DNA of 64,000 nucleotides, from contig NZ_JAJFAX010000009.1 in assembly GCF_019710475.1 (NCBI RefSeq), positions 124,001 through 188,000 on the forward strand, in the 5' to 3' direction. The number at the start of each line of letters is the position of its first letter. The first letter of the stretch is position 1. Under the pieces are notes generated by a model, which worked only from the letters and a program-made list of their open reading frames with translations, was not told where the DNA came from and did not search any database. The DNA comes from Glycomyces sp. TRM65418. GTDB taxonomy: Bacteria; Actinomycetota; Actinomycetes; Mycobacteriales; Micromonosporaceae. This document shows, piece by piece, positions 1 to 64,000 of this stretch. The position numbers were made by a program, and so were the translations under genes.

Positions 1-559
1 AGTACCAGAGGCCCCACAGCACCGAGGAGTAGTTGAGGAACACGACCTCGCCGTCGAGGGTGCCGTCTTCGACGACGCCGGGGAGGAGGGTGTCGCGGAC
101 GGGGACGGCGGGATCGTCGAGGCTGGGGGCGTCGAGGAGTTCGGCGAGGTCGTGGAGCTGGCCGGAGGCGGCGAGCTGGGCGATGTCGAGTCGTCCGGCG
201 CCGGTGTTGTCGACGACGTCCGGCGGTTCGCCGGCGACGAAGCGCGGTTGGAGGGTCTCGCCGACGCGTTGGACGCCCTGGTGGTCGACGGCGGCGTCGG
301 GGTGGCGAGCCTCGTAGACCTCGGCGGCGTGCTCGGTGTAGGCCTGGCCGTAGCCGCCGTTGAACATGACGACTTCGAGGTCGGCGTCCTCGGGGACGCC
401 GAGCGGGTTGTCGTCGGTGACGTCGCCGGAGGCGCTCTCGGCGTCGTCGGAGCCGCCGGCGGTGACGCAGCCGGAGAGCAGTCCGGCCGCTCCGGCGGCG
501 GCGCCGCCGCGCAGCAGGGTGCGGCGGGTGGGCGTGGTGCGGGGGTGCGGCAGGGTCAT
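1..559 (-). CDS. NgcE-like N-acetylglucosamine/chitobiose ABC transporter binding lipoprotein (C-terminus outside window)
   Basis: The reading frame starts at ATG 559 and runs off the left edge, so only about the first 186 residues are visible. The N-terminus has a twin-arginine signal (TRRTLLRG, residues 12-19) followed by an Ala/Gly-rich stretch and a lipobox ending LLSGC, so the protein should be a Tat-exported lipoprotein. The mature start (EVVMFNGGYGQAYTEHAAEV) resembles the NgcE family of extracellular sugar-binding proteins that serve GlcNAc/diacetylchitobiose transporters. It lies 22 bp downstream of the SIS gene on the same strand, and permease genes would be expected beyond the left edge. 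The substrate is inferred from family resemblance and the SIS/RpiR neighbours; another oligosaccharide is possible. Confidence 0.75.
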   Translation of the reverse strand, partial: MTLPHPRTTPTRRTLLRGGAAAGAAGLLSGCVTAGGSDDAESASGDVTDDNPLGVPEDADLEVVMFNGGYGQAYTEHAAEVYEARHPDAAVDHQGVQRVGETLQPRFVAGEPPDVVDNTGAGRLDIAQLAASGQLHDLAELLDAPSLDDPAVPVRDTLLPGVVEDGTLDGEVVFLNYSSVLWGLWY

Positions 560-581
560 GAGGGGCCTCTTCTTCGATGTG

Positions 582-1349
582 TCAGGCGGTGCGGCGGATG
601 CGTCCGACGTACCGCGCTTCGAGGGACTGGTTGTGCTCGTCGCCGCCGGCGATGTTGGCGGACAGGTAGATCGGGGGATTCTGTCCTTTGTCGACGAATC
701 GTTGGGCGATCTCGGCGCCGATCATCTGGGCGAGGACGGCGGCGGTGACGGAGGAGACCGCGCCGACCGCGCCGCCGCCGGGCAGCGGGAGGGCGGCGTC
801 GCCGTAGGGCGCGCCGTTGTCGAGGACGACGTCGGCGATCTCGGACAGGCGCTTCCCGGAGGGGTGCCGGGAGGCGGACTTGGCGCTGTGGTCGAGGGAG
901 GTGAAGGCGATGAGCCGATGGCCGCGTTCCTTGACCTGGAGCGCGAGTTCGACGACGACGCCGTTGATGCCGGAGTTGGAGGCGATGACGAAGACGTCGG
1001 CCGGGTGCAGGGGCGCGGATTCGAGGATTCGGTGGGCGGTCTCGGGTTTGCGTTCGAGGAACGGGTCTTCGAGGACGTCGCGGGGCTGGTCGCCGTGGAG
1101 GACGATGTCGCGCATGGCGATCCGGTTGGACGGCACGAGACCGCCGGCGCGTCCGGCGAGCTCCATGGCGAGGGCCTCGGAGTGGCCGGATCCGAACGCC
1201 TGGAGGATGCCGCCTTCGTCGAGGCTCGTGGCGATGAGGTCGGCGGCCTGCCGGACCCCCGGGAGCTGGTCCCGGCCGACCCGCTGCACGGTCTCGGTGA
1301 TCAGTTCCAGATAGGACTCGGCGGTGATGCGCGGGTGTGCCTCGGTCAT
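582..1349 (-). CDS. SIS-domain (sugar isomerase) phosphosugar-binding protein
   Basis: A 255-residue single-domain SIS protein. The phosphosugar-binding signature FGSGHSEALA is at residues 52-61 and a second SIS loop, VIASNSGINGVV, is near the middle. This family (UPF0309-like) is often encoded beside amino-sugar transporters and probably handles an amino-sugar phosphate; the exact reaction is not known from sequence. Its ATG overlaps the stop codon of the RpiR gene (ATGA junction), so the two are translationally coupled, and the NgcE-like gene follows after 22 bp. The three genes look like one operon. Confidence 0.8.
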   Translation of the reverse strand: MTEAHPRITAESYLELITETVQRVGRDQLPGVRQAADLIATSLDEGGILQAFGSGHSEALAMELAGRAGGLVPSNRIAMRDIVLHGDQPRDVLEDPFLERKPETAHRILESAPLHPADVFVIASNSGINGVVVELALQVKERGHRLIAFTSLDHSAKSASRHPSGKRLSEIADVVLDNGAPYGDAALPLPGGGAVGAVSSVTAAVLAQMIGAEIAQRFVDKGQNPPIYLSANIAGGDEHNQSLEARYVGRIRRTA

Positions 1350-2257
1350 TCCTGCTCCTTGGATCGGTTGCGGCGGGGGCGTCCCGGTTCGTCGGCGAAG
1401 CGGTGCGCCTGCACGGCGCGGGCGGTCACTTCGAAGGCCTCGGTGGTGCGCTCGAAGGTGCGCTGCGCGACCGCGACGTAGATGAGGTCGAGGACGAGCA
1501 GCTGGGAGTGCAGCGCGGAGAGGGCGGCGAGGCGGAACGTCGTCTCGTGGACGGCGGTCGTGAGGACCACGTCGGCGGCCTCGGCCATGGGCGAGCGGGC
1601 GAAGGAGGTGACCGCGACGGCCAGCGCGCCTTGGTCGCGGGCCTCGGCGAGGACCTCGACGCCCTCGCGGGTGCGGCCCGAATGGGACAGTCCGATGGCG
1701 ACGTCGCCGCTGCGGAGCAGGGCGGCGTTGGTGAGCGCGGAGTGGGCGTCGGAGCGGAACCAGCAGGGGACGCGGATGCGTTCGAGGCGGAAGGCCATCT
1801 CGCGGGCGGCGGTGCCGCTGCTGCCGAGGCCGAACAGCTCGACCCGCTCGGCGGCGGCGACGGCCTCGGCGACCCGGCCGACCAGGTCGAGGTCCAGTTG
1901 GGACGCGGTCTCCTGGATGGCGCGGGAGTCGGCGCCGGCGACGACGCCGAGGACCTGGTCGAGGGAGTCGCCGGGTTCGATCTCCTTGTCGATGTCGGTC
2001 TCCCAGCGGGCCTGGGCGACGCGGCCGTTCTCCGCGGCGAGCGCGACCCGGAGCGCGGCGTAGCCGGGGAAGCCGAGCGTGCGGCAGAACCGGGTGACGG
2101 TGGCGGTGGAGGTGCCGGCGCGTTCGGCGAGGTCGACGATCGAGGCCTTCGCGGCGGTGTCGGGGTCGTCGAGGATCGTCGCGGCGACGCGCTGCAACGC
2201 GTCGGGCAGTGTCGGCTGCTCCATCCGGAGCCGCCCGATCACACCTTGGTTCCCCAT
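1346..2257 (-). CDS. MurR/RpiR family transcriptional regulator
   Basis: A 303-residue regulator with an N-terminal RpiR-type helix-turn-helix (SIVDLAERAGTSTATVTRFC) and a C-terminal SIS effector domain (ELFGLGSSGTAAREMAF, then IGLSHSGRTREGVEVL) that should bind a phosphosugar. The frame is open further upstream, but I place the start at ATG 2257 because GAGGG lies about 6 nt before it and the inverted repeat at 2275-2309 occupies the likely promoter. It heads the operon with the SIS protein and the NgcE-like lipoprotein, and is the likely local repressor of amino-sugar uptake, released by a sugar phosphate. An alternative start is ATG 2224. Confidence 0.82.
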   Translation of the reverse strand: MGNQGVIGRLRMEQPTLPDALQRVAATILDDPDTAAKASIVDLAERAGTSTATVTRFCRTLGFPGYAALRVALAAENGRVAQARWETDIDKEIEPGDSLDQVLGVVAGADSRAIQETASQLDLDLVGRVAEAVAAAERVELFGLGSSGTAAREMAFRLERIRVPCWFRSDAHSALTNAALLRSGDVAIGLSHSGRTREGVEVLAEARDQGALAVAVTSFARSPMAEAADVVLTTAVHETTFRLAALSALHSQLLVLDLIYVAVAQRTFERTTEAFEVTARAVQAHRFADEPGRPRRNRSKEQE

Positions 2258-2274
2258 CGAATCCCTCACCATAA

Positions 2275-2309
2275 TAATTTTCATCCCTGGATGCTTATGA
2301 TGAAAATTA
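2275..2309. promoter_or_regulatory. Operator-like dyad upstream of the RpiR gene
   Basis: A perfect 10-bp inverted repeat, TAATTTTCAT (2275-2284) and ATGAAAATTA (2300-2309), separated by 15 bp. Its AT-richness stands out sharply from the surrounding DNA. It lies 18 bp upstream of the proposed start codon, where an RpiR-type repressor would bind to control its own operon. Binding itself is inferred. Confidence 0.65.
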
Positions 2310-2579
2310 CGTTCGACGGACGCAGAAGTCAAGGTACTTTCCAGATAAATTTCACGGCGGAAGCCCCTCGAGCCCCTTGCCGAGGCGCCCTCGCACGTCC
2401 GGCCCTTCGGGGCCGACACCACCGCGTTCGCCGTCGGCAACCCTCTGGGCCTTCGAGTCGGAGCCGTTCCGTCAGACCGTATCGGTCGGGGCCCTCTTCG
2501 ACAGGACGCTGCGGAACGGCCGGTCGCGCCGACCTGCCCCGCCCGTTTGACCGCAGGTCGACGCGGGCATGTCTCGGAC

Positions 2580-3962
2580 ATGCCGAATCGCGAGTTCCGC
2601 AACCGGGGCGCCAGGTCAGAGGAGGCCTCCGCGGCATCGATCGTTCGCTCCGAGGCCCTCCCCGTCACCGACGGCCTGCCCGACGACCAGACCTGGCTCG
2701 ACCTGGTGGGCGACGCGCGGTTCGTCCTCCTCGGCGAGGCCTCGCACGGCAGCGCGGAGTGCTACTCCGCCCGGGAGCACCTGACGCGGCGGCTCATCGA
2801 AGAGCAGGGCTTCTGCGCCGTCGCCGTGGAGGCCGACTGGCCCGACGCCTACCGCGTCAACCGGTACGTGCGCGGCGAGGGCCGGCCCGACAGCGCCGAC
2901 GACGCGTTGAGCGGCTTCGAGCGGTTCCCGGTGTGGATGTGGCGCAACACGAGCGTGCTGCGGTTCGCCGAATGGCTCCGCGTCCGCAACGACCGCCACG
3001 AGGGCGAGGAGCACGCGAAGGCCGGCTTCTACGGGCTCGACCTGTACAGCCTCCACCGGTCCGTCCGGGAGGTCATCGCCTACTTGGAGGGCGTCGATCC
3101 GGAAGCGGCGGCACGCGCCAGAGCGCGCTACGCCTGCTTCGACCACAGCGGGCGCGAGGACGGCCAGGCCTACGGTTACGCGGCGGCGTTCGGCGCCGGG
3201 GAATCATGTCAGGAGCAGGTGCTCGAGCAGCTGCTCGACCTCCAGCGGCACGGGCTCGAGGCGGCTCGGCGCGACGGCCTGCTCGCCGAGGACGACCGCT
3301 TCTACGCTGAGCGCAATGCGCAGACCGTCCTGGCGGCCGAGGAGTACTACCGGTCGATGTTCGGTGATTCGGTCGCCTCGTGGAACCTGCGCGACACCCA
3401 CATGGTCGAGACCCTCGACGCGCTCGCCGAGCATCTGAGCGAACAGCGCGGCGAGCCCGCGAAGATCGTGGTGTGGGCGCACAACTCCCACCTCGGCGAC
3501 GCCCGGGCGACCGAACTGGGCCGAGGCGGTGAGCTGAACGTCGGGCAGGTGATGCGCGAACGGCATCCGGGCGAATGCCGCCTGATCGGCTTCACCACCT
3601 ACACCGGCACGGTGACCGCCGCCGACGACTGGGGCGGCCCCGCGCTGCGGAAACAGGTCAGGCCCGGCCTGCCCGGCAGCGTTGAGGAGCTGTTCCACCA
3701 GGTCGGACGGAAGGCGTTCCTGCTCCGGTTCGACCAGGCGCAGCGGGCCGCCGAGGTGCTGCGCGAGGAGCGGCTGGAACGCGCCATCGGCGTCATCTAC
3801 CGCCCCGACACCGAGCGGCACAGCCACTACTTCCACGCCAGGGTCGCCGACCAGTTCGACGCGATCGTCCACATCGATGAGACGCAGGCGGTCGAGCCAC
3901 TGGAGCGGACCGCGCACTGGGACCAGGACGAGCCACCCGAAACTTATCCGTTCGAGGTGTGA
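2580..3962 (+). CDS. Erythromycin esterase family protein
   Basis: A 460-residue protein of the erythromycin esterase (EreA/EreB-like) superfamily. Family hallmarks are [11 protein letters not shown] (residues 50-60, with the key histidine), [13 protein letters not shown] with its glutamate, and [16 protein letters not shown] in the second half. Characterised members hydrolyse the macrolactone ring of erythromycin, but most environmental homologues have unknown substrates, so resistance should not be assumed. The frame is open from TTG 2547; ATG 2580 is chosen because the family homology begins soon after it. It is a monocistronic plus-strand gene facing away from the RpiR operon; 2310-2579 between them holds nothing recognisable. 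Confidence 0.85.
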
Positions 3963-4205
3963 GCCACCGAGACAGTGCGGGGCCCACCAGGAGCCGTTGA
4001 CGGCGTCCCCAACCGATCCGGTCTCGGCCCCGCGCAAGCGGACCAGACTGCGCCGCTCGGGGGTTCACCGCCCGCCGGCGCGCCTCGCCAAACCGATCAG
4101 CCCCCACTATAGACACTCGCTCCGTGGGCGGTCGCCGTTCAACGAGCACCACGGTGACGCCTGGCAACGATCGGGGGCATGGACGCGGCCCCGGAGGCCG
4201 GTGCT

Positions 4206-4784
4206 TCAGGCGGTGCGGTTCCTGCGGCGCAGCCACCACAGGATCTGCAGCAGTGCGCCGAGTGCGGGCAGGCCCAGGAAGGCCCAGGCGAACAGCTCGT
4301 CCTTCGTCACCCAGTCGATGCCCGGGTAGTAGGAGGTCTCAGAGGAGAGCACGCGCAGTCCGATCCCGATGACCACGCAGGCGAGGGCGGCCGACCCGTA
4401 CGCGATCCTCCTGCCCGGGAGCGGGATCGCGGCGGCGATGAACACCGCCGCGGCGCCGAGGTAGATGAGCATGAATTCGAGCGGCGCGGGCCCGTCGTTG
4501 GCGATCATGTAGGCCAGCACGGTGATGTAGAGCGCGATGGCCCCGCTCAGCAGTGCGCCGCCTTCGGCGAGGTAGGTGTCGAGGCGCGGACGCGGCATCC
4601 GCCACGCGGTCCACAGCAGCCACGGCGCGGGCAGCGCCAGCAACGCGATGAGCACTGCTGTCGTCCCTTGGCCCACGAAGAGCCAGCAGAGGAGGGCCAG
4701 GAACCAGGCGACTGGCGCCGCAACCCAGGTCACGATGGACTTGGCGGTTCCGGGGCGGTCGATGGTGTTCGATGCGCTGTTCAT
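4206..4784 (-). CDS. Multi-pass membrane protein of unknown function
   Basis: A 192-residue protein with about five hydrophobic segments (for example VTWVAAPVAWFLALLCWLFV near the start and AFLGLPALGALLQILWWL at the end) and an Arg-rich C-terminal tail RRRNRTA. No family is recognised. The start is set at ATG 4784, which begins a normal signal-anchor-like N-terminus; a longer version from 4814 would add ten residues without an obvious ribosome site. The 243 bp between it and the esterase gene and the roughly 240 bp upstream of it contain no other gene I can support. Confidence 0.6.
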   Translation of the reverse strand: MNSASNTIDRPGTAKSIVTWVAAPVAWFLALLCWLFVGQGTTAVLIALLALPAPWLLWTAWRMPRPRLDTYLAEGGALLSGAIALYITVLAYMIANDGPAPLEFMLIYLGAAAVFIAAAIPLPGRRIAYGSAALACVVIGIGLRVLSSETSYYPGIDWVTKDELFAWAFLGLPALGALLQILWWLRRRNRTA

Positions 4785-5027
4785 AGGACCAGTCTCGCAA
4801 CCGTGCGCAATCACCCAGCTACCGGATTCGTGCCATCGTTGTAGAGTACCTACAAAGAATGCGCCGTCAATGCCGCTACACCCCCGGTATTTTCTAGGTT
4901 CTCGCCAAACGGATCACCGGGCTGCGGCACCGCGGCTACCGGGCTTTCCAAGCCCGTAGTCGACTACCGGACCTGAGAACCATCGCGAGGCCGGCTACCG
5001 GCACCGTTGCCAGCCCCTGAAGAGCAA

Positions 5028-5058
5028 GTTCGGGCAGTCGGTGACCGACTGCCCGAAC
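5028..5058 (-). terminator. Transcription terminator hairpin downstream of tRNA-Pro
   Basis: A perfect inverted repeat of 15-bp arms around a single central base, 33 bp downstream (minus strand) of the tRNA-Pro gene, followed by a pyrimidine-rich tract (TTGCTCTTC). Position and stability fit termination of the tRNA transcript. Confidence 0.65.
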
Positions 5059-5090
5059 ATGAACCGTATTCACTTTTAGCAGTATCTTGT

Positions 5091-5163
5091 CGGGACGACA
5101 GGATTTGAACCTGCGACCCCCCCGTCCCAAACGGGGTGCGCTACCAAGCTGCGCCACGTCCCG
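5091..5163 (-). tRNA. tRNA-Pro (anticodon TGG)
   Basis: A 73-nt cloverleaf on the minus strand: acceptor arms CGGGACG and CGTCCCG, D-arm GCGC/GCGC, anticodon arm CCCCG-TTTGGGA-CGGGG giving anticodon TGG, and T-arm GCAGG-TTCAAAT-CCTGT. CCA is not encoded. All four stems pair, so the gene should be functional. It marks the left edge of the IS-rich region, and a truncated relative lies at 21722-21757. Confidence 0.95.
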
Positions 5164-5257
5164 ATCTCACCACCACAAAAGCGGCCTCAGCCAGGGTACA
5201 GCACGAGCGCCTCAAAACACCGCCAGGTATTCGGACTGTCTCCGACCCCTTCCGAGC

Positions 5258-5499
5258 CTAAGACCGCAACCTGACCTGCGTGAACGGCATCCCACTACTT
5301 CCTCCAGGGAGGTGACGGCACAGGTTCGGAAGCGCTGGCAAAGCCTTAAGCCGGCTCAGTGTGGGCAGCGTCGTACTTGGTGATCACCTCATCCGAGAGC
5401 TTCCCTCGAACCTCGACCGGCAGGCGATGCTCCTCACCCCAGGGGCGGATGGCGCGATTTCGCTCCTTGCCGCCTCGGTTCGGCGCACTCTTCGCCGCC
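5258..5499. repeat. 242-bp identical repeat, copy 1 (lsr2 3' part plus flank)
   Basis: This segment is identical base for base to 18022-18263 in the same orientation, a spacing of 12764 bp. It contains about 88 bp of lsr2 downstream DNA and the last roughly 154 bp of the lsr2 coding sequence. Here the match ends exactly where a transposase fragment begins (5500). Complete identity implies a recent duplication or ongoing gene conversion. Confidence 0.95.
5346..5499 (-). pseudogene. lsr2 C-terminal fragment (DNA-binding domain only)
   Basis: The minus strand encodes about 50 residues of the C-terminal DNA-binding domain of Lsr2, the actinobacterial nucleoid-associated protein that binds AT-rich DNA in the minor groove. 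The segment (NRAIRPWGEEHRLPVEVRGK, ending KYDAAHTEPA) has the RxWxxE...V..RGK pattern of the Lsr2 domain. The N-terminal dimerisation half is missing: the gene is cut at 5499/5500 by an oppositely oriented transposase fragment. It is the truncated twin of the copy at 18110-18449. Confidence 0.85.
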
Positions 5500-5705
5500 G
5501 CCGGCGCGGCGCCCGAGGCGGCAGGCCACCGGCATTCGACGCCGACCGCTGCAAGGACCGCTCCACCATCGAGCGCACCATCGGCCGCCTCAAACAACAC
5601 CGCTCCCTCGCCACCAGGTACGACAAACTCGCCGTCCGCTACCTCGCGACCGTCCAAGTCGCCATCATCACCAACCGGCTCCGCGACTTACCAAACACGG
5701 CCTAG
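5500..5705 (+). pseudogene. IS5-family transposase C-terminal remnant
   Basis: Plus-strand codons encode GGRPPAFDADRCKDRSTIER followed by TIGRLKQHRSLATRYDKLA, the typical C-terminal catalytic-glutamate region (RNTVERxxxRLKxxR...RYDK) of IS5/IS427-type transposases, ending at TAG 5703-5705. The N-terminal two thirds are absent. The fragment abuts the lsr2 fragment, so an element insertion followed by deletion probably destroyed this lsr2 copy. Confidence 0.8.
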
Positions 5706-5880
5706 GCGGATTGCAGTACTCGCAATCGGCGTGGAGCGCGCAGTCGTGCGCACGGCGGGCCGGGCCGCTGACCACTCGTTGCCAGTTTCGGAACGCGTCG
5801 GCTATTTCACCCGGGGCAAAGCGCTCGTCGCTGTTCTCGAGCCGCACGACGGCGTCCTGGAGGGCACTTGAGGCGCCCGG
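5706..5880 (-). pseudogene. Unidentified coding-like remnant
   Basis: Minus-strand codons between about 5880 and 5706 read as plausible protein (SALQDAVVRLENSDERFAPG, then a Cys/His-containing end CALHADCEYC) with strongly GC-rich third positions. There is no start codon with a ribosome site, and the frame is cut by the transposase fragment at 5705. Probably the 3' part of a deleted gene; family not recognised. Confidence 0.3.
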
Positions 5881-6194
5881 ATTTCTGGGGAAGTCCCGCC
5901 TGCTCCACGAGTAGCGACGGCGGCGGGCTTGCGATGCGCGTACTCGCGCGCGGCCTACGCGGCATCGCCCTTTCTATTGTCGCTCATGGCGACCATTATG
6001 CTGCGCACCGCATGTCGCTCGCAAGGACGGTCCGGGTGATCCCGGGAAGCGCCCGCGCCGCGACGTGCGGCCGGTCTGCGAAAAAGCCACCGGAGCAAGC
6101 GGAACCGCTCTGCAGCGCCGCCGACCCGACGGAAACCTCACGCGGGCAAAGAGGTGCGGCCCGGGTCGTTGACCTCGACACCGGGCCGCCATGT
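5881..6194. other. Gene-free stretch
   Basis: No open frame here shows convincing coding character on either strand. It adjoins the permuted tRNA-like structure and may belong to the same RNA transcript (its trailer on the minus strand). Confidence 0.4.
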
Positions 6195-6240
6195 GCCACA
6201 TAGTCGCCGCTGCGTTCCCTACCGGTAGCCGTTGAGTCTA

Positions 6241-6323
6241 CTGCTAGCATCGCGCTCTACCATTGAACTACCGCCCCATGTGGTGGGGCGGGAGGGATTC
6301 GAACCCCCAACATCGATGTCCCA
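6241..6323 (-). tRNA. Permuted tRNA-like gene: 3' half precedes 5' half
   Basis: Reading the minus strand, a tRNA 3' half comes first (6318 to 6281): anticodon-stem strand CATCG, variable loop ATGTT, T-arm GGGGG-TTCGAAT-CCCTC, acceptor CCGCCCC and encoded ACCA. After only 3 nt the 5' half follows (6277 to 6248): acceptor GGGGCGG, then TA, D-arm GTTC-AATGGTA-GAGC, G, and anticodon-stem strand CGATG. The halves fit one tRNA: 7 of 7 acceptor pairs and 5 of 5 anticodon-stem pairs. The anticodon loop would be built from the outer ends (CT... and ...GGGA), so the anticodon (possibly TGG or AGG) is uncertain. Flanks at 6195-6199/6351-6355 and 6212-6218/6338-6344 are mutually complementary. Alternatives: two broken neighbouring tRNA genes, or a recombination scar. 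Confidence 0.5.
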
Positions 6324-6535
6324 GAGGAACTACTCGCGGAACGCCGCCGCGTGGCGAATGCTGAATCTCGAGCGAGAGTCTCAAGTTTAGCGGTGAACGT
6401 GCGCCCACGACTGCGGGGCTAAATTCCGCAGGGGACCCAATTGTTCCCGCGTTCTACTAGGACTGAATCTCAGTTTCAGCGTTCGGCGCTTTTGGGGCGC
6501 CGTCCCTGTCGCTCAAACAGGGAGTCTGGGTGCGT

Positions 6536-7270
6536 CTATTCGCCGAGCAGGTAGCCGAAGACCTTGTCGCCGATCTTCTCGTCGACGACCTCGGTCCCGT
6601 TGGCCTCCTCCCGGGCGAACTTGACGGCGATCTGGAGCTTCTCGAGCCGCTCCGCGAGCTGCGCGACCCGCTTGGCCGGCGCCGCGCCCGAGAACTTCAC
6701 GGTGGTCCAGTAGCCCACCGGGATGTCCTCGTAGTACACGTCGACCTGCGCCGGGTGCTCCTCGGTCGCCTCGGCCTTGACGTGGTTACGCGGGACCTTC
6801 TTGGCCCGCTGCGTCTTCACCGGATCGGTGGCGTAGCAGTCCGCCGCGTCGTTGAACGTCCACGACTCGGCCGCGTCCAGCACGGGCAGCGCCTTCACGA
6901 ACGCCTGCAGCTCGCCTACCTGCTTCTCCAGGAACAGCAGGTAGGTGACGGGGACGTCTGCGAGGAGCACTTCGCCGTCGATGACGACGTCCGCCGCAGC
7001 GATCGCGTTGGTGCGGTCCTTGGTCGCGGTGACGTCGAAGAGCCGGGTCATCGCCGCCGAGACCTCGCGCAGCTGCTCCTCGACCCGCCGCTGCACCTTG
7101 GTCGACTCGGGCGGCAGCTGTTCGCCGTCCTCGTCCTTGGGCTGGTAGGTCCGGGAGATGCCCGACAGGAGCGGCGCTTTGCCGAGCTCACGTCCGGCAT
7201 CGCCGATCACGCGCGCGGCCTTCGCCTTGACGCTCTTCTCGATCGCGATGATCTGGTTCAACTTGGTCAC
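6536..7270 (-). CDS. Conserved actinobacterial/phage protein (DUF7873-like)
   Basis: A 244-residue protein beginning MTKLNQIIAIEKSVK with the conserved blocks LLSGISRTYQPKDEDGEQLP, TRLFDVTATKD and KVPRNHVKAEATEEHPAQVD. I recognise this as a widespread actinobacterial and actinophage family of unknown function; the DUF number is from memory. No catalytic motif, signal peptide or membrane segment is visible. It is intact and monocistronic. Its 3' end is about 210 bp upstream of the permuted tRNA-like structure on the same strand, so a shared transcript is possible. Confidence 0.7.
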   Translation of the reverse strand: MTKLNQIIAIEKSVKAKAARVIGDAGRELGKAPLLSGISRTYQPKDEDGEQLPPESTKVQRRVEEQLREVSAAMTRLFDVTATKDRTNAIAAADVVIDGEVLLADVPVTYLLFLEKQVGELQAFVKALPVLDAAESWTFNDAADCYATDPVKTQRAKKVPRNHVKAEATEEHPAQVDVYYEDIPVGYWTTVKFSGAAPAKRVAQLAERLEKLQIAVKFAREEANGTEVVDEKIGDKVFGYLLGE

Positions 7271-7497
7271 GGGGCAACCCTCACTTTCGAGCTACACCAT
7301 AGACACCGCCCGCCACAACCGCCAACTCGTTAACCGCGCGCGCTGAACGAATCCCGTTCCGCGGCTGCGGAAGCCGTGCACTAGCGGTCGCACCGGGGTT
7401 CCATGTGCAACCTCACGGAAGGCGTCAGCCCTCAGTCGTTCGGTGTCACATACTCCGCGAAGACCAACTTTCACGGATGGAGCACTAAGAGCGTGTC

Positions 7498-8319
7498 TCA
7501 GCTGGTGGGTTCGGGTGCGGGTTGCTTCGCGGAGGCCGGGTGGGTGTAGCTGCGTTGCACGCCGACTGGGCGGAACCCGAAGGCGTGGTAGAGGTGCTTT
7601 GGGGTGTCGTCGGCTTCGGCGCCGATCATGATCGATCCGGCACCTCGAGCCCGGGCCCGGGCCACGGCGTGGCGCAGCATCTGCGTGGCGGTTCCCATGC
7701 CCCGCTGGCGGGGGTGGACGAATACATCCTCGATGACGCCGATGCCCTCCCCGCTCACCCATACCGCGATCGTCGAGACCGTCGCTCCGTCGCGCTCGGC
7801 GAGGAGGTAGTCCACCCCCGGCCCGAGTGCGCGGCGCAGATCGACGGCCGCACGGGTCTGCTCCAGTGGCCGTGCCGGCACGCCGTGGCGGGCGTCCTCT
7901 TCAAGGTGGTCAATGCGGAACAGGTGCTCGATCGCCTGCCAGTCGGCGTCGCCCTCAGCCGCCCGCGTGTCGAGGCCGTGTGGTTCGGGGATGGTGGTGG
8001 TGGCCGGCAGTGCGAGAAGGAGCAGGTGCTCGACAGTCCAGTCGGCGAGGGCGACAGCGGCTTCGACCGGGGGCGGGGTGTCGGTGTCGATGACCAGCCG
8101 TGCGGGCAAGGCGGTGCTGTGGTCCGTCACAATGGCCGACGCGGCTGCCCTGTCGCGGACCCGGGTGATGAAGTTGCCCAGCGCATGGCCCGGTGCGGTC
8201 GGGTGGTGGACGATCTCGAATCCTGCCTGTGCGCTGATGCTCGCCCCGAGCGACCAGAATGCCGTCGCAGTGCGTTCGAACAGCGATGATTCCGTCAAGT
8301 CGTGGGCATGAGAGTTCAT
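7498..8319 (-). CDS. GNAT-family N-acetyltransferase
   Basis: A 273-residue protein whose C-terminal half carries the GNAT acetyl-CoA loop (VFVHPRQRGMGTATQMLRHA) and a terminal motif LYHAFGFRPVGVQRSYTHP. The N-terminal half (about 150 residues) matches no family I recognise and may set the substrate. Start ATG 8319 is chosen over the upstream frame opening at 8346. Its stop codon lies inside the IS-type terminal repeat at 7489, so the gene ends exactly at the boundary of the composite unit, and it is divided from the IS transposase by only about 45 bp. It is best seen as cargo. Substrate unknown. Confidence 0.7.
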   Translation of the reverse strand: MNSHAHDLTESSLFERTATAFWSLGASISAQAGFEIVHHPTAPGHALGNFITRVRDRAAASAIVTDHSTALPARLVIDTDTPPPVEAAVALADWTVEHLLLLALPATTTIPEPHGLDTRAAEGDADWQAIEHLFRIDHLEEDARHGVPARPLEQTRAAVDLRRALGPGVDYLLAERDGATVSTIAVWVSGEGIGVIEDVFVHPRQRGMGTATQMLRHAVARARARGAGSIMIGAEADDTPKHLYHAFGFRPVGVQRSYTHPASAKQPAPEPTS

Positions 8320-9199
8320 TCGCTCGATGGTAGTGCGACACCGCATGCCTCAGAGCTGCGCAGTGAGAGCTTGCCGCAGTTGGTGAGTTTCTTGTAGCAG
8401 GTGATGGCTGCGGCGAGGGCGAGGAATGCGGCGAAGAGGTGGCCGTGGCGTTCGTATCGGAGGGTGAGGCGGCGGTAGCCGCCGAGCCAGGCGATGGTGC
8501 GTTCGATCGCCCACCGGTGGCGGCCGAGTCTGGCTGAGGATTCGATGCCGCGGCGGACGATGCGGTCGCCGATACGCCGCTCGCGCAGGGCCCAGTGGCA
8601 GTCGGGGATGTCGTAGGCCTTGTCCGCGTGGAGCTTCGCAGGCTTGCGGCGCCGGGGCCCGCGCCGGGACCGGATCTTGGGGATGCCCTGCACCAGCGGC
8701 TCCAAGGCCTGTGAGTCGTGAAGATTGGCCGCTGAAATACCCAATGCGAGTGGCAGGCCGTTCCGGTCGGTGAGGACGTGGATCTTCGAGCCCGCCTTAC
8801 CTCGATCGACCGGGTTTGGGCCGGTCAGCGATCCCCCTTTTTAGCGCGCATACTCGCGGCGTCGACGATCGCCCGCGACCAGTCGATCTCCCCGGCGGCG
8901 CCGAGCCGGTCGAGTACGGCCCGGTGGAGTTTCGCCCATAGCGCGGCTTCGGACCACTCGGTGAAGCGCCGGTGCGCGGTCTGGTGCGAGACGCCGAAGT
9001 CCGGCGGCAGATGCCGCCACGCGCACCTGCTGGTCAGCACGAACACGATCGCACAGAACACCGCCCGGTCATCGGCCCGCGGGATCCCACCGCCTTGGAC
9101 GCGTTTCGGCGAAGCCGGTATCAACGGCTCGACGATCTCCCAGAGCCCATCGGGTACAAGACGTTTGGCGAACTCATCCACATGCGAATAATTCCACAT
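8316..9199 (-). pseudogene. IS5-family DDE transposase, two overlapping frames
   Basis: The N-terminal frame (9199 to 8825) contains VFCAIVFVLTSRCAWRHLPP and the first catalytic aspartate in AIVDAASMRAKKGD. The second frame continues with the expected GPNP...GSKIHVLTDRNG region, then LHADKAYDIPDCHWALRER (second Asp) and HRWAIERTIAWLGGYRRL (Glu). The split is typical of IS5 elements that need a programmed frameshift, so the enzyme may still be made. The C-terminus reads through the degraded left terminus and adds about 20 residues (CGKLSLRSSEACGVALPSSE) compared with the copy ending at 10227, which suggests decay. Confidence 0.8.
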
Positions 9200-9229
9200 G
9201 CCTTGCGCGCCAACTGAGATGCGCTTTGA
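8363..9229 (-). mobile_element. IS5-family insertion sequence
   Basis: An approximately 867-bp element of normal IS5-group size. The right terminus (minus-strand AAGCGCATCTCAGTTGGCG, from about 9226) resembles the canonical GAGCGTGTCTCAGTTGGTG end seen at 10236. The left terminus near 8363-8380 is a degraded version (GAGCTTGCCGCAGTTGGTG). TGA flanks both ends, consistent with a TNA duplication. Confidence 0.7.
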
Positions 9230-9266
9230 TTCTCATATCAATAGTTTCGGATCAACAAGTGAGGTT

Positions 9267-9629
9267 TCAATGTCGAATTCGCCGGAGTAGCCGTACTACA
9301 TTTACCACCCTGGAACGGTCCGCTTCTTCTCCGAAACATCGACGCAGCGCCTCATTAACGAGATGCTCTAGTTCTGAATCGCCAATCTTTGAGATATCTC
9401 CGTTCACGGGGGCAAGCAGGACTATCAACTCTCGAACAACGTCCGAGTATTCGTTCGGATTTCCCGGATAAACCACCTCCATCGGGTCAGCAGTCTCCAG
9501 GCTTGTCGAGAGATCCGAATAGGCCTGCGGAAACCGCCGCCGCAGAACCTGCTGTACCAATTTCTCTGCGCCATCTATTAGCTGCCAGAAAGGCTCACTC
9601 AAGGGTCCTTCATCATCTCGCTCAGTCAT
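9267..9629 (-). CDS. Putative immunity protein for the adjacent toxin tip
   Basis: A 120-residue acidic protein (MTERDDEGPLSEPFWQLIDG...) without signal peptide or membrane segment. No family is recognised. Its ATG overlaps the stop of the upstream toxin-tip frame by 4 bp (ATGA type), the usual gene order and coupling of polymorphic toxin and immunity genes, and its size is typical for immunity proteins. The region is less GC-rich than its neighbours, consistent with transfer. Assignment rests on position only. Confidence 0.5.
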   Translation of the reverse strand: MTERDDEGPLSEPFWQLIDGAEKLVQQVLRRRFPQAYSDLSTSLETADPMEVVYPGNPNEYSDVVRELIVLLAPVNGDISKIGDSELEHLVNEALRRCFGEEADRSRVVNVVRLLRRIRH

Positions 9630-9975
9630 CGAGCCTCCAGGATCGTCTCGAAAACGGCATTGCCGTTGGACTTGATTTGATAGACAGCATACCCACTGGT
9701 GCCGATCGACACCAGCACACGATGACTACGCGCACTGTCCGGGATCGTCCCCTCAGGGAATCCTGATTCCTCGATCTGCTTACTCAAATCACGAACCGCC
9801 TGGCGCGCGTCACTAATACTCGAAAAACCACCGCGCTCAGCCCGAGGCAAGTCGATATGACCCATGTTACTGTTCACGACTTTTGTCGGAACGTCGCCCG
9901 CTCCGGGGACGCAGGGTAGATCCTCATTATGAACCAGGACCGACGCGGAACCGGCAAGTACATAGTAGGTGCGGT
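9626..9975 (-). pseudogene. Polymorphic toxin C-terminal tip after a Hint domain (truncated)
   Basis: The minus strand encodes about 115 residues. The first part, RTYYVLAGSASVLVHNEDLP, is the signature end of a Hint/pretoxin domain (usually TYYVLAG..PVLVHN). It is followed by roughly 90 residues of a variable toxin module ending VLVSIGTSGYAVYQIKSNGN and VFETILEAR. The enormous N-terminal carrier expected for such proteins is missing: the frame is cut at 9975/9976 by the transposase 3' fragment. The alternating beta-strand end resembles small BECR-type RNase tips, but that is a guess. It overlaps the immunity-like gene by 4 bp. Confidence 0.65.
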
Positions 9976-10236
9976 GCGGACAAGGCCTACGACATCCCTG
10001 ACTGCCACCGGACACTGCGTGAACGGCGTATCGGTGATCGCATCGCCCGCCGCGGCATCGAATCCTCAGCCAGACTCGGCCGCCACCGCTGGGCGATCGA
10101 ACGCACCATCGCCTGGCTCGGCGGCTATCGCCGCCTGACCCTCCGATACGAACGCCACGGCCACCTCTTCGCCGCATTCCTCGCCCTCGCCGCAGCCATC
10201 ACCTGCTACAAGAAACTCACCAACTGAGACACGCTC
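9976..10236 (+). pseudogene. IS5-family transposase 3' fragment with right terminus
   Basis: Plus-strand codons encode DKAYDIPDCHRTLRERRIGD through FLALAAAITCYKKLTN, nearly identical to the C-terminal half of the transposase at 8316-9199 but in opposite orientation, with its proper stop inside the terminal repeat (CTGAGACACGCTC, to 10236). The 5' part is missing; the junction at 9976 falls inside the toxin gene, which it truncates. Confidence 0.85.
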
Positions 10237-10314
10237 TAAGGGCTGTCCCGGAAGTGCTTTTGGTGGGAGGTGAAGGATCAGCGAGTCGCTGAGCGTGCGG
10301 TTGTATGGGCAGGT

Positions 10315-10731
10315 TCAGGCGTCGGTGTGCGACCGTGCATTCTTGTCTGCCAAGACGACGGCGCAGAGGTTCCACGTCATGCCTATGAGGAAGGCGACGA
10401 GCGGGACGCCTTCCAGGTACCCGAAACCGCAGAGCCCCAGTGAGCCGAGTGCGGCCACCGGCGCTAGAGCGTACAGAGCGGCGGTTCGCAGGTGGAGGGC
10501 ACGAGCCAGCACCGGGCCGATGACCATTGCAGTCACAGGGGCTACGAGCAATCCGACGAGCGCGGGCTCGTATCCCTCCCAGATGCTCTCGGGCTTAGAA
10601 GAGGATCCGGACGCGTTCCAGAAGGGCAGGAACACCAGGGCGATAGTCAGCGCTTGTGCTACCCAGATCCCGAGCGCGGCGACGAACGCTGCCTTGCCGG
10701 TCCGTGTAGGGCGTTGTTCGTCTTCTGTCAC
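10315..10731 (-). CDS. Small integral membrane protein, IS cargo
   Basis: A 138-residue protein with four hydrophobic segments (AAFVAALGIWVAQALTIALV, ALVGLLVAPVTAMVIGPVLA, AALYALAPVAALGSLGLCG, VPLVAFLIGMTWNLCAVVLA). No family is recognised. It lies wholly between the inverted ends of the element at 10236-11330 and opposite in strand to the transposase remnant. It is intact, with a short charged N-terminus (MTEDEQRPTRTGK). Confidence 0.55.
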   Translation of the reverse strand: MTEDEQRPTRTGKAAFVAALGIWVAQALTIALVFLPFWNASGSSSKPESIWEGYEPALVGLLVAPVTAMVIGPVLARALHLRTAALYALAPVAALGSLGLCGFGYLEGVPLVAFLIGMTWNLCAVVLADKNARSHTDA

Positions 10732-10823
10732 AACAGAACACTACCGCGGTCAGCCGATGCCGACCGGCTCGCAGCGAGCTGCGACGGGTGTCCAGGTCCT
10801 GGTGGCGCGCATGGGATCATGCC

Positions 10824-11261
10824 TGCGTGGTGGGTGTGATCAGCGCGGCGGACGAGTCGAAGAACTACCGTTACTCCACCAACCACCAGGTCGTCATCGA
10901 CGCCGATACCCAACTCGTGGTCGTCGTCGGCACGCCCCTGCCCGGGGAACCGCAACGACTCCAAGGCGTTCGGCGAGTCCGGCGTTGACGAGGCGACCCG
11001 CCCCGCCACTGTCATCGCCGATGGGGGCTACCCGGGCACCAGGGCGGTCATCCCTCCCGCCGCAAGAAGAAAGACGAGCCACTGGCGGGACGGAAAGAGG
11101 CGCACAACGCCCCGCACCGCCACGTAAGGGCACGGGTCGAGCACACCTTCGCGAAATCGAAGCGCTGGAACGTGCTGCGCGACTGCCGTCTCCGCGGAGA
11201 CGGATCAGCCGAGGCCATGGCTGGCATCGCCCGGCTCTACAACCTCACTCTCGGCAGCTGA
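10824..11261 (+). pseudogene. Frameshifted IS5-family transposase remnant
   Basis: Conserved pieces appear in order but in different frames: RYSTNHQVVIDADTQLVVVV and GTPLPG; then VIADGGYPGT with the second catalytic Asp; then RARVEHTFAK and RWNVLRDCRLRGDGSAEAMA and GIARLYNLTL, ending at TGA 11259-11261. This order is that of a common Streptomyces-type DDE transposase (first part about 100 residues missing). At least two frameshifts make it inactive. Confidence 0.75.
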
Positions 11262-11330
11262 CCCGCCCCCGACCGGCAGGAACTCAGTCTTCGGTCATAC
11301 GCCCAGAACCACTTCCGGGCCAGCCCTTAG

Positions 11331-12139
11331 GCACAGCGATACGAGTCGGATGCGTGTGGCTGAACGCTGTCCCGTAAGTTGACCGGACATCATTGTCTCC
11401 CAGGCATGTTCAATCACCTGGGCCGAGGACACTCGGTTCCTTCGGGACTGATCGGTCGATACCATCGATTCCACCCCTGGACTGCCTCCAGATCGGACCG
11501 ATGATGGCTCAAGAGGACTCGGCTGACGGACCCGCACCGGTTCGGCCGGGCGACCTGGGGCGCCGACTGCGCGTTCACCGGCAGCATCGCGGTACGGCCG
11601 CTCCCATCGTCCTCGCCTCAGGGGCGGCTACGTTCATCCTGCTCCTCCTACCCGCAGGCCTGGACGCGCTTGACGTCTTGCGGTGGGCGGCCGTGCTCAT
11701 TCCGCTCGGCATGGCCTCCAACCGCCGCGCGCCTGTCCCCGGACCCCACGGCAGACTGCGGATCCCCGTCTACGAGCGCGGCGTTCGCGTGGAACCCGAA
11801 TGCGGGCGACCCACCGTGGTGGACCCGGTCACCATCGTCACCGTCACCGGAGCCGCCTACCAACGCGGTCGCCCAAGCCCGCGACACGGTGGACCGACAA
11901 ACACCACCGCACGACGGAGGACACACCGATTAACGCGTTCAGCGCCCGCAGCTCGCTCAAGCGTGTCCTCGTCAACGGTGACACCTCCAGGGCGCCGTCC
12001 TGGGCGCGCATGGTTACCGCCGGAGTGGTCGCCCTGGCGCTTGCGGGGGGCTACCTGTGGCGGTTCCCTCCATCGCCTGCCGCGATGCCCGAGAACCTCG
12101 GGCATCTGGAGCGGTTCTGCTCGGACGCGGACCGGGTCT
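11331..12139 (+). other. Decayed region with remnants of small membrane-protein genes
   Basis: From ATG 11501 plus-strand codons read plausibly for about 120 residues (MMAQEDSADGPAPVRPGDLG, then a hydrophobic pair around VLASGAATFILLLLPAGLDA and RWAAVLIPLGMASN). Around 11950-12140 another frame reads as a second membrane-anchored start (MVTAGVVALALAGGYLWRFP...). Neither has a convincing end, and the second is cut by the sigma-factor remnant. Probably two eroded genes; function unknown. Confidence 0.3.
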
Positions 12140-12990
12140 TCTCAGAGTCGCCCCGGATATCACCGCCGGAAGTCCGAACCGGTCGAAGTCCGCGTCCAGA
12201 AACGAGACGACCTCGGCGACCGCCGCGCCCCGCAGTGTGAGGACGTCGAGCCCCGCGGGGATGTGGACGGACCTGACCGCATCCCACCGGTACGTGCCGA
12301 AGGCGAGCTGCCCGTTGGCCCGCGTCGGCAGGAACCGCCACGGGCCCGCCGTCACCGCATCGAGCGGGAAGGAACCGATGGCATCGCGACCGGTAAACCA
12401 TTCGGGCAGCGGCGGCATCGAGTACTTGGCGTCCTCGGTCAGCATCGCGACGATGGCCGCCACGTCACCGCGCTCCCATGCGGCCGCGTACCGGCCGGCC
12501 GGCTCGCGCACGGCGGCGTCGCCCAGCAACCGCAGGGCCGCCTGCTGACTCGTGTCGTCGCGAAGCGGGTCGAGCGCCTTGCGGGCGCGCTGCAGTGCGC
12601 TGTTGACCGGGGCGACCGTGGTGTCCCGCTGATCCGCCACCTCACGTGCCGAAAATCCGACGGCCTCGCGTAGGACCAGGACAGCAAGCTGCCGCGGCCC
12701 CAGCCATTGGAGTGCGGCGACGAACGCCGTCTCGACGCTCTCCCACTCGAGCAGGCGGTCTTCGGGCCCCGGCGGCATGTCCTCGAACCGGCCCAGTGCT
12801 CGCCACGCGCGCACCATCACTTCTTGGACGACGTCGTCGGCATCGTCGACCGACCCGAGCATGCGATAGCAGTACGCTTGCAGCTCAACACGGAAGAGCC
12901 CGGCCAGCTCCCCGATGGTGGCGGGATCGCCCACGCGCGCGGCCTCCAGCAGCCGCGCCCGACTCCTCCCATGACATCCTGTACCCCCAT
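12140..12990 (-). pseudogene. ECF sigma factor (SigX5/SigJ-like with SnoaL domain), internally deleted
   Basis: The frame contains region 2 (LQAYCYRMLGSVDDADDVVQ EVMVRAWRALGRFED), region 4 (LGPRQLAVLVLREAVGFSAR EVADQRDTTVAPVNSALQRA), and a C-terminal SnoaL-like domain (AWERGDVAAIVAMLTEDAKY, ending DADFDRFGLPAVIS). Family members have about 60-70 residues between FED and the region-4 block, including RSSLRTWLYRIATN and the linker; these are missing here, an in-frame deletion that removes the -10 recognition part. No proper start codon with a ribosome site precedes LLEAARVGDP, and the 3' end runs into unrelated DNA. Therefore called a pseudogene. Confidence 0.7.
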
Positions 12991-13290
12991 GCAGCAGTCC
13001 ACGAAAACTGAACGGTCGCGGCGGCGCCGCCAAGCCGTGCCTCCGGCAGGGTCCGCGGACGCGACCCGATCCCGAAGCATCGGCACCGAACCGTTCGGTA
13101 TGGACTTCGATGACGAGGCGTGTGGTCGCCGGGCCCGAGGGTCGATGCCCCGCGGCTCCGCCGTCGATTCTATGGACGGCCACACCCGCCGGCGTCCGAT
13201 CGCTACCGTGCTCGTCGCTTGGCGACGCCCGGGATGCGGGTCGGTGAAACGGTGTACTGACCCTTCCGCGCCCGGCGTCCGCCGCGGAGG
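12991..13290. other. No gene recognised
   Basis: This 300-bp stretch between the sigma remnant and the dehydrogenase gene has open frames on both strands but none with a start site, family resemblance or consistent codon use. Confidence 0.4.
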
Positions 13291-14184
13291 TCAGGTGCGG
13301 TCGCGCGCGGCGATGGCGTCCGCGACCGCGATCATGTCCTCACCGCTGAGTCCCAGGTCCACCGCCTGCTGATACAGGTCCCGGCACAGGCGCAGCAGCG
13401 GCACCGCCGTGCCGTCGGCGCGCGCGGCCTCGTCGATGAGGACGTTGTTCTTGAGGACGTCGCCGACCGCCGCCTGCGCTTCGCGGTCGCCCTCGACGAG
13501 CTTCGCCACCTTGCCGCGCGAGACCGGCGACGACATCGGACCGGCGTCGAGCACCGCGCGCAGCACGTGCGGGTCGACGCCGCCGGCCCGCGCGAAATGG
13601 AACGTCTCGGCCAGCCCGGTCACCATCGTGATGAGGAAGATGTTCGCCGCCAGCTTCGTCATCAACGCACTCGGCACTTCGCCGCATGCGAAATGCTCCC
13701 CGCACATCGCGGCCACGACCGGCAGTGCCGCGGCGACGGCGTCCGGCTCGCCCGCGAGCATCGCCACCAGCGTGCCCGCCTCTGCGGGACCCCGGGAGCC
13801 CGAGACCGGCGCCTCCACATAACGCCCGCCCGCCGCGTGGACCTCCGCGGCGAGTCTCCGGGAGTAGTCCGGCGCGAACGTTCCCATCTGCACGACCGTG
13901 CGGTCCTCGACGAGCGACTCGAGGTTCCCGCCGTCTCGGTCCAGCACCGCGTCGACGGCGGACTCGTCCGCCAGCATCAGCACCACGATCGGGCAAGCCG
14001 CGAACACCTCGGCCGAGCTCTCGGCGACGGTCGCGCCCGCGGCCGCCAACGGGTCGCACCGGAACCGGGTGCGGTTCCACACCACGACGTCGAATTCGGC
14101 CCGCACCAGGTTCAGCGCCATCGGCTGCCCCATGATGCCCAGTCCGAGGAACCCCACCGGTCCGACCTGATCACTCGTGCGCAT
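13291..14184 (-). CDS. NAD(P)-dependent beta-hydroxyacid dehydrogenase
   Basis: A 297-residue member of the 3-hydroxyisobutyrate/6-phosphogluconate dehydrogenase superfamily. The Rossmann motif GFLGLGIMGQPMALNL is at residues 11-26, the substrate-binding block APVSGSRGPAEAGTL lies mid-protein, and the catalytic-lysine region reads KLAANIFLITMVTGLAE, where the usual GxxxKxxxN is partly changed (ALMTKLAAN). Start ATG 14184 is preceded by GAGGAG. It overlaps the 3' end of the PLP decarboxylase by 14 bp, so the two act together, possibly reducing or oxidising the aldehyde/acid made after decarboxylation. The exact substrate is unknown. Confidence 0.82.
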   Translation of the reverse strand: MRTSDQVGPVGFLGLGIMGQPMALNLVRAEFDVVVWNRTRFRCDPLAAAGATVAESSAEVFAACPIVVLMLADESAVDAVLDRDGGNLESLVEDRTVVQMGTFAPDYSRRLAAEVHAAGGRYVEAPVSGSRGPAEAGTLVAMLAGEPDAVAAALPVVAAMCGEHFACGEVPSALMTKLAANIFLITMVTGLAETFHFARAGGVDPHVLRAVLDAGPMSSPVSRGKVAKLVEGDREAQAAVGDVLKNNVLIDEAARADGTAVPLLRLCRDLYQQAVDLGLSGEDMIAVADAIAARDRT

Positions 14185-15595
14185 GATCGCTCCTCGTCGA
14201 GAGTGCGGGCGCGTCGCCGCGCCGCTTCCAGCATCGGATGATGGCCTGTGCCGCGGCGGTGATGTCGTCGGCGGTCGTGGAGTCGTCGCAGACGCTGATG
14301 CGCATGGCACGACGCCCGCGCCAGACGGTGCCCCCGGCCCAGCAGGTCCGGTCCTCCTGCACGGCGGCGAGGACCGCATCGGTCGTCTCGTCGTCGTCGA
14401 ACCGCACCAGCACCTGGTTCAGCGCCTGCGGTGCGAGAATCTGCGCTCCAGCCGCCTCGAGCATGTCCGCCATCCGCGCGGCGTGGCCGCAGGACCGGTC
14501 GATCATCTCGGCGACACCCGCGCGCCCGCGGCTGGCCAGGACCGCCCACACTTCGACGCCGCGTGCGCGCTGCGACATCTGCAGTCCCAGCTCGGAGGCC
14601 ACTCGTCTCGCGTCACCGTCCAGGTACGCCGCCTGGAAGGCCATCGTTCGCCGCAGGTTCTCGGGGTCGCGGCAGATCACGATGCCGCAGTCGTACGGCG
14701 TGTTCAACCACTTGTGGCCGTCGCTCGCCCAGGAATCAGCCAGGTCGACGCCTTCGACCAAGTGCCGCTGCGACGGCGAGGCGCCCGCCCACAGCCCGAA
14801 GGCCCCGTCCACGTGCACCCATCCGCCCTTGGAGTGCACCATCGGGATGAGCGCTCCGAAGGGGTCGCTGTGGCCGGTGTTGACGTTGCCGGCCTGCAGC
14901 AGCACCAAGGTCAGGTCGTCGACCGGCGGGAACCGCTCGACGAGCACGCGCCCGCGGTCGTCGGTCGGTGCGGACGCCACCTGCGCGGTGCCGATGCCGG
15001 CCGCCCGCAGCGCCTTCGACACCGATGCGTGGATCTCCTCAGAGGCGACCACGCGCAACGGGGGCGATCCAGCGAGCCCGTAGCGGTCGAGGTCCCAGCC
15101 GGCGCGGCGCAGCAGCGCGTCCCGTGCCGCGACGATGCAGGTCAAGTTCGCGATCGTGGCGCCGGAGCAGAACGCGGCGACCACGGTCTCCGGCAATCCC
15201 AGCAGCTGGAGGCACCAGCGCGCGGCGATCTCGTCGAGCAGCGCGGCCGTCGGCGACATGACCGGCAGCGCGGCATTCTGGTCCCACGCGCCGGCCAGCA
15301 CGGCCGCCGCGGCCGCGGCGGGATCGGTGCCGCCGTTGACGAATCCGAAGTAGCGGCCCCCAGTGGCGGCCACAGTGGCCGGTGAACCGAGCTCGTCGAG
15401 CATCGCCAGCACCTCGCCGGCCGGGACCGGGCCGTCGCGCAGCTCGCGCGGGAACGACTTCAGATCGGCCAGGGCCTCCTCGGTCGGGAACACGCCGCGC
15501 TCACGGCTCGACTCGATGTACGCGGCCGCGCGCTGCGCGGCCTCGAGGACGAGTGACGACTTCTGCTGTCCGACGCCATGCGAATGAAGCGACAT
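14171..15595 (-). CDS. PLP-dependent amino-acid decarboxylase (group II, AADC/GAD-like)
   Basis: A 474-residue fold-type I PLP enzyme. Visible features are GGRYFGFVNGGTDPAA and NAALPVMSPTAALLDEIAAR near the N-terminus, the WVHVDGAFGLWA cofactor aspartate, and the Schiff-base lysine in DSWASDGHKWLNTPYDCG. This family decarboxylates aromatic amino acids, glutamate or diaminobutyrate; the specificity cannot be read here. ATG 15595 is preferred to GTG 15622 because the dyad at 15609-15646 would otherwise lie in the coding part. It is divergent from the MocR gene and coupled to the dehydrogenase downstream. Confidence 0.85.
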   Translation of the reverse strand: MSLHSHGVGQQKSSLVLEAAQRAAAYIESSRERGVFPTEEALADLKSFPRELRDGPVPAGEVLAMLDELGSPATVAATGGRYFGFVNGGTDPAAAAAAVLAGAWDQNAALPVMSPTAALLDEIAARWCLQLLGLPETVVAAFCSGATIANLTCIVAARDALLRRAGWDLDRYGLAGSPPLRVVASEEIHASVSKALRAAGIGTAQVASAPTDDRGRVLVERFPPVDDLTLVLLQAGNVNTGHSDPFGALIPMVHSKGGWVHVDGAFGLWAGASPSQRHLVEGVDLADSWASDGHKWLNTPYDCGIVICRDPENLRRTMAFQAAYLDGDARRVASELGLQMSQRARGVEVWAVLASRGRAGVAEMIDRSCGHAARMADMLEAAGAQILAPQALNQVLVRFDDDETTDAVLAAVQEDRTCWAGGTVWRGRRAMRISVCDDSTTADDITAAAQAIIRCWKRRGDAPALSTRSDHAHE

Positions 15596-15608
15596 GCCCG
15601 TCAGCTTC

Positions 15609-15646
15609 GCATCGACTGGCACTGGTATTCAAGAGCCAGTTGATGC
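15609..15646. promoter_or_regulatory. Operator-like dyad between decarboxylase and MocR genes
   Basis: GCATCGACTGGC (15609-15620) and GCCAGTTGATGC (15635-15646) form an inverted repeat matching at 11 of 12 positions. A third half-site-like ACTGGCATCA follows at about 15650. It fills the 63-bp divergent intergenic region, the expected place for a MocR-type regulator to act on both promoters. Confidence 0.65.
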
Positions 15647-15658
15647 GAAACTGGCATC

Positions 15659-17134
15659 ATGCAACATTTGACCAGGCAGGTGACGGCGCAGCACCTGGCG
15701 GCACGGCTCTTCGCATGGCGTGACGGCCCGGGTCCGCTGTACCTCCGGCTCGCCGAGGCGCTGCGCACCCTCGCGGAAGCCGGCGCGATCGCGACCGGTA
15801 CCCGCCTGCCGTCCGAACGCACGCTGGCGCTGGCGCTGCGCGTCTCGCGCAACACCGTCACGGCCGCGTACCGGCAGCTCCGCGACACCGGCTGGCTCGT
15901 CGGCAACCAAGGCGCCGCACCGCGCGTCGGCGCGGTCACGCGCGTCCCCGAGTGCGCGACGGCCGCGGCCGACCCGCTCGCGGCGCTGTTCGTCGACCGG
16001 GACCGCCCCAGGTTCGACCTCACCGCCGCCAGTCCGACCCCGGCGCCTGCGGTGATCGACGCGCTCGGCCGCCTCCCGGAGCTCATGCCCTACTCCGCCT
16101 ATCGGGAGACCGGCCTCCACCCCGGTGGCCACCCCCTCCTCCTGGAGGCCATCGCCGAGCATCTGCGCCGGGACGGCATCGCCGCCCACCCCGATGAGAT
16201 CGTCGTGACCAACGGCGCCCAGCAGGCGTTGACACTGGTCGCCGAGGCGATGCACCGGCCGAGGCGGCCGACCGCGATCGAGGCGGTGACCTTCCCGGGG
16301 GTCATCGACGCACTCCGGCGTCGCGGGCGCGCCCAGCTGATCACGCTGCCGGTCGACCAGGACGGGCTGCGAGTCGAGGCGGCCGCCCGCCTCATCCGGG
16401 CGACGAGTCCGATCGCCGCCTACATCACGACGTTCCAGAACCCCACCGGCCGCGCGATCGGCGACGTCGGCGGGGAACGGCTGCTGGAAGCGGCACTGGA
16501 CGCCAAGACCGCGATCGTGGAAGACCGCGTGCTCGCCGATCTGCACCTCCGCGAGGACGCTGCGCCGACGCCGTTCGCCGCGCTTCGTCCCGACGCAGCG
16601 GTCACCACCGTCGGCAGTGTCTCCAAAGTGCTCTGGGGCGGGCTGCGGATCGGGTGGATCCACACCAACCGCACGCTCGCCGCCCACCTGCGAGCCCGCC
16701 GCCGCGCCTTGGACCTGGGCGGTGCCGCGCCGATGCAGCTCGCCGCGGCCTGGCTCCTCGCACACCACTACCGCGACGCCGGCGCCTGGCGCGTTCGGCG
16801 ACTGCGCGAATCGCTGGCCGCGCTGACGGCGGCGATCACAGCGGCCGATCTCGGCTGGGAGTTCCAGCGCCCGGCCGGAGGTCCGAATCTCTGGGTCCGC
16901 CTGCCGCAGCCGACCGCCCGGGACTTCGCCGAACTCGCCTCGCGCGAGGGCGTCGCCGTCGCGGCCGGGGATGCCTTCGCCCTGACTCCGGGGACCGCGG
17001 TCGACATGATCCGCATACCGTTCTTCCTGCCTCCGGCCGACCTGGAGGCAGCGGTGGCCGCGCTTTCGGACATCTGGGAACGACACCGGCGACAAGGACG
17101 GCATCACCGCCAAAGCGGGCCGCAGCAGTATTAG
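15659..17134 (+). CDS. MocR-type (GntR-HTH/aminotransferase) transcriptional regulator
   Basis: A 491-residue fusion. Residues about 25-95 form the GntR winged helix (PLYLRLAEALRTLAEAGAIA, LPSERTLALALRVSRNTVTA). The remainder is an aminotransferase fold with NGAQQALTLVAEAM, YITTFQNPTGRAIG, VEDRVLADLHL and the PLP lysine in VGSVSKVLWGGLRIGW. MocR proteins bind PLP or an aldimine and regulate PLP- or amino-acid-linked genes, so the divergent PLP decarboxylase is the natural target. Its stop codon TAG coincides with the left terminus of the IS at 17131, so the last residues (RRQGRHHRQSGPQQY) may be altered by the insertion. Confidence 0.85.
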   Translation: MQHLTRQVTAQHLAARLFAWRDGPGPLYLRLAEALRTLAEAGAIATGTRLPSERTLALALRVSRNTVTAAYRQLRDTGWLVGNQGAAPRVGAVTRVPECATAAADPLAALFVDRDRPRFDLTAASPTPAPAVIDALGRLPELMPYSAYRETGLHPGGHPLLLEAIAEHLRRDGIAAHPDEIVVTNGAQQALTLVAEAMHRPRRPTAIEAVTFPGVIDALRRRGRAQLITLPVDQDGLRVEAAARLIRATSPIAAYITTFQNPTGRAIGDVGGERLLEAALDAKTAIVEDRVLADLHLREDAAPTPFAALRPDAAVTTVGSVSKVLWGGLRIGWIHTNRTLAAHLRARRRALDLGGAAPMQLAAAWLLAHHYRDAGAWRVRRLRESLAALTAAITAADLGWEFQRPAGGPNLWVRLPQPTARDFAELASREGVAVAAGDAFALTPGTAVDMIRIPFFLPPADLEAAVAALSDIWERHRRQGRHHRQSGPQQY

Positions 17135-18025
17135 AGTTCCTAACTTATTTGTTCGAGGCGTCTCCAGCAGATGAGTGCGCAACCGAGATGAAGGAAGGCT
17201 TCGTGGATCTCGCTGCGCCGTTCCCAGCGGATGCGCAGGCGGCGGAACCAATGCAGCAGCGCCAGCGTCCGTTCGACCGCACAGCGCGTGACACCCAGCC
17301 CGGAGCCGTGCGGCTCGCCGCGGCGTGCGATCCGGGTGCGGATCCCTTTGGCGTGCAGCATTTCGCGGTACTTGTCGTGGTCATAGCCGCGGTCGGCTTG
17401 GACGATCCGCGGTTTGCTGCGCGGCCGGCCGGACTTGCCCCTGGTCGGGCCGATGGCCTCGATCAGGGGTACCGGTTGGGTGGCGTCGTTGCCGTTGCCG
17501 CCGGTCAGGATCACCGCCAGAGGCAGGCCGTTCGTGTCGGTGGAGATGGTGTTTGGAGCCGGTGCGGCCACGGTCTACCGGGCTCCGACCGGTTTTGGGC
17601 CGCCTTTGAGCGCTCGCAGGTGCGCCGCGTCCACCACCACCCGGTCCAAATCGAGGTCGCCGAAGCCGTTCAGCTCATCGAGCAAGACGCCGTGGAGGGC
17701 CTCCCCCACGCCGGCTCCCTGCCAGTCGCGCAGCCGGCGCCAGCACGTCATGCCGCACCCGAAGCCGAGCTCTTGCGGCAGCCATTGCCATTGGATGCCC
17801 GTATAGAGGACGAATAAGATGCCGCACAATGCTTTCCGGTCGTCGAGCGGCTTCCTGCCCGGGGCGCCCGCTCGGCGCTCGCGCTTGGGAACGAGCGGCT
17901 CGATCCTGGCCCACAACGCATCATCGACAATCCGCGGCCCACGGCTCTTGCGCTGCTGTGGCCCACGCTTCCCACGCCTCACACCAGCAGGAACGAGCCA
18001 CCAACGAAATAGTTACGAACTCTAA
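17131..18025 (-). mobile_element. IS5-family insertion sequence
   Basis: An 895-bp element with imperfect inverted ends TTAGAGTTCCTAACTTATTT at 17131 and, inverted at 18025, TTAGAGTTCGTAACTATTTC. It lies between the end of the MocR gene and the start of repeat copy 2, whose first bases (CTAA) overlap its right end. The flanking triplets differ (TTA and TAA contexts), so a clean target duplication is not shown. Confidence 0.8.
17140..17982 (-). CDS. IS5-family transposase in two frames (programmed frameshift type)
   Basis: Frame one (17982-17575) has the N-terminal helix-rich region ARIEPLVPKRERRAGAPGRK, GILFVLYTGIQWQWLPQELG and the first Asp in LDRVVVDAAHLRALKGGPKP. Frame two (17571-17140) has LTGGNGNDATQPVPLIEAI, the second Asp in RIVQADRGYDHDKYREML and the Glu in GVTRCAVERTLALLHWFRRL. 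All three DDE residues are present and no other lesion is visible, so the element could still be active if the ribosome shifts frame near 17573. Confidence 0.85.
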
Positions 18026-18263
18026 GACCGCAACCTGACCTGCGTGAACGGCATCCCACTACTTCCTCCAGGGAGGTGACGGCACAGGTTCGGAAGCGCT
18101 GGCAAAGCCTTAAGCCGGCTCAGTGTGGGCAGCGTCGTACTTGGTGATCACCTCATCCGAGAGCTTCCCTCGAACCTCGACCGGCAGGCGATGCTCCTCA
18201 CCCCAGGGGCGGATGGCGCGATTTCGCTCCTTGCCGCCTCGGTTCGGCGCACTCTTCGCCGCC
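18022..18263. repeat. 242-bp identical repeat, copy 2
   Basis: Identical to 5258-5499. In this copy the identity continues into a fuller lsr2 gene, so this locus is probably the source. The left edge coincides with the IS terminus (17131-18025), which hints that the IS took part in the duplication or the later rearrangement. Confidence 0.95.
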
Positions 18264-18449
18264 ATCGGCGCGCCGAGAGTGGCAGCGGCCGAGCGCTGTC
18301 CGAACCCGCGGTATGCCGTCAAGCGGTCGCGCAGCTTCTCGGCACGCTCGGACGAAAAATCGATGCTGCAGAGGTAGCCGTCGATGCCGAACTCCACCGT
18401 CTCGGCGGTCGATGTCGTCGGTCAAGGTGACAACGATCTGCTTCGCCAC
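18110..18449 (-). pseudogene. lsr2: lsr2 with a frameshift near the N-terminus
   Basis: The sequence aligns with Lsr2 (about 112 residues) along its whole length. GTG 18449 opens AKQIVVTLTDDID, then a one-base shift near 18409 is needed to continue with ETVEFGIDGYLCSIDFSSER AEKLRDRL and the C-terminal DNA-binding domain NRAIRPWGEEHRLPVEVRGK ending KYDAAHTEPA. Lsr2 silences horizontally acquired AT-rich DNA. The shift could be a true inactivating mutation or a sequencing error. A start at ATG 18397 would give a protein without the first beta-strand. Its 3' end lies in the 242-bp repeat. Confidence 0.75.
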
Positions 18450-18834
18450 GGTAGATCTTCCTAACAGGAGCATTGAGGATTCCACGGCGATACCGTGCAT
18501 CGGTCGTCGTTGAGCCGCAAGGTCCGAACTCGGTTGCGACGTCCGCGAGCATAGTAGCGAGGGCCGGCATTGGTGATGCTCCTCCCAGAAGCCCTCGCGA
18601 GACTCGCCGCTCAAAGTTCGCGCAGGCGGTCTGGTCGGGTGCTGAGGCACTGCGGATCAAGGGCACTGTGGAGAAGGCCGCCGACGCTCACCAGAGCACG
18701 ATGCCGATGATCGTGGCCTACAAGGTCATCGCACTCGACTTGAACAGTCCGACGACGCCATCGCGGACTTCCGATGAAGCCCCGGCTGCGGGAATGTCGT
18801 TGACGCCCCCACCCACACCGGGCATGGTGTCCAC
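18450..18834. other. No gene recognised
   Basis: This region upstream of lsr2 should hold the lsr2 promoter. Short open frames exist on both strands but none has a ribosome site or recognisable family, and none was accepted. Confidence 0.4.
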
Positions 18835-19344
18835 ATGGATGCCCTGCTTCGGATGTGCGAGGACCACTACTACGACTTCGACCCGCGGGCGGACGTACCC
18901 GTGGCCGCTGCCCATGCGCTGAGCGAGGACCTGATGCTGCCGGCGTTGGTCGACCTGGCGTGCCTGCGGCACGAGGACCGCGCCGAGATCCGCACCCTCA
19001 TTCCGCAGCTCTTCACCGAGGCCGGCAGGCCTTTGCCCTCCAAGGCAGCTGCGGCTTTCGCTCGCGCCAAAGCGGTGGCGCAGCAGTGCCTCGACGGTCT
19101 GCTCTCGCCCGACGAAGCGATCGTGCCCCTCATCAGGTTCCTCATGCGGGTACCGTCCTGCGGCGGCATGTACTGCCATGACGAGGGAGACATCCTGCGG
19201 TTCGAGGAGACGCACCATGCTGGGCACAACCTCGAGCAGCCGGCGACGGGGACCGTTCCCGACTGGTTCCCCGACAACGACGCCGCGGAGCAGTTCCGTG
19301 AGTTTCTGCATTCGCTCACGGTGAGCGACCACGAATGCGCCTGA
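18835..19344 (+). CDS. Hypothetical protein
   Basis: A 169-residue soluble acidic protein (MDALLRMCEDHYYDFDPRAD... to LHSLTVSDHECA) with three cysteine/histidine spots (RMCEDHYYDF, CGGMYCHDEGD, THHAGHNLEQ) that could bind metal but match no known motif. Codon use is typical of the genome. There is no good ribosome site at ATG 18835. No family is recognised and no neighbour gives a hint. An antisense frame is open across the same region, but it lacks family features. Confidence 0.45.
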   Translation: MDALLRMCEDHYYDFDPRADVPVAAAHALSEDLMLPALVDLACLRHEDRAEIRTLIPQLFTEAGRPLPSKAAAAFARAKAVAQQCLDGLLSPDEAIVPLIRFLMRVPSCGGMYCHDEGDILRFEETHHAGHNLEQPATGTVPDWFPDNDAAEQFREFLHSLTVSDHECA

Positions 19345-20171
19345 GCACATCGGCGCGGAATCAGCTCGCGGTTTGAGCGGCCGTGACCGTCCCCGGGAAG
19401 GTGCCCCTGTCCAGCGATGATATTGACGGCTGCGGAAGCGAGATGCAGGTAGCGGCGCAACGAGTGCACATTCAAGTCCGCGCCGCTTCGACCGGTGCTC
19501 TTCGGGGTGGGTGCGCCACACGTAGCGGTCGAAGGTCCCGGCGGGTCCGCGGATGTGATCCGGCGGCTCGTTGAACGCTATCGGTGAACGTGGCGCCGTC
19601 ACAGGGTGGCGAGCACGAGCTGGAGGCGGGTGTAGCGGCGGGCCGCGGGGCTCCACCGGCGTTCGACCACGGGTCAGGACCCGGTCCAGCCGGTGATCGC
19701 GACCCGTTCCCCGCGGACGGGGACGAGGAGCGCGGATGCAGCCGGGCCCGGAGATGGCGGAGGGGACCGGCAGGAGATGCCGTGCTGCTATCCCCGCCGC
19801 GGCGTCCCCTGTCGCCGGGGAGGGAGCCAGCCCCCCGGCACGCCTGAGGCCAAGCTGAGCGGCCAGCGCCGCCGGAACCGCGGGCACAGCACGTGGCATC
19901 ACCAAGACGATGCGCCATCCACCGCATGCTGCTTCCAAACGCTCTGCGGCGGAGACCAAGACGTTCGAACGCAAGCTTATGTGTTCACCGCGCTGTTGCT
20001 GTGAGTCTCCGCGCTGGCCGATTCGGGCCGCTGAAGAGCGCTGGGCCGTACATCAAAGACGCGAAGCCATTGCCAGAAGGACCATGCCGCATCGCGAAAA
20101 GGACCGTCGAGCAAAGGCTTCGCTAGTGTTGGCGTAGTGCGGTATTTCCAGCGCAGAAGGCTGGATTTCAG
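19345..20171. other. Gene-poor stretch
   Basis: An 827-bp stretch without a supportable gene. Open frames are short, overlap on both strands and lack starts. It likely contains eroded DNA. Confidence 0.4.
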
Positions 20172-20462
20172 CTAGTGACCGCCGCGGTGGTGACCCGGGT
20201 AGTCGTAGTAATAGTCGCAGTAGTCGCGCCCGAGGAATCCGTCGAGCAGACCGTCGAGCAGCCCGTCCTTGTAGTCCCGGCAGTAAATGCGGTTTCCGAC
20301 GTCGTGATGTCCCCGGTAGTTGTCGCTGTAGCCGCCGATATTGAGCAGCTCCGTCTCCGGTGATCCGGTCGTCTCGCCGGCGTTCGCCGGTGCCATGGTC
20401 CCGACGACGACGAACACGGATGCCGCCAGTAGGACGAGCGTTCGAGTGAATTTGCGGATCAT
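20172..20462 (-). CDS. Small secreted Tyr/Asp/His-rich protein
   Basis: A 96-residue protein starting at ATG 20462 (GAAAGG precedes it). Residues 1-28 (MIRKFTRTLVLLAASVFVVV, then GTMAPANA) form a classical signal peptide with an ANA cleavage site. The mature part contains a duplicated DGLLDGLLDGF stretch and a Tyr/His-rich tail with RDYCDYYYDY and two cysteines. No family is recognised. It is preceded by an AT-richer promoter region at 20490-20530. Confidence 0.6.
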   Translation of the reverse strand: MIRKFTRTLVLLAASVFVVVGTMAPANAGETTGSPETELLNIGGYSDNYRGHHDVGNRIYCRDYKDGLLDGLLDGFLGRDYCDYYYDYPGHHRGGH

Positions 20463-21721
20463 GATGCGCCTTTCGCTAGCTGCCATGTGGTGATAACCCC
20501 ACGCTGTTGATCCAAAAGCTACTGGTTCCTAAAAGATATTTCAGGTTTTCTCTGATCTCGGCGGGCAGAGTCCGATCCGTGTGCCCTCGGGTATGCGCCG
20601 TCTGCAAGTCGACCCCGGCCCAGAACCGCGAGGTTGCCTATCGCGGAGACGAGTCCGGTGTCGAGTTCGACGACCTTTGAGGATTGACTGTCGGGTTTCG
20701 GACAGCGCCGGAGAACGCACCGTTCTCCGCCGCTGGAGGCGACCGCCGCCGACCCTCCCGTATCGGTGTGCCCAGGACGCCGGACTCCCCACGACGCGAT
20801 ACGACCCGGCTGCCGTCCTCCCCGGCGCGGCGCGGCTTCGCCGGCCCCGTCGTCGACCTGACCGCCGAAATCGTCGACAGGGGTCGCAGGCCGGTCCACC
20901 TTCGTTGCGCTACCGCGGACGGATGGTCGAGCAGTCCTTCGCCTGGACCGCCAACCGACGCCGCAACACTGAGCACGACAGCTGCACTTCGTTGGGCGAA
21001 TCAGTCTGCAGTGGATAGGTTCTGGCTCTTCGGGGGCTGGAGACAGGTAGATCTCCGCGGCTCTGGGTTCGCCGGGGTGGTCGACATTGACCTGTATTCG
21101 CCATTGGCCGGGGTGTAGTTCGATGTCGTCGGACTCGTCGGCGTCACCGATGTCGACGACCCCGTCGAAGTCGAGCGCGACGATGGTCGAACCGTCGTCG
21201 TGCTGAAGCATGGTGCCGAAGTCGGGCGGTTGGTCCCGCTCGTCGGTCACGGCCATGATGGTCGCCTTTCGGGAGTCCGGACCGCCCTTGCCGTGCAGTG
21301 GCGGGGCGACCGTTCGGTCGCGTGGTCCTCTTTCGTCTGCTGTGGGCTCCTGATGGGATCTTGTACGGCCTCGTGGTCGGCGGATCGCCGCGGGTTTCCG
21401 GATGCGGCGGGTGAACTCGGCACGCTGCTGTTCGGCATAGGCGACCGCAGCGGTTTCCACTTCGCCGAGTGCGACCGCGGGACGTTCAACGGTGTCGAGC
21501 GAATCGGATCCCCCATGCGGACCTCGGCGCCTTCGCAGCGCACCGGACAAGCACAAGGAGAGCGGGTAACCGGCGGAGAACTTCGGCACGTACTCGGCAC
21601 GGCTCCGCCGGAATCGGCCCAAGTCGACCGGACCATGTTGTACCGACAGGGTGAGGTCATCAACGCAGGTGGATCCATGTTTTCGCAGGCAAGAGGCGCG
21701 CGGTTCGGGTGGGCGGCTGGG
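20463..21721. other. Decayed region with gene fragments
   Basis: Two coding-like pieces can be seen. On the plus strand near 20900-20990, RYRGRMVEQSFAWTANRRR resembles the catalytic-Glu end of a DDE transposase. On the minus strand from ATG 21255 (after GAAAGG) to about 20990, MAVTDERDQPPDFGTMLQHD and VALDFDGVVDIGDADESDDI read as the N-terminal 85-90 residues of a real but unidentified protein that then runs into the transposase fragment. Nothing else is supportable. Confidence 0.35.
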
Positions 21722-21757
21722 TTCCCGAACGGGTGGGCTACCAAGCTGCGCCGTCCC
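21722..21757 (-). pseudogene. tRNA-Pro 5'-half fragment
   Basis: On the minus strand CGGGAC-GGCGCAGCTTGGTAGC-CACCCG-TTCGGGA follows the acceptor strand, D-arm and anticodon 5' side of tRNA-Pro (compare 5091-5163), with a loop that would give anticodon CGG. Two acceptor bases are missing and the 3' half (anticodon 3' strand, T-arm, acceptor 3' strand) is absent. It lies at the right edge of the accessory region that begins next to tRNA-Pro(TGG). Confidence 0.7.
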
Positions 21758-21760
21758 GGT

Positions 21761-21780
21761 GGCCGTCCTCTGGGACGGCC
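21761..21780. terminator. Short perfect hairpin beside the tRNA-Pro fragment
   Basis: GGCCGTCC-TCTG-GGACGGCC: an 8-bp perfect stem with a 4-nt loop. It has no T-run, so a terminator role is only possible. Confidence 0.35.
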
Positions 21781-21877
21781 CTAGCAGGGGTACAGCAGCC
21801 GCGCCGAGGGCTCGCTACGAGGAGATCCGGTGCACCTCGGTCGTCGTGGCGGTGATGCGTTCGGTGAGAATGTCACG

Positions 21878-22693
21878 ATGAGCGAATCTCATCCAACGGC
21901 GGTGCTGACGCGGTCGAGTCTGGCCGAGGACCTTCGTCGGATCGGCTTGGCCGACGGCGATGCGGTGATGATCCATGCGGCGTTCGGGAGCGTCGGGACG
22001 GTCCTGGGCGGTCCGGACGCGCTCGTCGATGCCGTATTCGATGTCATCGGCTCGGAGGGAACGGTCCTGAGCTACCAGGACTGGGAGCTGAACGCCGATG
22101 TCTGGGACGAGGAGGGACGCGTGCTGGAGGCGTACCGCGAACACATGCCGCCCTACGATCCGGCGACGGCCCGACCGGCACGCGACCACGGCATTCTCGC
22201 GGCGGTGATCGGCACGCGCCCGGGCGTGCGTCGCAGCGGGAACCCCGGTGCCGCCGTCGCGGCGATCGGGGCCCGCGCCGAGGAGTTCACCGCGGACCAT
22301 CCGCTCGATTTCGGCTACGGCGAAGGATCACCGTTCGCACGACTGACCGCGGCGGGCGGACGGGTGCTGATGGCCGGCGCGCCGCTGGACACGATGACGA
22401 TCCTGCATCACGCCGAGCATCTGGCCGATCTCCCGGACAAGCGCCGTGTCCAGATCGAGTACCCGCTCGCGACGCCGGACGGCACCCAGTGGCGCCTCGT
22501 CGAGGAGTACGACACCAGCGACCCGGTCGTCGCCGGGCCGCCGGAGGACTATTTCCGGCTCATCGTGGAGGACTACCTGGCGACGGGCGCCGGCCGGCGC
22601 GGCACGGTCGGCGAGGCCGACAGCGTGCTCGTGGACGCGGCGGACGTCGTCGCGTTCGCCGTGAGGTGGCTGGAAGAGCGCTACGGAGGCTGA
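21878..22693 (+). CDS. AAC(3)-family aminoglycoside N-acetyltransferase-like protein
   Basis: A 271-residue member of the antibiotic_NAT/AAC(3) family. Hallmarks are the N-terminal VMIHAAFGSVGTVLGGPDALV, the central DHPLDFGYGEGSPFARL and GAPLDTMTILHHAEHLADL. Characterised members acetylate the 3-amino group of aminoglycosides, but family members such as BA2930 or YokD have unclear natural substrates. Start ATG 21878 (GGTGAG upstream) is preferred to 21830. It stands at the right border of the accessory region. Actual resistance cannot be inferred. Confidence 0.82.
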   Translation: MSESHPTAVLTRSSLAEDLRRIGLADGDAVMIHAAFGSVGTVLGGPDALVDAVFDVIGSEGTVLSYQDWELNADVWDEEGRVLEAYREHMPPYDPATARPARDHGILAAVIGTRPGVRRSGNPGAAVAAIGARAEEFTADHPLDFGYGEGSPFARLTAAGGRVLMAGAPLDTMTILHHAEHLADLPDKRRVQIEYPLATPDGTQWRLVEEYDTSDPVVAGPPEDYFRLIVEDYLATGAGRRGTVGEADSVLVDAADVVAFAVRWLEERYGG

Positions 22694-22865
22694 GACACCG
22701 GGAGATCGAACTGCAGCGAGGCCTGTGCTGCGGGCGTCGGCGCCTTGGTTTCGAGCGCGGGCCAAAGACGGTCAGGGAGCCGGCGCGGTGCTCGGCGGCT
22801 GGGTCTCGACCCGTCCCGTTCGGCGGGGCGAGGGAGCGGCCGCTCTGCATCCTCACGCATCATCC

Positions 22866-23120
22866 CCGTGGACGCCGCACCGGCCGAGGGCGTGACGTTC
22901 CTGAGCGGCGACGTCGCCGAGGCGGTGCGCGTCGGCCTGGAGGCCGCCCTCGGGAAGAACCTCGGGATCCTCTCCCCCGCGAGCGGCCGCCAGGCCCGCG
23001 AACACGGTCTGGTCGACGAGGTCGGCTGCGCATCGCGCCGATCCTGCTCGGCGACGGCATCCGGGCGGGCATCCGATCCGCCTCCGGCACGTTCACGGCG
23101 ATGCGCCGGTCGCGGCGGCG
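22866..23120 (+). pseudogene. RibD-type dihydrofolate reductase family remnant
   Basis: Plus-strand codons encode GVTFLSGDVAEAVRVGLEAA, GKNLGILSPASGRQAREHGLVDE and then, after a frame change near 23030, LRIAPILLGDGIRAG. This order matches the C-terminal half of RibD_C/dihydrofolate-reductase-like proteins. The N-terminal half is missing and at least one frameshift is present. Confidence 0.7.
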
Positions 23121-23195
23121 GACGTGCGGTTCCGCCCCATTGCGGAGCAGGAAGGCCGGAGTGCCGATGCGATCCGGAGCTCGATCGCTCGCGGC

Positions 23196-23693
23196 TCAGG
23201 CGAGGTCGACGGGGCGGACGCCGAGTTTGGCGGCGATGCGGGCCAGCGCCTGCTGATCGGTCGCACTGAGTCGATCGAGGGCGGCTTCGCGGACGGCGCG
23301 GACGTGGATGGGCGCGGCGGCGACCACGACGTCGTACCCGGCGTCGGTGAGGCTCGCGATCGTGTAGCGGCCGTCGTCGGGATCGGGCGAGCGTTCCATC
23401 CAGCCGCGCTGCTCGAACCGTTTGACCACATTCGAGAGACGGGAGAGGGAACCGCCCGCGAGGAAGGCGAGTTCGCTCATCCGCAGGCGGCGGTCCGGGG
23501 CCTCTGAGACGTGGCTGAGGGTCAGGTATTCGAACAGGGTGAGGCCCGCTTCGCGCTGGAGCGGCGCCTCCAGGCGCCCCGGCAGCAGGAGGATCAGCGA
23601 GGCCAGGCCGGTCCAGGCCTCCTTCTCGGCCGCGTCGAGCCACCGGGGCTCGTCGTTCGAGCGCCCGTCGGGTTCCGGAGTGATGCTGGCCAT
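23196..23693 (-). CDS. MarR-family transcriptional regulator
   Basis: A 165-residue MarR protein with the winged-helix core TLFEYLTLSHVSEAPDRRLR, MSELAFLAGGSLSRLSNVVK RFEQRGWMERSPDPDDGR and a dimerisation C-terminus. Start ATG 23693 is preferred; ATG 23717 would put the start just inside the operator region. It is divergent from the RidA gene with two identical operator dyads between them, so it probably represses both, with release by an unknown ligand. Confidence 0.83.
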   Translation of the reverse strand: MASITPEPDGRSNDEPRWLDAAEKEAWTGLASLILLLPGRLEAPLQREAGLTLFEYLTLSHVSEAPDRRLRMSELAFLAGGSLSRLSNVVKRFEQRGWMERSPDPDDGRYTIASLTDAGYDVVVAAAPIHVRAVREAALDRLSATDQQALARIAAKLGVRPVDLA

Positions 23694-23718
23694 GGCGGCA
23701 CTATACCGAGGGAGCATG

Positions 23719-23766
23719 ACTTCACGCTTGAAGTGAATGCTGATAGCTTTACTTCAATCATGAAGT
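23719..23766. promoter_or_regulatory. Twin MarR operators
   Basis: Two dyads of identical design, ACTTCA-N4-TGAAGT, at 23719-23734 (spacer CGCT) and 23751-23766 (spacer ATCA). Their centres are 32 bp apart, three helical turns. They fill the MarR/RidA divergent promoter region and are the likely MarR binding sites. Confidence 0.75.
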
Positions 23767-23783
23767 CAATTGAAGGGAATGCC

Positions 23784-24206
23784 ATGGGCGAGCCGGAATT
23801 CTTCGTGACCCCCGGGTTCGGCGAGAAGCTGTACGACCTGCTGGGTTACAGCCAGGCGGTCCGCATCGGCGACCGCGTCGAGATCTCGGGGCAGGGGGGC
23901 TGGAACGACGACATCGAGTTTCCCGAGGATCTGGAAGAGGAGATCGTGCGCGCCTTCGACAACGTCGAGCGCACCCTCGCCGCGGCGGGCGCGACCTGGC
24001 GCGACGTCGTCCACGTGAACTCCTACCACCTTCCCGAGGACCCCGAGTTCATCGGCGAGCGCCCCACCCGGGTCATGGCCGAGCAGTTCCGCAGGCGCAT
24101 GGGCGGCCGGGCGCCCGTCTGGACGCAGACCGGCGTCGCCGCCCTCGGCGCACGCGGCATGCGCGTCGAGATCCGCGTGACCGCCGTCCTGAACCGGACG
24201 GACTGA
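23784..24206 (+). CDS. RidA (YjgF/YER057c/UK114) family protein
   Basis: A 140-residue RidA-family protein: YSQAVRIGDRVEISGQGGWN at the N-terminal strand, FDNVERTLAAAGATWRDVVH in the helix, and the C-terminal VWTQTGVAALGARGMRVEIRVTAV. True RidA enzymes hydrolyse 2-aminoacrylate-type imines using an arginine in the (R)VE(I/V) motif; RVEIRVTAV retains R and E. The subgroup is uncertain, since many RidA homologues act on other enamines. Start ATG 23784 follows AAGGG by 7 nt. It is controlled by the divergent MarR gene, by position. Confidence 0.8.
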   Translation: MGEPEFFVTPGFGEKLYDLLGYSQAVRIGDRVEISGQGGWNDDIEFPEDLEEEIVRAFDNVERTLAAAGATWRDVVHVNSYHLPEDPEFIGERPTRVMAEQFRRRMGGRAPVWTQTGVAALGARGMRVEIRVTAVLNRTD

Positions 24207-24212
24207 CACGCG

Positions 24213-24246
24213 CGTCGGCGCGAGCCCGGGCGGGCTCGCGCCGACG
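24213..24246 (+). terminator. Terminator after the RidA gene
   Basis: A perfect 15-bp inverted repeat (24213-24227 and 24232-24246) with a 4-nt loop beginning 6 bp after the RidA stop. No T-run, as is common for actinobacterial terminators. Confidence 0.7.
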
Positions 24247-24384
24247 GCGGTTCACTGCTGGAGGCAGCGCACCACTCCCCCGCGGCCGGGAAGCCGAGGT
24301 GCGCCGATGTCGTCCGCGAGCTTCGCGTGGGTTCCGCGCCGGCCCTCGGGCAGGTGTGCCGCGAACGGGCCGAGGGCTCGCATG

Positions 24385-25536
24385 TCAGAGCGTGGACAGG
24401 TAGGTCGTCAGGGTCTGCTCGTACGCGGCCGGGTCCTCGTTCCAGGAGGCGGTGTGGCCCGAGGCGGTTTCCATGACGGTGGTGCGGTCCGGCGGGAGGA
24501 GTTCGGCGAACTCGAGGGTCGCGCGGTGGTCGACCGTCTCGTCGGCGGTGTCCACGAACAGGAGCATCGGCATGTCGAACTCGTCGGCGAAGTTCCGCTG
24601 GTCGAGGTCGTCCAGGTCGATGTCCGCGCGGTATTCCACGATCCGCTTGGCCGCCCATGTGATCGGCGCGATGACGTCGCGGTCGGCGGCCTGCATGTCG
24701 AGGGTCGAGTTCCAGTCCATGACGGGCGAGTCGAGGACCATGCCGCGCACCGCGTCGGTGTCGGCGAGCTTGCGCGCGGCGACGGCGACGGTCGCGCCGC
24801 CCATCGACCAGCCGTGCAGGATCACGTCCTCCGCGCCGTTGGCCAGCGCGTAGTCGACGGCGTCCACGACGTCGTCGCTCTCGTGCTCGCCGAGGCTGTG
24901 CAGGCCGTTCGGCGCGTCGGGCGCGCCTTCGTCGTTGCGGTAGGTGACGGCGAGGACGGGGTGGCCGAGGTCGTGGTAGGTACCGACGGCGCGGAGGGTC
25001 TCGGCCGGGGAGGCGTTGCGGCCGTGGACGGTGACGACCCAGGTCGAGCCTTCGGCGGGCACGAGCCAGGCGGGCATGTCGCCGAGGTCGGTGGGGATGT
25101 CCACGGTGGAGTAGTCGAGGCCGAGGCCGGTCTTCGGGTCGTCGCGGAAGGTCCACTTCTCAATGCGGGCGGCGGTGCCCGCGGTGAGGTCGCCGTAGAG
25201 GACGGCCTCCAGGGCGCGGGTGACGGTGTCGTCGTCGGCGGTGATGATCTCGCCGACGACGGCCTGGCCGTCCTCCCATTGGAGGCCCCACGTGCCGGGC
25301 CGTTCGGTGGCCGAGCCGAGCGGGAGGGTCACGGTCGTCTCGTCGACGGCTTCGACGGTGAGCGAATAGGCGTCCTCGCCGTGCTCGACCTTGAGGACCT
25401 CGCCCGAGAAGTACCAGCCCGCGCCGCCGAGCCCGGCGAGGGCGAGCACGAGGAGCACGCTGAGCGCGATGATGAGCGGGCGCAGCCAGCGGCGGCGCTT
25501 GCGGGCCGGGGCCTCGGTTTCCACGGTTGTCGTCAC
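24385..25536 (-). CDS. Membrane-anchored alpha/beta hydrolase
   Basis: A 383-residue protein. Residues about 19-42 (LIIALSVLLVLALAGLGGAG) form a single signal anchor after a basic cytoplasmic start, so the enzyme faces outside. The hydrolase core contains the oxyanion region WVVTVHGRNASP, the nucleophile elbow HGWSMGGATV (Ser), an acid in MLLFVDTADETVDH and a late histidine in METASGHTASW. Substrate unknown; peptidase, esterase or lipase are possible. The 178 bp between it and the RidA terminator hold nothing recognisable. Confidence 0.78.
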   Translation of the reverse strand: MTTTVETEAPARKRRRWLRPLIIALSVLLVLALAGLGGAGWYFSGEVLKVEHGEDAYSLTVEAVDETTVTLPLGSATERPGTWGLQWEDGQAVVGEIITADDDTVTRALEAVLYGDLTAGTAARIEKWTFRDDPKTGLGLDYSTVDIPTDLGDMPAWLVPAEGSTWVVTVHGRNASPAETLRAVGTYHDLGHPVLAVTYRNDEGAPDAPNGLHSLGEHESDDVVDAVDYALANGAEDVILHGWSMGGATVAVAARKLADTDAVRGMVLDSPVMDWNSTLDMQAADRDVIAPITWAAKRIVEYRADIDLDDLDQRNFADEFDMPMLLFVDTADETVDHRATLEFAELLPPDRTTVMETASGHTASWNEDPAAYEQTLTTYLSTL

Positions 25537-25625
25537 GGCGTGTCCTCGGTGGTCAAAGGGGCATTCCGCTCGATCCTAGTCGGCGCGGACACACGGTGCC
25601 GCGGGCCCGCGTATAGGCTGCGGAC

Positions 25626-26777
25626 ATGACGGAGCGAGACGAATTCGCATGGCTCGACGGCATCCTCGAACGCGCGGTGGACGGCGGGCAGGTGCCCGGC
25701 GTCGTCGCGGGCGTGGCCGACGGCCGGGGCTCACGGGTCGCGGCCGCCGGCTCGCTCGCGTTCGGCGGCGCGCCGATGCGGCGTGACACGCTCTTCCGGA
25801 TCAGCTCGAACACGAAGCCGATCACGGCGGTCGCCGCGCTCGCGCTGGTGGACGACGGTGTGCTCGATCTCGAGGCGCCCGTGGACGACCTGCTGCCGGA
25901 GCTGGCGGACCGCCGGGTGCTGCGGAATCCGGACGGCCCGCTCGACGACACCGTCCCGGCGCGACGCCCGATCACGGTGCGCGACCTGCTCACGTTCACG
26001 TGCGGGTTCGGGCTCGAGGGCGCGATGTTGACGGCGGACGACCCGTGGCCGATCTTCACCGCCGCGGTCGAGCGGGACCTGCACACGTTCGGGCCGCCGC
26101 AGCCCGCGAGCATGCCGGACGCGGGCACGTGGACGGCGCGGCTCGGCGAGCTGCCGCTCGTGGCCCAGCCGGGCCACATGTGGCTGTACAACACCGGCAC
26201 GCAGATCCTGGTGGCCCTGATGTCGCGGGCGGTCGGCAGACCCTTCGACGAGATCCTGCGGGAGCGGGTGCTCGCGCCCCTGGGCATGGACAACACCGCG
26301 TTCTGGGCCTCGGACCCGTCCCGGTTGCCGACGGCGTACCTCCGGGAGCGCGGCGAATTCACCGTCTTCGACCCGCCGGACGGGCAGTGGGCGGTCGAGC
26401 CGGCCTTCCCCGACGGGAGCGCGGGGCTGCTCTCGACGGCCGACGACCTGCTCGCCTTCGGACGCATGCTGATGCGCGGCGGCGACCCCGTGCTGCGGCC
26501 GGCGACCGCGGCCGAGATGATCCGGGACCAGCTCACGCCGGAGCAGTACGCGAACGCGTGGCCGGGGTTCAGCTTCCTCGACGGGCGCGCCTGGGGCTAC
26601 GGGGTCTCGGTCCTCGACGACGGCTCGTACATGTGGGAGGGCGGCCTGGGGTCGGTGTGGATCAACCTGCCCCACGTCGACCGCACGGTGGTGGTGCTGA
26701 CCCAGGCGAGCATCGACGAGCAGGGGCTGCCGGGCGTCTGCGTCGAGGTCATCGAGGCGGCCAGGTCCACCGCCTAA
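25626..26777 (+). CDS. Serine hydrolase of the class C beta-lactamase/esterase family
   Basis: A 383-residue protein of the penicillin-binding-protein-like serine hydrolases. The SxxK catalytic motif is in LFRISSNTKPITAVAALAL, the Tyr motif appears as YNTG in MWLYNTGTQILVALMSR, and LLSTADDLLAFGRML is a typical family block. The third motif reads EGGLG, not KTG or HTG, so esterase or peptidase activity is more likely than beta-lactam hydrolysis. No signal peptide is visible, so it is probably cytoplasmic. It converges on the LigD-like gene with a 4-bp overlap. Confidence 0.82.
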   Translation: MTERDEFAWLDGILERAVDGGQVPGVVAGVADGRGSRVAAAGSLAFGGAPMRRDTLFRISSNTKPITAVAALALVDDGVLDLEAPVDDLLPELADRRVLRNPDGPLDDTVPARRPITVRDLLTFTCGFGLEGAMLTADDPWPIFTAAVERDLHTFGPPQPASMPDAGTWTARLGELPLVAQPGHMWLYNTGTQILVALMSRAVGRPFDEILRERVLAPLGMDNTAFWASDPSRLPTAYLRERGEFTVFDPPDGQWAVEPAFPDGSAGLLSTADDLLAFGRMLMRGGDPVLRPATAAEMIRDQLTPEQYANAWPGFSFLDGRAWGYGVSVLDDGSYMWEGGLGSVWINLPHVDRTVVVLTQASIDEQGLPGVCVEVIEAARSTA

Positions 26778-27682
26778 CGCAGGGCGTCCAGGCGTTCCCG
26801 CGCCTCGGCCGCCGAGGCGGCGTGGTCGTCGATGTCGGCCCACGGGTCGGTCTTCTGCGCCAGGCGTTTGCGGATGGAGGTGCTCGAGTGGCCGTTCGGC
26901 TCGGCCCGGCCGAGTTCGGCCCAGTCCAGCGGCGTCGCCACCGGCGCGCCCGCCCGGGCGCGCAGCGAGTACGGGGCGATGAACGTCTGGCCGTAGGCGT
27001 TCCGGTTGACGTCCAGGAAGATCCGGTCGCCGCGGCGGTTCTTGCGCTGCGCGGTCGTCAGGCGGTCGGGGTCGGCCGCGGCGAGGCGGTCCGCCATGGC
27101 GTCGGCGAGGTCGCGGACGGCGTCGAAGTCGGCGGAGCGGTCCAGCGGCGCGACGACGTGGAAGCCGCGCCCGCCCGTGGCCTGCACGAACGGCGTCAGG
27201 CCGACGTCGGCGTAGAGGTCGCGCGCCCGGCGGGCGACGTCCCGCAGCGTCGAGACCGGGACGCCGTCAGGCGGGTCGATGTCGACGACGAGACGGTCGG
27301 GGTGGTCCGGTTCGTCCACAGTGGAGAGCCAGACGTGGAACTCGATGGTGGCCTGGTTGGCGAGGTAGAGCAGGGTGGCCTCGTCGTCGCAGACGACGTG
27401 GTTGACCGAGCCCTCGTCGACCTGGGGCATGTCGACCACGCGGACCCAGTCGGGGAAGTAGTCCGAGGCGTGCTTCTGGAAGAAGCCGGCCTCTCCGATG
27501 CCGTCCGGGTAGCGGCGCAGCGTCAGCGGCCGCCCGGCCAGGTGCGGGAGCATCGCGTCGGCGACCGCCCGGTAGTGGTCGAGCATGTCGCCCTTGCTCA
27601 CATGCCCCTCGGGAAAGAGTTCCTTGTCGAGGTTGGACACTTTGATGTCGTGGCCGCCGACCTGCATGGTCTCCGCCGCCAT
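26774..27682 (-). CDS. LigD-type polymerase/primase domain protein
   Basis: A 302-residue stand-alone polymerase (POL) domain of the LigD/archaeo-eukaryotic primase type: VSNLDKELFPEGHVSKGDML at the N-terminus, FFQKHASDYFPDWV, NQATIEFHVWLSTVD, the metal-binding pair in LVVDIDPPDG, and TPFVQATGGRGFHVVAPL. In bacteria such proteins fill gaps and add nucleotides in non-homologous end joining with Ku and LigD ligase, or act alone as PrimPol-like enzymes. No ku or ligase gene is in this window. Start ATG 27682 has GGGGTGAG upstream. Confidence 0.88.
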   Translation of the reverse strand: MAAETMQVGGHDIKVSNLDKELFPEGHVSKGDMLDHYRAVADAMLPHLAGRPLTLRRYPDGIGEAGFFQKHASDYFPDWVRVVDMPQVDEGSVNHVVCDDEATLLYLANQATIEFHVWLSTVDEPDHPDRLVVDIDPPDGVPVSTLRDVARRARDLYADVGLTPFVQATGGRGFHVVAPLDRSADFDAVRDLADAMADRLAAADPDRLTTAQRKNRRGDRIFLDVNRNAYGQTFIAPYSLRARAGAPVATPLDWAELGRAEPNGHSSTSIRKRLAQKTDPWADIDDHAASAAEARERLDALR

Positions 27683-27926
27683 ATGGCTCACCCCCCGGAA
27701 GTCGTACCCGCGGAGGTACCCGGCTGGCGGCACCCGGAAACGGACGCCCCGGAGGACGTGAGCGGATCCCCGCAGCCGCCGTCCGGGGCCGGGGTGCAGG
27801 TCAGCGGCCGGTCGAGCAGGGGCTTCCGACGAAGGGGACCCGCGAGGCGGTCGCCCTGGGTCGCCCCAGGGTGCGCTGCGGACCTGTGCGGGCGTCCGTG
27901 GACACCGTTCCGGCCTGAGCCGCCGC

Positions 27927-28817
27927 TCAGTCCGCGGCTTCTCGGGCGGCGGCGATGAAGTCGGCCAACGCCGGAGTCGGCCGTGCCGTATTCGGCCAGG
28001 CCAGGACCACCGTGCTCGGGGCGATGCCCTCGACCTCCCGGTAGGCGATGTCGGGCCTCGCGTAGTAGCGGGCCGCGCTCGCGGGCGCCAGCGCTATGCC
28101 GTCGCCGTTCGCGATGGCGCTCAGCCAGTCGTCCGGGTGCTCGGTGACCGCGCCGATCCTCACCGGGCGACCGCCGCGGGCCTCGGCCGCGATCCAGTGG
28201 TCGCGGAAGGCGCCGGTCGCTCCCGGGGCGGCGACGAACGGCTCGTCGAGCAGGTCCTCGAACCGCAGCGACGCCGACTGCGCCAGCGGATGGTTCGCGG
28301 CCATCGCGACGCAGCGGGGCTCGGTGAGCAGCGGCAGCAGCGCGAAGTCCTCCCGGCTCGGGAACGGCAGCCGCATGAACGCCGCCTCGACCTCCCCTGA
28401 GACCATGCCTTCGATCGGCGCGCCCCAGCTCGCCTGGCGCATCTCCACCCGCCAGCCGGGCCGCGACGCCCGGAACGCGGCGATGACGTCCTGGGTCTTC
28501 TCGTTCGCGGCGCTGGCGAGGAACCCGATGCGGAGCACTCGGGTCCTCTCGGCTTCGGCGGCCCTGACCGCGCGTTCGGCCTCCACCCAGCTCCCCAGGA
28601 CGCCGGGCACGGCCGCAGCCAGCGCCTGCCCGGGTCCCGTCAAGGCCATGCCCGACTTCGATCGGACGAAGAGCCTCGCGCCGAGCCGCTCCTCCAGTTG
28701 CCGGATCTGCTTGGTCAGCGCGGGTTGGGAGACGTAGAGCCGGGCGGCCGCGCGGGTGAGGTTGCCTTCCTCGGCGACGGCTCGGAAGTAGCGGAGCAGT
28801 CGGGTGTCCACATCCAT
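27927..28817 (-). CDS. LysR-family transcriptional regulator
   Basis: A 296-residue LysR protein: N-terminal HTH (LLRYFRAVAEEGNLTRAAAR, LYVSQPALTKQIRQLEERLG) and a two-lobed substrate-binding domain starting RVLRIGFLASAANEKTQDVI. It is divergent from the DoxX-like gene with about 100 bp between, the usual arrangement for a LysR protein and its target. The inducer is unknown. The 244 bp downstream, up to the LigD-like gene start, contain no gene. Confidence 0.85.
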   Translation of the reverse strand: MDVDTRLLRYFRAVAEEGNLTRAAARLYVSQPALTKQIRQLEERLGARLFVRSKSGMALTGPGQALAAAVPGVLGSWVEAERAVRAAEAERTRVLRIGFLASAANEKTQDVIAAFRASRPGWRVEMRQASWGAPIEGMVSGEVEAAFMRLPFPSREDFALLPLLTEPRCVAMAANHPLAQSASLRFEDLLDEPFVAAPGATGAFRDHWIAAEARGGRPVRIGAVTEHPDDWLSAIANGDGIALAPASAARYYARPDIAYREVEGIAPSTVVLAWPNTARPTPALADFIAAAREAAD

Positions 28818-28830
28818 AACCGGAGGTTAT
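28816..28830. promoter_or_regulatory. Short dyad at the LysR start
   Basis: ATAACC-GGA-GGTTAT, a perfect 6-bp inverted repeat overlapping the LysR start codon region. It lies where LysR autoregulatory sites are often found, but the T-N11-A pattern is not exact. Confidence 0.35.
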
Positions 28831-28921
28831 CGACGCATGTATTGGACACCGCGAGAGGGGCATCCGAGACTGGAGTGACTCGGCGGAACGGCCGCCGGGA
28901 CTGTCTTGAGGAGCCGCTGCA

Positions 28922-29269
28922 ATGGTCGTCGCGCTGGTCGTCGTCACTCTCGTCACCGCCCTGTGCAACGCGGTCGAGGCCGTCGCGAACTTCATGCGGG
29001 CCGAGTGGGTGAAGCGGAACTCCCGTGCGGTCGGGGTGCCCGACTCGTGGCTGCCGTTCCTCGGTTTCGTCAAGGGCGCGGCGGCGGTCGGGCTGGCGAT
29101 CGGGTTGGTCTGGCGGCCGCTGGGGATCGCCGCCGGGGCCGGGCTCGTCGTGTTCTTCGTCCTGGCGACCGCGCTGCACCTCCGCGAACGCGTGTTCCAC
29201 AACTTCGCGGGGCCGCTGCTGTTCCTGGCGCTCAGCGTGGCCGTGCTCTGGCTGATGATCGCCGCCTGA
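28922..29269 (+). CDS. DoxX-like small membrane protein
   Basis: A 115-residue protein with four predicted transmembrane segments (VVALVVVTLVTALCNAVEAV, WLPFLGFVKGAAAVGLAIGL, LGIAAGAGLVVFFVLATALH, LLFLALSVAVLWLMIAA). The pattern G(F/L)VKG(A)AA(V)GLA after the first helix fits the DoxX-like family of unknown function. It probably answers to the divergent LysR gene. The ATG is preceded by GAGCCGCTGCA, a weak ribosome site. Confidence 0.7.
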   Translation: MVVALVVVTLVTALCNAVEAVANFMRAEWVKRNSRAVGVPDSWLPFLGFVKGAAAVGLAIGLVWRPLGIAAGAGLVVFFVLATALHLRERVFHNFAGPLLFLALSVAVLWLMIAA

Positions 29270-29277
29270 GAGGAGGC

Positions 29278-29313
29278 GGTCGGCGGGACTCGGCAGCTCG
29301 AGTCCCGCCGACC
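29278..29313. terminator. Bidirectional terminator between DoxX-like and chitinase genes
   Basis: Perfect 15-bp inverted repeat (29278-29292, 29299-29313), 6-nt loop, between two convergent genes. Confidence 0.75.
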
Positions 29314-29334
29314 GGTGGGGTCAGCCTTCCGGGA

Positions 29335-30786
<1,452 letters not shown>

Positions 30787-30803
30787 TGTTCCTCCCAAAG
30801 GTA

Positions 30804-30828
30804 AAGAGACTTAACTGATAAGTCTCTT
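30804..30828. promoter_or_regulatory. Operator-like dyad upstream of the chitinase
   Basis: AAGAGACTTA (30804-30813) and TAAGTCTCTT (30819-30828) form a perfect 10-bp inverted repeat with a 5-bp spacer, 18 bp upstream of the start codon in an AT-rich patch. It differs from the Streptomyces DasR box and from the dyad at 2275-2309, so another regulator probably acts here. Confidence 0.65.
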
Positions 30829-31092
30829 AATTTTTACGGGAGCGCCCTGGGAAGTCAAGGATTCACATCGAAAAATTTCAATAGCCGCCTACGTCGGGAA
30901 TGGGAGCGTTTGAATGCCACGGAGGGCGACGATCGCCTCGACACTTTCGGTTTGCGCGGCGGCGCTACAGTATTCCTCGAAGGCAGGCAGGGCCGGAGGG
31001 GCGGGACCGCTGCGCCCGCATTCGCGAGTCGAGTGCGGACACAGCGGCACCGCCCCTCGCTCTTCCCTTTGCGACGCAAGGACAGTGGCGGC

Positions 31093-32064
31093 TCACAGCC
31101 AGCCGTTGCGTTTGAAGCCGCGATAGAGCAGCACGCACACCGCCGCCATCAGGAGCAGCGCCGCCGGATAGCCGAACGGCCAGTGGAGCTCGGGCATGTC
31201 GTCGAAGTTCATGCCGTAGATGCCCGCGATGAGCGTGGGCGCCAACGCGATCGCCGCCCACGCGGAGATCCGCTTCATGTCCTCGTTCTGCCACGTGGCG
31301 ATCTGCCCCTGGTGGGCCGTGAGCACCGTGGTCAGCAGGCTCATGCACGTGTCGATCGCCCCGTCCACGCGGACGAGGCGCCCGGCCGACGCCTCCATGC
31401 GAGGCCCTTCGAGGGCCGGAATGCCGCTGCGGCGCTCTTTGATCAGGTGCGCCAACGGGATCAGGGGGCGCACGGCGTTCTGGAACTCCAGGGTCTCGCG
31501 GATGAGGAAGTAGACGTCCTCGTTGCGATCGACGCGCAGGCCGGAGAAGACCGCGCGTTCGAGGTCGGCGACGTCGTCGGCGAGGTCCTCGACGGCCGCG
31601 TCGTACTCCTCGACCACGGCGTCGAACAGGGCGTGCACGACCGCGGCCGCGCCGCCGGTGCGGAACGCCGGGTCGCTGAGCCGTTCGCGCACGGCCGCAA
31701 CGGGATCGGCGACGCCGCGCCTGACGGTCACGAGCGAGCGGGCGTCGGTGTGGACGGCGAGGTCCCCCGTCTCGACCTGGCGGGTCGCCTCGACGTACCA
31801 GACGGTCTTGACGAGCAGCATGACCGCGCCGTCCGCGGTCTCGACCCCGGGCCGCCGGTGGAGGGCGTGCGCGGGACCGGACCCGAAGCGCTCCAAGCCG
31901 AGCGCGTCCAAGGCGAGGTCGAGCGCGCCGGGCTCGGGGGCGTCCAAGGCGACCCAGACGAACGCGTCGTCGGCGGCGGCCGCGCGCAGATCGTCCGCGG
32001 TGCCGCGACGGTCTTCGACCCCGTCGGGGCCGACCACGGTGTAGTCGATCATCGGCGCCCCCAT
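31093..32064 (-). CDS. CorA-family divalent-metal transporter
   Basis: A 323-residue CorA-type channel protein: a long cytoplasmic N-terminal domain, a coiled-coil region (EEYDAAVEDLADDVADLERA) and two C-terminal membrane helices with the signature YGMNF between them (APTLIAGIYGMNFDDMPELH), ending in a basic tail. It should carry Mg2+ or Co2+ inward. Start ATG 32064 or 32052 are both possible. It is monocistronic; the 264 bp to the chitinase promoter contain nothing recognisable. Confidence 0.88.
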   Translation of the reverse strand: MGAPMIDYTVVGPDGVEDRRGTADDLRAAAADDAFVWVALDAPEPGALDLALDALGLERFGSGPAHALHRRPGVETADGAVMLLVKTVWYVEATRQVETGDLAVHTDARSLVTVRRGVADPVAAVRERLSDPAFRTGGAAAVVHALFDAVVEEYDAAVEDLADDVADLERAVFSGLRVDRNEDVYFLIRETLEFQNAVRPLIPLAHLIKERRSGIPALEGPRMEASAGRLVRVDGAIDTCMSLLTTVLTAHQGQIATWQNEDMKRISAWAAIALAPTLIAGIYGMNFDDMPELHWPFGYPAALLLMAAVCVLLYRGFKRNGWL

Positions 32065-32229
32065 CCCGAACCCCCACCCACCCAGAGGGGACCGAAGCCT
32101 AGCGCGATCATGCCCGCCGGGTCCGACAGGAATCGGCGCCGAGAAGGCCGGCGCGGCGATCATTCACCCGATCGGGTGTCAGATCGCCGCCGACCCGAGC
32201 GGTCGGAGGCCGACCGCCGCCGGCCGATG

Positions 32230-34851
32230 TCAGTCGCCGTAGACGATCCGGTGGGCCGCCTCGTGGGCCCGGCGGGTCAGCCTCCGGTAGTGGTTGAGGA
32301 AGCGCTCGGTGTCCTCGCCGAAGCCGAGGGTCTGCGCCAGCGCCGCCAGCTCGGGGCCCGACCGCGGCAGGTCGTCCCTCGGCACGCCCCGCGCCAGCGT
32401 CATGTCGTTGCGCACCCGCGACACGAACTCCCAGGCCTCCTTCAGCGCCTGGAAATCCGCGCGGCTCAGGTGCCCGGCCGCCGCCGCGGCCTCCAGCGCG
32501 GGCACGGTCCGCGTCGTGCGCAGCGCGGCGTCCTCGCCGTGCTCCAGCTGCAGCAGCTGCGCGGTCCACTCGATGTCGACGAGGCCGCCGCGGCCGAGTT
32601 TGGTGTGGCCGTTCGGGTCCGCTCCCCGCGGCAGGCGCTCGGAGTCCACGCGCGCCTTCACTCGCCGGAACTCGATCCGTTCGGCCTCGGTGAGCCCGCC
32701 GGGCCGGTACCGGACGCGGTCGGCGAACACGGTCCAGGCCTCGCACAGCGCGGGGTCACCGGCCACGGGCCGGGCGCGCAGCAGCGCCTGGCGCTCCCAC
32801 AGGCGCGCCCGGTCGTCGTAGTAGCGGCGGTACGCGGCGAAGCTCGGCGCGATCGGCCCGCCCTTGCCTTCGGGCCGCAGGTCGAGGTCGATCTCCAGCG
32901 GAGGGTCGGCGGTCGGGGCCGCGAGGAGCTGCCGCACGGATTCGACGACCTTCGCGGCGGCCTTGCGCCCGGCGTCGTCGTCTCCGGTGTGGACGAACAC
33001 GACGTCGGCGTCGGAGCCGAAGTTCATCTCGCGCCCGCCCAGGCGGCCCATGCCGATCACGGCGATCGGCGGCGCGCCGGGCACGTCCCGGGCGGCGATC
33101 TGCAGGGCCGCTTCGAGCACCGCGTCGGTGAGGTCGGAGAGGGCCAGGCCCACGGCCTGGTCGTCGAGGAGGCCGAGGAGGTCGGCGGCGGCGATCCGGA
33201 TGAGTTCGCGGCGGCGGATGGCGCGCACCACGCCGATCGCGGGCGTGGCCTCGGCGTGCCGCGACGCGGCCTGGCTCATGCCCGCGGCCAGTTCGTCGCG
33301 CGGGCGCGGCGTCAGGTCGGCGTTGTCGGAGAGGTAGCGCAGCGACTGCGGCACGTGGAGCAGGAGGCTCGTGAAGTACCGGGACGTGCCGAGCAGGCGG
33401 GCGAGCCGGACCGCGGCCGGGCCGCCGTCACGCAGCAGCCGCAGGTACCAGGGCGTGGACCCCAGCTTGTCGGAGACCTGCCGGTACGCGAGGAGCCCGC
33501 GGTCGGGCTCGGGCGAGTCGGCGAGCTCGTGGAGCACGACCGGCAGGAGCGCCTTCTGCACGGTGGCGGTGCGGGAGACGCCCGCGGTGAGGTTCTTGAT
33601 GTGCGTGAGGGCGCTCGCGGGGTCGTTGAAGCCGAGGACGGCGAGGCGCGAGGCGGCCTCGGACTCGGTCATGCGCAGTTCCAGCGTGGGCACGCGGGTC
33701 ACGGCGTCGAGCAGCGGCTTGTAGAGGAGCTTCTCGTGCAGGCGGCGCGCGGTCGTCGCGTGCGCCCGCCAGGCGGCGAGGAAGGCCTCGTCGGTGGTGT
33801 AGCCGAGGGTCCGGGCGAGGTGGTGGAGCGGCTCGCCGCCCTCGGGCACGCGGTGGGTGCGCAGGAGCCGGTGGAGCTGGAGCCGGTGCTCGACGGTGCG
33901 CAGGAAGACGTAGGTGCCGGCCAGTTCCTCGCCGTCGCGTCGCGCCAGGTAGCCGGCGGCGACGAGGACATCGAGCGCCTCCAGTGTGGACCGCACGCGT
34001 AGCGAGGGGTCGCCGCGGCCGTGGACGAGCTGGAGCAGCTGCACGGCGAACTCGATGTCCCGCAGGCCGCCGGGGCCGAGTTTGATCTCGTACTTGCGTT
34101 CGGCGGCCGGCACCGACTCGGCGACCTTGCGGCGCATGTCCCGGATGTCGGCGACGACGCCGGGCCGGTCGGCCGCACCCCAGATGAACGGCTGCACGGC
34201 CGCGAGCCAGTCGAGGCCCAGCGCCAGGTCCCCCGCGGCGGGCCGGGCCTTGAGCAGGGCCTGGAACTCCCAGGTGCGGGCCCAGTCCTTGAGGTAGGCG
34301 AGGTAGGAGTCGATCGAGCGCACGAGCGCGCCGTGGCGGCCCTCGGGTCGCAGGCCCGCGTCGACGGGCCACGTCGCGGGCCCGACGATCTGGATCATGC
34401 GGGCGGCCTGCCGGGTGGCGAGGTCGAGGTTGCCGTCGGCGACGAACACGACGTCCACATCGGAGACGTAGTTGAGCTCTTCGGCGCCGGTCTTGCCCAT
34501 GGCGATCACCGCGAGCCGCGTCTGGCCGGGGAGGTCCTCGCGGGCGAGTTCGAGGCCGCGCGCGAGCACGGCGTCGGCCAGGCGGGACAGGGCGTCCGAA
34601 GTGGCCCGCAGGTCCGTCAGGCCGGTGAGGTCGGCGGCGGCGATCCGCAGCAGGTTCGCCTTCCACGCGTGGTTGAGCGTCGTGGCGGTCGCCTCGCGGA
34701 TGCGGCCGAAACCGGCGTCCTCGTCCTCGGTGAGGGCGGCCTCGACCGCGGGGTGGGCGCGCAGGAAGTCCCCCAGCGCGTTGCTGGCCTCGACGACGGC
34801 GAGCCGGGCCTCGTCCGCGTCGACGCCCTCGGCGTCCTCGTGGTCAGGCAT
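32230..34851 (-). CDS. glnE: Bifunctional glutamine synthetase adenylyltransferase/adenylyl-removase
   Basis: An 873-residue protein with two nucleotidyltransferase domains, each with the GSD-type site: NYVSDVDVVFVADG in the N-terminal deadenylylase half (note VSD for GSD) and NFGSDADVVFVHTGDDD in the C-terminal adenylylase half. Both are followed by a GlnE helical block (EIKLGPGGLRDIEFAVQLLQ; KLGRGGLVDIEWTAQLLQLE). It controls GlnA by adenylylation in response to PII. It is about 100 residues shorter at the N-terminus than many homologues. Its start overlaps the amidotransferase gene by 8 bp, and glnA lies 6.6 kb away. Confidence 0.92.
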   Translation of the reverse strand: MPDHEDAEGVDADEARLAVVEASNALGDFLRAHPAVEAALTEDEDAGFGRIREATATTLNHAWKANLLRIAAADLTGLTDLRATSDALSRLADAVLARGLELAREDLPGQTRLAVIAMGKTGAEELNYVSDVDVVFVADGNLDLATRQAARMIQIVGPATWPVDAGLRPEGRHGALVRSIDSYLAYLKDWARTWEFQALLKARPAAGDLALGLDWLAAVQPFIWGAADRPGVVADIRDMRRKVAESVPAAERKYEIKLGPGGLRDIEFAVQLLQLVHGRGDPSLRVRSTLEALDVLVAAGYLARRDGEELAGTYVFLRTVEHRLQLHRLLRTHRVPEGGEPLHHLARTLGYTTDEAFLAAWRAHATTARRLHEKLLYKPLLDAVTRVPTLELRMTESEAASRLAVLGFNDPASALTHIKNLTAGVSRTATVQKALLPVVLHELADSPEPDRGLLAYRQVSDKLGSTPWYLRLLRDGGPAAVRLARLLGTSRYFTSLLLHVPQSLRYLSDNADLTPRPRDELAAGMSQAASRHAEATPAIGVVRAIRRRELIRIAAADLLGLLDDQAVGLALSDLTDAVLEAALQIAARDVPGAPPIAVIGMGRLGGREMNFGSDADVVFVHTGDDDAGRKAAAKVVESVRQLLAAPTADPPLEIDLDLRPEGKGGPIAPSFAAYRRYYDDRARLWERQALLRARPVAGDPALCEAWTVFADRVRYRPGGLTEAERIEFRRVKARVDSERLPRGADPNGHTKLGRGGLVDIEWTAQLLQLEHGEDAALRTTRTVPALEAAAAAGHLSRADFQALKEAWEFVSRVRNDMTLARGVPRDDLPRSGPELAALAQTLGFGEDTERFLNHYRRLTRRAHEAAHRIVYGD

Positions 34852-35527
34852 CGAGGATGGGGAGCGCCTTCTTCTCGCCCGCGGCCACCTTCACGAACCG
34901 CTGCAGGATCGGCTTCCAGGTGGCGACGATGTGCTCGTCGACCTCGGCGGCCTTGGCCAGCGCGGCGTCGTCGAACGCGCCGAACTCCGCGAGCTGCCCG
35001 GGCGTGAACTCGAAGTGGGACTGGACGCCCCAGGCGGTGTCGCGGATGCGGAAGACCTCCAGTGCCCCTTGCGGTGAGGCGGCGAGGAGCGTGGCCTCCT
35101 CGGGGAGGGCCACGAGCTCCTGGCGGCGCCAGCGGATCACGTCGAGGGTCATCGGGGCGGGCCCGAAAACGAGGTCGCGTCCGGCGGCGTCGCGTTTGGC
35201 GAGCATGCGGGGGCCGAAGGGCTCGTCCCGGTCCTCGACGCGTCCGCCGAAGGTCGCGGCGAGGATCCGCGCGGAGGAGCAGATCGCGAACACGGGGGTG
35301 GTGTCGGCGACGGCGGTCTCCATGAGCCCGGCGAGGTCGTCGCTCCAGTCCTTGCCGCGGCCGCCGCCGAGGGCGATGAGGGCTTCATGGCCTCCGGCGG
35401 AGTACGGCACGGCCTCACCGAGGTGCGGCCGGACCGTGTCGAGTTCCATTCCGGCCTCGGCCAGCCACGCGGCGGCCCGGCCGAGGCCCTGCGCGGGATC
35501 GTTCTCGATGACGAGTGCGGTGGTCAC
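34844..35527 (-). CDS. Class I glutamine amidotransferase-like protein
   Basis: A 227-residue GATase1-fold protein. The nucleophile elbow reads TPVFAICSSARILAATFGGR (cysteine present, with SSAR in place of the usual xGxQ), and the histidine region reads WGVQSHFEFTPGQLAEF with the expected H..E dyad. It resembles GMP-synthase-like amidotransferases of unknown acceptor. Its 3' end overlaps the glnE start, so the two are probably cotranscribed, and a glutamine-related role is plausible but not shown. Confidence 0.75.
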   Translation of the reverse strand: MTTALVIENDPAQGLGRAAAWLAEAGMELDTVRPHLGEAVPYSAGGHEALIALGGGRGKDWSDDLAGLMETAVADTTPVFAICSSARILAATFGGRVEDRDEPFGPRMLAKRDAAGRDLVFGPAPMTLDVIRWRRQELVALPEEATLLAASPQGALEVFRIRDTAWGVQSHFEFTPGQLAEFGAFDDAALAKAAEVDEHIVATWKPILQRFVKVAAGEKKALPILDA

Positions 35528-35888
35528 CCCACCATGCTAATCGGTCGCGGCGTCGCGGCGTCGCGCTCCGTCGCCGCCGCCGGTTCGGACCGGCTCCGGG
35601 CGCGTCAGGCGGCCTCGCGAGCGCTGTCGCCCTGGCGCGTTCGATAACGGTTCGGTCTCATTCGTGTCGGAAACTATTGCGAGACTTGGAAAGAGTTTCG
35701 CGACATCACCTCCGGGCCCTTCACGGGAAGGGCCGCCGCACCTCGGCCCGCAGGTCAGGAACCGGGCAATACCGAATACGTATTCAAGTAGGTACATATA
35801 GTGCGTACGGACTATTAACTGAAGCTTCAAAGAAGTGTGCTAAATATTGCTTCCTTCCCGGATGGAACATCCACTACCAGGAGATCTC
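35528..35888. other. Divergent promoter region of the amidotransferase/glnE and type VII genes
   Basis: About 360 bp without a gene. The right half (35770-35870) is clearly AT-richer than the surroundings and should carry the promoter of the type VII-associated operon. No clear dyad or terminator is seen. Confidence 0.5.
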
Positions 35889-36713
35889 TTGACGGACACG
35901 GAATCCCAAAAGCACTGGGAGCGCTCACAAACCAGTTCCTGCGGCAATGTCACCGTCACCATCGCGCCCGGCCAGGTCCCCGCGATCGAACTCGCCGACG
36001 GCGCCGAGCGAATGCACACCCGTGATCTCGCCGAACTCATCACGGCGACCGCCCGCGCCGCGGCCGACGCCGCCCGCGCCGCCGCCCCCGAGCCCGAGGC
36101 CGCCCCGTCGATCGAGGACACGATCGCCGTCCTCGCCGAGCTGCGCGGCGACCTGCGCGACAACGGCCTGGACGCGGCCATCGAGCGGCGGCGGAACGAC
36201 GCCGTGCCTCCCGGCGAACGCGACGGCCCCCGCGAACGGCAGTTCACCGACGGCCCGACCGGCCTGGTCATGCCTCCGTTCGCGGACGAGCTCCTGTCCG
36301 AGTCCATCGCGCTGCTGGAGCGCTTCAAGCATCAGCCGCCGGGCAGCGGGAAGAACGACCGGGACGCGCAGCCGACCGGCGCCGCCAAGAGCGAGAGCAA
36401 GCTCGTCGCCGTCGAGTCCACCATGGCCTACCCCATCGCCTCCGTATGGCTGAGCAAGCGCGCCTTCGAGCTCGGCCCGAGAGCGCTCACCCGCGAGTTG
36501 AACGAGACCGCCGCCGCGGCCGTCGCCGACCTGGCGGGCAAGGAGGACGACTACTACGCCGGCCTCGGGCTCCCCATCGGCCCCGGCGACCTCGGTCCGA
36601 TCGCCGAGGAGAACCAGGCGAGGGGCGAGCGGGCGACGCAGGACCTCGCCACGCTCCAGGAGCGGCAGCGCGAGATGACACGACTGTTCAACCAGGGAGG
36701 CTACTTTGCCTGA
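35889..36713 (+). CDS. Type VII-associated YbaB/EbfC-like protein
   Basis: A 274-residue protein. TTG 35889 is chosen as the start because AGGAG lies 5 nt upstream; the open frame begins earlier at 35847. Residues about 17-70 (GNVTVTIAPGQVPAIELADG, ERMHTRDLAELITATARAAA) resemble the YbaB/EbfC-like domain frequent in actinobacterial ESX loci. The rest is Ala/Glu-rich and mostly helical, ending RLFNQGGYFA, without signal or membrane segments. First gene of a six-gene set; it overlaps the next gene by 8 bp. Confidence 0.6.
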   Translation: MTDTESQKHWERSQTSSCGNVTVTIAPGQVPAIELADGAERMHTRDLAELITATARAAADAARAAAPEPEAAPSIEDTIAVLAELRGDLRDNGLDAAIERRRNDAVPPGERDGPRERQFTDGPTGLVMPPFADELLSESIALLERFKHQPPGSGKNDRDAQPTGAAKSESKLVAVESTMAYPIASVWLSKRAFELGPRALTRELNETAAAAVADLAGKEDDYYAGLGLPIGPGDLGPIAEENQARGERATQDLATLQERQREMTRLFNQGGYFA

Positions 36714-36999
36714 AATCGACGGCGCCCGCATCGACCGCCTCGGCACCGAGATCGAACGCGAGGTCGGCGACATCCTCGCCGAGGCCAACGAGATCATCCC
36801 CGTGTTCCGGACGCTGGACCAGACGCTCTACACCTCCGTCGACGTCTCGCTCGCGGTCGCCTACACGCTCGCCACCAGCTACATGAGCTCCATGGTCCAA
36901 GGCGCCGCCGAGTGCTTCACGGGCCTGAACGAGGACCTGACGGCGTCCGTGCAGGCGTGGAGCGACGCCGACGACGCCGCCGCCGCAGACCTGAGCTGA
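36706..36999 (+). CDS. Small WXG100-like helical protein
   Basis: A 97-residue protein starting at TTG 36706 (GGGAGG upstream) with two long predicted helices joined near TLDQTLYTSVDVSLAVAYTL. Size, position in the operon and acidic C-terminal AWSDADDAAAADLS fit the WXG100/ESAT-6-like secretion partners, but there is no clear W-x-G turn. Probably pairs with one of the neighbouring helical proteins. Confidence 0.5.
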   Translation: MPEIDGARIDRLGTEIEREVGDILAEANEIIPVFRTLDQTLYTSVDVSLAVAYTLATSYMSSMVQGAAECFTGLNEDLTASVQAWSDADDAAAADLS

Positions 37000-37030
37000 C
37001 CGCCCACGCGACCCTGAGGAACTTCACCGC

Positions 37031-38077
37031 ATGTCTTACACCGCCCCGGATCCCGAGCAGTTCGCCGGCATGGAGCAGGCCTACTCGTACATGGCGCCCC
37101 TGGCGGCCGTCCAGATCGTCCTGCCCGCCTTCACCTTCTCGGGCCCCGTCACGCAGATCTCCCGCATCATCTACATGAACCAGTGCAATCCCGGCTTGAT
37201 CATGCAGGTCGGCGCCTCGTGGCTGCAGCTGGCCGAGAAGTACCTGGCGGCGAGCGAGAAGCTCAAGGAGAAGACCGGCGAGGTCACCGAGCAGGACTGG
37301 TCGGGTGAGGACCGCACCGCCTTCGACGACAAGGCCGGCAAGATGGACGCCCAGCTGGTCGTCATCGCCGCGTTCGCGATGCACGTGGGCATCTCCCTGT
37401 TCATCATCGCCGCGATGCTGGCCGTCATGGTCCCCCTCATGCTCGCCGTCGCCGCCTCGCTCATGGCGATGGCGGTCTTCTACATGGCCGTCAAGTTCGT
37501 CCCGGTCATCGGCCCCATCGTGTCCGAGAACGTCCGCGTCGTCGCCACCACCGTCGGCATGAGCTGCCTGGGCGTGCTCGAGGCGCTGGACAAGGCGATC
37601 ACCGTGGCGGCCCAGGCCCTGGCGGGCTTCATCGGCGCCAACATGACCGCCTCCTGGGCCGCGCTGGCCTCCAAGGGCAACGTGATCAACCCGCTCGACA
37701 CGATCGGCTCGACCGGATTCAGCCTGCTCCAAGGGCTCTCGCAGATGGCGCTGCGCAATCTCATGGCGCCCGGCCGCACCGGAACCGGCACCATCGGCAA
37801 GTTCTCACCCAAATTGGACGGCATGCTGGCGAGGCAGAACCCCGCGATGACGACCTTCCTCGGCGGTCAGGGGGTCTACAACATCGGCAACAACATCAAC
37901 GGCGACGTCAACGCCGACGGCGACGGCGAACGGTGGGACCGGCAGACCGGCGTCGACTTCGGCGGCCTCGACTACATGCCCAACACCTTCGAGGGGCAGG
38001 CCCGCGAGGACGACTCCGCGCCCCAGTGGCGCGACCCCGACGAATATCCCGAGGACACGGAAGAAGCAGGAGCCTGA
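37031..38077 (+). CDS. WXG100-like protein with transmembrane segments
   Basis: A 348-residue protein. Residues about 50-110 form a WXG100-like hairpin: WLQLAEKYLAASEKLKEKTG, then the turn DWSGEDRTAFDDK (W-S-G). It continues into two or three hydrophobic helices (AAMLAVMVPLMLAVAASLMA, VFYMAVKFVPVIGPIVSENV) and a Gly/Asn-rich acidic tail. Such long WXG100 proteins with hydrophobic middles are type VII substrates or toxin-like carriers in actinobacteria. No C-terminal toxin domain is recognised. Confidence 0.6.
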   Translation: MSYTAPDPEQFAGMEQAYSYMAPLAAVQIVLPAFTFSGPVTQISRIIYMNQCNPGLIMQVGASWLQLAEKYLAASEKLKEKTGEVTEQDWSGEDRTAFDDKAGKMDAQLVVIAAFAMHVGISLFIIAAMLAVMVPLMLAVAASLMAMAVFYMAVKFVPVIGPIVSENVRVVATTVGMSCLGVLEALDKAITVAAQALAGFIGANMTASWAALASKGNVINPLDTIGSTGFSLLQGLSQMALRNLMAPGRTGTGTIGKFSPKLDGMLARQNPAMTTFLGGQGVYNIGNNINGDVNADGDGERWDRQTGVDFGGLDYMPNTFEGQAREDDSAPQWRDPDEYPEDTEEAGA

Positions 38078-38079
38078 GC

Positions 38080-38403
38080 ATGGCTGAGAGAGTTATCGAC
38101 CCCGAAGCCCTGGAAGAGTACCGGGCGGTCGTCCGCGAGCAGCTCGACCACCTCGACTCGATCATCACGAGGCTCGAGAACGGGCAGCCGCTCGGCCGCC
38201 TGCCCGCCTTCGGGCAGCTCGACGCCTCCGTGACCGCCCGGCAGAACTACACGACCTTCCACGAGACGACCTGGACCAACCTCCAGAACCTCCGCGAATC
38301 CCTGCACGGCATGATCAACACCCTCAACGACTCCGCGGAGCTCGCCGAAGAGGCCGACACCGACGCCCAAGCGGAAATGCTGGACTATGAGTCGCAGCTG
38401 TGA
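38080..38403 (+). CDS. Small helical type VII-associated protein
   Basis: A 107-residue acidic protein (MAERVIDPEALEEYRAVVRE... to AEMLDYESQL) built of two amphipathic helices around RLPAFGQLDASVTARQNYTT. ATG 38080 is 2 bp after the preceding stop codon, so the genes are coupled. Similar small helical proteins accompany WXG100 substrates as partners. No W-x-G motif is seen. Confidence 0.55.
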   Translation: MAERVIDPEALEEYRAVVREQLDHLDSIITRLENGQPLGRLPAFGQLDASVTARQNYTTFHETTWTNLQNLRESLHGMINTLNDSAELAEEADTDAQAEMLDYESQL

Positions 38404-38422
38404 CCGGTCGAGGCGCGCCTCG

Positions 38423-39157
38423 ATGAACCGCCGCCCCGTCGCCGCGGCGGCCCTGCTCGCGGTCCTGGCCTCGACCGCCGCCTGCGGCGACGACGCCCCG
38501 GCCACCGGCGGCACACCGTCCGGCTCCCTGTCGGTCATGTCCGCTTGGGACGGCTGCGACGTGTTCGCCGACCTCGCGGCGATCCAGGAGTACCTGGGCG
38601 TCACCGCGGTCGACGGCGCACTCCAGAGCGACGGCCTCGGCGAAGGCATCGACGCCGAAGCCGCCGGCTGCTCCGGACTGTTCGACCTGGCCTCCTTCGA
38701 AGACACCCAGGGCACATTCGAATACCAGGCCACCGGCGACGCCGCGATCCGCGCCGGACTCGCCCCCTGGAGCACCGACGCCGAAGCCGAGGCGAACTTC
38801 GCCGACCGCGTCGACGTGCGCCGCCAGAACCTTCCGGGCGTCGACTACCTCGACCAGGTCGAAGGCGAACTCGGCGGCGAATGGGACGAGAGCCTCACCG
38901 TCACCGCCGAGACCGAGCACCGCACCTATGTGGACGTGTACGGCCGGTACGGGTCATGGGTCGTCTACGTCTCCGTCGACTACCTCCACGACCCCGGCGT
39001 CGGGGCCTACGAGTCCGCCCCCGAGTTCTACCCGGACTCCAGCGCCGAAGAGATGGCCGTGTACCCCTTCACAACTGCACAGTTCACCGACTGGCTCGCG
39101 CAGGAGCACCTGCCGCAGATCCAGTCCGACATCCTCGAGCGAGCCGGAAGCGAGTAG
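38423..39157 (+). CDS. Secreted lipoprotein (DUF3558-like size)
   Basis: A 244-residue protein with a signal peptide (MNRRPVAAAALLAVLASTAA) and lipobox cysteine in STAACGDD. The mature domain has CDVFADLAAIQEYL near its start and a conserved-looking GCSGLFDLASFEDTQGTFEY, with an internal cysteine pair. It resembles DUF3558-type actinobacterial lipoproteins by layout only. It sits between type VII-associated genes, 20 bp after the previous stop codon, and should be surface-anchored. Confidence 0.65.
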   Translation: MNRRPVAAAALLAVLASTAACGDDAPATGGTPSGSLSVMSAWDGCDVFADLAAIQEYLGVTAVDGALQSDGLGEGIDAEAAGCSGLFDLASFEDTQGTFEYQATGDAAIRAGLAPWSTDAEAEANFADRVDVRRQNLPGVDYLDQVEGELGGEWDESLTVTAETEHRTYVDVYGRYGSWVVYVSVDYLHDPGVGAYESAPEFYPDSSAEEMAVYPFTTAQFTDWLAQEHLPQIQSDILERAGSE

Positions 39158-39162
39158 CGGCC

Positions 39163-41196
39163 ATGGCCGAAGAAGACGACTTCGAGCGCACTGACTATGG
39201 CAAGACGACCGAGGGCCTGACCGGCTCCCAATACCAGGCGGCCGCGAACCAGCTCCTGGTCCAACCTCACTGCGGCACCGACTCCTGCACCTGCAAGGTC
39301 GAGGAGCCGGCCGAGGCGGCATGGGTGAAGCTCATGTCGGCCGTCCCCCAGGCGAACCAGATCAACAGCCTGCGGGCCGCCCGCGAGGGCACCATGATGC
39401 TCCCCGAGGGCCAGACCATCCAGTCCATGGTCGCCTCGATCCGACCCCAGCCCGAAGCCGACTACGCCCTCGACACCATCCGCGACGAGTGGAAGGACTT
39501 CTACGAGGACTTCCGCATCATCGGACCGAAGCTGGAGCTCGGCCTGACGGCCCTGTCGCAGGCCTGGAAGGGCGACGACTTCGACGCCTTCGAAGAGCAG
39601 GCCGAGACCGTCATCAAGAACTGCCAGACCATTCAGGACGACATCGGCGGCGAGAACGGCGCCGACGGCGTCATCAAGCTCCTGGACGACAAGCAGTTGG
39701 AGATCTTCGAGCAGCAGGGCGGGACCGCGTGCGTCTACCCGGCGCCGAAGTTCTACATGGAGGGCACCAGCTGCGGCTCGCACCGCATCCACATCCGGCC
39801 CCCGTTCTTCAAGAGCTGCGTGATCGAGGCGAACGACGAGATCAAGCACGCCGTCGAGCTGGCCGGATTCGACCCGACCGTCGTCGACGAGGTCCAGGAG
39901 GGCCGCCAGACCACGTACGACCGGTGGATGGAGTACGTCACCGCCAATCCCGACTACGAGCAGAACGGGCTCAAGGGCGAGGCGCTGGCGCAGGCGAAGG
40001 CCGACGAGTACGCCGACCGGGAATTGGTCGCCATGGGCGCCAAAGGCTCCGAGCAGCTCGAGGAGCAGGCCGCGATCGTCAACGAAGAGGTCACCGAGCG
40101 CCACTCCAATGTAGAGGCCCAGGTCACTGAGATCAAACCCGACTCCAAGCCGAGCGAGCCCACCACGTTCAACGACGGCCAGACCGACATCCCCGACACC
40201 GGCGGGCTCGACATCGGCGGCGGCGGCACGGGCATGCCCGACCTCGGCGACACCGGGGGCAACCTGGACGGGATGGGCAAACCCGACAACCTCACCAGCC
40301 TCAGCACGGGAGGGCCCGGCCTCGACGGCGGCGGCGCCGGCGGCCTGAACGGCGGCGGTCCCACCCCGGACGCGTACGGCGGCGGCAACGGGCTCAACAC
40401 CCTGAGCGACGAGAACCCGTTCTCCTCCGGTGTGACCGACCCCGACAACCTCGGCGGCCAGCCGCCCGGCTCGTACGGCGGCTCGGACCTCTCGACCACC
40501 GGCGGCGGCACGCCCGGGTACACCGGGAGCCCGCCCGGTGAGTACTCCGGCGGCGGCGACCTGAGCGGACTCGACGACAACCCGTGGAGCTCGAGCGACG
40601 TGCCGGACCCGGACGACGTCTCGGGCGGCCTCGCCTCCGGCGGACTCTCCTCCGGCGGTCTCGCCTCCGGCGGCGGCCAGATCCCGGGCGGCGTCGGGGG
40701 GCCCAACAGCTTGGGCGGCAGCGGTGTCACCGGGCTCAACCCGCCCGGCGGGATCGGCGGCGTCGGCGGACGGACGCCCTCCGCCCCGCCGCCCATCCGC
40801 GGCCTGACGACCGGCGCGAGCGGCCACACCTCCAAGCGTCCCGGCAGCATCGGCGGCAGCGCCGGCGGCGGGCTCAAAGGCGGGCCCGGGTCGACCCCCG
40901 GCGGCGGCCGGACCCCGGGCGGTCTCGGTGGCGGCCGGACCCCGAGCGGTCTCGGCGGGACCGGTGCCGGAGGCGGTGCCGGATCCGGATCCGGACGCGG
41001 CGCGGGCGGCATGGGCGGCGCGGCCGGTCGCACCGGCGGTGTCGCGGGCGCCGGTGCCGCCGGCGTGCTGCCCGGCGGCGGCGCCAGAGGCGCCGGTTCG
41101 GACCAGGACACGAAGGGCTCCGAGACCTGGCTCGTGGAAGAAGAGGACGTCTGGGGCGGCATGCCCGAAGACGAAGACGACGACCCCTACGCGTAG
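39163..41196 (+). CDS. Large WXG100-type protein with Gly-rich region and conserved C-terminus
   Basis: A 677-residue protein. The N-terminal third includes a WXG100 hairpin (DEWKDFYEDFRIIGPKLELG, then QAWKGDDFDAFEEQAETV with W-K-G) and a cysteine-containing block (CGTDSCTCKVEEP). Residues about 340-640 are a low-complexity Gly/Ser/Pro-rich spacer. The end (SETWLVEEEDVWGGMPEDED) matches the acidic W-containing tail that closes many Streptomyces-type large ESX proteins. It is probably a secreted or surface type VII substrate. Last gene of the operon, 5 bp after the lipoprotein gene. Confidence 0.7.
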   Translation: MAEEDDFERTDYGKTTEGLTGSQYQAAANQLLVQPHCGTDSCTCKVEEPAEAAWVKLMSAVPQANQINSLRAAREGTMMLPEGQTIQSMVASIRPQPEADYALDTIRDEWKDFYEDFRIIGPKLELGLTALSQAWKGDDFDAFEEQAETVIKNCQTIQDDIGGENGADGVIKLLDDKQLEIFEQQGGTACVYPAPKFYMEGTSCGSHRIHIRPPFFKSCVIEANDEIKHAVELAGFDPTVVDEVQEGRQTTYDRWMEYVTANPDYEQNGLKGEALAQAKADEYADRELVAMGAKGSEQLEEQAAIVNEEVTERHSNVEAQVTEIKPDSKPSEPTTFNDGQTDIPDTGGLDIGGGGTGMPDLGDTGGNLDGMGKPDNLTSLSTGGPGLDGGGAGGLNGGGPTPDAYGGGNGLNTLSDENPFSSGVTDPDNLGGQPPGSYGGSDLSTTGGGTPGYTGSPPGEYSGGGDLSGLDDNPWSSSDVPDPDDVSGGLASGGLSSGGLASGGGQIPGGVGGPNSLGGSGVTGLNPPGGIGGVGGRTPSAPPPIRGLTTGASGHTSKRPGSIGGSAGGGLKGGPGSTPGGGRTPGGLGGGRTPSGLGGTGAGGGAGSGSGRGAGGMGGAAGRTGGVAGAGAAGVLPGGGARGAGSDQDTKGSETWLVEEEDVWGGMPEDEDDDPYA

Positions 41197-41238
41197 GGCT
41201 CGTACGCCGAGAACGGACCGTTCTCGATGCGAAGACTC

Positions 41239-41279
41239 GGCGCGGCCTGCTGATCCGGGCCGGATCAGCAGGCCGCGCC
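41239..41279 (+). terminator. Strong terminator of the type VII operon
   Basis: Perfect 20-bp inverted repeat with one central base (41239-41258, 41260-41279), 42 bp after the last stop codon. A smaller perfect 9-bp repeat lies just upstream at 41208-41226. Confidence 0.8.
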
Positions 41280-41347
41280 GCAGCCGATCGGGGTGCGGCG
41301 CGGCACCGTGCAGCCGCACCGCGCCCCGGTCCCGCCACCGACGACTC

Positions 41348-41401
41348 GGGCCGCGCGGCCCGGTCAGCGCCCGTACGGATGCTGACCGGGCCGCGCGGCC
41401 C
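41348..41401 (-). terminator. Strong terminator of glnA
   Basis: Perfect 21-bp inverted repeat (41348-41368, 41381-41401) with a 12-nt loop, 37 bp downstream of the glnA stop codon on the minus strand. It may insulate glnA from the type VII operon. Confidence 0.75.
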
Positions 41402-41437
41402 GTCGGTTCACGCCCCCTCGCCGTTGGGGGGAGGCGG

Positions 41438-42790
41438 TCACAGATGCATGTAGCGCTTGCGTTCGAAGGCGGTCACCTGCGTGCGGTAGTCCTCCCACTC
41501 CTGACGCTTGTTCTTCAGGAAGTAATCGAAGACGTGCTCGCCGAGGACCTCGGGGACGAGCTCGGAGGACTCCATGGCGTCGAGGGCCTCGGCCAGGTTC
41601 GCCGGAAGCGGCTGGTACCCCGCGGCGACGCGCTCGGCGTTGGTGAGCGCCGAGACGTCGTCCTCGGTGCCCGGAGGCAGCTCGTAGCCCTCCTCGATGC
41701 CCTTGAGGCCGGCGCCGAGGAGCACCGCGTACGCCAGGTACGGGTTCGTCGCCGAGTCGAGCGAGCGGATCTCCACGCGGGCCGAGTTCGGCTTGCCGTA
41801 GGCCGGGACGCGCACCAGCGCGGACCGGTTGGCCTTGCCCCACGAGACGTACGAGGGCGCCTCGGAGATCTGGCCCGGTTGCGGGCTCGTGAACAGGCGC
41901 TTGTAGGAGTTGACCCACTGGTTGGTGATCGCGGTGAACTCGGGCGCGTGGCGCAGGAGCCCGGCGATGAACGCCTTGGCGGTCTTGGAGAGCCGCTGCT
42001 CGTCGCCCGGGTCGTGGAAGGCGTTGTCCTCGCCTTCGAAGAGCGAGAGATGGCTGTGCATGCCCGAGCCCGGCTGGTCGGTGTACGGCTTGGGCATGAA
42101 GGACGCGGTGACGCCGGAGGTCAGCGCGACCTCCTTGACGATGTGCCGGAACGTCATGATGTTGTCGGCGGTGGTCAGGGCGTCCGCGTAGCGCAGGTCG
42201 ATCTCCTGCTGTCCGGGGGCGACCTCGTGGTGCGAGAACTCGACCGAGATGCCGACGCGCTCCAGGGCGAGGATCGCCTGGCGGCGGAAGTCGCGGGCCG
42301 TGGAGTGCGTGGTGTGGTCGAAGTAGCCGCCGTCGTCGACCGGCGTGGGCTTGGTGCGGCCCTCGGGGTCGATGTCGGAGAGCAGGAAGAACTCGATCTC
42401 GGGGTGTACGTAGAACGTGAACCCGCGGTCGGCGGCCTTGGACAGGGCCCGACGCAGCACGTGGCGGGGATCGGCCCAGGACGGAGCGCCCTCGGGGGTG
42501 AGGATGTCGCAGAACATGCGGGCGGACTCGCCGATGCCGCGGCCCTCGAACGGGAACACCTGGAACGTCGTCGGGTCGGGCATGGCGACCATGTCGGACT
42601 CGTAGACCCGCGCGAAGCCCTCGATGGCGGAGCCGTCGAAGCCGATGCCCTCTTCGAAGGCGGACTCGAGCTCGGCGGGGGCGACGCTCACGGACTTGAG
42701 CGTGCCGAGGACGTCCGTGAACCACAACCGGACGAACCGGATGTCGCGTTCTTCGAGCGTGCGAAGCACGAACTCCTTCTGGCGTTCCAT
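41438..42790 (-). CDS. glnA: Type I glutamine synthetase
   Basis: A 450-residue GSI enzyme making glutamine from glutamate, ammonia and ATP. Visible signatures are GFDGSAIEGFARVYESDM, the ATP/metal region FYVHPEIEFFLL, EVAPGQQEIDLRYADALTTA, TASFMPKPYTDQPGSGMHSH and RVEIRSLDSATNPYLAYAVL. The loop GIEEGYELPP corresponds in position to the adenylylation loop. It most resembles the second actinobacterial copy, GlnA2, commonly near glnE. Start ATG 42790 follows GGAGG; the frame is open from 42829. Confidence 0.93.
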   Translation of the reverse strand: MERQKEFVLRTLEERDIRFVRLWFTDVLGTLKSVSVAPAELESAFEEGIGFDGSAIEGFARVYESDMVAMPDPTTFQVFPFEGRGIGESARMFCDILTPEGAPSWADPRHVLRRALSKAADRGFTFYVHPEIEFFLLSDIDPEGRTKPTPVDDGGYFDHTTHSTARDFRRQAILALERVGISVEFSHHEVAPGQQEIDLRYADALTTADNIMTFRHIVKEVALTSGVTASFMPKPYTDQPGSGMHSHLSLFEGEDNAFHDPGDEQRLSKTAKAFIAGLLRHAPEFTAITNQWVNSYKRLFTSPQPGQISEAPSYVSWGKANRSALVRVPAYGKPNSARVEIRSLDSATNPYLAYAVLLGAGLKGIEEGYELPPGTEDDVSALTNAERVAAGYQPLPANLAEALDAMESSELVPEVLGEHVFDYFLKNKRQEWEDYRTQVTAFERKRYMHL

Positions 42791-42929
42791 GGTGTGTCCT
42801 CCTAGGTCCTGGGGCCGCAATTGTCTCACCTGTTTATGTCCCCGACGTTAACCGCACCTGGCGAGCGCGCGAGCCGGAACCCGTCTTCGCATATGGGCGC
42901 GCCCCGGTGCGCTGGGTAGATTGGTGCGC

Positions 42930-43649
42930 ATGTTCGCAGGCGAGATCAAACAGTTGTGGCGCTATCCGATCAAGGGCCTCCGGGGCGAGTCGCTCCGCTC
43001 CGCGGTGATCGACTTCGACGGGATGGCCGGAGACCGGATCCTGGAGCTGAAGGAGCCCGGCGGCGACAAGTCGCTGTGGGGCGGCAGCCACCCGAAGATG
43101 ATGGCGTGGGAGGCCGCGTGGCCCGCGCAGTGCGGCTGCGCCGACGCCGTGGCGGGCGACCCGGTCCTGTACGAGCCGAGCGGGGCCGCCTGGGCGGCCG
43201 ACGACGCGGGGCTGCCGGCGCGGCTCGCCGAGTCGATCGACGCCGAGAAGGGCGTGGAGCTGCGGAAGGTCGACCGCGAGTACGGACGCGTCCTGGTGGT
43301 CTTCGAGGCGAGCGTCCGGAGGCTGGGCGAGGAGTTGGGCCGCGAGGTCGAGACGCTGCGGTTCCGGCCGAACGTGATCGTGGACGCCGACCTGGAGCCG
43401 TACGCGGAGGTCGACCTCCCGCCGGGAACGCCGATCCGCCTGGGCGGGCACGAGTTCACCCTGCAGAAGCCGTGCGAGCGGTGCGTGCTGCCGAGCTGGG
43501 ACCCGAACGGGGCCAACGTGCGCGACAAGGACCTGCACCGGCACATCGTCAAGGAGCTGGGCAACCACTTCGGGATCTATCTGCGCATCGCCGAGAAGGC
43601 GACCGTGGCGGTCGGCGACGCGATCACCGCTCAGCCCCTGCCGCGATAG
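42930..43649 (+). CDS. MOSC-domain protein
   Basis: A 239-residue protein with an N-terminal beta-barrel segment (IKQLWRYPIKGLRGESL) and a MOSC domain including LRFRPNVIVDADLEPYAEVD, a cysteine in LQKPCERCVLPSWDPNG and a C-terminal GIYLRIAEKATVAVGDAI. MOSC proteins carry or use the molybdenum cofactor sulfur and reduce N-hydroxylated compounds (mARC/YcbX type). The partner is unknown. It is divergent from glnA, followed by a clear terminator. Confidence 0.85.
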   Translation: MFAGEIKQLWRYPIKGLRGESLRSAVIDFDGMAGDRILELKEPGGDKSLWGGSHPKMMAWEAAWPAQCGCADAVAGDPVLYEPSGAAWAADDAGLPARLAESIDAEKGVELRKVDREYGRVLVVFEASVRRLGEELGREVETLRFRPNVIVDADLEPYAEVDLPPGTPIRLGGHEFTLQKPCERCVLPSWDPNGANVRDKDLHRHIVKELGNHFGIYLRIAEKATVAVGDAITAQPLPR

Positions 43650-43710
43650 GCGGCCTGCGAGCCGTCGGCCGGCGTTGCCGGGGCCGGAGCGGCAACGGCG
43701 AGACGAAGAC

Positions 43711-43741
43711 GCCCTGAGCCGGGGATCGGTCGGCTCAGGGC
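43711..43741 (+). terminator. Rho-independent terminator after the MOSC gene
   Basis: Perfect 11-bp stem (43711-43721, 43731-43741), 9-nt loop, followed by GCATTTT. It overlaps the stop codon of the convergent HAD gene. Confidence 0.8.
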
Positions 43742-44526
43742 GCATTTTCCAGCATAGGGTGTGGCTGCGACATGCTGGGTTCACGCCGCTCGGCGACGCT
43801 CGCGGGCCACGAGCCGGCCTTCTTGGCCGCGCTCGCGAGCCGTAAGTCGGTGCTGTTCACCCATCGGTGGATGAAGGGGTACAGCTCCTCAAGGGACGCG
43901 CCGCTGACCGTCGCCTCCGGCCACGGGCGACCGTAGTGGTCGATGTACGCCGTCGCGCAGCCGCGCTCGACCGCCGGGGCCAGGTCGTTGCGGGGGATGT
44001 CGCCGATGCTCAGAAGCGCTTCGGCGGGTCGCTCCTCCAGCAGCTCGTCGATGATCGCGTCGAGCCCGTCCGGTTTGCCCGCGTCACCGATGACGTGGTC
44101 GAAGAGGCCGTCGAGTTCGAGCCGTTCGAGCACCGGTTCCAGGGTCGCGGCGGGGGCGTTCGTCACCAGGGCGACCTCGACGCCGCGCGGCAGGCTCCAG
44201 AGGAGCTCCCGGAGGCCCTTGGGGGCCCACACGTCGAACTCGCCGGCGGCCATGCGCTTGCGGGTCTCGACGTAGGCCTCGTGGCGGATCGCGTCGGGGA
44301 CGCCGAACTCCCCCGCGAGGCGGCGCACGGCGTTGTCGGCGTCGTAGGCGTCGAACGTGGAGGCGGTGGTGGGCTTGCCGGCGACGAACGCGGCGTGGGC
44401 GGCGAGGAAGGCGCGCTCGCCGTCGGCATCGAGGTGGGCGGCCACCTGGCGGGCGTAATGCGTCGCGTGCTCGGAGCCGAGCCGCACGGTGCCGTCGTAG
44501 TCGAACAGCAGGATGGCGTCGTTCAC
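43735..44526 (-). CDS. HAD-superfamily phosphatase
   Basis: A 263-residue HAD hydrolase: motif I LLFDYDGTVRL (nucleophile and acid/base Asp), motif II VALVTNAPA with the threonine, motif III lysine in DAGKPDGLDAII, and motif IV SIGDIPRNDLAPA. The cap is helical (C1 type). It should remove phosphate from a small metabolite, identity unknown. GTG 44526 is chosen; the open frame reaches 44589 with a poorer N-terminus. It lies 90 bp downstream of panB on the same strand. Confidence 0.8.
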   Translation of the reverse strand: MNDAILLFDYDGTVRLGSEHATHYARQVAAHLDADGERAFLAAHAAFVAGKPTTASTFDAYDADNAVRRLAGEFGVPDAIRHEAYVETRKRMAAGEFDVWAPKGLRELLWSLPRGVEVALVTNAPAATLEPVLERLELDGLFDHVIGDAGKPDGLDAIIDELLEERPAEALLSIGDIPRNDLAPAVERGCATAYIDHYGRPWPEATVSGASLEELYPFIHRWVNSTDLRLASAAKKAGSWPASVAERREPSMSQPHPMLENAP

Positions 44527-44615
44527 GTACTGAGACGGTACGCGAAACGACGCCGCTCCCAAAGACCTGAGCGCGTTTCCGACTCGCAAGCTTCGTCACA
44601 AACGCGCTGCGTGCG

Positions 44616-45479
44616 CTATTCGAAACTGTGGGCCCGCGTGGGGAACTCCCCCGCCCGCACCTCGTCGGCGAACGCCCGCGCCGCGCCCTGGATGACGTCG
44701 GCGACCTCGGCGTAGCGCTTGACGAACCGCTGCGGGCGGCCTCGGCGCAGTCCGGCCATGTCCTGCCAGACGAGCACCTGCGCGTCCGTGCCCGGCCCGG
44801 CGCCGATCCCGACGGTGGGGATGGGCAGCTGCTTGGTGATCTCGGCGGCCACCGACGCGGTGACCATCTCCAGGACCACCGCGAACGCCCCGGCCTCGGC
44901 GACGGCGTGCGCGTCGGCCTCGACCTCCGCGCCCTGCGCGTCGCGGCCCTGCACGCGGTAGCCGCCGACGGCGTGCTCGCTCTGCGGCGTGAACCCGACG
45001 TGGCCCATGACGGGGATGCCCGCCCCGGTGAGCGCCCGGATCTGCGCGGCCACGCGGCGGCCGCCTTCGAGCTTGACCGCGTGCGCCCCGGCCTTCATGA
45101 ACCGCACCGCGGTCTCCAGGGCCTGGACCGGTCCGGACTCATAGGACCCGAACGGCATGTCCGCGATCACGAGCGCCCGCTCGGTCGAGCGGGCGACGGC
45201 CGCGACCAGCGGCGCCATCTCGTCCACCGAGACCTGCAGGGTGGTCTCGTAGCCGTAGACGTTGTTGGCCGCCGAGTCGCCGACGAGCAGCGCCGGGATG
45301 CCGGCCTCGTCGAACAGGGCGGCCGTGTACATGTCGTAGGCGGTGAGCATCGCCCACCGCTCGCCGCGTTCCTTGGCTTCGATGAGGTGGCGGGTGCGGA
45401 CCCGCTTGACGTTCTTGCCCGGCCCGTACAGGCTCGGGATCTCGTCGGCGTGCTTCGCAGGATCGGCGGAAGACGTCAT
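44616..45479 (-). CDS. panB: 3-methyl-2-oxobutanoate hydroxymethyltransferase
   Basis: A 287-residue PanB, first step of pantothenate synthesis: ketoisovalerate plus methylene-tetrahydrofolate to ketopantoate. Family blocks visible are MLTAYDMYTAALFDEAGIPA, LLVGDSAANNVYGYETTLQV, AVKLEGGRRVAAQIRALTGA, MGHVGFTPQSEHAVGGYRVQ and IPTVGIGAGPGTDAQVLVWQD with the Mg-binding residues. Start ATG 45479 follows GGAG. Typical length for the family. Confidence 0.95.
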   Translation of the reverse strand: MTSSADPAKHADEIPSLYGPGKNVKRVRTRHLIEAKERGERWAMLTAYDMYTAALFDEAGIPALLVGDSAANNVYGYETTLQVSVDEMAPLVAAVARSTERALVIADMPFGSYESGPVQALETAVRFMKAGAHAVKLEGGRRVAAQIRALTGAGIPVMGHVGFTPQSEHAVGGYRVQGRDAQGAEVEADAHAVAEAGAFAVVLEMVTASVAAEITKQLPIPTVGIGAGPGTDAQVLVWQDMAGLRRGRPQRFVKRYAEVADVIQGAARAFADEVRAGEFPTRAHSFE

Positions 45480-45623
45480 CGTCGTAACTCCAGAATCTCC
45501 TCGTGGCCGGCCTCGCCGGTCCCCGGGCATGACAGGACCAAACTAACGCTCATCGATGTCGGTGTCATCCCGCGAAGCGCTTGCTGTGACAAATCACCCG
45601 CCCCCTGGGGGCCGGGTGACCCG

Positions 45624-47360
45624 CTACTTGCCGCGGAAACGGTTCGTGATCGGCAGGCGCCGGTCGCGGCCGAAGGACTTCACGGTGATCTTCGTGCCCG
45701 GCGCGGACTGGCGGCGCTTGTACTCGGCGCGGTCCACGAGCCCGGCGACCCGGTCGACCACGTCGGCCGGATAGCCCTGCTCGACCAGGTCCTCGCGCCC
45801 GGCGTCGCCGTCGACGTAGCCGACGAGGATCCCGTCGAGCACCGCGTAGTCCGGCAGCGAGTCCGAGTCGAGCTGGTCGGGGCGCAGCTCGGCGCTCGGC
45901 GGCTTGAGGATGATGTTCTCGGGGATCGGCTCGGTCTCGCCGAGGCTGCGGGCCCGCTCGTTGCGCCAGTTCGCCAACTCGTAGACGAGCGTCTTCAGGA
46001 CGTCCTTGATCGGCGCGAAGCCGCCGCACGAGTCCCCGTAGAGGGTCGAGTAGCCCACGGCGTACTCGCTCTTGTTGCCCGCCGCGAGCACGAGGTGGCC
46101 GTGCTGGTTCGAGAGGGACATCCAGATGACCCCGCGCACGCGGGCCTGGAGGTTCTCCAGCGCGAGCCCCGAGACGGCGATCTCGGCCAGGTAGGAGTCC
46201 ACGATCGGCTGGATCGGCTCGACGACGTGGTGGATGCCGCAGCGCTGCGCCAGGTCGGCGGCGTCGTCGAGCGAGTGCTGCGTGGAGTACTGGCTCGGGT
46301 TCGCGACGGTGTACACGCGGTCCGCGCCGAGCGCGTCCCGCGCGAGGACCGCGGTGACCGCCGAGTCGATGCCGCCCGAGAGTCCCAGCAGGACCGACGG
46401 GAAGCCGTTCTTCTCGACGTAGTCGTGGAGGCCCAGGCGCAGTGCTTCCCAGACCTCTTCGAGACGGCCGAGCTCGGGCGCGAACGAGGGCTCGACCCGC
46501 GTCTTCACGGTCGCGGGCGCTTCGGAGAGGACGTGGAGGGTGGCGCTCATCGGCGAGGACGAGTGGTTGGCGAGGTCGACGCCCTCGGCCGCGGCGCATT
46601 CGACGTCGGTGACCAGCAGCTCGGAGGCGAAGCGGTGGGCGCTGGAGAGGAGGCGGCCGTCGGGGCCCCAGATCATCGAGCCGCCGTCGAAGACGAGGTC
46701 GTCCTGACCGCCGACGGTGTTGAGGTAGGCGACGGGCGCGCCGATCTCGGTCGCGCGCTGCCGGACGAGCGCGATGCGCCGCTCGTGCTTGCCCTGCTCG
46801 TAGGGCGAGGCGTTGACGTTGACGACGAGACCGGCCCCGGCTTCGGAGGCGACCGCGAAGGGCGTGCCGCCCCACACGTCTTCGCAGACGGTGAACGCCA
46901 CGTCGACCCCGCCGATGCGGGCGAGGTGCAGTTCGTGGCCCGCGACGAACCAACGGTCCTCGTCGAAGACCCCGTAGTTCGGAAGGTGGTGCTTGTAGTA
47001 GCGAAAGAGGACCGTTCCGTTCTGAATCAGCGCCAGCGCATTGCGGATGCCATGTCCCCTGGTGGAGCCCATGGGACCGTCGGCGTCGAGGTAGCCGACC
47101 GCCACGGGGAGGGCGCCGTTGCCGTCCTCGGCGAGTTCGGCGGCGAGCTTGACGAGGCGGTCGCGGCTGGCCTCCACGAAGGAGTGGCGCAGGGCGAGGT
47201 CTTCGACGGGGTAACCGGTGAGGGCCTGTTCGCCGGTGGCGAGCAGGTGCGCTCCGGCGGTCGTGGCCGCGGACGCGGCCCGGCGGATGAGGTCGGCGTT
47301 GTGGTCGAGGTCGCCTACGACCGGGTTGTCCTGGGCGAGTGCGATACGGAGCGTCGGCAT
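45624..47360 (-). CDS. nadE: Glutamine-dependent NAD+ synthetase
   Basis: A 578-residue two-domain enzyme that amidates nicotinic acid adenine dinucleotide using glutamine-derived ammonia. The N-terminal nitrilase-like glutaminase has the Glu (ATGEQALTGYPVEDL), Lys (FRYYKHHLPNYGVFDE) and Cys (VAFTVCEDVWGG) triad. The C-terminal synthetase has the P-loop LLGLSGGIDSAVTAVLARDA, AAGNKSEYAVGYSTLYGDSC and the tail DRRLPITNRFRGK. Start ATG 47360. It lies 145 bp downstream (minus strand) of nothing coding and upstream of panB. Confidence 0.95.
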   Translation of the reverse strand: MPTLRIALAQDNPVVGDLDHNADLIRRAASAATTAGAHLLATGEQALTGYPVEDLALRHSFVEASRDRLVKLAAELAEDGNGALPVAVGYLDADGPMGSTRGHGIRNALALIQNGTVLFRYYKHHLPNYGVFDEDRWFVAGHELHLARIGGVDVAFTVCEDVWGGTPFAVASEAGAGLVVNVNASPYEQGKHERRIALVRQRATEIGAPVAYLNTVGGQDDLVFDGGSMIWGPDGRLLSSAHRFASELLVTDVECAAAEGVDLANHSSSPMSATLHVLSEAPATVKTRVEPSFAPELGRLEEVWEALRLGLHDYVEKNGFPSVLLGLSGGIDSAVTAVLARDALGADRVYTVANPSQYSTQHSLDDAADLAQRCGIHHVVEPIQPIVDSYLAEIAVSGLALENLQARVRGVIWMSLSNQHGHLVLAAGNKSEYAVGYSTLYGDSCGGFAPIKDVLKTLVYELANWRNERARSLGETEPIPENIILKPPSAELRPDQLDSDSLPDYAVLDGILVGYVDGDAGREDLVEQGYPADVVDRVAGLVDRAEYKRRQSAPGTKITVKSFGRDRRLPITNRFRGK

Positions 47361-47420
47361 GGACCCATTCTTCCGCGCCCGGACGCGCGGCGTCACCGGA
47401 GTTCCATGAAGTGGCTTGGA

Positions 47421-48179
47421 TCAGAGCGAGCGGACGAGCAGGATCGCCGAGAGCACGAGGCCGTAGACGACGATCGCGATCCGCAGCGGCCGCTCGGGGA
47501 TCTTCTGGAAGACGCGCGCGCCGATGTAACCGCCGAGGAACGTCGCGGGCACGAGCACGCCGATGGCCCACCAGGCCACGTCGGCCCAGACGCCGTACAT
47601 GAAGCAGGTGACGAGGCCGACGAGCATCGTGCAGAAGTTCTTGAGCGCGCCGACGCGGCCGAGCGCCTCGGAGACGCCCATGGCGATCACGGCCATGAGG
47701 ATGAGGCCGAGCGCGGCGTTGAAGTACGAGCCGTAGAGGCATCCGGCGAAGACGCCGACGTGGAGGACCACAGGGTGCAGGTCGCGGCCACCGTTGAGCG
47801 CGGTGACCTTGCGGTTGACCCACGGCCCCACGGCCATGAGGAGGGTCGCGGCGAGGACCAGGAACGGCACGATGGCCTCGAAGACCTCGTGCGGGGTGTT
47901 GAGCAGCAGGAGCGCGCCGCACACGGACGCGACGAGCGCGGTCGGGATGAGCCCGAGGGCGCGGCGGCGCTGGCCGCGGAGGTTCTCGCGCGAGCCGGCC
48001 GCGGCGGCGGCGTAGGCGGGAGCGACGGCGATGCCGTTGGTGGCGTTCGCCTGGAGCGCGGGGACGCCGACGGCCATCAGCGTCGGGTACGTGATGAGCG
48101 AGCCGCCGCCGGCCACGGCGTTGAGGCCGCCGCCGACGAGCCCGGCGAGCAGCAGAGCGGAGACCTCGATCAGATTCAT
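47421..48179 (-). CDS. TauE/SafE (TSUP) family membrane transporter
   Basis: A 252-residue membrane protein with about eight segments, including the family start LLLAGLVGGGLNAVAGGGSL ITYP and the second-half repeat VFAGCLYGSYFNAALGLILM. TSUP proteins export sulfite, sulfonates or related organic anions; specificity is unknown. ATG 48179 lies only about 28 bp from the 5' end of rnpB on the opposite strand, so the two promoters overlap. It is 60 bp upstream of nadE on the same strand. Confidence 0.85.
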   Translation of the reverse strand: MNLIEVSALLLAGLVGGGLNAVAGGGSLITYPTLMAVGVPALQANATNGIAVAPAYAAAAAGSRENLRGQRRRALGLIPTALVASVCGALLLLNTPHEVFEAIVPFLVLAATLLMAVGPWVNRKVTALNGGRDLHPVVLHVGVFAGCLYGSYFNAALGLILMAVIAMGVSEALGRVGALKNFCTMLVGLVTCFMYGVWADVAWWAIGVLVPATFLGGYIGARVFQKIPERPLRIAIVVYGLVLSAILLVRSL

Positions 48180-48206
48180 GGCCGCCACAGCGTACGCTTG
48201 AGCGCT

Positions 48207-48595
48207 GGAACGAGATGGCCAGGCGGCCGCGGCGGATGTGGGAGACCACAGCCGGCGAGGAACGTCCGGACTCCACAGGGCAGGGTGGTTGCCAACGGCA
48301 ACCCGGGGCGACCCGCGGGACAGTGCCACAGAAAACAGACCGCCGGCTTCGGCCGGTAAGGGTGAAACGGTGGTGTAAGAGACCACCAGCGCCGTCGGTG
48401 ACGGCGGCGGCTCGGTAAACCCCACCCGGAGCAAGGTCAAGAGGAGCCGCGAGGCTCTGCGTGAAGGTTCGAGGGCGGCCCGCCCGAGTTCGCGAGAGCG
48501 CCTTCACGGGTAGACCGCTCGAGCGCGTCAGCGATGGCGCGCCTAGATGGATGGCCGCTCAACGACAGAATCCGGCGTATCGGCCATCTCGTTCC
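48207..48595 (+). ncRNA. rnpB: RNase P RNA (bacterial class A)
   Basis: About 389 nt. The 5' strand GGAACGAGATGGCC pairs with the 3' strand GGCCATCTCGTTCC (P1). Universally conserved pieces are present: GAGGAACGTCCGGACTCCAC, CAGGGTGGTTGCCAACGGCA with CCCGGGG-like continuation, GTGAAACGGTGGTGTAAGAG ACCACCAGC, GTAAACCCCACCCGGAGCAA and the 3' GACAGAATCCGGCGTAT. The RNA is the catalytic subunit that trims tRNA 5' leaders. It is complete; the conjugative element begins directly downstream. Confidence 0.95.
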
Positions 48596-48612
48596 CCCGC
48601 CATGAAACCAAT

Positions 48613-48650
48613 GAGGGTGTTTACCTGCAATTTCACAGGCAAACACCCTC
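48613..48650. terminator. Hairpin between rnpB and int
   Basis: A 15-bp stem with one mismatch (48613-48627, 48636-48650) and an 8-nt AT-rich loop, between convergent rnpB and int. It could terminate both transcripts, or form part of the attachment site. Confidence 0.55.
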
Positions 48651-48692
48651 CCTTTTGGAACTAAACTTGCTCTCTGGGCCGTCGTGGGGCCG

Positions 48693-49877
48693 TCACGTCC
48701 CCCAGGCGTCATCGAGGATCTGTCGGCCGCGACCTCGGCTGTTCGGCATCAGGTGCCCGTAGACCCGAAGCGTGAAGCCCGGATCCTTGTGACCGAGGAA
48801 GTCCGCCAGGGCCCGGATGTTCCCGCCGTTCTCGAGGAACATGCTCGCGTAGAAGTGGCGAAGCGCGTGCGTCCCGGTGTCCTGATCGGGCCCGAACGCC
48901 GTCTTCGCGATACCCCTCTTCCAAGCGCCCGGGTTGGTCATGAACGTGCTCCGGTGGATCGCGGCCTTTCGGAGGTTGGTGAACACCAGCCGGAACGTCA
49001 CCTCCTCCCCATCGAGTTCGCCCCACGGCAGCGTGACCTCTTGCGGCGGGAACCGCTCCATATGCTCCTTGAGTGCCACGGCGACGAACCGTGGAAGCGG
49101 CACCGTTCGGACCGAATCACGCTTCGGTGGTGCAAAGATCCGCTTCGAGCCCAGCAGCTTCACCTGTCGGCGCAGGTCGATCTCCTCATCGTCGAAGCGG
49201 ATGTCCTCGACGGCCAGCCCAAAGATCTCGCCGATCCGGAACCCGCAGCCCGCGCCGGTAGGCACCATCGCTTGATAGTGGCCGGCAAGCTTCGACTGAA
49301 CGGAGCTGAGCTGTTCCCGGTTCCACGGGACGACGAGGCGATTCGCCGCCCGCGGCTTCTTAAGGCTCTTCGCCTGACACGGGTTCAAGCGGATGAGCCG
49401 GTCATCCACCGCCGCCTCGAACATCGAGTTGACGTAGATGAACAGCACCGCCTTGGTGGACTCCTCGAGATCCAGAGCCGCGAGCCACGAGCGGATCGTG
49501 CTGGTGAGGCACGCTTCGAGCGGCCGACCCGTGAAGTAGGGAATGAAGTGCTTCCGCATCCTGCGGTTGACCTGCTCCTTGGTGGCGGAGTCGCCACCGA
49601 GGCCTTTCAACCACTCCTTCGCGAACTCCCCTGTGTCAGTCTTCCCGCCCTCGGGGTCGATGTAGGTCCCGGCCTTCACCTCTATCTCGATGTTATTCAG
49701 GAAGTCCTTGGCGTCTTCCTTCTTACCGTCCGGGAACGACTTCGATCGCTCTGCGCCTTGCGGGTCGATGTAGCGAACGCGGTAGCGGTTCCCGATGCCG
49801 TGCCGGTCGGACTTGACGCGCTTCCGCCTGCCGTCTTCGTAGAGGACCTTCCACCAGCGGTCTTCGATATGCGCCAT
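48693..49877 (-). CDS. AICE tyrosine recombinase (integrase)
   Basis: A 394-residue tyrosine integrase. An N-terminal arm-binding part (NRYRVRYIDPQGAERSKSFP) and a SAM-like core precede the catalytic domain with Arg in TGAGCGFRIGEIFGLAVEDI, the HxxR in TGTHALRHFYASMFL, the His in ADFLGHKDPG and the Tyr in RVYGHLMP. It integrates and, with Xis, excises the element. The start overlaps the Xis stop codon (ATGA). The C-terminus lies 98 bp from rnpB, unlike most AICEs, whose int abuts a tRNA. Confidence 0.93.
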   Translation of the reverse strand: MAHIEDRWWKVLYEDGRRKRVKSDRHGIGNRYRVRYIDPQGAERSKSFPDGKKEDAKDFLNNIEIEVKAGTYIDPEGGKTDTGEFAKEWLKGLGGDSATKEQVNRRMRKHFIPYFTGRPLEACLTSTIRSWLAALDLEESTKAVLFIYVNSMFEAAVDDRLIRLNPCQAKSLKKPRAANRLVVPWNREQLSSVQSKLAGHYQAMVPTGAGCGFRIGEIFGLAVEDIRFDDEEIDLRRQVKLLGSKRIFAPPKRDSVRTVPLPRFVAVALKEHMERFPPQEVTLPWGELDGEEVTFRLVFTNLRKAAIHRSTFMTNPGAWKRGIAKTAFGPDQDTGTHALRHFYASMFLENGGNIRALADFLGHKDPGFTLRVYGHLMPNSRGRGRQILDDAWGT

Positions 49878-50056
49878 CAGGCGACCTCCCCGCCGCACTC
49901 TTCGAACCAGCGGATCACGTGGCGAGGGTGGTAGCGGAGGCACCGCCCCATCCGCGCGGCCTTGGGACCGGTCTTCTTCTTGCGCCAGTACCGCAGGGTC
50001 TCTACCGGGATCTTCAGGAACGCCGCCGTCTCCTCGATCGTCCAGAGCGGTTCCAT
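49877..50056 (-). CDS. Excisionase (Xis), MerR-like HTH
   Basis: A 59-residue protein below usual ORF cut-offs: MEPLWTIEETAAFLKIPVET LRYWRKKKTGPKAARMGRCL and RYHPRHVIRWFEECGGEVA. This is the winged-HTH "WTIEE(T/V)A..L.(V/I)P..TL..WR..G.GP" pattern of AICE Xis proteins. A ribosome site GAGGTGCG precedes ATG 50056. It overlaps int at its 3' end and the next gene upstream at its start, so xis and int are coupled. Confidence 0.9.
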   Translation of the reverse strand: MEPLWTIEETAAFLKIPVETLRYWRKKKTGPKAARMGRCLRYHPRHVIRWFEECGGEVA

Positions 50057-50352
50057 CAGCGCACCTCCTCAGAGACAGCCCGGCAGCCGGGGCGGTCGGT
50101 GGCGATGCTGCCGAAGGTCTCGGCGTCGAGCCACTTCGAGGTAAAAATGCAGCTGAACGGACACCCAACCACCTCGCAGGACAGGACCGTGCGGTCGTGG
50201 CCGTTATCGCGGTAGGTGGCACCACAGTCGGTCGCCTCCAATGCGGCCTCGACTGAGGGGTAGACCTCGATATCGAACAGCCGGTCCCAGTGGGCCTCGA
50301 TGCGTTCACGGAGCCGGTCATCAGCAACGACTAGCGGATACTTCTTGCTCAT
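50056..50352 (-). CDS. Small AICE protein of unknown function
   Basis: A 98-residue protein with three cysteines in TDCGATYRD and SCEVVGCPFSCIF that could form a metal site. It contains no HTH or membrane segment. It overlaps the rep gene (4 bp) and the xis start, so it belongs to the rep-xis-int operon. Family not recognised. Confidence 0.65.
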   Translation of the reverse strand: MSKKYPLVVADDRLRERIEAHWDRLFDIEVYPSVEAALEATDCGATYRDNGHDRTVLSCEVVGCPFSCIFTSKWLDAETFGSIATDRPGCRAVSEEVR

Positions 50353-51707
50353 CGGTCCTGTCCCCTCTTGTTGTCGCGGTTGAGTTTTCGTTCGAGTAGC
50401 GCTTCGGCGATGGCGGCGGCGTATTCGCGTTCGGCGTCGGTGTCGTGGCCGAAGCCGACCGCTTCCCAGTCGTTGACGACCAGGACGTCGTCCTCGGCGA
50501 CCTCGAGCGCGGCGAGGGTTTCGGCGAGGCGGAAGCGGGCGCGGATGTTCCGCAGCTCCCCGAGGGTGGTCGACCAGGCACGGGACTTGGTGAGGAAGTG
50601 GCCGCGGAAGCCGAGCATGTGCGCCCAGCGACGGAGGTGTAGTTCCTCATATGCCGGCAGGCCGCCCAGTTCCCAGGCGGTACGCATCATGGCCTTGTGG
50701 TGCGCCGACACACTTAGCCGGTCGATGTCCTCGATCGAGCGAAGTTTCCGATCGGGCCCGTCGTGGGCGCCGGTGGACTTGGTGGCGTATTTGGCGATGT
50801 AGGAGGCCAGCCGCGAGGAGCGGATATCGGCCTCATCGTTGATCTCGCCGGAGCCGCCGGCCTCGGTCGTGATGTCACGCAGATCCAGTTGCGCCCCGAA
50901 ACGCAGCTCGAGGACTTCGCCGGTCGAGCGGGCGACGGTGATGACGGTGTGCTCGGCGGCGGCGCGGATGGCGTCAGCGAGCAGTTCTTTCGTGGCCCAT
51001 GCCGGAGCTCGGGTCGCGGCGCCTTCGGGACCGTCGAGGCGAATGGCGGCGTGGAAGTGGACCAGGCCGCGGCGTTGGTATTCGGCGACCTTGGCGTAGG
51101 AGAGCCGGGCGGCATCCCGGAACTCGGCGACCCTCATGCCGGCAGCGTGCGCGAGGTGGCGGCGCAGGGCGATGGTGAACCGGTGCCACAGCTTCCCCGC
51201 GTGTGCCTGCCACAGCACGGCCGCCTCGTAGTCGTAGGCGTCGGGATCGATGGCGGTACCGAGGCGGGTGTCGTGCTCGGAGTGCCATTCTCCGCACGAG
51301 CACGGTCGCTTGAGACGGCCACCGGCACCGACGACGCGGGAGTGGACGGGCCCGAAGCTCGGCGGCGTCAAGGTGGCGAACCAGCGGGGCCGCTCGGCAA
51401 CATCAGGGGAGATGCCCTTGGCGGTGTCGCCGTCGAGGCCGGAGCGGATGAGGTGGAAGGCGTCGTCGGCGTACCAGGCCGCGCAGGTCGGGCACAGCTT
51501 CTCCCGGCGGGTCCCGCACGGCACCCATACCGAGCCCACCGTGTCCTTCAGAACCTTGCCGGTGGCCTTGTGCGTGATGATCGAGGAGCCGCGCAGTTTG
51601 ATCGGTGCGGCGCAGCCGTGGACGGAGGCGACCTTGTCTTTCCAGGTGCGGAAGCCCGGCCGGGTGAACAGGGCTCGCAGGTCGGCGTCGTTGTCGGTAG
51701 GCTTCAT
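50349..51707 (-). CDS. RepSA-like replication initiator
   Basis: A 452-residue protein of the pSAM2 RepSA family used for rolling-circle replication of AICEs. Visible features are a zinc-binding start (VHGCAAPIKL; VPCGTRREKLCPTCAAWYAD), the conserved RWFATLTPPSFGPVHSR, the His-rich-type region GLVHFHAAIRLDGPEGA (HUH-like HxH), and the C-terminal block AHMLGFRGHFLTKSRAWSTT that closes RepSA proteins. Start ATG 51707. It heads the rep-xis-int transcription unit; a strong terminator separates it from upstream genes. Confidence 0.9.
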   Translation of the reverse strand: MKPTDNDADLRALFTRPGFRTWKDKVASVHGCAAPIKLRGSSIITHKATGKVLKDTVGSVWVPCGTRREKLCPTCAAWYADDAFHLIRSGLDGDTAKGISPDVAERPRWFATLTPPSFGPVHSRVVGAGGRLKRPCSCGEWHSEHDTRLGTAIDPDAYDYEAAVLWQAHAGKLWHRFTIALRRHLAHAAGMRVAEFRDAARLSYAKVAEYQRRGLVHFHAAIRLDGPEGAATRAPAWATKELLADAIRAAAEHTVITVARSTGEVLELRFGAQLDLRDITTEAGGSGEINDEADIRSSRLASYIAKYATKSTGAHDGPDRKLRSIEDIDRLSVSAHHKAMMRTAWELGGLPAYEELHLRRWAHMLGFRGHFLTKSRAWSTTLGELRNIRARFRLAETLAALEVAEDDVLVVNDWEAVGFGHDTDAEREYAAAIAEALLERKLNRDNKRGQDR

Positions 51708-51739
51708 GGAGATTCCTGCTTTCTGCTAGCGGAGAGCAC

Positions 51740-51774
51740 AAAGCCCGGACCAGGTGCGAACTGGTCCGGGCTTT
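51740..51774 (-). terminator. Terminator upstream of repSA
   Basis: Perfect 14-bp inverted repeat (51740-51753, 51761-51774), 7-nt loop, 25 bp after the end of the gene at 51799. Confidence 0.8.
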
Positions 51775-51798
51775 CGCGTGCTCGAGATTGGTTGTGGC

Positions 51799-52260
51799 TT
51801 AGTTGGTCACGGCCAGGATGACCGTTGCGAGTGCGAGGAGTCCGGCGGTGCCGGTGAGGCTCATGGCGGTGCGCAGCCACCGGAACTTGACGGTGACGAT
51901 GCGTTCGAGGCGGATCACCTCGGCGGCGGCCAGGTTGAGCCGCTGTGTCTCATCCACAGTGGTGAGCGCTTCGAGGAGCCGCTCGGGCGTCGAGGGTTTC
52001 GGCAGGTGACCGGCGCGAGGCCAGAGCACCATCCCGAGGACCACGACGGCGGTCGCAGCAATCGCAGCAGCAGCCCACCCGGTGACGGCGGCCGGGCCGT
52101 GGATGCCGGCGAAAGCACCAGCAGCGATCGCGGCGGCGATGGTCGGGACGAGCCCGGACGCGAGCACCTGTGCTTTCTGGTCGGCGTGGGCGGTCTGTGC
52201 GCGGGCCTTGTCGGCGCGGGAGGCGAGGGCGACCGCGAGGTTCTCGGGGCGGGTGTTCAT
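51799..52260 (-). CDS. Pycsar-effector-like membrane protein (DUF5706/PycTM type)
   Basis: A 153-residue protein with a helical N-terminus (ALASRADKARAQTAHADQKA), two central membrane helices (LVPTIAAAIAAGAFAG; GWAAAAIAATAVVVLGMVLW), a soluble helix rich in charged residues (AEVIRLERIVTVKFRWLRTA) and a final helix (LTGTAGLLALATVILAVTN). This layout matches the family named Pycsar system effector in actinobacteria, membrane proteins that damage the envelope when activated by a cyclic nucleotide. No cyclase gene is adjacent, so its role in the AICE is uncertain. It overlaps the preceding gene by 4 bp. Confidence 0.6.
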   Translation of the reverse strand: MNTRPENLAVALASRADKARAQTAHADQKAQVLASGLVPTIAAAIAAGAFAGIHGPAAVTGWAAAAIAATAVVVLGMVLWPRAGHLPKPSTPERLLEALTTVDETQRLNLAAAEVIRLERIVTVKFRWLRTAMSLTGTAGLLALATVILAVTN

Positions 52261-52601
52261 CGTTCCTCGCGCCGTTCGTCGGGGGTCTTCGCTTCGCTTG
52301 CCGGGTTCGGGTCGGCGGCGATGGACCGTTCGAGGTGGGCGACGACGTCCACGGCCAGGGCCATGGTGTCGATCTCGTTGTTGTCGTTGGTGTAGTCGGT
52401 GTAGGCGAACTCGGTTCGCTTGCCCTTGTAGTTGACGCGCATTGCATCGCGGCCGTTGTTGCCCTCGATCCACACGTCGGGCGGGTACGGGTCATCGACG
52501 TTGCCGACGAAGGTGTTCCAGTCGATGCGGTCGGCAGTCGTGTTCTCGACGTGGGATAGGAAGCTGAAGTAGTTGCAGCCGGTGATGACGCCGATCAGCA
52601 T
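52257..52601 (-). CDS. Hypothetical AICE protein coupled to the Pycsar-like gene
   Basis: A 114-residue acidic protein with an N-terminal hydrophobic patch (MLIGVITGCNYFSFL), the central motif WIEGNNGRDAMRVNYKGKRT and the C-terminal ALAVDVVAHLERSIAADP. No family is recognised. Its stop overlaps the start of the Pycsar-like gene, so the two probably function together. Confidence 0.55.
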   Translation of the reverse strand: MLIGVITGCNYFSFLSHVENTTADRIDWNTFVGNVDDPYPPDVWIEGNNGRDAMRVNYKGKRTEFAYTDYTNDNNEIDTMALAVDVVAHLERSIAADPNPASEAKTPDERREER

Positions 52602-52639
52602 GATGGCGGTCCTTTCTGTTGCACTGGTTGTGAAGTCGG

Positions 52640-52676
52640 GCCGGGCCCGAGCGGGTCAGTGATGCTCGGGCCCGGC
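52640..52676 (-). terminator. Terminator after the SpdB-like gene
   Basis: Perfect 13-bp inverted repeat (52640-52652, 52664-52676), 11-nt loop, 8 bp after the SpdB-like stop codon. Confidence 0.75.
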
Positions 52677-52683
52677 GGTTCGG

Positions 52684-53592
52684 TTACGCCGGGGCGTTGG
52701 CGGCGGCGTAGTACTTGGCGGCCTGTTCGGCCATGCCCGCGGGGAGTTTCGCGACCGCTTGTACGTCGGCGGCAGTCATAGCCCGCCCGGCGTTGGCGAC
52801 CTCGGCGGCCTTGTCCTCGATGGCCTTGAGCATCGGGGCGGGCAGCTTCGGCGGCCGGACCGTGGCCGGCGGCGTGTGCTGCGGCGGCGAGACCGAGAGC
52901 GGCGGCAGACCCGGCGAGGGCGGCGCCAGCGTCGAGGCGTGCGCCGCGAACTCCGTATGAAGATCGGTGCCCGTCGACGGCGGTGAGGCCTCATCGGTCC
53001 GCTGTTCCGTCTCCCGGTCCTGGGCGTCGACTTGGGCGATCTCGGCGAGGATCTTCGCGCGTGCCTTGGCGAAGCGGTCTTGGACGACGGGCATGACCTC
53101 GGCGAGGCAGAACACCAGGCCAGGGAAAGCGACGTGCAAGAACTTCTCGACGGTCGATCCGTCGAGGGAGGAGAGCACATTCATGATGAGCGTGGAGCCC
53201 AGCAGGACCCACTTGGTGAAGGTCACCCAGCCCGACTCGATCCGGATGCCGCGCATCAACATGGCTGCTTCCCACCGGAGCACGGTGATCAACATGCCCG
53301 CCAAGGCCGGTTCAACGGCCCATGCGCCCCACCACATCGGGTCGGCGACGTGGAGGCCTTCGGCGATGAAGTCGTGGACGCCGACCGTGGTGTAGGCCAG
53401 GCCGACCGACAAGAAGAACCACAGTGCCCCGCTGATCGAGGCCCGGAACCGATCCAGCTCCACGACCTTCAAGTACGGGTCGTCGGCGATCCGGTGGACC
53501 TGTCGCGCCTCCCCGACCTTCTTCCGCAGCTTCGCGACCTTCTTGGCCTCCTCCTCGGTGTCCTCGGACGCTTTCTCTTGTTTTGCAGCCAT
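52684..53592 (-). CDS. SpdB-like transfer-associated membrane protein
   Basis: A 302-residue protein: a charged coiled-coil start (EDTEEEAKKVAKLRKKVGEA), four membrane helices (ISGALWFFLSVGLAYTTVGV; WWGAWAVEPALAGMLITVL; FTKWVLLGSTLIMNVLSSL; FPGLVFCLAEVMPVVQDRF) and a Pro-rich cytoplasmic tail. The core resembles DUF2637/SpdB proteins that help spread plasmids and AICEs through the recipient mycelium. It follows traB by 32 bp on the same strand. Confidence 0.78.
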   Translation of the reverse strand: MAAKQEKASEDTEEEAKKVAKLRKKVGEARQVHRIADDPYLKVVELDRFRASISGALWFFLSVGLAYTTVGVHDFIAEGLHVADPMWWGAWAVEPALAGMLITVLRWEAAMLMRGIRIESGWVTFTKWVLLGSTLIMNVLSSLDGSTVEKFLHVAFPGLVFCLAEVMPVVQDRFAKARAKILAEIAQVDAQDRETEQRTDEASPPSTGTDLHTEFAAHASTLAPPSPGLPPLSVSPPQHTPPATVRPPKLPAPMLKAIEDKAAEVANAGRAMTAADVQAVAKLPAGMAEQAAKYYAAANAPA

Positions 53593-53624
53593 GCTCGTTT
53601 CCTCCTTTCAGGATTGAGGTCGGG

Positions 53625-55019
53625 TTAGGCGACGAGGCGAAGGTGGGATCCGCCCTGGCGTTCGTGCTCGGCGCGTTCGTCGAGGACGTACTTGACGAGG
53701 GCTTCCAGGTCGGCGTCGGTGGCGTAGGCGGCCCGGACTCTCACGGGGGTGCGGGTGCGTTCGGCGACTTTGAAGCCGATGCCCGCCGTCTCGGGGATGT
53801 TGGGAATCTCGTCGGCCAAGGCCCCACGCATCCGAGCCCCGTCGCCGAGGACCATCTCGGGGTGGACAGCGGCGGTGACACGGAGGCAGACCCGAAACGT
53901 GAACAGGTCCCGGACCGGCACCGTGTCCTTCGTGGGTTCCTGGACGGCACCCCACATGAGGTGACCGGTCGCGCGGCCTTGGGAGCCAACCAGGGCCATG
54001 CCTTGGCGGTTCCGGGCCATGCGCATCCGGTCGGAGGCGTAGGCCAGGACCGCGCCCAGCTCGTCCACGAGGAGGATGTTCAGCGGCGTCTCCACGCTCG
54101 GCGTGAACTTCCGCAGCCCCGATTCCTGGAGCTTCGCCTGTGTGGCTTGCTGGTCTTCGAGGAACTCAGAGACGACCTCGGCGGAGGCCTCTTCGCCGGA
54201 GGCGTAGCGGTGGGCGATCGGGGCGGCGGCGTTCAGCTCGACCTGCTTGGGGTCGCACAGCCACAGCCGGACCGAGCCCTCGGCGATCATCGGCGCGAGG
54301 GTGAACAGCGGCGCCCACAGCACCGAGTTCTTGCCCGACCCCGACGCCCCGGCAACGAGCATGTGCTTGTCGGCGATGTTCTCGGTCCACTCCCGGCCGA
54401 ACTCATCGAACCCGAAGTGCACACGGGTCAAGTCAACCTCTTCGACCGAGGCCGGGATCTCCGGCGCCGGAATCGTGTACGTGAAGGGCTCGCGCCGCTG
54501 CACGATCAACGCGATCTTGCGCGGAGCCAGCTTCTCGACGGTGACCCGCTCGGCGTTGAACGCAACCGCGAGAACCTCAGCGGCGTCCATCCAGTGCTTC
54601 ACGGTTTGGCCCTTGAGGATGCGGATCCACACCGTTTCCACCGCCGACGAGTACGACCGCAACCGGAGGATGCGCGGCACGAGGAGTTCGCCAGTCGAGG
54701 GGTGTTCGCGGACCAGGTTCGCCTCGCGCATGTTCCGCTTCCAGGCCGGGCCGGTGTAGGTGGCCGACAGCCACCGGCGGCGCAGATTCCGCAGATGCGG
54801 CAACACCACCTGGTCGAAGGAGTCCGGGTGCGCCCGACCCCAGGCGATCGCAGCGGCAACGGTGGAGCCAGCAGCCCAAGCGGTGACCTCAGGGGCGGTA
54901 GCGCCTGCGTAGCCCAGTGCCGGCACGCTGGTCGTGATGAGCGGGTGGCGGGTGGCCCAGGCGGCGGCACGCCATTCGATGCCGGTCTTGCGTTTGGAGT
55001 TCGTACGGTTTTCGGACAT
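53625..55019 (-). CDS. TraB/TraSA-type FtsK-like DNA translocase
   Basis: A 464-residue protein with two weak N-terminal hydrophobic segments and an FtsK/SpoIIIE ATPase core. Walker A reads LVAGASGSGKNSVLW (Asn follows the Lys where Ser/Thr is usual), Walker B LNILLVDELGAVLAYA, and a later GRATGHLMWGAVQEPTKDTV is the typical sensor region. In AICEs this single protein moves double-stranded DNA between hyphae after binding clt repeats. The C-terminal winged helix (DADLEALVKYVLDE) is short. It is the main transfer gene, upstream of spdB. Confidence 0.88.
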   Translation of the reverse strand: MSENRTNSKRKTGIEWRAAAWATRHPLITTSVPALGYAGATAPEVTAWAAGSTVAAAIAWGRAHPDSFDQVVLPHLRNLRRRWLSATYTGPAWKRNMREANLVREHPSTGELLVPRILRLRSYSSAVETVWIRILKGQTVKHWMDAAEVLAVAFNAERVTVEKLAPRKIALIVQRREPFTYTIPAPEIPASVEEVDLTRVHFGFDEFGREWTENIADKHMLVAGASGSGKNSVLWAPLFTLAPMIAEGSVRLWLCDPKQVELNAAAPIAHRYASGEEASAEVVSEFLEDQQATQAKLQESGLRKFTPSVETPLNILLVDELGAVLAYASDRMRMARNRQGMALVGSQGRATGHLMWGAVQEPTKDTVPVRDLFTFRVCLRVTAAVHPEMVLGDGARMRGALADEIPNIPETAGIGFKVAERTRTPVRVRAAYATDADLEALVKYVLDERAEHERQGGSHLRLVA

Positions 55020-55143
55020 GACAAGTACCTCCCGCCTTTCGGCGTGAATCGTTAAGCGGCTTAGTGATAGAAGTGTTTCGGCGGATGTGACCGCCCCCTC
55101 GGTCCCCGTGGTGCCGAGGGAGGATCAGACCGGCCGAAGCCGG
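55020..55143 (-). promoter_or_regulatory. traB leader region with hairpins
   Basis: The 124 bp before traB contain two small inverted repeats (CCCTCGG...CCGAGGG and ACCGGC-CGAA-GCCGGT) and a ribosome site AGGCGGGAGGTACTTGTC before ATG 55019. They may reduce read-through or regulate traB. Confidence 0.4.
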
Positions 55144-55356
55144 TTAGAGCAGGTCGAACAGGTCGTCGCCTTCGGGGGTGAAGCGGGCCGCTTCATCGAG
55201 CAGCACCGACAGCACCGCCACCGAGGAGGCGAAGCGGGTGTGCGCGGCGTTGAGGCCCAGCCCCTTGTCGGGGACCTTCTTCATCGAGTCGCGCAGGTTC
55301 GACATGGCGATGTGGACGCTCATGTTGATCTCTTCGGCCTTGTTTCTGGTCAGCAT
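55144..55356 (-). CDS. Small helical AICE protein
   Basis: A 70-residue protein with the core SVHIAMSNLRDSMKKVPDKG and an acidic end EGDDLFDLL. It is predicted helical with no recognised family. The gene lies 28 bp after the next upstream gene on the same strand. Confidence 0.6.
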   Translation of the reverse strand: MLTRNKAEEINMSVHIAMSNLRDSMKKVPDKGLGLNAAHTRFASSVAVLSVLLDEAARFTPEGDDLFDLL

Positions 55357-55384
55357 TCGTTGTCTCCCTTGATCTCTTGGAGCC

Positions 55385-55657
55385 TTAAAGGCTCCACTCC
55401 CAGGACTTGAGTTTGGATTCGTGGCGGACGATGGCGACCCGCAGCGCGGCGAGGTCGTTGTAGGCCTCTTCGAGGGCCTTCTTCAGGACCGCTTTCTCGA
55501 CGGCCTGCCAGGCCCCGGAGGAGCCCTCGGGGACGTAGTTGGCGATCGCCTTGTCGGCGTCTTCGAAGGCGAAGCGGACCCCGTCGAGGTTGCCCATCAG
55601 GGCCTCGTACTTCTTGGCGGATCGGGCGTTGACCCCGAACCAGTCGATCTTTTCCAT
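55385..55657 (-). CDS. Small AICE protein of unknown function
   Basis: A 90-residue mostly helical protein (MEKIDWFGVNARSAKKYEAL... to KLKSWEWSL). AGGTC lies upstream of ATG 55657. No family is recognised. Position between the 34-residue membrane peptide and the 70-residue protein suggests a role in transfer. Confidence 0.6.
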   Translation of the reverse strand: MEKIDWFGVNARSAKKYEALMGNLDGVRFAFEDADKAIANYVPEGSSGAWQAVEKAVLKKALEEAYNDLAALRVAIVRHESKLKSWEWSL

Positions 55658-55763
55658 TCGGTCTTGACCTCCAGGCGTAGTGCCGGTCAGGCCACCGGGC
55701 GGTGACCACAAACCCCCACCACCGACCCGCGGTAGATGGGGGAATGACGCCACCGAACGGCGT

Positions 55764-55868
55764 CTAGGCGCGGTAGATGAACCGCTGCCAGGTGCGCCGG
55801 ATGAACCAGAAGTTCAGCGACAGCGAACCCAGCAGGACCAGGCACAGCACCGCGATCACGAGTTCCAC
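55764..55868 (-). CDS. 34-residue single-pass membrane peptide
   Basis: GTG 55868 follows an excellent ribosome site (GAGGAGGTGAGTGTGG) and opens MELVIAVLCLVLLGSLSLNF WFIRRTWQRFIYRA, ending TAG at 55764-55766. The first 22 residues form a membrane helix, the rest is a basic cytoplasmic tail. Similar tiny membrane peptides sit near spd genes in AICEs. Too short for standard gene callers. Confidence 0.7.
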   Translation of the reverse strand: MELVIAVLCLVLLGSLSLNFWFIRRTWQRFIYRA

Positions 55869-55906
55869 CCACACTCACCTCCTCTCATTTCGTTTGGGGC
55901 CGTTCA

Positions 55907-56266
55907 TCACAGCCCACTTGGGTTGAGTCGGAACCAGGCCTCGGCGTCCCGTTGATCGGCGACGCATTCGACGTGGACGACATGGCCGGCCAGCAGATGC
56001 CGGCAGAACAGCACCACCTCAGGCGGCGCCGTGAATTCGAAGGACGGATCAGCTCCAGTGGCATCGCACCAATCGGCGAAGTCCCGCACCGCCCCATACC
56101 CCTCGAAGACGCCGGTCAGCTCGGAGCGGCCGGCGATCCACCGCGGTTGCACCGTCCCGGCAGGCACCACTTCAGCGATCACCTGCCGGAACAGCGCATC
56201 GATGTCGGCCGGATCGCGCGAGGTTCGGACCCGTTCGAGGTCAGCCGGCATGATCCCGTTCACCAC
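55907..56266 (-). CDS. Hypothetical AICE protein
   Basis: A 119-residue protein (MVNGIMPADLERVRTSRDPA..., with GAVRDFADWCDATG and EVVLFCRHLLAGHVVHVECV). GTG 56266 or ATG 56251 start; the former overlaps the stop codon of the preceding gene, so translation is coupled. Family not recognised. Confidence 0.55.
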   Translation of the reverse strand: MVNGIMPADLERVRTSRDPADIDALFRQVIAEVVPAGTVQPRWIAGRSELTGVFEGYGAVRDFADWCDATGADPSFEFTAPPEVVLFCRHLLAGHVVHVECVADQRDAEAWFRLNPSGL

Positions 56267-56580
56267 AGCCCGTGGGCCTCGGCTTCTTCATCGGAGACGT
56301 AGGCGCACAGGTGCACCTTGACCCCCTCGATCTGGACGACCGTGAAGGCCTTGACCGACCGGTCCCAAGGACGTCCATGCTCGTAGTCGATCTCGCCGCC
56401 GTACTGGTCGGCGAAGTACCGCAGGTCGCGGAACGTGTCGACCTTCGCCTTCAGCTCGAACTGCCCGAAGTAGTAGTGCGGTTCGGACAGCCCCATGGTT
56501 TTCAAGTGCTGGTCGACCCGAGCCCTCGCTTCCCGCTCGAACGGGTTCAGATCCCGGAACAGCTTCGACAGCTCGCTCAC
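56260..56580 (-). CDS. Hypothetical AICE protein
   Basis: A 106-residue protein with aromatic blocks (PHYYFGQFELKAKVDTFRDL; VVQIEGVKVHLCAYVSDEEA). GTG 56580 overlaps the preceding stop codon by 4 bp. No family recognised. It is the second of three tightly overlapping genes expressed from the dyad-containing promoter at 56830. Confidence 0.55.
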   Translation of the reverse strand: MSELSKLFRDLNPFEREARARVDQHLKTMGLSEPHYYFGQFELKAKVDTFRDLRYFADQYGGEIDYEHGRPWDRSVKAFTVVQIEGVKVHLCAYVSDEEAEAHGLW

Positions 56581-56807
56581 CGCGCCACCCCCGCGAGACC
56601 GAGATGGGCCCGGTGGACTTCAACGCACAGCGCTACGACCATCGGGCTGATGGGCGGGACTTCATTCCGCTCCCAGCAACGCTGGCAAGCAGTGGTGCAG
56701 GCCGGTCCGTCCTCGGTTTCCACCTCTCGGACCTCCAAGCCGCTCCGTCGCAAGCAAACGGTGCATTCAGCAGCGGCAGGACAATGCAACGACAGTCTTG
56801 AGTTCAT
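56577..56807 (-). CDS. Small zinc-ribbon-like protein
   Basis: A 76-residue protein with two CxxC pairs (ECTVCLRRSG; TTACQRCWER) spaced for a zinc ribbon. ATG 56807 follows GGAGGG. First gene of a three-gene overlapping unit. A DNA- or protein-binding role is likely, but no family is recognised. Confidence 0.65.
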   Translation of the reverse strand: MNSRLSLHCPAAAECTVCLRRSGLEVREVETEDGPACTTACQRCWERNEVPPISPMVVALCVEVHRAHLGLAGVAR

Positions 56808-56829
56808 GTGACCCTCCTTCCTGTGACCC

Positions 56830-56850
56830 GCACATCGACGTTCGACGTGC
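56830..56850. promoter_or_regulatory. AICE operator-like dyad, copy 1
   Basis: GCACATCG-N5-CGACGTGC between the minus-strand zinc-ribbon gene (start 56807) and a plus-strand small ORF (start 56888). It is nearly the same as the dyad at 57425-57445 and shares the flanks GTGACCC and ACAA. Confidence 0.6.
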
Positions 56851-56859
56851 ACAACCCCG

Positions 56860-56882
56860 CATCAGCGGCAGCGCCGTTGATG
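56860..56882 (+). promoter_or_regulatory. Leader hairpin before the 24-codon ORF
   Basis: CATCAGCGGC-AGC-GCCGTTGATG, a 10-bp stem with one mismatch, ending 5 nt before ATG 56888. It occupies the same place as the hairpin at 57451-57489. Confidence 0.45.
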
Positions 56883-56887
56883 AAGGC

Positions 56888-56962
56888 ATGAACCCGTCGA
56901 GTCAGAAAGGGAGATCGGCCTCTGTCGCTGTCACGACAGCCCAAGACGCCGCGGAGCCCTAG
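56888..56962 (+). CDS. 24-codon ORF (possible leader peptide)
   Basis: ATG 56888 (GAAGG upstream) to TAG 56960: MNPSSQKGRSASVAVTTAQD AAEP. It starts with the same ATGAACCC as the ORF at 57491, and both follow a dyad and hairpin, which suggests a duplicated expression unit. Coding is uncertain at this length. Confidence 0.35.
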   Translation: MNPSSQKGRSASVAVTTAQDAAEP

Positions 56963-56973
56963 GCTCACCAGGC

Positions 56974-57153
56974 GTGACAGAAGAAACCGACCATGAAGCA
57001 GTCATTGCCAGCAACGAAGCGAACATCGCGGCACTCACCGCGCACTCCGACGACCTCGCGAGCATGAAGAGCGCGATCGGCGAACTCACGAAAACCATCA
57101 GTGGTCTGACCTACGAGATCGACGAACTCACGCGCAAGCTCCCCAACTCCTAG
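56974..57153 (+). CDS. 59-residue coiled-coil protein
   Basis: GTG 56974 to TAG 57151. The product (MTEETDHEAVIASNEANIAA..., with SMKSAIGELTKTISGLTYEI DELTRKLPNS) is acidic with a heptad-like C-terminal half. There is no ribosome site, but TAGGCT lies 8 bp upstream as a possible -10 box, so the mRNA may be leaderless. It is on the opposite strand to the rest of the AICE backbone. Confidence 0.55.
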   Translation: MTEETDHEAVIASNEANIAALTAHSDDLASMKSAIGELTKTISGLTYEIDELTRKLPNS

Positions 57154-57200
57154 ACCGGGCGGCCGGCCATGGACCATCGCGCCCAGGCCGGCGCTCCCCG

Positions 57201-57401
57201 TTACTGGTTCTCCTCGACGTTCTCTTCGAGCTGGGCCAGGCCCCAAGCGAGGTCCTTCGCGTAGTTCCGCACGATGTGGACCTGCGTAGCAAGCTGCTTG
57301 GCTTCCATCTCGAGACGATTCAGGTGGTCGATGAAACCGCGGACCTGCCTCAGCTTCAGCGCCGAAGGGGCCGACTCTTCATCGTGCCAGTTCTCAGTCA
57401 T
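57201..57401 (-). CDS. Small coiled-coil AICE protein
   Basis: A 66-residue protein, ATG 57401 after GAGG, with a long helix (VRGFIDHLNRLEMEAKQLAT, QVHIVRNYAKDLAWGLAQLE ENVEENQ). Function unknown. Its promoter contains dyad copy 2. Confidence 0.6.
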   Translation of the reverse strand: MTENWHDEESAPSALKLRQVRGFIDHLNRLEMEAKQLATQVHIVRNYAKDLAWGLAQLEENVEENQ

Positions 57402-57424
57402 TTCAATCCTCATTCCGGTGACCC

Positions 57425-57445
57425 GCACATCGGATATCGATGCGC
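57425..57445. promoter_or_regulatory. AICE operator-like dyad, copy 2
   Basis: GCACATCG-N5-CGATGCGC, preceded by GTGACCC and followed by ACAA, as in copy 1. It lies between genes starting at 57401 (minus) and 57491 (plus). Confidence 0.6.
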
Positions 57446-57450
57446 ACAAA

Positions 57451-57489
57451 CCTCCACGGAAGGCGTCTCCTTCCTTGTGTCCGTGGAGG
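57451..57489 (+). promoter_or_regulatory. Hairpin covering the ribosome site of the 49-residue ORF
   Basis: CCTCCACGGA (57451-57460) pairs perfectly with TCCGTGGAGG (57480-57489), which contains the GGAGG just before ATG 57491. The stem would block ribosome binding unless opened, so translational control is likely. Confidence 0.55.
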
Positions 57490-57490
57490 A

Positions 57491-57640
57491 ATGAACCCAA
57501 CGACCGCGACACATCGTGTCTATTGCGGACGGCAGGTCAGCCCGGAAAAAGGCAAGCTCAAACACCCTGTTGAATTCACAAACAACTCGCCAGCAGACGA
57601 ACGCGCAGACCTGTTCGATCCACCCGAACGGAACCACTAG
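57491..57640 (+). CDS. 49-residue small protein
   Basis: ATG 57491 to TAG 57638. Product MNPTTATHRVYCGRQVSPEK GKLKHPVEFTNNSPADERAD LFDPPERNH, hydrophilic, no family recognised. It has a strong but hairpin-covered ribosome site. Less GC-rich than most genes here. Confidence 0.5.
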   Translation: MNPTTATHRVYCGRQVSPEKGKLKHPVEFTNNSPADERADLFDPPERNH

Positions 57641-57646
57641 CCCCGC

Positions 57647-57696
57647 GCCCTAGCCGGACTCAAACCGGCCGCCCCGTCAAACCCCGGGGATAGGGC
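57647..57696. ncRNA. tRNA-like three-stem structure lacking a D-arm
   Basis: On the minus strand: GCCCTA closes with TAGGGC (6 bp); inside are a hairpin CCCCG/CGGGG with an 8-nt loop and a T-arm-like hairpin GCCGG-TTTGAGT-CCGGC. The arrangement is that of a tRNA without a D-arm. It follows the stop codon of the gene at 57716 by about 20 bp, so it may be a structured terminator or a decayed tRNA. Confidence 0.4.
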
Positions 57697-57715
57697 CACC
57701 AAGCAGCGCCAGCCG

Positions 57716-58081
57716 CTAGCCCCCGACGGCGACGATCGTGCGAGCCTTGAACGACAGGCCGGACATGGTGATCTGCCCGCCGTCCTTGATTTCGTAGGGG
57801 GAGACCGTCGCGCCCGACAGCTCGACGAGCGTGCCTTCCTCGAACCCGTCTCCCGGATCGCGCGGCAGCGTCACCTTGATCTCTTCGCCCTTGGACCGGC
57901 GGCCGTTCGCATTCGCCTCCTTGGCCTTCGCGAACAGGACCACCACGAACTGAGGCTCATCGGAGTCGTAGCCCATCGCGGGGACGACCTGACCGGTCTC
58001 CTTGTCCACGCGGGTCTTCATCTCCGGAGCTTCCGTGACCATGAGCTTGTAACCACCCAGGTCAACCGGCAAATTCTGCAT
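57716..58081 (-). CDS. SCO3933-family AICE regulatory protein
   Basis: A 121-residue protein (MQNLPVDLGGYKLMVTEAPE..., with GTLVELSGATVSPYEIKDG and ITMSGLSFKARTIVAVGG). The pattern of an N-terminal LPVD...Y.L.V and an OB-like C-terminus matches the SCO3933 family of small proteins common to AICEs. Its role, perhaps ssDNA binding or regulation, is not established. It begins the minus-strand AICE gene series; divergent from the HTH gene at 58352. Confidence 0.7.
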   Translation of the reverse strand: MQNLPVDLGGYKLMVTEAPEMKTRVDKETGQVVPAMGYDSDEPQFVVVLFAKAKEANANGRRSKGEEIKVTLPRDPGDGFEEGTLVELSGATVSPYEIKDGGQITMSGLSFKARTIVAVGG

Positions 58082-58351
58082 GAGTACACCTTTCTTCCGA
58101 GCGGAAACCGAGACCGTCCCGGTCCCCCGTCGATCTCTTCGGCAAGAACAGATCGTTGATCACCCTCAACTCCATGTTTAGGGGCATAAACCAAGTGAAG
58201 CACGCGGTCATCCGCTCGTCAAGAGGTCTCGACAGAAAAATTTCGCCGGCCTCAACAACCTCTGGCTGCCAGGTTATCTAGCAGGCAAAACGCACGGAAG
58301 GGCGTAAGCACTGCGGCTTGTTTACCCCCCTTACTCATGTACGCTGGAAGC

Positions 58352-59215
58352 ATGACGATCAACTTCGAGGTACCTCAAGTAGCTCGGTCGCTCCGCGAGA
58401 TCAAGGACCCCCTTGAGCGAACGAAGGCAGCACACAAGGCCGTCGACCAGCTCAACGACGAGATCACCAGGGTGTACGCGGTCAGGCGAGAAGGGCTTGA
58501 TGAGTTGATCGACGGCGGGATGCGAGCCATCGATGTTGCAGACGCCCTCGGAGTGTCACGATCTCGGATCTCACAGCTTCGAGCTCAGGGAGTGAAGCCG
58601 GAGCGAGCATTCTTCGGCACAGGGACCCTGACCATCGCGATCGGGACTAAGCCAGAACAGGGCCGCAAGGATTCCGCTTCGAAGTATGTGGTGTCAACGG
58701 AATCGATGAACGCGTTCCACATCCTTGCGGAAGCCGCACGCGCGCTCGGCCTCGACGCTGTGAACGAGGAAGTCCCTCCCCCGGGGTTGGTCAATCTCAA
58801 CCGGCCAAATCTCGTAGTTCTTACCGCACCACGGGTGCTTCCCTTCCTCGAACAGGTCCTAGCGGCCGATTCACACCTCGGGTTCAAGGAAGACAGCGCG
58901 GGATGGCACCTGGTCGACAAAACCCTCGGTGTCGAGTACCGCTCACCAAGCGACAAGGGCATCAGCCAGGATTATGGGTACATCGGAAGGCTGCCTCGAC
59001 CCGACGGGAAGGGCACGTTCCTGTATGTCGCCGGCATCCACTCCGAGGGGACTCTGGGAGCCGCGGAGTGGCTCGCGGACAACGTGAGCAAGCTCTACCG
59101 TCAGCTGAAGACCAAGCGCTTCTCCGTCCTCCTGTCCGTCAACTACGACGAGAAGACCAGGAAGATCACGACCACCGAACCCCTCAGCCAGATCTACGAG
59201 CAGGGCGGAGCCTAG
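58352..59215 (+). CDS. Sigma-like HTH protein with C-terminal sensor-like domain
   Basis: A 287-residue protein. Residues about 35-75 carry an HTH (LIDGGMRAIDVADALGVSRS RISQLRAQGV). The C-terminal half has NRPNLVVLTAPRVLPFLEQV, GWHLVDKTLGVEYRSP, DYGYIGRLPRPDGKGTFLYV AGIHSEGTLGAAEWL, a block I recognise from actinobacterial proteins of unknown function often beside a PP2C-like protein. ATG 58352 (GGAAG upstream) is preferred to 58337. The next gene starts after 1 bp, so the two form an operon. Confidence 0.65.
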   Translation: MTINFEVPQVARSLREIKDPLERTKAAHKAVDQLNDEITRVYAVRREGLDELIDGGMRAIDVADALGVSRSRISQLRAQGVKPERAFFGTGTLTIAIGTKPEQGRKDSASKYVVSTESMNAFHILAEAARALGLDAVNEEVPPPGLVNLNRPNLVVLTAPRVLPFLEQVLAADSHLGFKEDSAGWHLVDKTLGVEYRSPSDKGISQDYGYIGRLPRPDGKGTFLYVAGIHSEGTLGAAEWLADNVSKLYRQLKTKRFSVLLSVNYDEKTRKITTTEPLSQIYEQGGA

Positions 59216-59216
59216 C

Positions 59217-60023
59217 GTGAAGATCGCCGCGTACAGCAGTCCTGGATCGCCAGAGAAACCCAACGAGGACTACTTCCTAGTCGATCCCACCACGGTCATC
59301 GTGCTCGACGGAGCAACGGCGCGAACCGACACCGGATGTATCCACGGTGCCGCCTGGTTCGCGACCCGACTTGGCAATGCGCTCAAAATTCACGTCAACC
59401 AGGAGGTTGACCTTGTAGGCGCCCTGGGTGTTGCGATCGAGGACGTTGCCCAACTTCATCAAGAGTCGTGCGACCTGACCCATCCGGGAACCCCAAGCGC
59501 TGCCGTAGCGATCGTCAGTATAGGTCAAGAGGAGACCAGGTGGCTCTTGCTCGGGGACGCAACCCTTCTCTTCGAGACCCCCGAAGGAACCATAGTCAAA
59601 AGCGACCAGCGAGGCAGATATCCAGTGCCGCCGGAACAGGCCGAGGCTGACAAGTATCGCATCGGAGATCCACGCAAAGACACTGCCCTACGAGCGATGA
59701 AGAGAGCGGAACTAGCAACTCGGAACACGCCTGATGGTTTTTGGGTCGCAGCCGCGGATAGTGCAATTGCCACGCGAGCCCTTACAGGCACGTTCCCCAA
59801 TGCAAACATCAAAGCATTCGCAGCCGTCAGTGACGGAGCAGCCCGCGCTGTAGACCTCTTTCATCTCTTCACGTGGGAGGAGTTTACAAAGATGGCCACC
59901 TGGGACGGCCCTCAAACAGTCATCGACGCCGTTCGAAAAGTCGAAGAGGCCGATCCAGTAGGCGACAATTGGCCACGAAACAAGGCCTCAGATGACGCCA
60001 CTGTTGTTACCTACAAGTGTTAG
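59217..60023 (+). CDS. PP2C-type protein phosphatase-like protein
   Basis: A 268-residue PPM/PP2C-fold protein. Metal-binding motifs are present: PNEDYFLVDPTTVIVLDGAT near the N-terminus, WLLLGDATLLF, FAAVSDGAARAVDLF and the final SDDATVVTYKC. GTG 59217 directly follows the HTH gene stop codon. It may dephosphorylate a Ser/Thr target linked to the HTH protein. The gene has visibly lower GC than the AICE backbone, a sign of separate acquisition. Confidence 0.78.
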   Translation: MKIAAYSSPGSPEKPNEDYFLVDPTTVIVLDGATARTDTGCIHGAAWFATRLGNALKIHVNQEVDLVGALGVAIEDVAQLHQESCDLTHPGTPSAAVAIVSIGQEETRWLLLGDATLLFETPEGTIVKSDQRGRYPVPPEQAEADKYRIGDPRKDTALRAMKRAELATRNTPDGFWVAAADSAIATRALTGTFPNANIKAFAAVSDGAARAVDLFHLFTWEEFTKMATWDGPQTVIDAVRKVEEADPVGDNWPRNKASDDATVVTYKC

Positions 60024-60058
60024 CTGTCCACGAATAGGCATCGAGAACTCGCGTCATA

Positions 60059-60784
60059 TTATGCGGAATCGGACAAGGCTTTCAATGCCGAACGCAAATC
60101 TCGTCGAACCACACTTCGACTCTGTTTATCCTGCAACATCTTCTGCCGCGTCAGGCCATTCCCGAGATCCTCTCGCAACCAGTCTTCCGCTTCCGTCGCT
60201 CCCGTCGCATAAGAAACCCCGGCTTCAAACCTTGCTTCACACCATTCTTCAATGATGTCCGCTTCCTCGTATACCGGGCTACATACTTCTTGAAACTGCC
60301 AAGTCGGAACAATAACACGACTGTTGTGGTGAACCCAACGCTGCAATAGTAGATTAACCCCGCATGGAGATAGGCAGGCAATGCGATCAGCTTGAGACAA
60401 ATCCGAGGATCTCGCCAAGAAAAGGTTGTCAAAGAACACCGCTTGGTGACTTGAAGGGCCATCGAGGTCAGGAAACATCTCAGGCAAAGGCATCACGGTA
60501 AAGTTCCCGTTTCGCCACATTTTAACAGGAACAATTTGCCGCTGCTCAACCTCGGCCACCATGAACTTTTCTTTAAGTTTGGGACCTTTTCGAAGGGCAC
60601 AAGGATGCTGAACGATCATCACGTTTTTTGTTGCAGGCTCATCAGTTCCATAAACCGGAACCATCTGAAAAACATCACCAGTGAATAGTGGTCGACTGGG
60701 CATAACTTCATCGCCTCGCGCGAGGTACAGGCTTCCCCAATCCGCAGCACCATTGGAACCGGGGTACTCAAGCTCACTACCCAT
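60059..60784 (-). CDS. Hypothetical protein, third gene of a variable-region operon
   Basis: A 241-residue soluble protein, low GC. It includes SLYLARGDEVMPSRPLFTGD VFQMVPVYG, VMIVQHPCALRKGPKLKEKF and a basic C-terminal helix (GLTRQKMLQDKQSRSVVRRD). No family is recognised. Its start is 3 bp after the end of the HTH gene at 60788. The set of three genes looks like a toxin-antitoxin or defence module. Confidence 0.55.
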   Translation of the reverse strand: MGSELEYPGSNGAADWGSLYLARGDEVMPSRPLFTGDVFQMVPVYGTDEPATKNVMIVQHPCALRKGPKLKEKFMVAEVEQRQIVPVKMWRNGNFTVMPLPEMFPDLDGPSSHQAVFFDNLFLARSSDLSQADRIACLSPCGVNLLLQRWVHHNSRVIVPTWQFQEVCSPVYEEADIIEEWCEARFEAGVSYATGATEAEDWLREDLGNGLTRQKMLQDKQSRSVVRRDLRSALKALSDSA

Positions 60785-60787
60785 AAG

Positions 60788-61441
60788 CTATCCATCCGTC
60801 TCGCGAATCGACAGTTGCCCATCCGAGGCCATGAACACTTCGAAGTTAGAGCGATAACGCTCGCGCCACTCAGGATTCCAAGAATCAAGCGTTTGAGTAG
60901 CTGTAGAATGGCTGCTTGCGAAGTCGAACACCAACTTGTGGCAACCATCAGCCCACAACTCCATTGGAGTAACAGGAGCATCAGGAGAAATCGGGACCTC
61001 AAACCAAGAAGCAACCTCTTGAACGTGGTATCGCTCGGAAATAAGATCACACGCTGCGAGCAAGCCTGCAACATTTCGCCGATTAGCGCCCGTGATTCTT
61101 TCTCCGCGCCGCCACTTCTGAATTGCCGGCACGCTAACTCCAATAAGCTTGGCGATGTCTCGCCATGCAAATCCAAGATCCGCGATCTCAGCTAGGAGTT
61201 CAGCTGTCCCTTGCCTTCCGCGCCGGTTAGTTCGGTTGACCCATTCTTCCAAATGAAGTTCTTGGTGAATACGGTCAAATTCTTCATGAATTTGTCTAGC
61301 TTGCCCTCGGTAGAATCCCGTATTATCGATCTGGATTGACGTAACCGAGGCAGTCGTTCCGGTCTCACTTGGAGTGGTCAGGGATTGGATCACTGAGCCA
61401 GCAGTACCTTGATCCGGGGTATTTTCAAAGTACTTAAGCAT
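60788..61441 (-). CDS. Xre-like HTH protein
   Basis: A 217-residue protein. The HTH is in the middle (ELLAEIADLGFAWRDIAKLI GVSVPAIQKWRRGERITGAN), followed by a helical domain (LLAACDLISERYHVQEVASW) and a C-terminal part (DSWNPEWRERYRSNFEVFMA). The layout recalls Xre-type antitoxins with extra C-terminal domains. ATG 61441 overlaps the stop of the TIGR04255 gene by 8 bp. Low GC. Confidence 0.65.
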   Translation of the reverse strand: MLKYFENTPDQGTAGSVIQSLTTPSETGTTASVTSIQIDNTGFYRGQARQIHEEFDRIHQELHLEEWVNRTNRRGRQGTAELLAEIADLGFAWRDIAKLIGVSVPAIQKWRRGERITGANRRNVAGLLAACDLISERYHVQEVASWFEVPISPDAPVTPMELWADGCHKLVFDFASSHSTATQTLDSWNPEWRERYRSNFEVFMASDGQLSIRETDG

Positions 61442-62237
61442 TTCTGAGGATCTCCGATCGAAGTCTGTCGGTGACCAGTGCCTCGAACATTCCACGCACA
61501 GGCTCGTGCACTCGATTGCATATTGACAGCAAATCATCACTGTCGTAGCCTGGTACGCCCTGTGTTGGCTCCCAGAAACTGTCGATATCAATTAGGAAGA
61601 ATGGCCCCTTGGAAGACTGCTTAGGTATCAATTCACCGTCTGTCATAACCGCCACTCCTTCCAATGATCCATATCGCAATACTAGACTTTGTTCGTCCTG
61701 ACCTGAAAAAATCGTGGCCCCTTGCCAACGATTCGGTTTCAGGCCTACAGTTTCCCCGAGAGGATAAGCCCCCAAGAGCGAACCGTGAATCCACGACGTC
61801 CAATCAACATGAACTTGTCCCGGAATACGGATCTCATTGACATACCGCAGTCCGAGGCGCTCTACACCGTCTATGCCACCAATTTCCTGCCTGGCTCGCA
61901 ACGCAGTGGCAGCCACTTCGAAAAAGGTTTCCCATTGATCATAGTCAGTGGTTTCAATGACAAGGGCATTGTTGCGGATGGAAATTGAGAGAGTTTTGTT
62001 GCGATTGAGAAACCTGGTAAAACGTTCCGTTTTGTCCTTGATTATGTCTGTTTCTGACTGTGAGTTGTCAACTGTGATCTCCCGGATCTTAGCATCCTTC
62101 ATGAGCGGTGTGTGACTACTCAAAGCATGCTTCAAGCTGGCCCATTGAGCTTCGCTCAGGGGGTCCGACAGCGTATGGCGCACCTCAAGCGCGGCCAAGG
62201 CAAGTGGCGCATTGGGGTAGGTCTCGTCTCGGTGCAT
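61434..62237 (-). CDS. TIGR04255 family protein
   Basis: A 267-residue member of the sporadically distributed TIGR04255 family. Signatures are the start YPNAPLALAALEVRH, the central GVERLGLRYVNEIRIPGQV, and a beta-rich C-terminal half with FFLIDIDSFWEP. The function is unknown; members occur in genomic islands next to HTH or toxin-like genes. It heads the three-gene low-GC operon. Confidence 0.75.
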   Translation of the reverse strand: MHRDETYPNAPLALAALEVRHTLSDPLSEAQWASLKHALSSHTPLMKDAKIREITVDNSQSETDIIKDKTERFTRFLNRNKTLSISIRNNALVIETTDYDQWETFFEVAATALRARQEIGGIDGVERLGLRYVNEIRIPGQVHVDWTSWIHGSLLGAYPLGETVGLKPNRWQGATIFSGQDEQSLVLRYGSLEGVAVMTDGELIPKQSSKGPFFLIDIDSFWEPTQGVPGYDSDDLLSICNRVHEPVRGMFEALVTDRLRSEILRNA

Positions 62238-63191
62238 ACAGATGATGCTACTGGATCGACAACCAGAAGAGCAACCATATGTAGACCTAGCTCGTTTAGA
62301 AACCTCTCAAACACCCGTCTTAGCTGAGAGATACTTCGGTCTGTAGCAAGGCCTTTGGGGTGTTTAGGGCGTTCTCCAGGGCGGCAAACCAACTGGCACC
62401 CAGCTTCCTCCTCGACTCCCCCTTCTTCACCTCTTACAAGGTTCACCGGGCGCTGTCCTGATTTCTCTTACTTGCCAGCATTCTTGCCTCAAGCGGCCCT
62501 AGCGTGCGTGTTCAAACTTTCTATACATCATCAAGGGGCGCGCAAGCGCGCCCTGGCGCGCGCCGCTCGCCGCCGCCCGGGGGCCCGCCTCCGGCACCCC
62601 AGTCGTCGGCGGCGTCGGCGCCAGCGAGAGGACCCAGACGTAGAACGGCCGGCACCGGCCCAACTCGGGACCGGGTGGGCGCAGGGGCGCCAGGGCAGCG
62701 ACAGCGGGAATGTGGGTAGCGTCGCGTAATTCGAACATGCGTACTTCTATCTCGCGCGAGACTCCGGCTCCGTTCTCGCAGAGGCCGAATGAACGGCGTC
62801 CGGGTCTCCGGGGTCGGGGCCGTGGCGGTCAGCGGCACCACCGTAGAAGCGGATAGGGCTACTTGCCGCCGCAAGCGTCGGCTGCGGCAAGGTGGCGAGT
62901 CCGCTGGGGCCCGGCTCAAATCTAAGGGTGGTCCCGCAACACCGACGTGAGCAGCTGAGTGAGGGGTCTAGGTCCGGCGCCTACCTTCGTTTAGTGCAGT
63001 TGCCTAAGGATCGCTCACACCTCGCTTGTACCGTGATGAGGAAGCCGGGAACACCAACGAGCCGACCAAGTTTAGTCCGCCCCTGGAGATCCGGTCGAAG
63101 TCGAAGCACGGTTGACGCCGGCCGATATGGAGCGCGTCAGGGCGTCCATCCATGAAGCGGTCGCGCGGACGCACGTTGCGTGGAGGAGGGG
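62238..63191. other. Gene-free stretch with GC shift
   Basis: About 950 bp without a supportable gene. GC rises sharply near 62520 from the AT-richer module to very GC-rich DNA with repeats of GCGC type. This could be the right boundary of the integrated element. No tRNA or repeat of the left border was found here. Confidence 0.45.
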
Positions 63192-63623
63192 ATGTTCATG
63201 ATCGGACCGGACAGCCCGCCGTCGGCACCTGAGGATCCACCCGTCTGGAAGCCCGTCCTCTACCGCAGCAACGGCGCTTGGATCGGACGCATGCCCGACG
63301 GCAGACTCGGCGTCGGCACCGAGACGGAGGCACGAGCGAGTATCGCGGACGCGAAGCTCATACCGATGTGGCCGTTCATGGAACGACCGCTGCAAACGTG
63401 TCTTGACGACTTCTCGGCATGCTGGGCCGAACTGGCAACCCAGGAATATTCGACGCCGCTGGAACTGCTGTCGAGCACACTGACGTCGGCGCAGCAGTCC
63501 CATTCGCCGTACTGGCGGCACCTCGCTGAATCGTGGTTGCTCCAAATGGCCGCCATTGCAGACGCCAGCTTACGTCCGCGTCCGCGGGGCGGCGACTCGC
63601 TCATGGGTGACCTAGACGTCTAG
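63192..63623 (+). CDS. Hypothetical protein
   Basis: A 143-residue protein (MFMIGPDSPPSAPEDPPVWK..., with WIGRMPDGRLGVGTETEARA and CLDDFSACWAELATQEYSTP). GGAGGAGGGG directly precedes ATG 63192 (ATG 63198 would have better spacing). No family is recognised; soluble. The convergent HNH gene follows. Confidence 0.55.
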   Translation: MFMIGPDSPPSAPEDPPVWKPVLYRSNGAWIGRMPDGRLGVGTETEARASIADAKLIPMWPFMERPLQTCLDDFSACWAELATQEYSTPLELLSSTLTSAQQSHSPYWRHLAESWLLQMAAIADASLRPRPRGGDSLMGDLDV

Positions 63624-63681
63624 TTCTATGGCCTGGAAGCGGTCGGTGCGCCGAGTGAAGGCCGGCAGAGCAAGGACTTGT

Positions 63682-64000
63682 CTAGCTCTGCCAAGACTTC
63701 TTCCATGCCTCGTATCGCCAACTGAGTGCATCGTGATGCGGCTTGTTTTGCATGTCAAGACGGGTGTGCACGATGTGCAAGTCTTCGACACCTGGGCCGC
63801 CAGGTCGGGTTTCAACCTCAAGAGTGTCAGGATTGACTGCGAAGAGGTAGGCGTCAAAGGCGCGATGAAGTGCCACGCTCATCAGCAGCCCGTTTCGGGG
63901 GTCCGAAGTACCACCGAGGGAGTCCGGCTTAAGATGCACGGCTTCAAGCATCACAGGCACCGTGAGCCCAGTAAAGGGACACCGTTCACCGTAGCGCTGA
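63682..64000 (-). CDS. HNH endonuclease domain protein (N-terminus outside window)
   Basis: The frame enters from the right edge and ends at 63682. The visible 105 residues include RCPFTGLTVPVMLEAVHLKP DSLGGTSDPRNGLLMSVALH RAFDAYLFAVNPDTLEV, the HNH_2-type pattern C..TG(L)...LEA.H(I/L).P...GG.....NGL.L....H..FD. The catalytic-type histidines and the asparagine are present. Such domains are found at the C-terminus of restriction-like endonucleases, so the gene may be part of a defence system to the right. Confidence 0.75.
   Translation of the reverse strand, partial: QRYGERCPFTGLTVPVMLEAVHLKPDSLGGTSDPRNGLLMSVALHRAFDAYLFAVNPDTLEVETRPGGPGVEDLHIVHTRLDMQNKPHHDALSWRYEAWKKSWQS

Follow-up and report, generated by a model that had tools for sequence, protein, structure and literature searches.

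A gene of the DUF7873 protein family and, directly downstream of it, a structured noncoding RNA element built around permuted tRNA mimics occur together in actinobacterial chromosomes and in phages, including genomes in which Ro60 is absent. Y RNAs are thought of as partners of Ro60; here the mimic module is tied to a different protein family. We consider it reasonably probable that the two constitute a new class of ribonucleoprotein (RNP), in which DUF7873 and a dedicated tandem-mimic RNA would act, independently of Ro60, on the tRNA-handling machinery; this class would be found in phages of actinobacteria, proteobacteria and cyanobacteria and would have been kept in actinobacterial chromosomes.

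Layout of the locus

The window (the whole stretch of Glycomyces DNA that was analysed, 64,000 nt) carries the locus on its minus strand. Read from 6355 to 6195, the strand presents a T-arm, an acceptor 3' strand with ACCA, three bases, an acceptor 5' strand and a D-arm, with nested helices flanking this core. A sequence-only reading of these positions had described them as a circularly permuted tRNA gene with structured flanks, and the elements it named are indeed there: the acceptor strands (6291-6285 with 6277-6271) form 7 of 7 pairs, the stem 6318-6314 / 6252-6248 forms 5 of 5, the T-arm (6308-6292) and D-arm (6268-6254) are in place, and ACCA at 6284-6281 is followed by CAT before the acceptor 5' strand. 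Where that reading erred was in making these pairs depend on a joining of the halves. A short loop closes the acceptor, and the two strands of the "anticodon" stem meet across it while the strand is still in one piece, so nothing has to be joined. It had also placed no gene in the surrounding few hundred bases, where in fact the DUF7873 gene ends 180 nt upstream of 6195-6355 and the space between the two is itself occupied by a structured unit (6485-6356, 55.7 bits). The features of the locus are as follows, R1 being our covariance model of unit A.

6536-7270, minus strand: DUF7873 protein gene, 244 aa, the proposed protein partner (Pfam PF25283; sole conserved neighbour in 70 genome loci)
6504-6522, minus strand: hairpin CCCTG...CAGGG directly 3' of the stop codon (from the sequence; a comparable hairpin is visible in Glycomyces relatives)
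6485-6501, minus strand: small hairpin GGCGC...GCGCC (from the sequence)
6356-6485, minus strand: unit A of the RNA, arms enclosing tRNA mimic 1, which is degenerate in the window (R1, 55.7 bits, E 9.1e-13)
6463-6480, minus strand: left arm of unit A, a six-base repeat with U every 6 nt (sequence; spacing test in relatives)
6360-6385, minus strand: right arm of unit A, consensus CUCAGACUCUCGCUC...UCAGC (sequence, covariance model, spacing test)
6195-6355, minus strand: unit B of the RNA, the stem and tRNA mimic 2 found by the sequence-only reading (YrlA match, covariation)
6292-6308, minus strand: T-arm of mimic 2 (YrlA alignment, Glycomyces alignment)
6285-6291, minus strand: acceptor 3' strand of mimic 2, then ACCA at 6284-6281 (sequence, Glycomyces alignment)
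6271-6277, minus strand: acceptor 5' strand of mimic 2, 7/7 pairs with 6291-6285 (sequence, Glycomyces alignment)
6254-6268, minus strand: D-arm of mimic 2 (YrlA alignment, Glycomyces alignment)
6248-6252, minus strand: 3' strand of the anticodon-like stem, pairing with 6318-6314 and running into the long stem without an anticodon loop (Glycomyces alignment)
6225-6228, minus strand: 3' strand CTAC of a stem helix, pairing with GTAG at 6333-6330 (Glycomyces alignment)
6195-6199, minus strand: 3' strand GTGGC of the closing helix, pairing with 6355-6351 (Glycomyces alignment)
6156-6189, minus strand: GC-rich hairpin closing the conserved region, a possible terminator (sequence; loop GAGGTCAAC with altered closing pairs in relatives)

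The last of these hairpins received no call in a promoter/terminator scan. In relatives the pattern downstream of DUF7873 recurs as a series of hairpins, a left arm (e.g. GCTGAAACTGA), a permuted mimic and a right arm (e.g. CTCAGACTCTCGCTCCAGATTCAGC), and continues after the right arm with a second mimic set within a longer stem and then a GC-rich hairpin. The only gene that ARAGORN calls in the whole window is a tRNA-Pro at 5163-5089.

Other parts of the window hold an erythromycin esterase family protein (2547-3962, plus strand; Pfam PF05139, 437.8 bits) and a class A RNase P RNA (48211-48595, plus strand; Rfam RF00010, 275.6 bits). Two frames, 8316-9199 (minus strand) and 9883-10227 (plus strand), may be pieces of an IS5-type transposase, which they resemble; within them, one part is present twice.

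Linkage of the RNA to DUF7873

From 239 loci, 51 were dropped for having less than 400 nt downstream, for fewer than 200 matched residues or as near-duplicates, leaving 188 distinct loci, the window among them, with 110 from genomes, 71 from viral contigs and 6 from named phages. Of these 188, 175 have one or more permuted mimics within 800 nt downstream of DUF7873 (109/110 genome loci, 60/71 viral contigs, 5/6 named phages and the window itself); in the controls, a mimic is seen in 5 of 185 stretches upstream of the gene and in 1 of 188 downstream stretches whose bases were shuffled. The permuted order first read from the window alone is thus well beyond chance. One mimic is found at 58 loci, two at 112 and three at 5, so that 117 loci have at least two. 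Among the 13 loci missed by this pattern search, R1 recovers units in 8 at E below 1e-6, downstream of the gene in L056, L090, L110, L119, L132, L160 and L164, and upstream of it in L014, where units at 4626-4913 (114.6 and 31.0 bits) precede DUF7873 at 5001-5729. Weak R1 matches are seen in L115 and L145, and no convincing one in L085, L117 or L144; L085 shows a permuted mimic by eye.

The same association emerges when R1 is run over 200 genomes. All 84 strong matches (E up to 3e-19) lie downstream of DUF7873 on the same strand, at a distance of 31-402 nt (median 53), none falls in a genome without DUF7873, and 92 of the 94 DUF7873 places have a listed R1 match within 1 kb. The 66 weaker matches listed next (E 7.6e-12 to 4.9e-7) comprise 45 at DUF7873, 15 within 2.5 kb of TROVE, the Ro60 gene, and 6 near neither gene, these last being 4 tandem tRNA genes and 2 orphan-like mimics from one genome. 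At E up to 0.01, matches appear in 147 of the 200 genomes, the weak ones covering the tRNA-like core only and including YrlA beside TROVE as well as tandem tRNA genes. The R1 matches by TROVE are classic Ro-YrlA and provide a positive control for the mimic core.

The two orphan mimics, alike and both permuted, belong to genome G115 (L258:2574-2634, plus strand; L260:2608-2671, minus strand) and have no listed DUF7873 or TROVE nearby. They share an upstream stretch like CCCGGTGCGCAGGC..CGGTTACTT, the frames scanned beside them gave no hint of a partner, and they are possibly a third Y-RNA context.

Neighbour clustering, carried out on genome loci with frames of at least 120 aa, found no other conserved gene among the 70 loci: the next best family occurs in 14, and a second cluster, present at 69 loci, is the antisense shadow frame of DUF7873. 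Loss of the protein need not take the RNA with it, at least in the short term: in G067 (L248:4088-4500) DUF7873 is cut to about 33 C-terminal residues and unit A (124.8 bits) and the start of unit B are kept.

The protein encoded in the window is a clear member of Pfam DUF7873 (PF25283; 372.4 bits against a cut-off of 27), an entry that gives no function, and the family name appeared in no paper of the library searched. DUF7873 had no PADLOC, NCBIfam or PHROGs match, a PDB sequence search returned nothing clear (best E 0.096), and fold searches with the predicted structure gave no row with E under 0.001 and no clear relative, a result that does not show a new fold. The best of five structure models is confident (92.9), the others scoring 78.2 to 62.2. 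The protein is slightly acidic (pI 5.25 in the window, median 6.2 in 94 proteins) and is not an obvious RNA-binding protein.

DUF7873 is present in 93 of 200 genomes of the same bacterial family and in 7 of 396 from the phylum, own genome included, in 73 of 50,697 phage records and in 4 plasmid records, and also in viral and genome contigs; the contigs of loci L168-L179 are from Glycomyces and encode proteins 86-90% identical to that of the window. In a midpoint-rooted tree of 94 DUF7873 proteins, 2 parsimony changes suffice to separate genome from viral sequences, and the genome clade (support 0.87) includes 3 viral tips. This tree suggests a long residence in chromosomes, although the near-monophyly of the genome copies is partly due to choice, because the genome loci in it are the best 80 of 564, those nearest to the window.

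In the named phages, the pattern search found two mimics for Arthrobacter, Gordonia and Klebsiella and one for Pseudanabaena and Rhizobium; it found none in the Vibrio phage, where one was seen by eye only. Direct blastn of the region against phages returned nothing. Genes for tRNAs lie within 3 kb of 46 of 80 viral loci (280 tRNAs in 513 kb; 34 of the 80 have none) and within 5 kb of 7 of 80 genome loci, the counts coming from ARAGORN, which may miscall mimics as tRNAs.

Structure of the two units

Across 17 Glycomyces loci, the anticodon-like stem (6318-6314 / 6252-6248) is paired in 98.8% of cells with 2 covarying pairs, and a further helix that the sequence-only reading had not named (6333-6330 / 6228-6225) is 95.6% paired with 3 of its 4 pairs covarying. 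The outer flanks that it had paired, 6355-6351 with 6199-6195, form 5 of 5 pairs in the window and are paired in 100% of cells as a closing helix; as 4 of these 5 pairs are invariant and the strands are part of the motif by which the Glycomyces stretch was located, the evidence comes down to a single compensated pair, which changes from G-C to U-A in one locus. Its proposal of an inner flanking helix, 6344-6338 / 6218-6212, holds for the window (7/7 pairs) and less well for the relatives, where the helix aligns badly and 51.9% of cells are paired, yet 4 of 7 pairs show compensated changes.

The wider alignments extend this picture to both units. Compensated changes affect 25 of 27 consensus pairs of unit B in 63 sequences (93.6% of cells paired; a covariation score reached by 0 of 500 shuffles) and 14 of 16 pairs of unit A in 65 sequences. 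These figures overstate the pairing percentages and, in part, the covariation, because the loci were chosen with acceptor and T-stem pairing required and the structures were derived with RNAalifold from the same rows, one of the two covariation alignments also including the window. The long stem joining the two ends of unit B is present, and its helices covary in the 63 sequences. A test in which acceptor pairing was not required, asking only for a T-arm and the nearest D-arm (T-stem pairing was still required), found the acceptor strands paired at 7 of 7 positions in 262 of 279 cases from 174 loci; swapping partners between loci gave full acceptor pairing in 6.2%.

The stem continues past the "anticodon" stem in the manner of a Y RNA, and there is no anticodon loop at which halves could meet. 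An encoded NCCA after the acceptor is seen in 55 of 117 copies of unit A and in 47 of 117 of unit B, less than half in either, and so is not required. Conservation in relatives, the check that the sequence-only reading had proposed, is clearly confirmed, though what is conserved is a noncoding RNA linked to DUF7873. The permuted order and the structured flanks are conserved, so the site is not a decay scar; the tRNA gene in need of joining is not borne out, given the continuing stem and the silence of ARAGORN.

Mimic 1 has lost its canonical arms in the window and looks similarly degenerate by eye in four more of the 17 Glycomyces loci (L063, L068, L070 and L076), whose genomes are among those without a strong R1 match. 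At L078, unit A has no mimic 1 and its arms, about 55-135 nt after the DUF7873 stop, are split by a short stretch. Two mimics are thus not strictly required.

The arms of unit A carry a further regularity, a U at every sixth position, in 42 of 115 left arms (1.4 when shuffled) and 88 of 117 right arms (5.9 when shuffled), compared with 0 and 19 of 117 for the two arms of unit B (1.5 and 8.1 when shuffled), counts that are inflated by the relatedness of the sequences. The selection of the arms biases their column compositions; the spacing test is free of such bias. We regard the track in unit A as real, and it could be a protein-binding track. Peptide coding was considered for these arms, which can be read as alternating hydrophobic codons (e.g. 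KLKLRF), and was rejected: the frame is not kept between arms, and the left-right offset is spread 38:28:24 over the three phases (90 loci), hence there is no continuous reading frame.

Mechanism, alternatives and known systems

We suggest that the locus is a two-part cassette, in which the DUF7873 gene and a noncoding RNA of about 330 nt immediately downstream are probably carried on the same transcript. The RNA domains, usually two in tandem and permuted as in YrlA, would mimic the L-shaped top of tRNA, and DUF7873 would, by analogy, take the place of Ro60/Rsr in classic Y RNPs. Its binding sites would be the parts that do not resemble tRNA: in unit A the arms with their six-base repeat, in unit B the long stem. 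The exposed tRNA elbows would attract tRNA-handling enzymes, be they modification enzymes, RNase P, PNPase or tRNA-cleaving nucleases, and the particle would serve either to tether one of these enzymes or, as bait, to compete for it. Its role in phages might be to safeguard or adjust the pool of tRNAs around the phage's own tRNA genes. YrlA offers precedents for these steps. In an excerpt of a review, its stem holds Rsr, its tRNA-like part binds PNPase, and DusA and TruB modify that part (PMC8394870); according to an excerpt of a research paper, the tRNA-like part may compete for an anticodon nuclease (PMC7790460). That DUF7873 and the tandem tRNA-mimic RNA form a Ro-independent, Y-RNA-like particle engaging tRNA-handling enzymes is a proposal to which we give slightly better than even chances. 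It points to more than one protein having been paired with mimicry of the tRNA elbow, and it would give DUF7873, a family without an assigned function, its first testable function. The cassette is also a possible phage device for handling tRNAs, its phage copies being frequent neighbours of tRNA genes. Being small and present in harmless, culturable hosts, it is directly testable.

It is conceivable, though in our view unlikely, that the RNA works on its own as a decoy, luring tRNA-cleaving nucleases or other enzymes of tRNA, with DUF7873 acting separately. The frequent position of phage copies among tRNA genes, the persistence of the RNA beside the decayed DUF7873 of G067 and the decoy role proposed for YrlA in the excerpted paper (PMC7790460) are all compatible with this. 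However, the near-perfect linkage to DUF7873, in actinobacteria and in distant phages, and the conservation of arms and stems foreign to tRNA argue for a shared partner.

A second alternative is that the RNA is an ordinary YrlA Y RNA working with Ro60/Rsr, with DUF7873 a mere neighbour. A permissive Rfam search of 5700-6700 does return YrlA (RF02553) as its best match (minus strand 6335-6223, 36.0 bits, E 5.6e-6), the permuted module is the same, and the alignment of unit B spans the full model, 1-114. This score misses the YrlA gathering threshold of 69 bits, and Rfam run on the whole window at gathering thresholds gave no YrlA match anywhere and nothing at 6195-6355. YrlA is matched at E up to 0.01 in 5 of 9 DUF7873 loci scanned (31-46 bits), the other four having none, and TROVE loci score just as low, with 34-40 bits at 5 of the 6. 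R1 mimics also lie beside TROVE, as 15 of the 66 listed weaker matches attest, and TROVE, found in 61 of the 200 genomes, accompanies DUF7873 in 41, more than expected (odds ratio 3.4, p 1e-4). Against an ordinary YrlA stand the own genome, 99.97% complete, which has no Ro60/TROVE gene, and the 52 of 93 DUF7873 genomes that lack TROVE. Of 68 TROVE places (three extra rows of already listed genes left out), none lies on one contig with a DUF7873 gene at 20 kb or less, in assemblies of which many are in pieces, whereas the strong R1 matches all lie beside DUF7873; and among 30 phage or viral records with DUF7873, of which some are fragments, 4 have TROVE. We therefore hold this alternative to be distinctly unlikely.

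One phage appears to carry both systems: in Rhizobium phage L087, a TROVE gene starting at 11667 is directly preceded by R1 mimics (10722-11587), which are about 4-5 kb away from the DUF7873 unit.

The element might also belong to the DUF7873 mRNA as a structured 3' UTR, with a part in regulating DUF7873 or in terminating the transcript and with the mimics as processing sites for RNase P. Its position nearly always directly downstream of the gene (the median of 53 nt to a strong R1 match) fits such a role, and tRNA-like 5' ends are typical RNase P signals. However, a processing signal would not call for two complete domains whose elbows, arms and stems are conserved, and the RNA remains where DUF7873 is nearly gone (G067) and lies upstream of it in L014, so that we find this possibility very unlikely. 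As for a working tRNA made by joining, at the anticodon loop, the halves of a circularly permuted gene, the complete acceptor, T and D arms, the encoded ACCA and the permuted tRNAs described for algae and archaea speak for it, but the "anticodon" stem that runs on into a covarying stem, the presence of NCCA in under half of the copies, the absence of any ARAGORN tRNA or tmRNA call at 6195-6355 and a best match to YrlA leave it hardly any probability.

A permuted group I intron was rejected. The sequence-only reading had wondered about permuted self-splicing intron halves, and the motifs AGACTCAACGG and GATTCAGTCC have what we take to be a likeness to group I R and S elements; the ten matches that Rfam gives for 5700-6700 up to E 10 include no intron, group I (RF00028) or other, and the motif order did not fit. 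The permuted two-piece tmRNA (RF04321) shares with the window RNA a T-arm and acceptor 3' strand that precede the acceptor 5' strand. Its match is weak and partial (23.2 bits against a gathering threshold of 47, model 36-95 of 213), as is that of beta-tmRNA in the same search of 5700-6700 (20.6 bits), and is confined to the T-arm and acceptor, whereas the window RNA has a canonical D-arm; with no tmRNA called by ARAGORN, this candidate too was rejected. The circularly permuted tRNA genes of algae and archaea likewise have the 3' half before the 5' half, but the RNA described here has no anticodon loop, continues outward as a stem and is found in bacteria and phages.

A literature search yielded no paper that we recognised as describing this RNA, an earlier mention in the main YrlA surveys being still possible. 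The closest relative is YrlA with Rsr/Ro60, which, in the excerpted review, has the same permuted tRNA-like module of T-arm, closed acceptor and D-arm, a long basal stem and a noncoding nature (PMC8394870). In contrast to YrlA, the RNA of the window type usually has two tandem mimics, bears U-every-6 arms in unit A, has DUF7873 in place of rsr as its partner gene and scores below the family threshold. It is a variant of the Y-RNA-like tRNA mimics that we set apart from YrlA itself, because it falls short of that threshold and lacks the link to Ro60.
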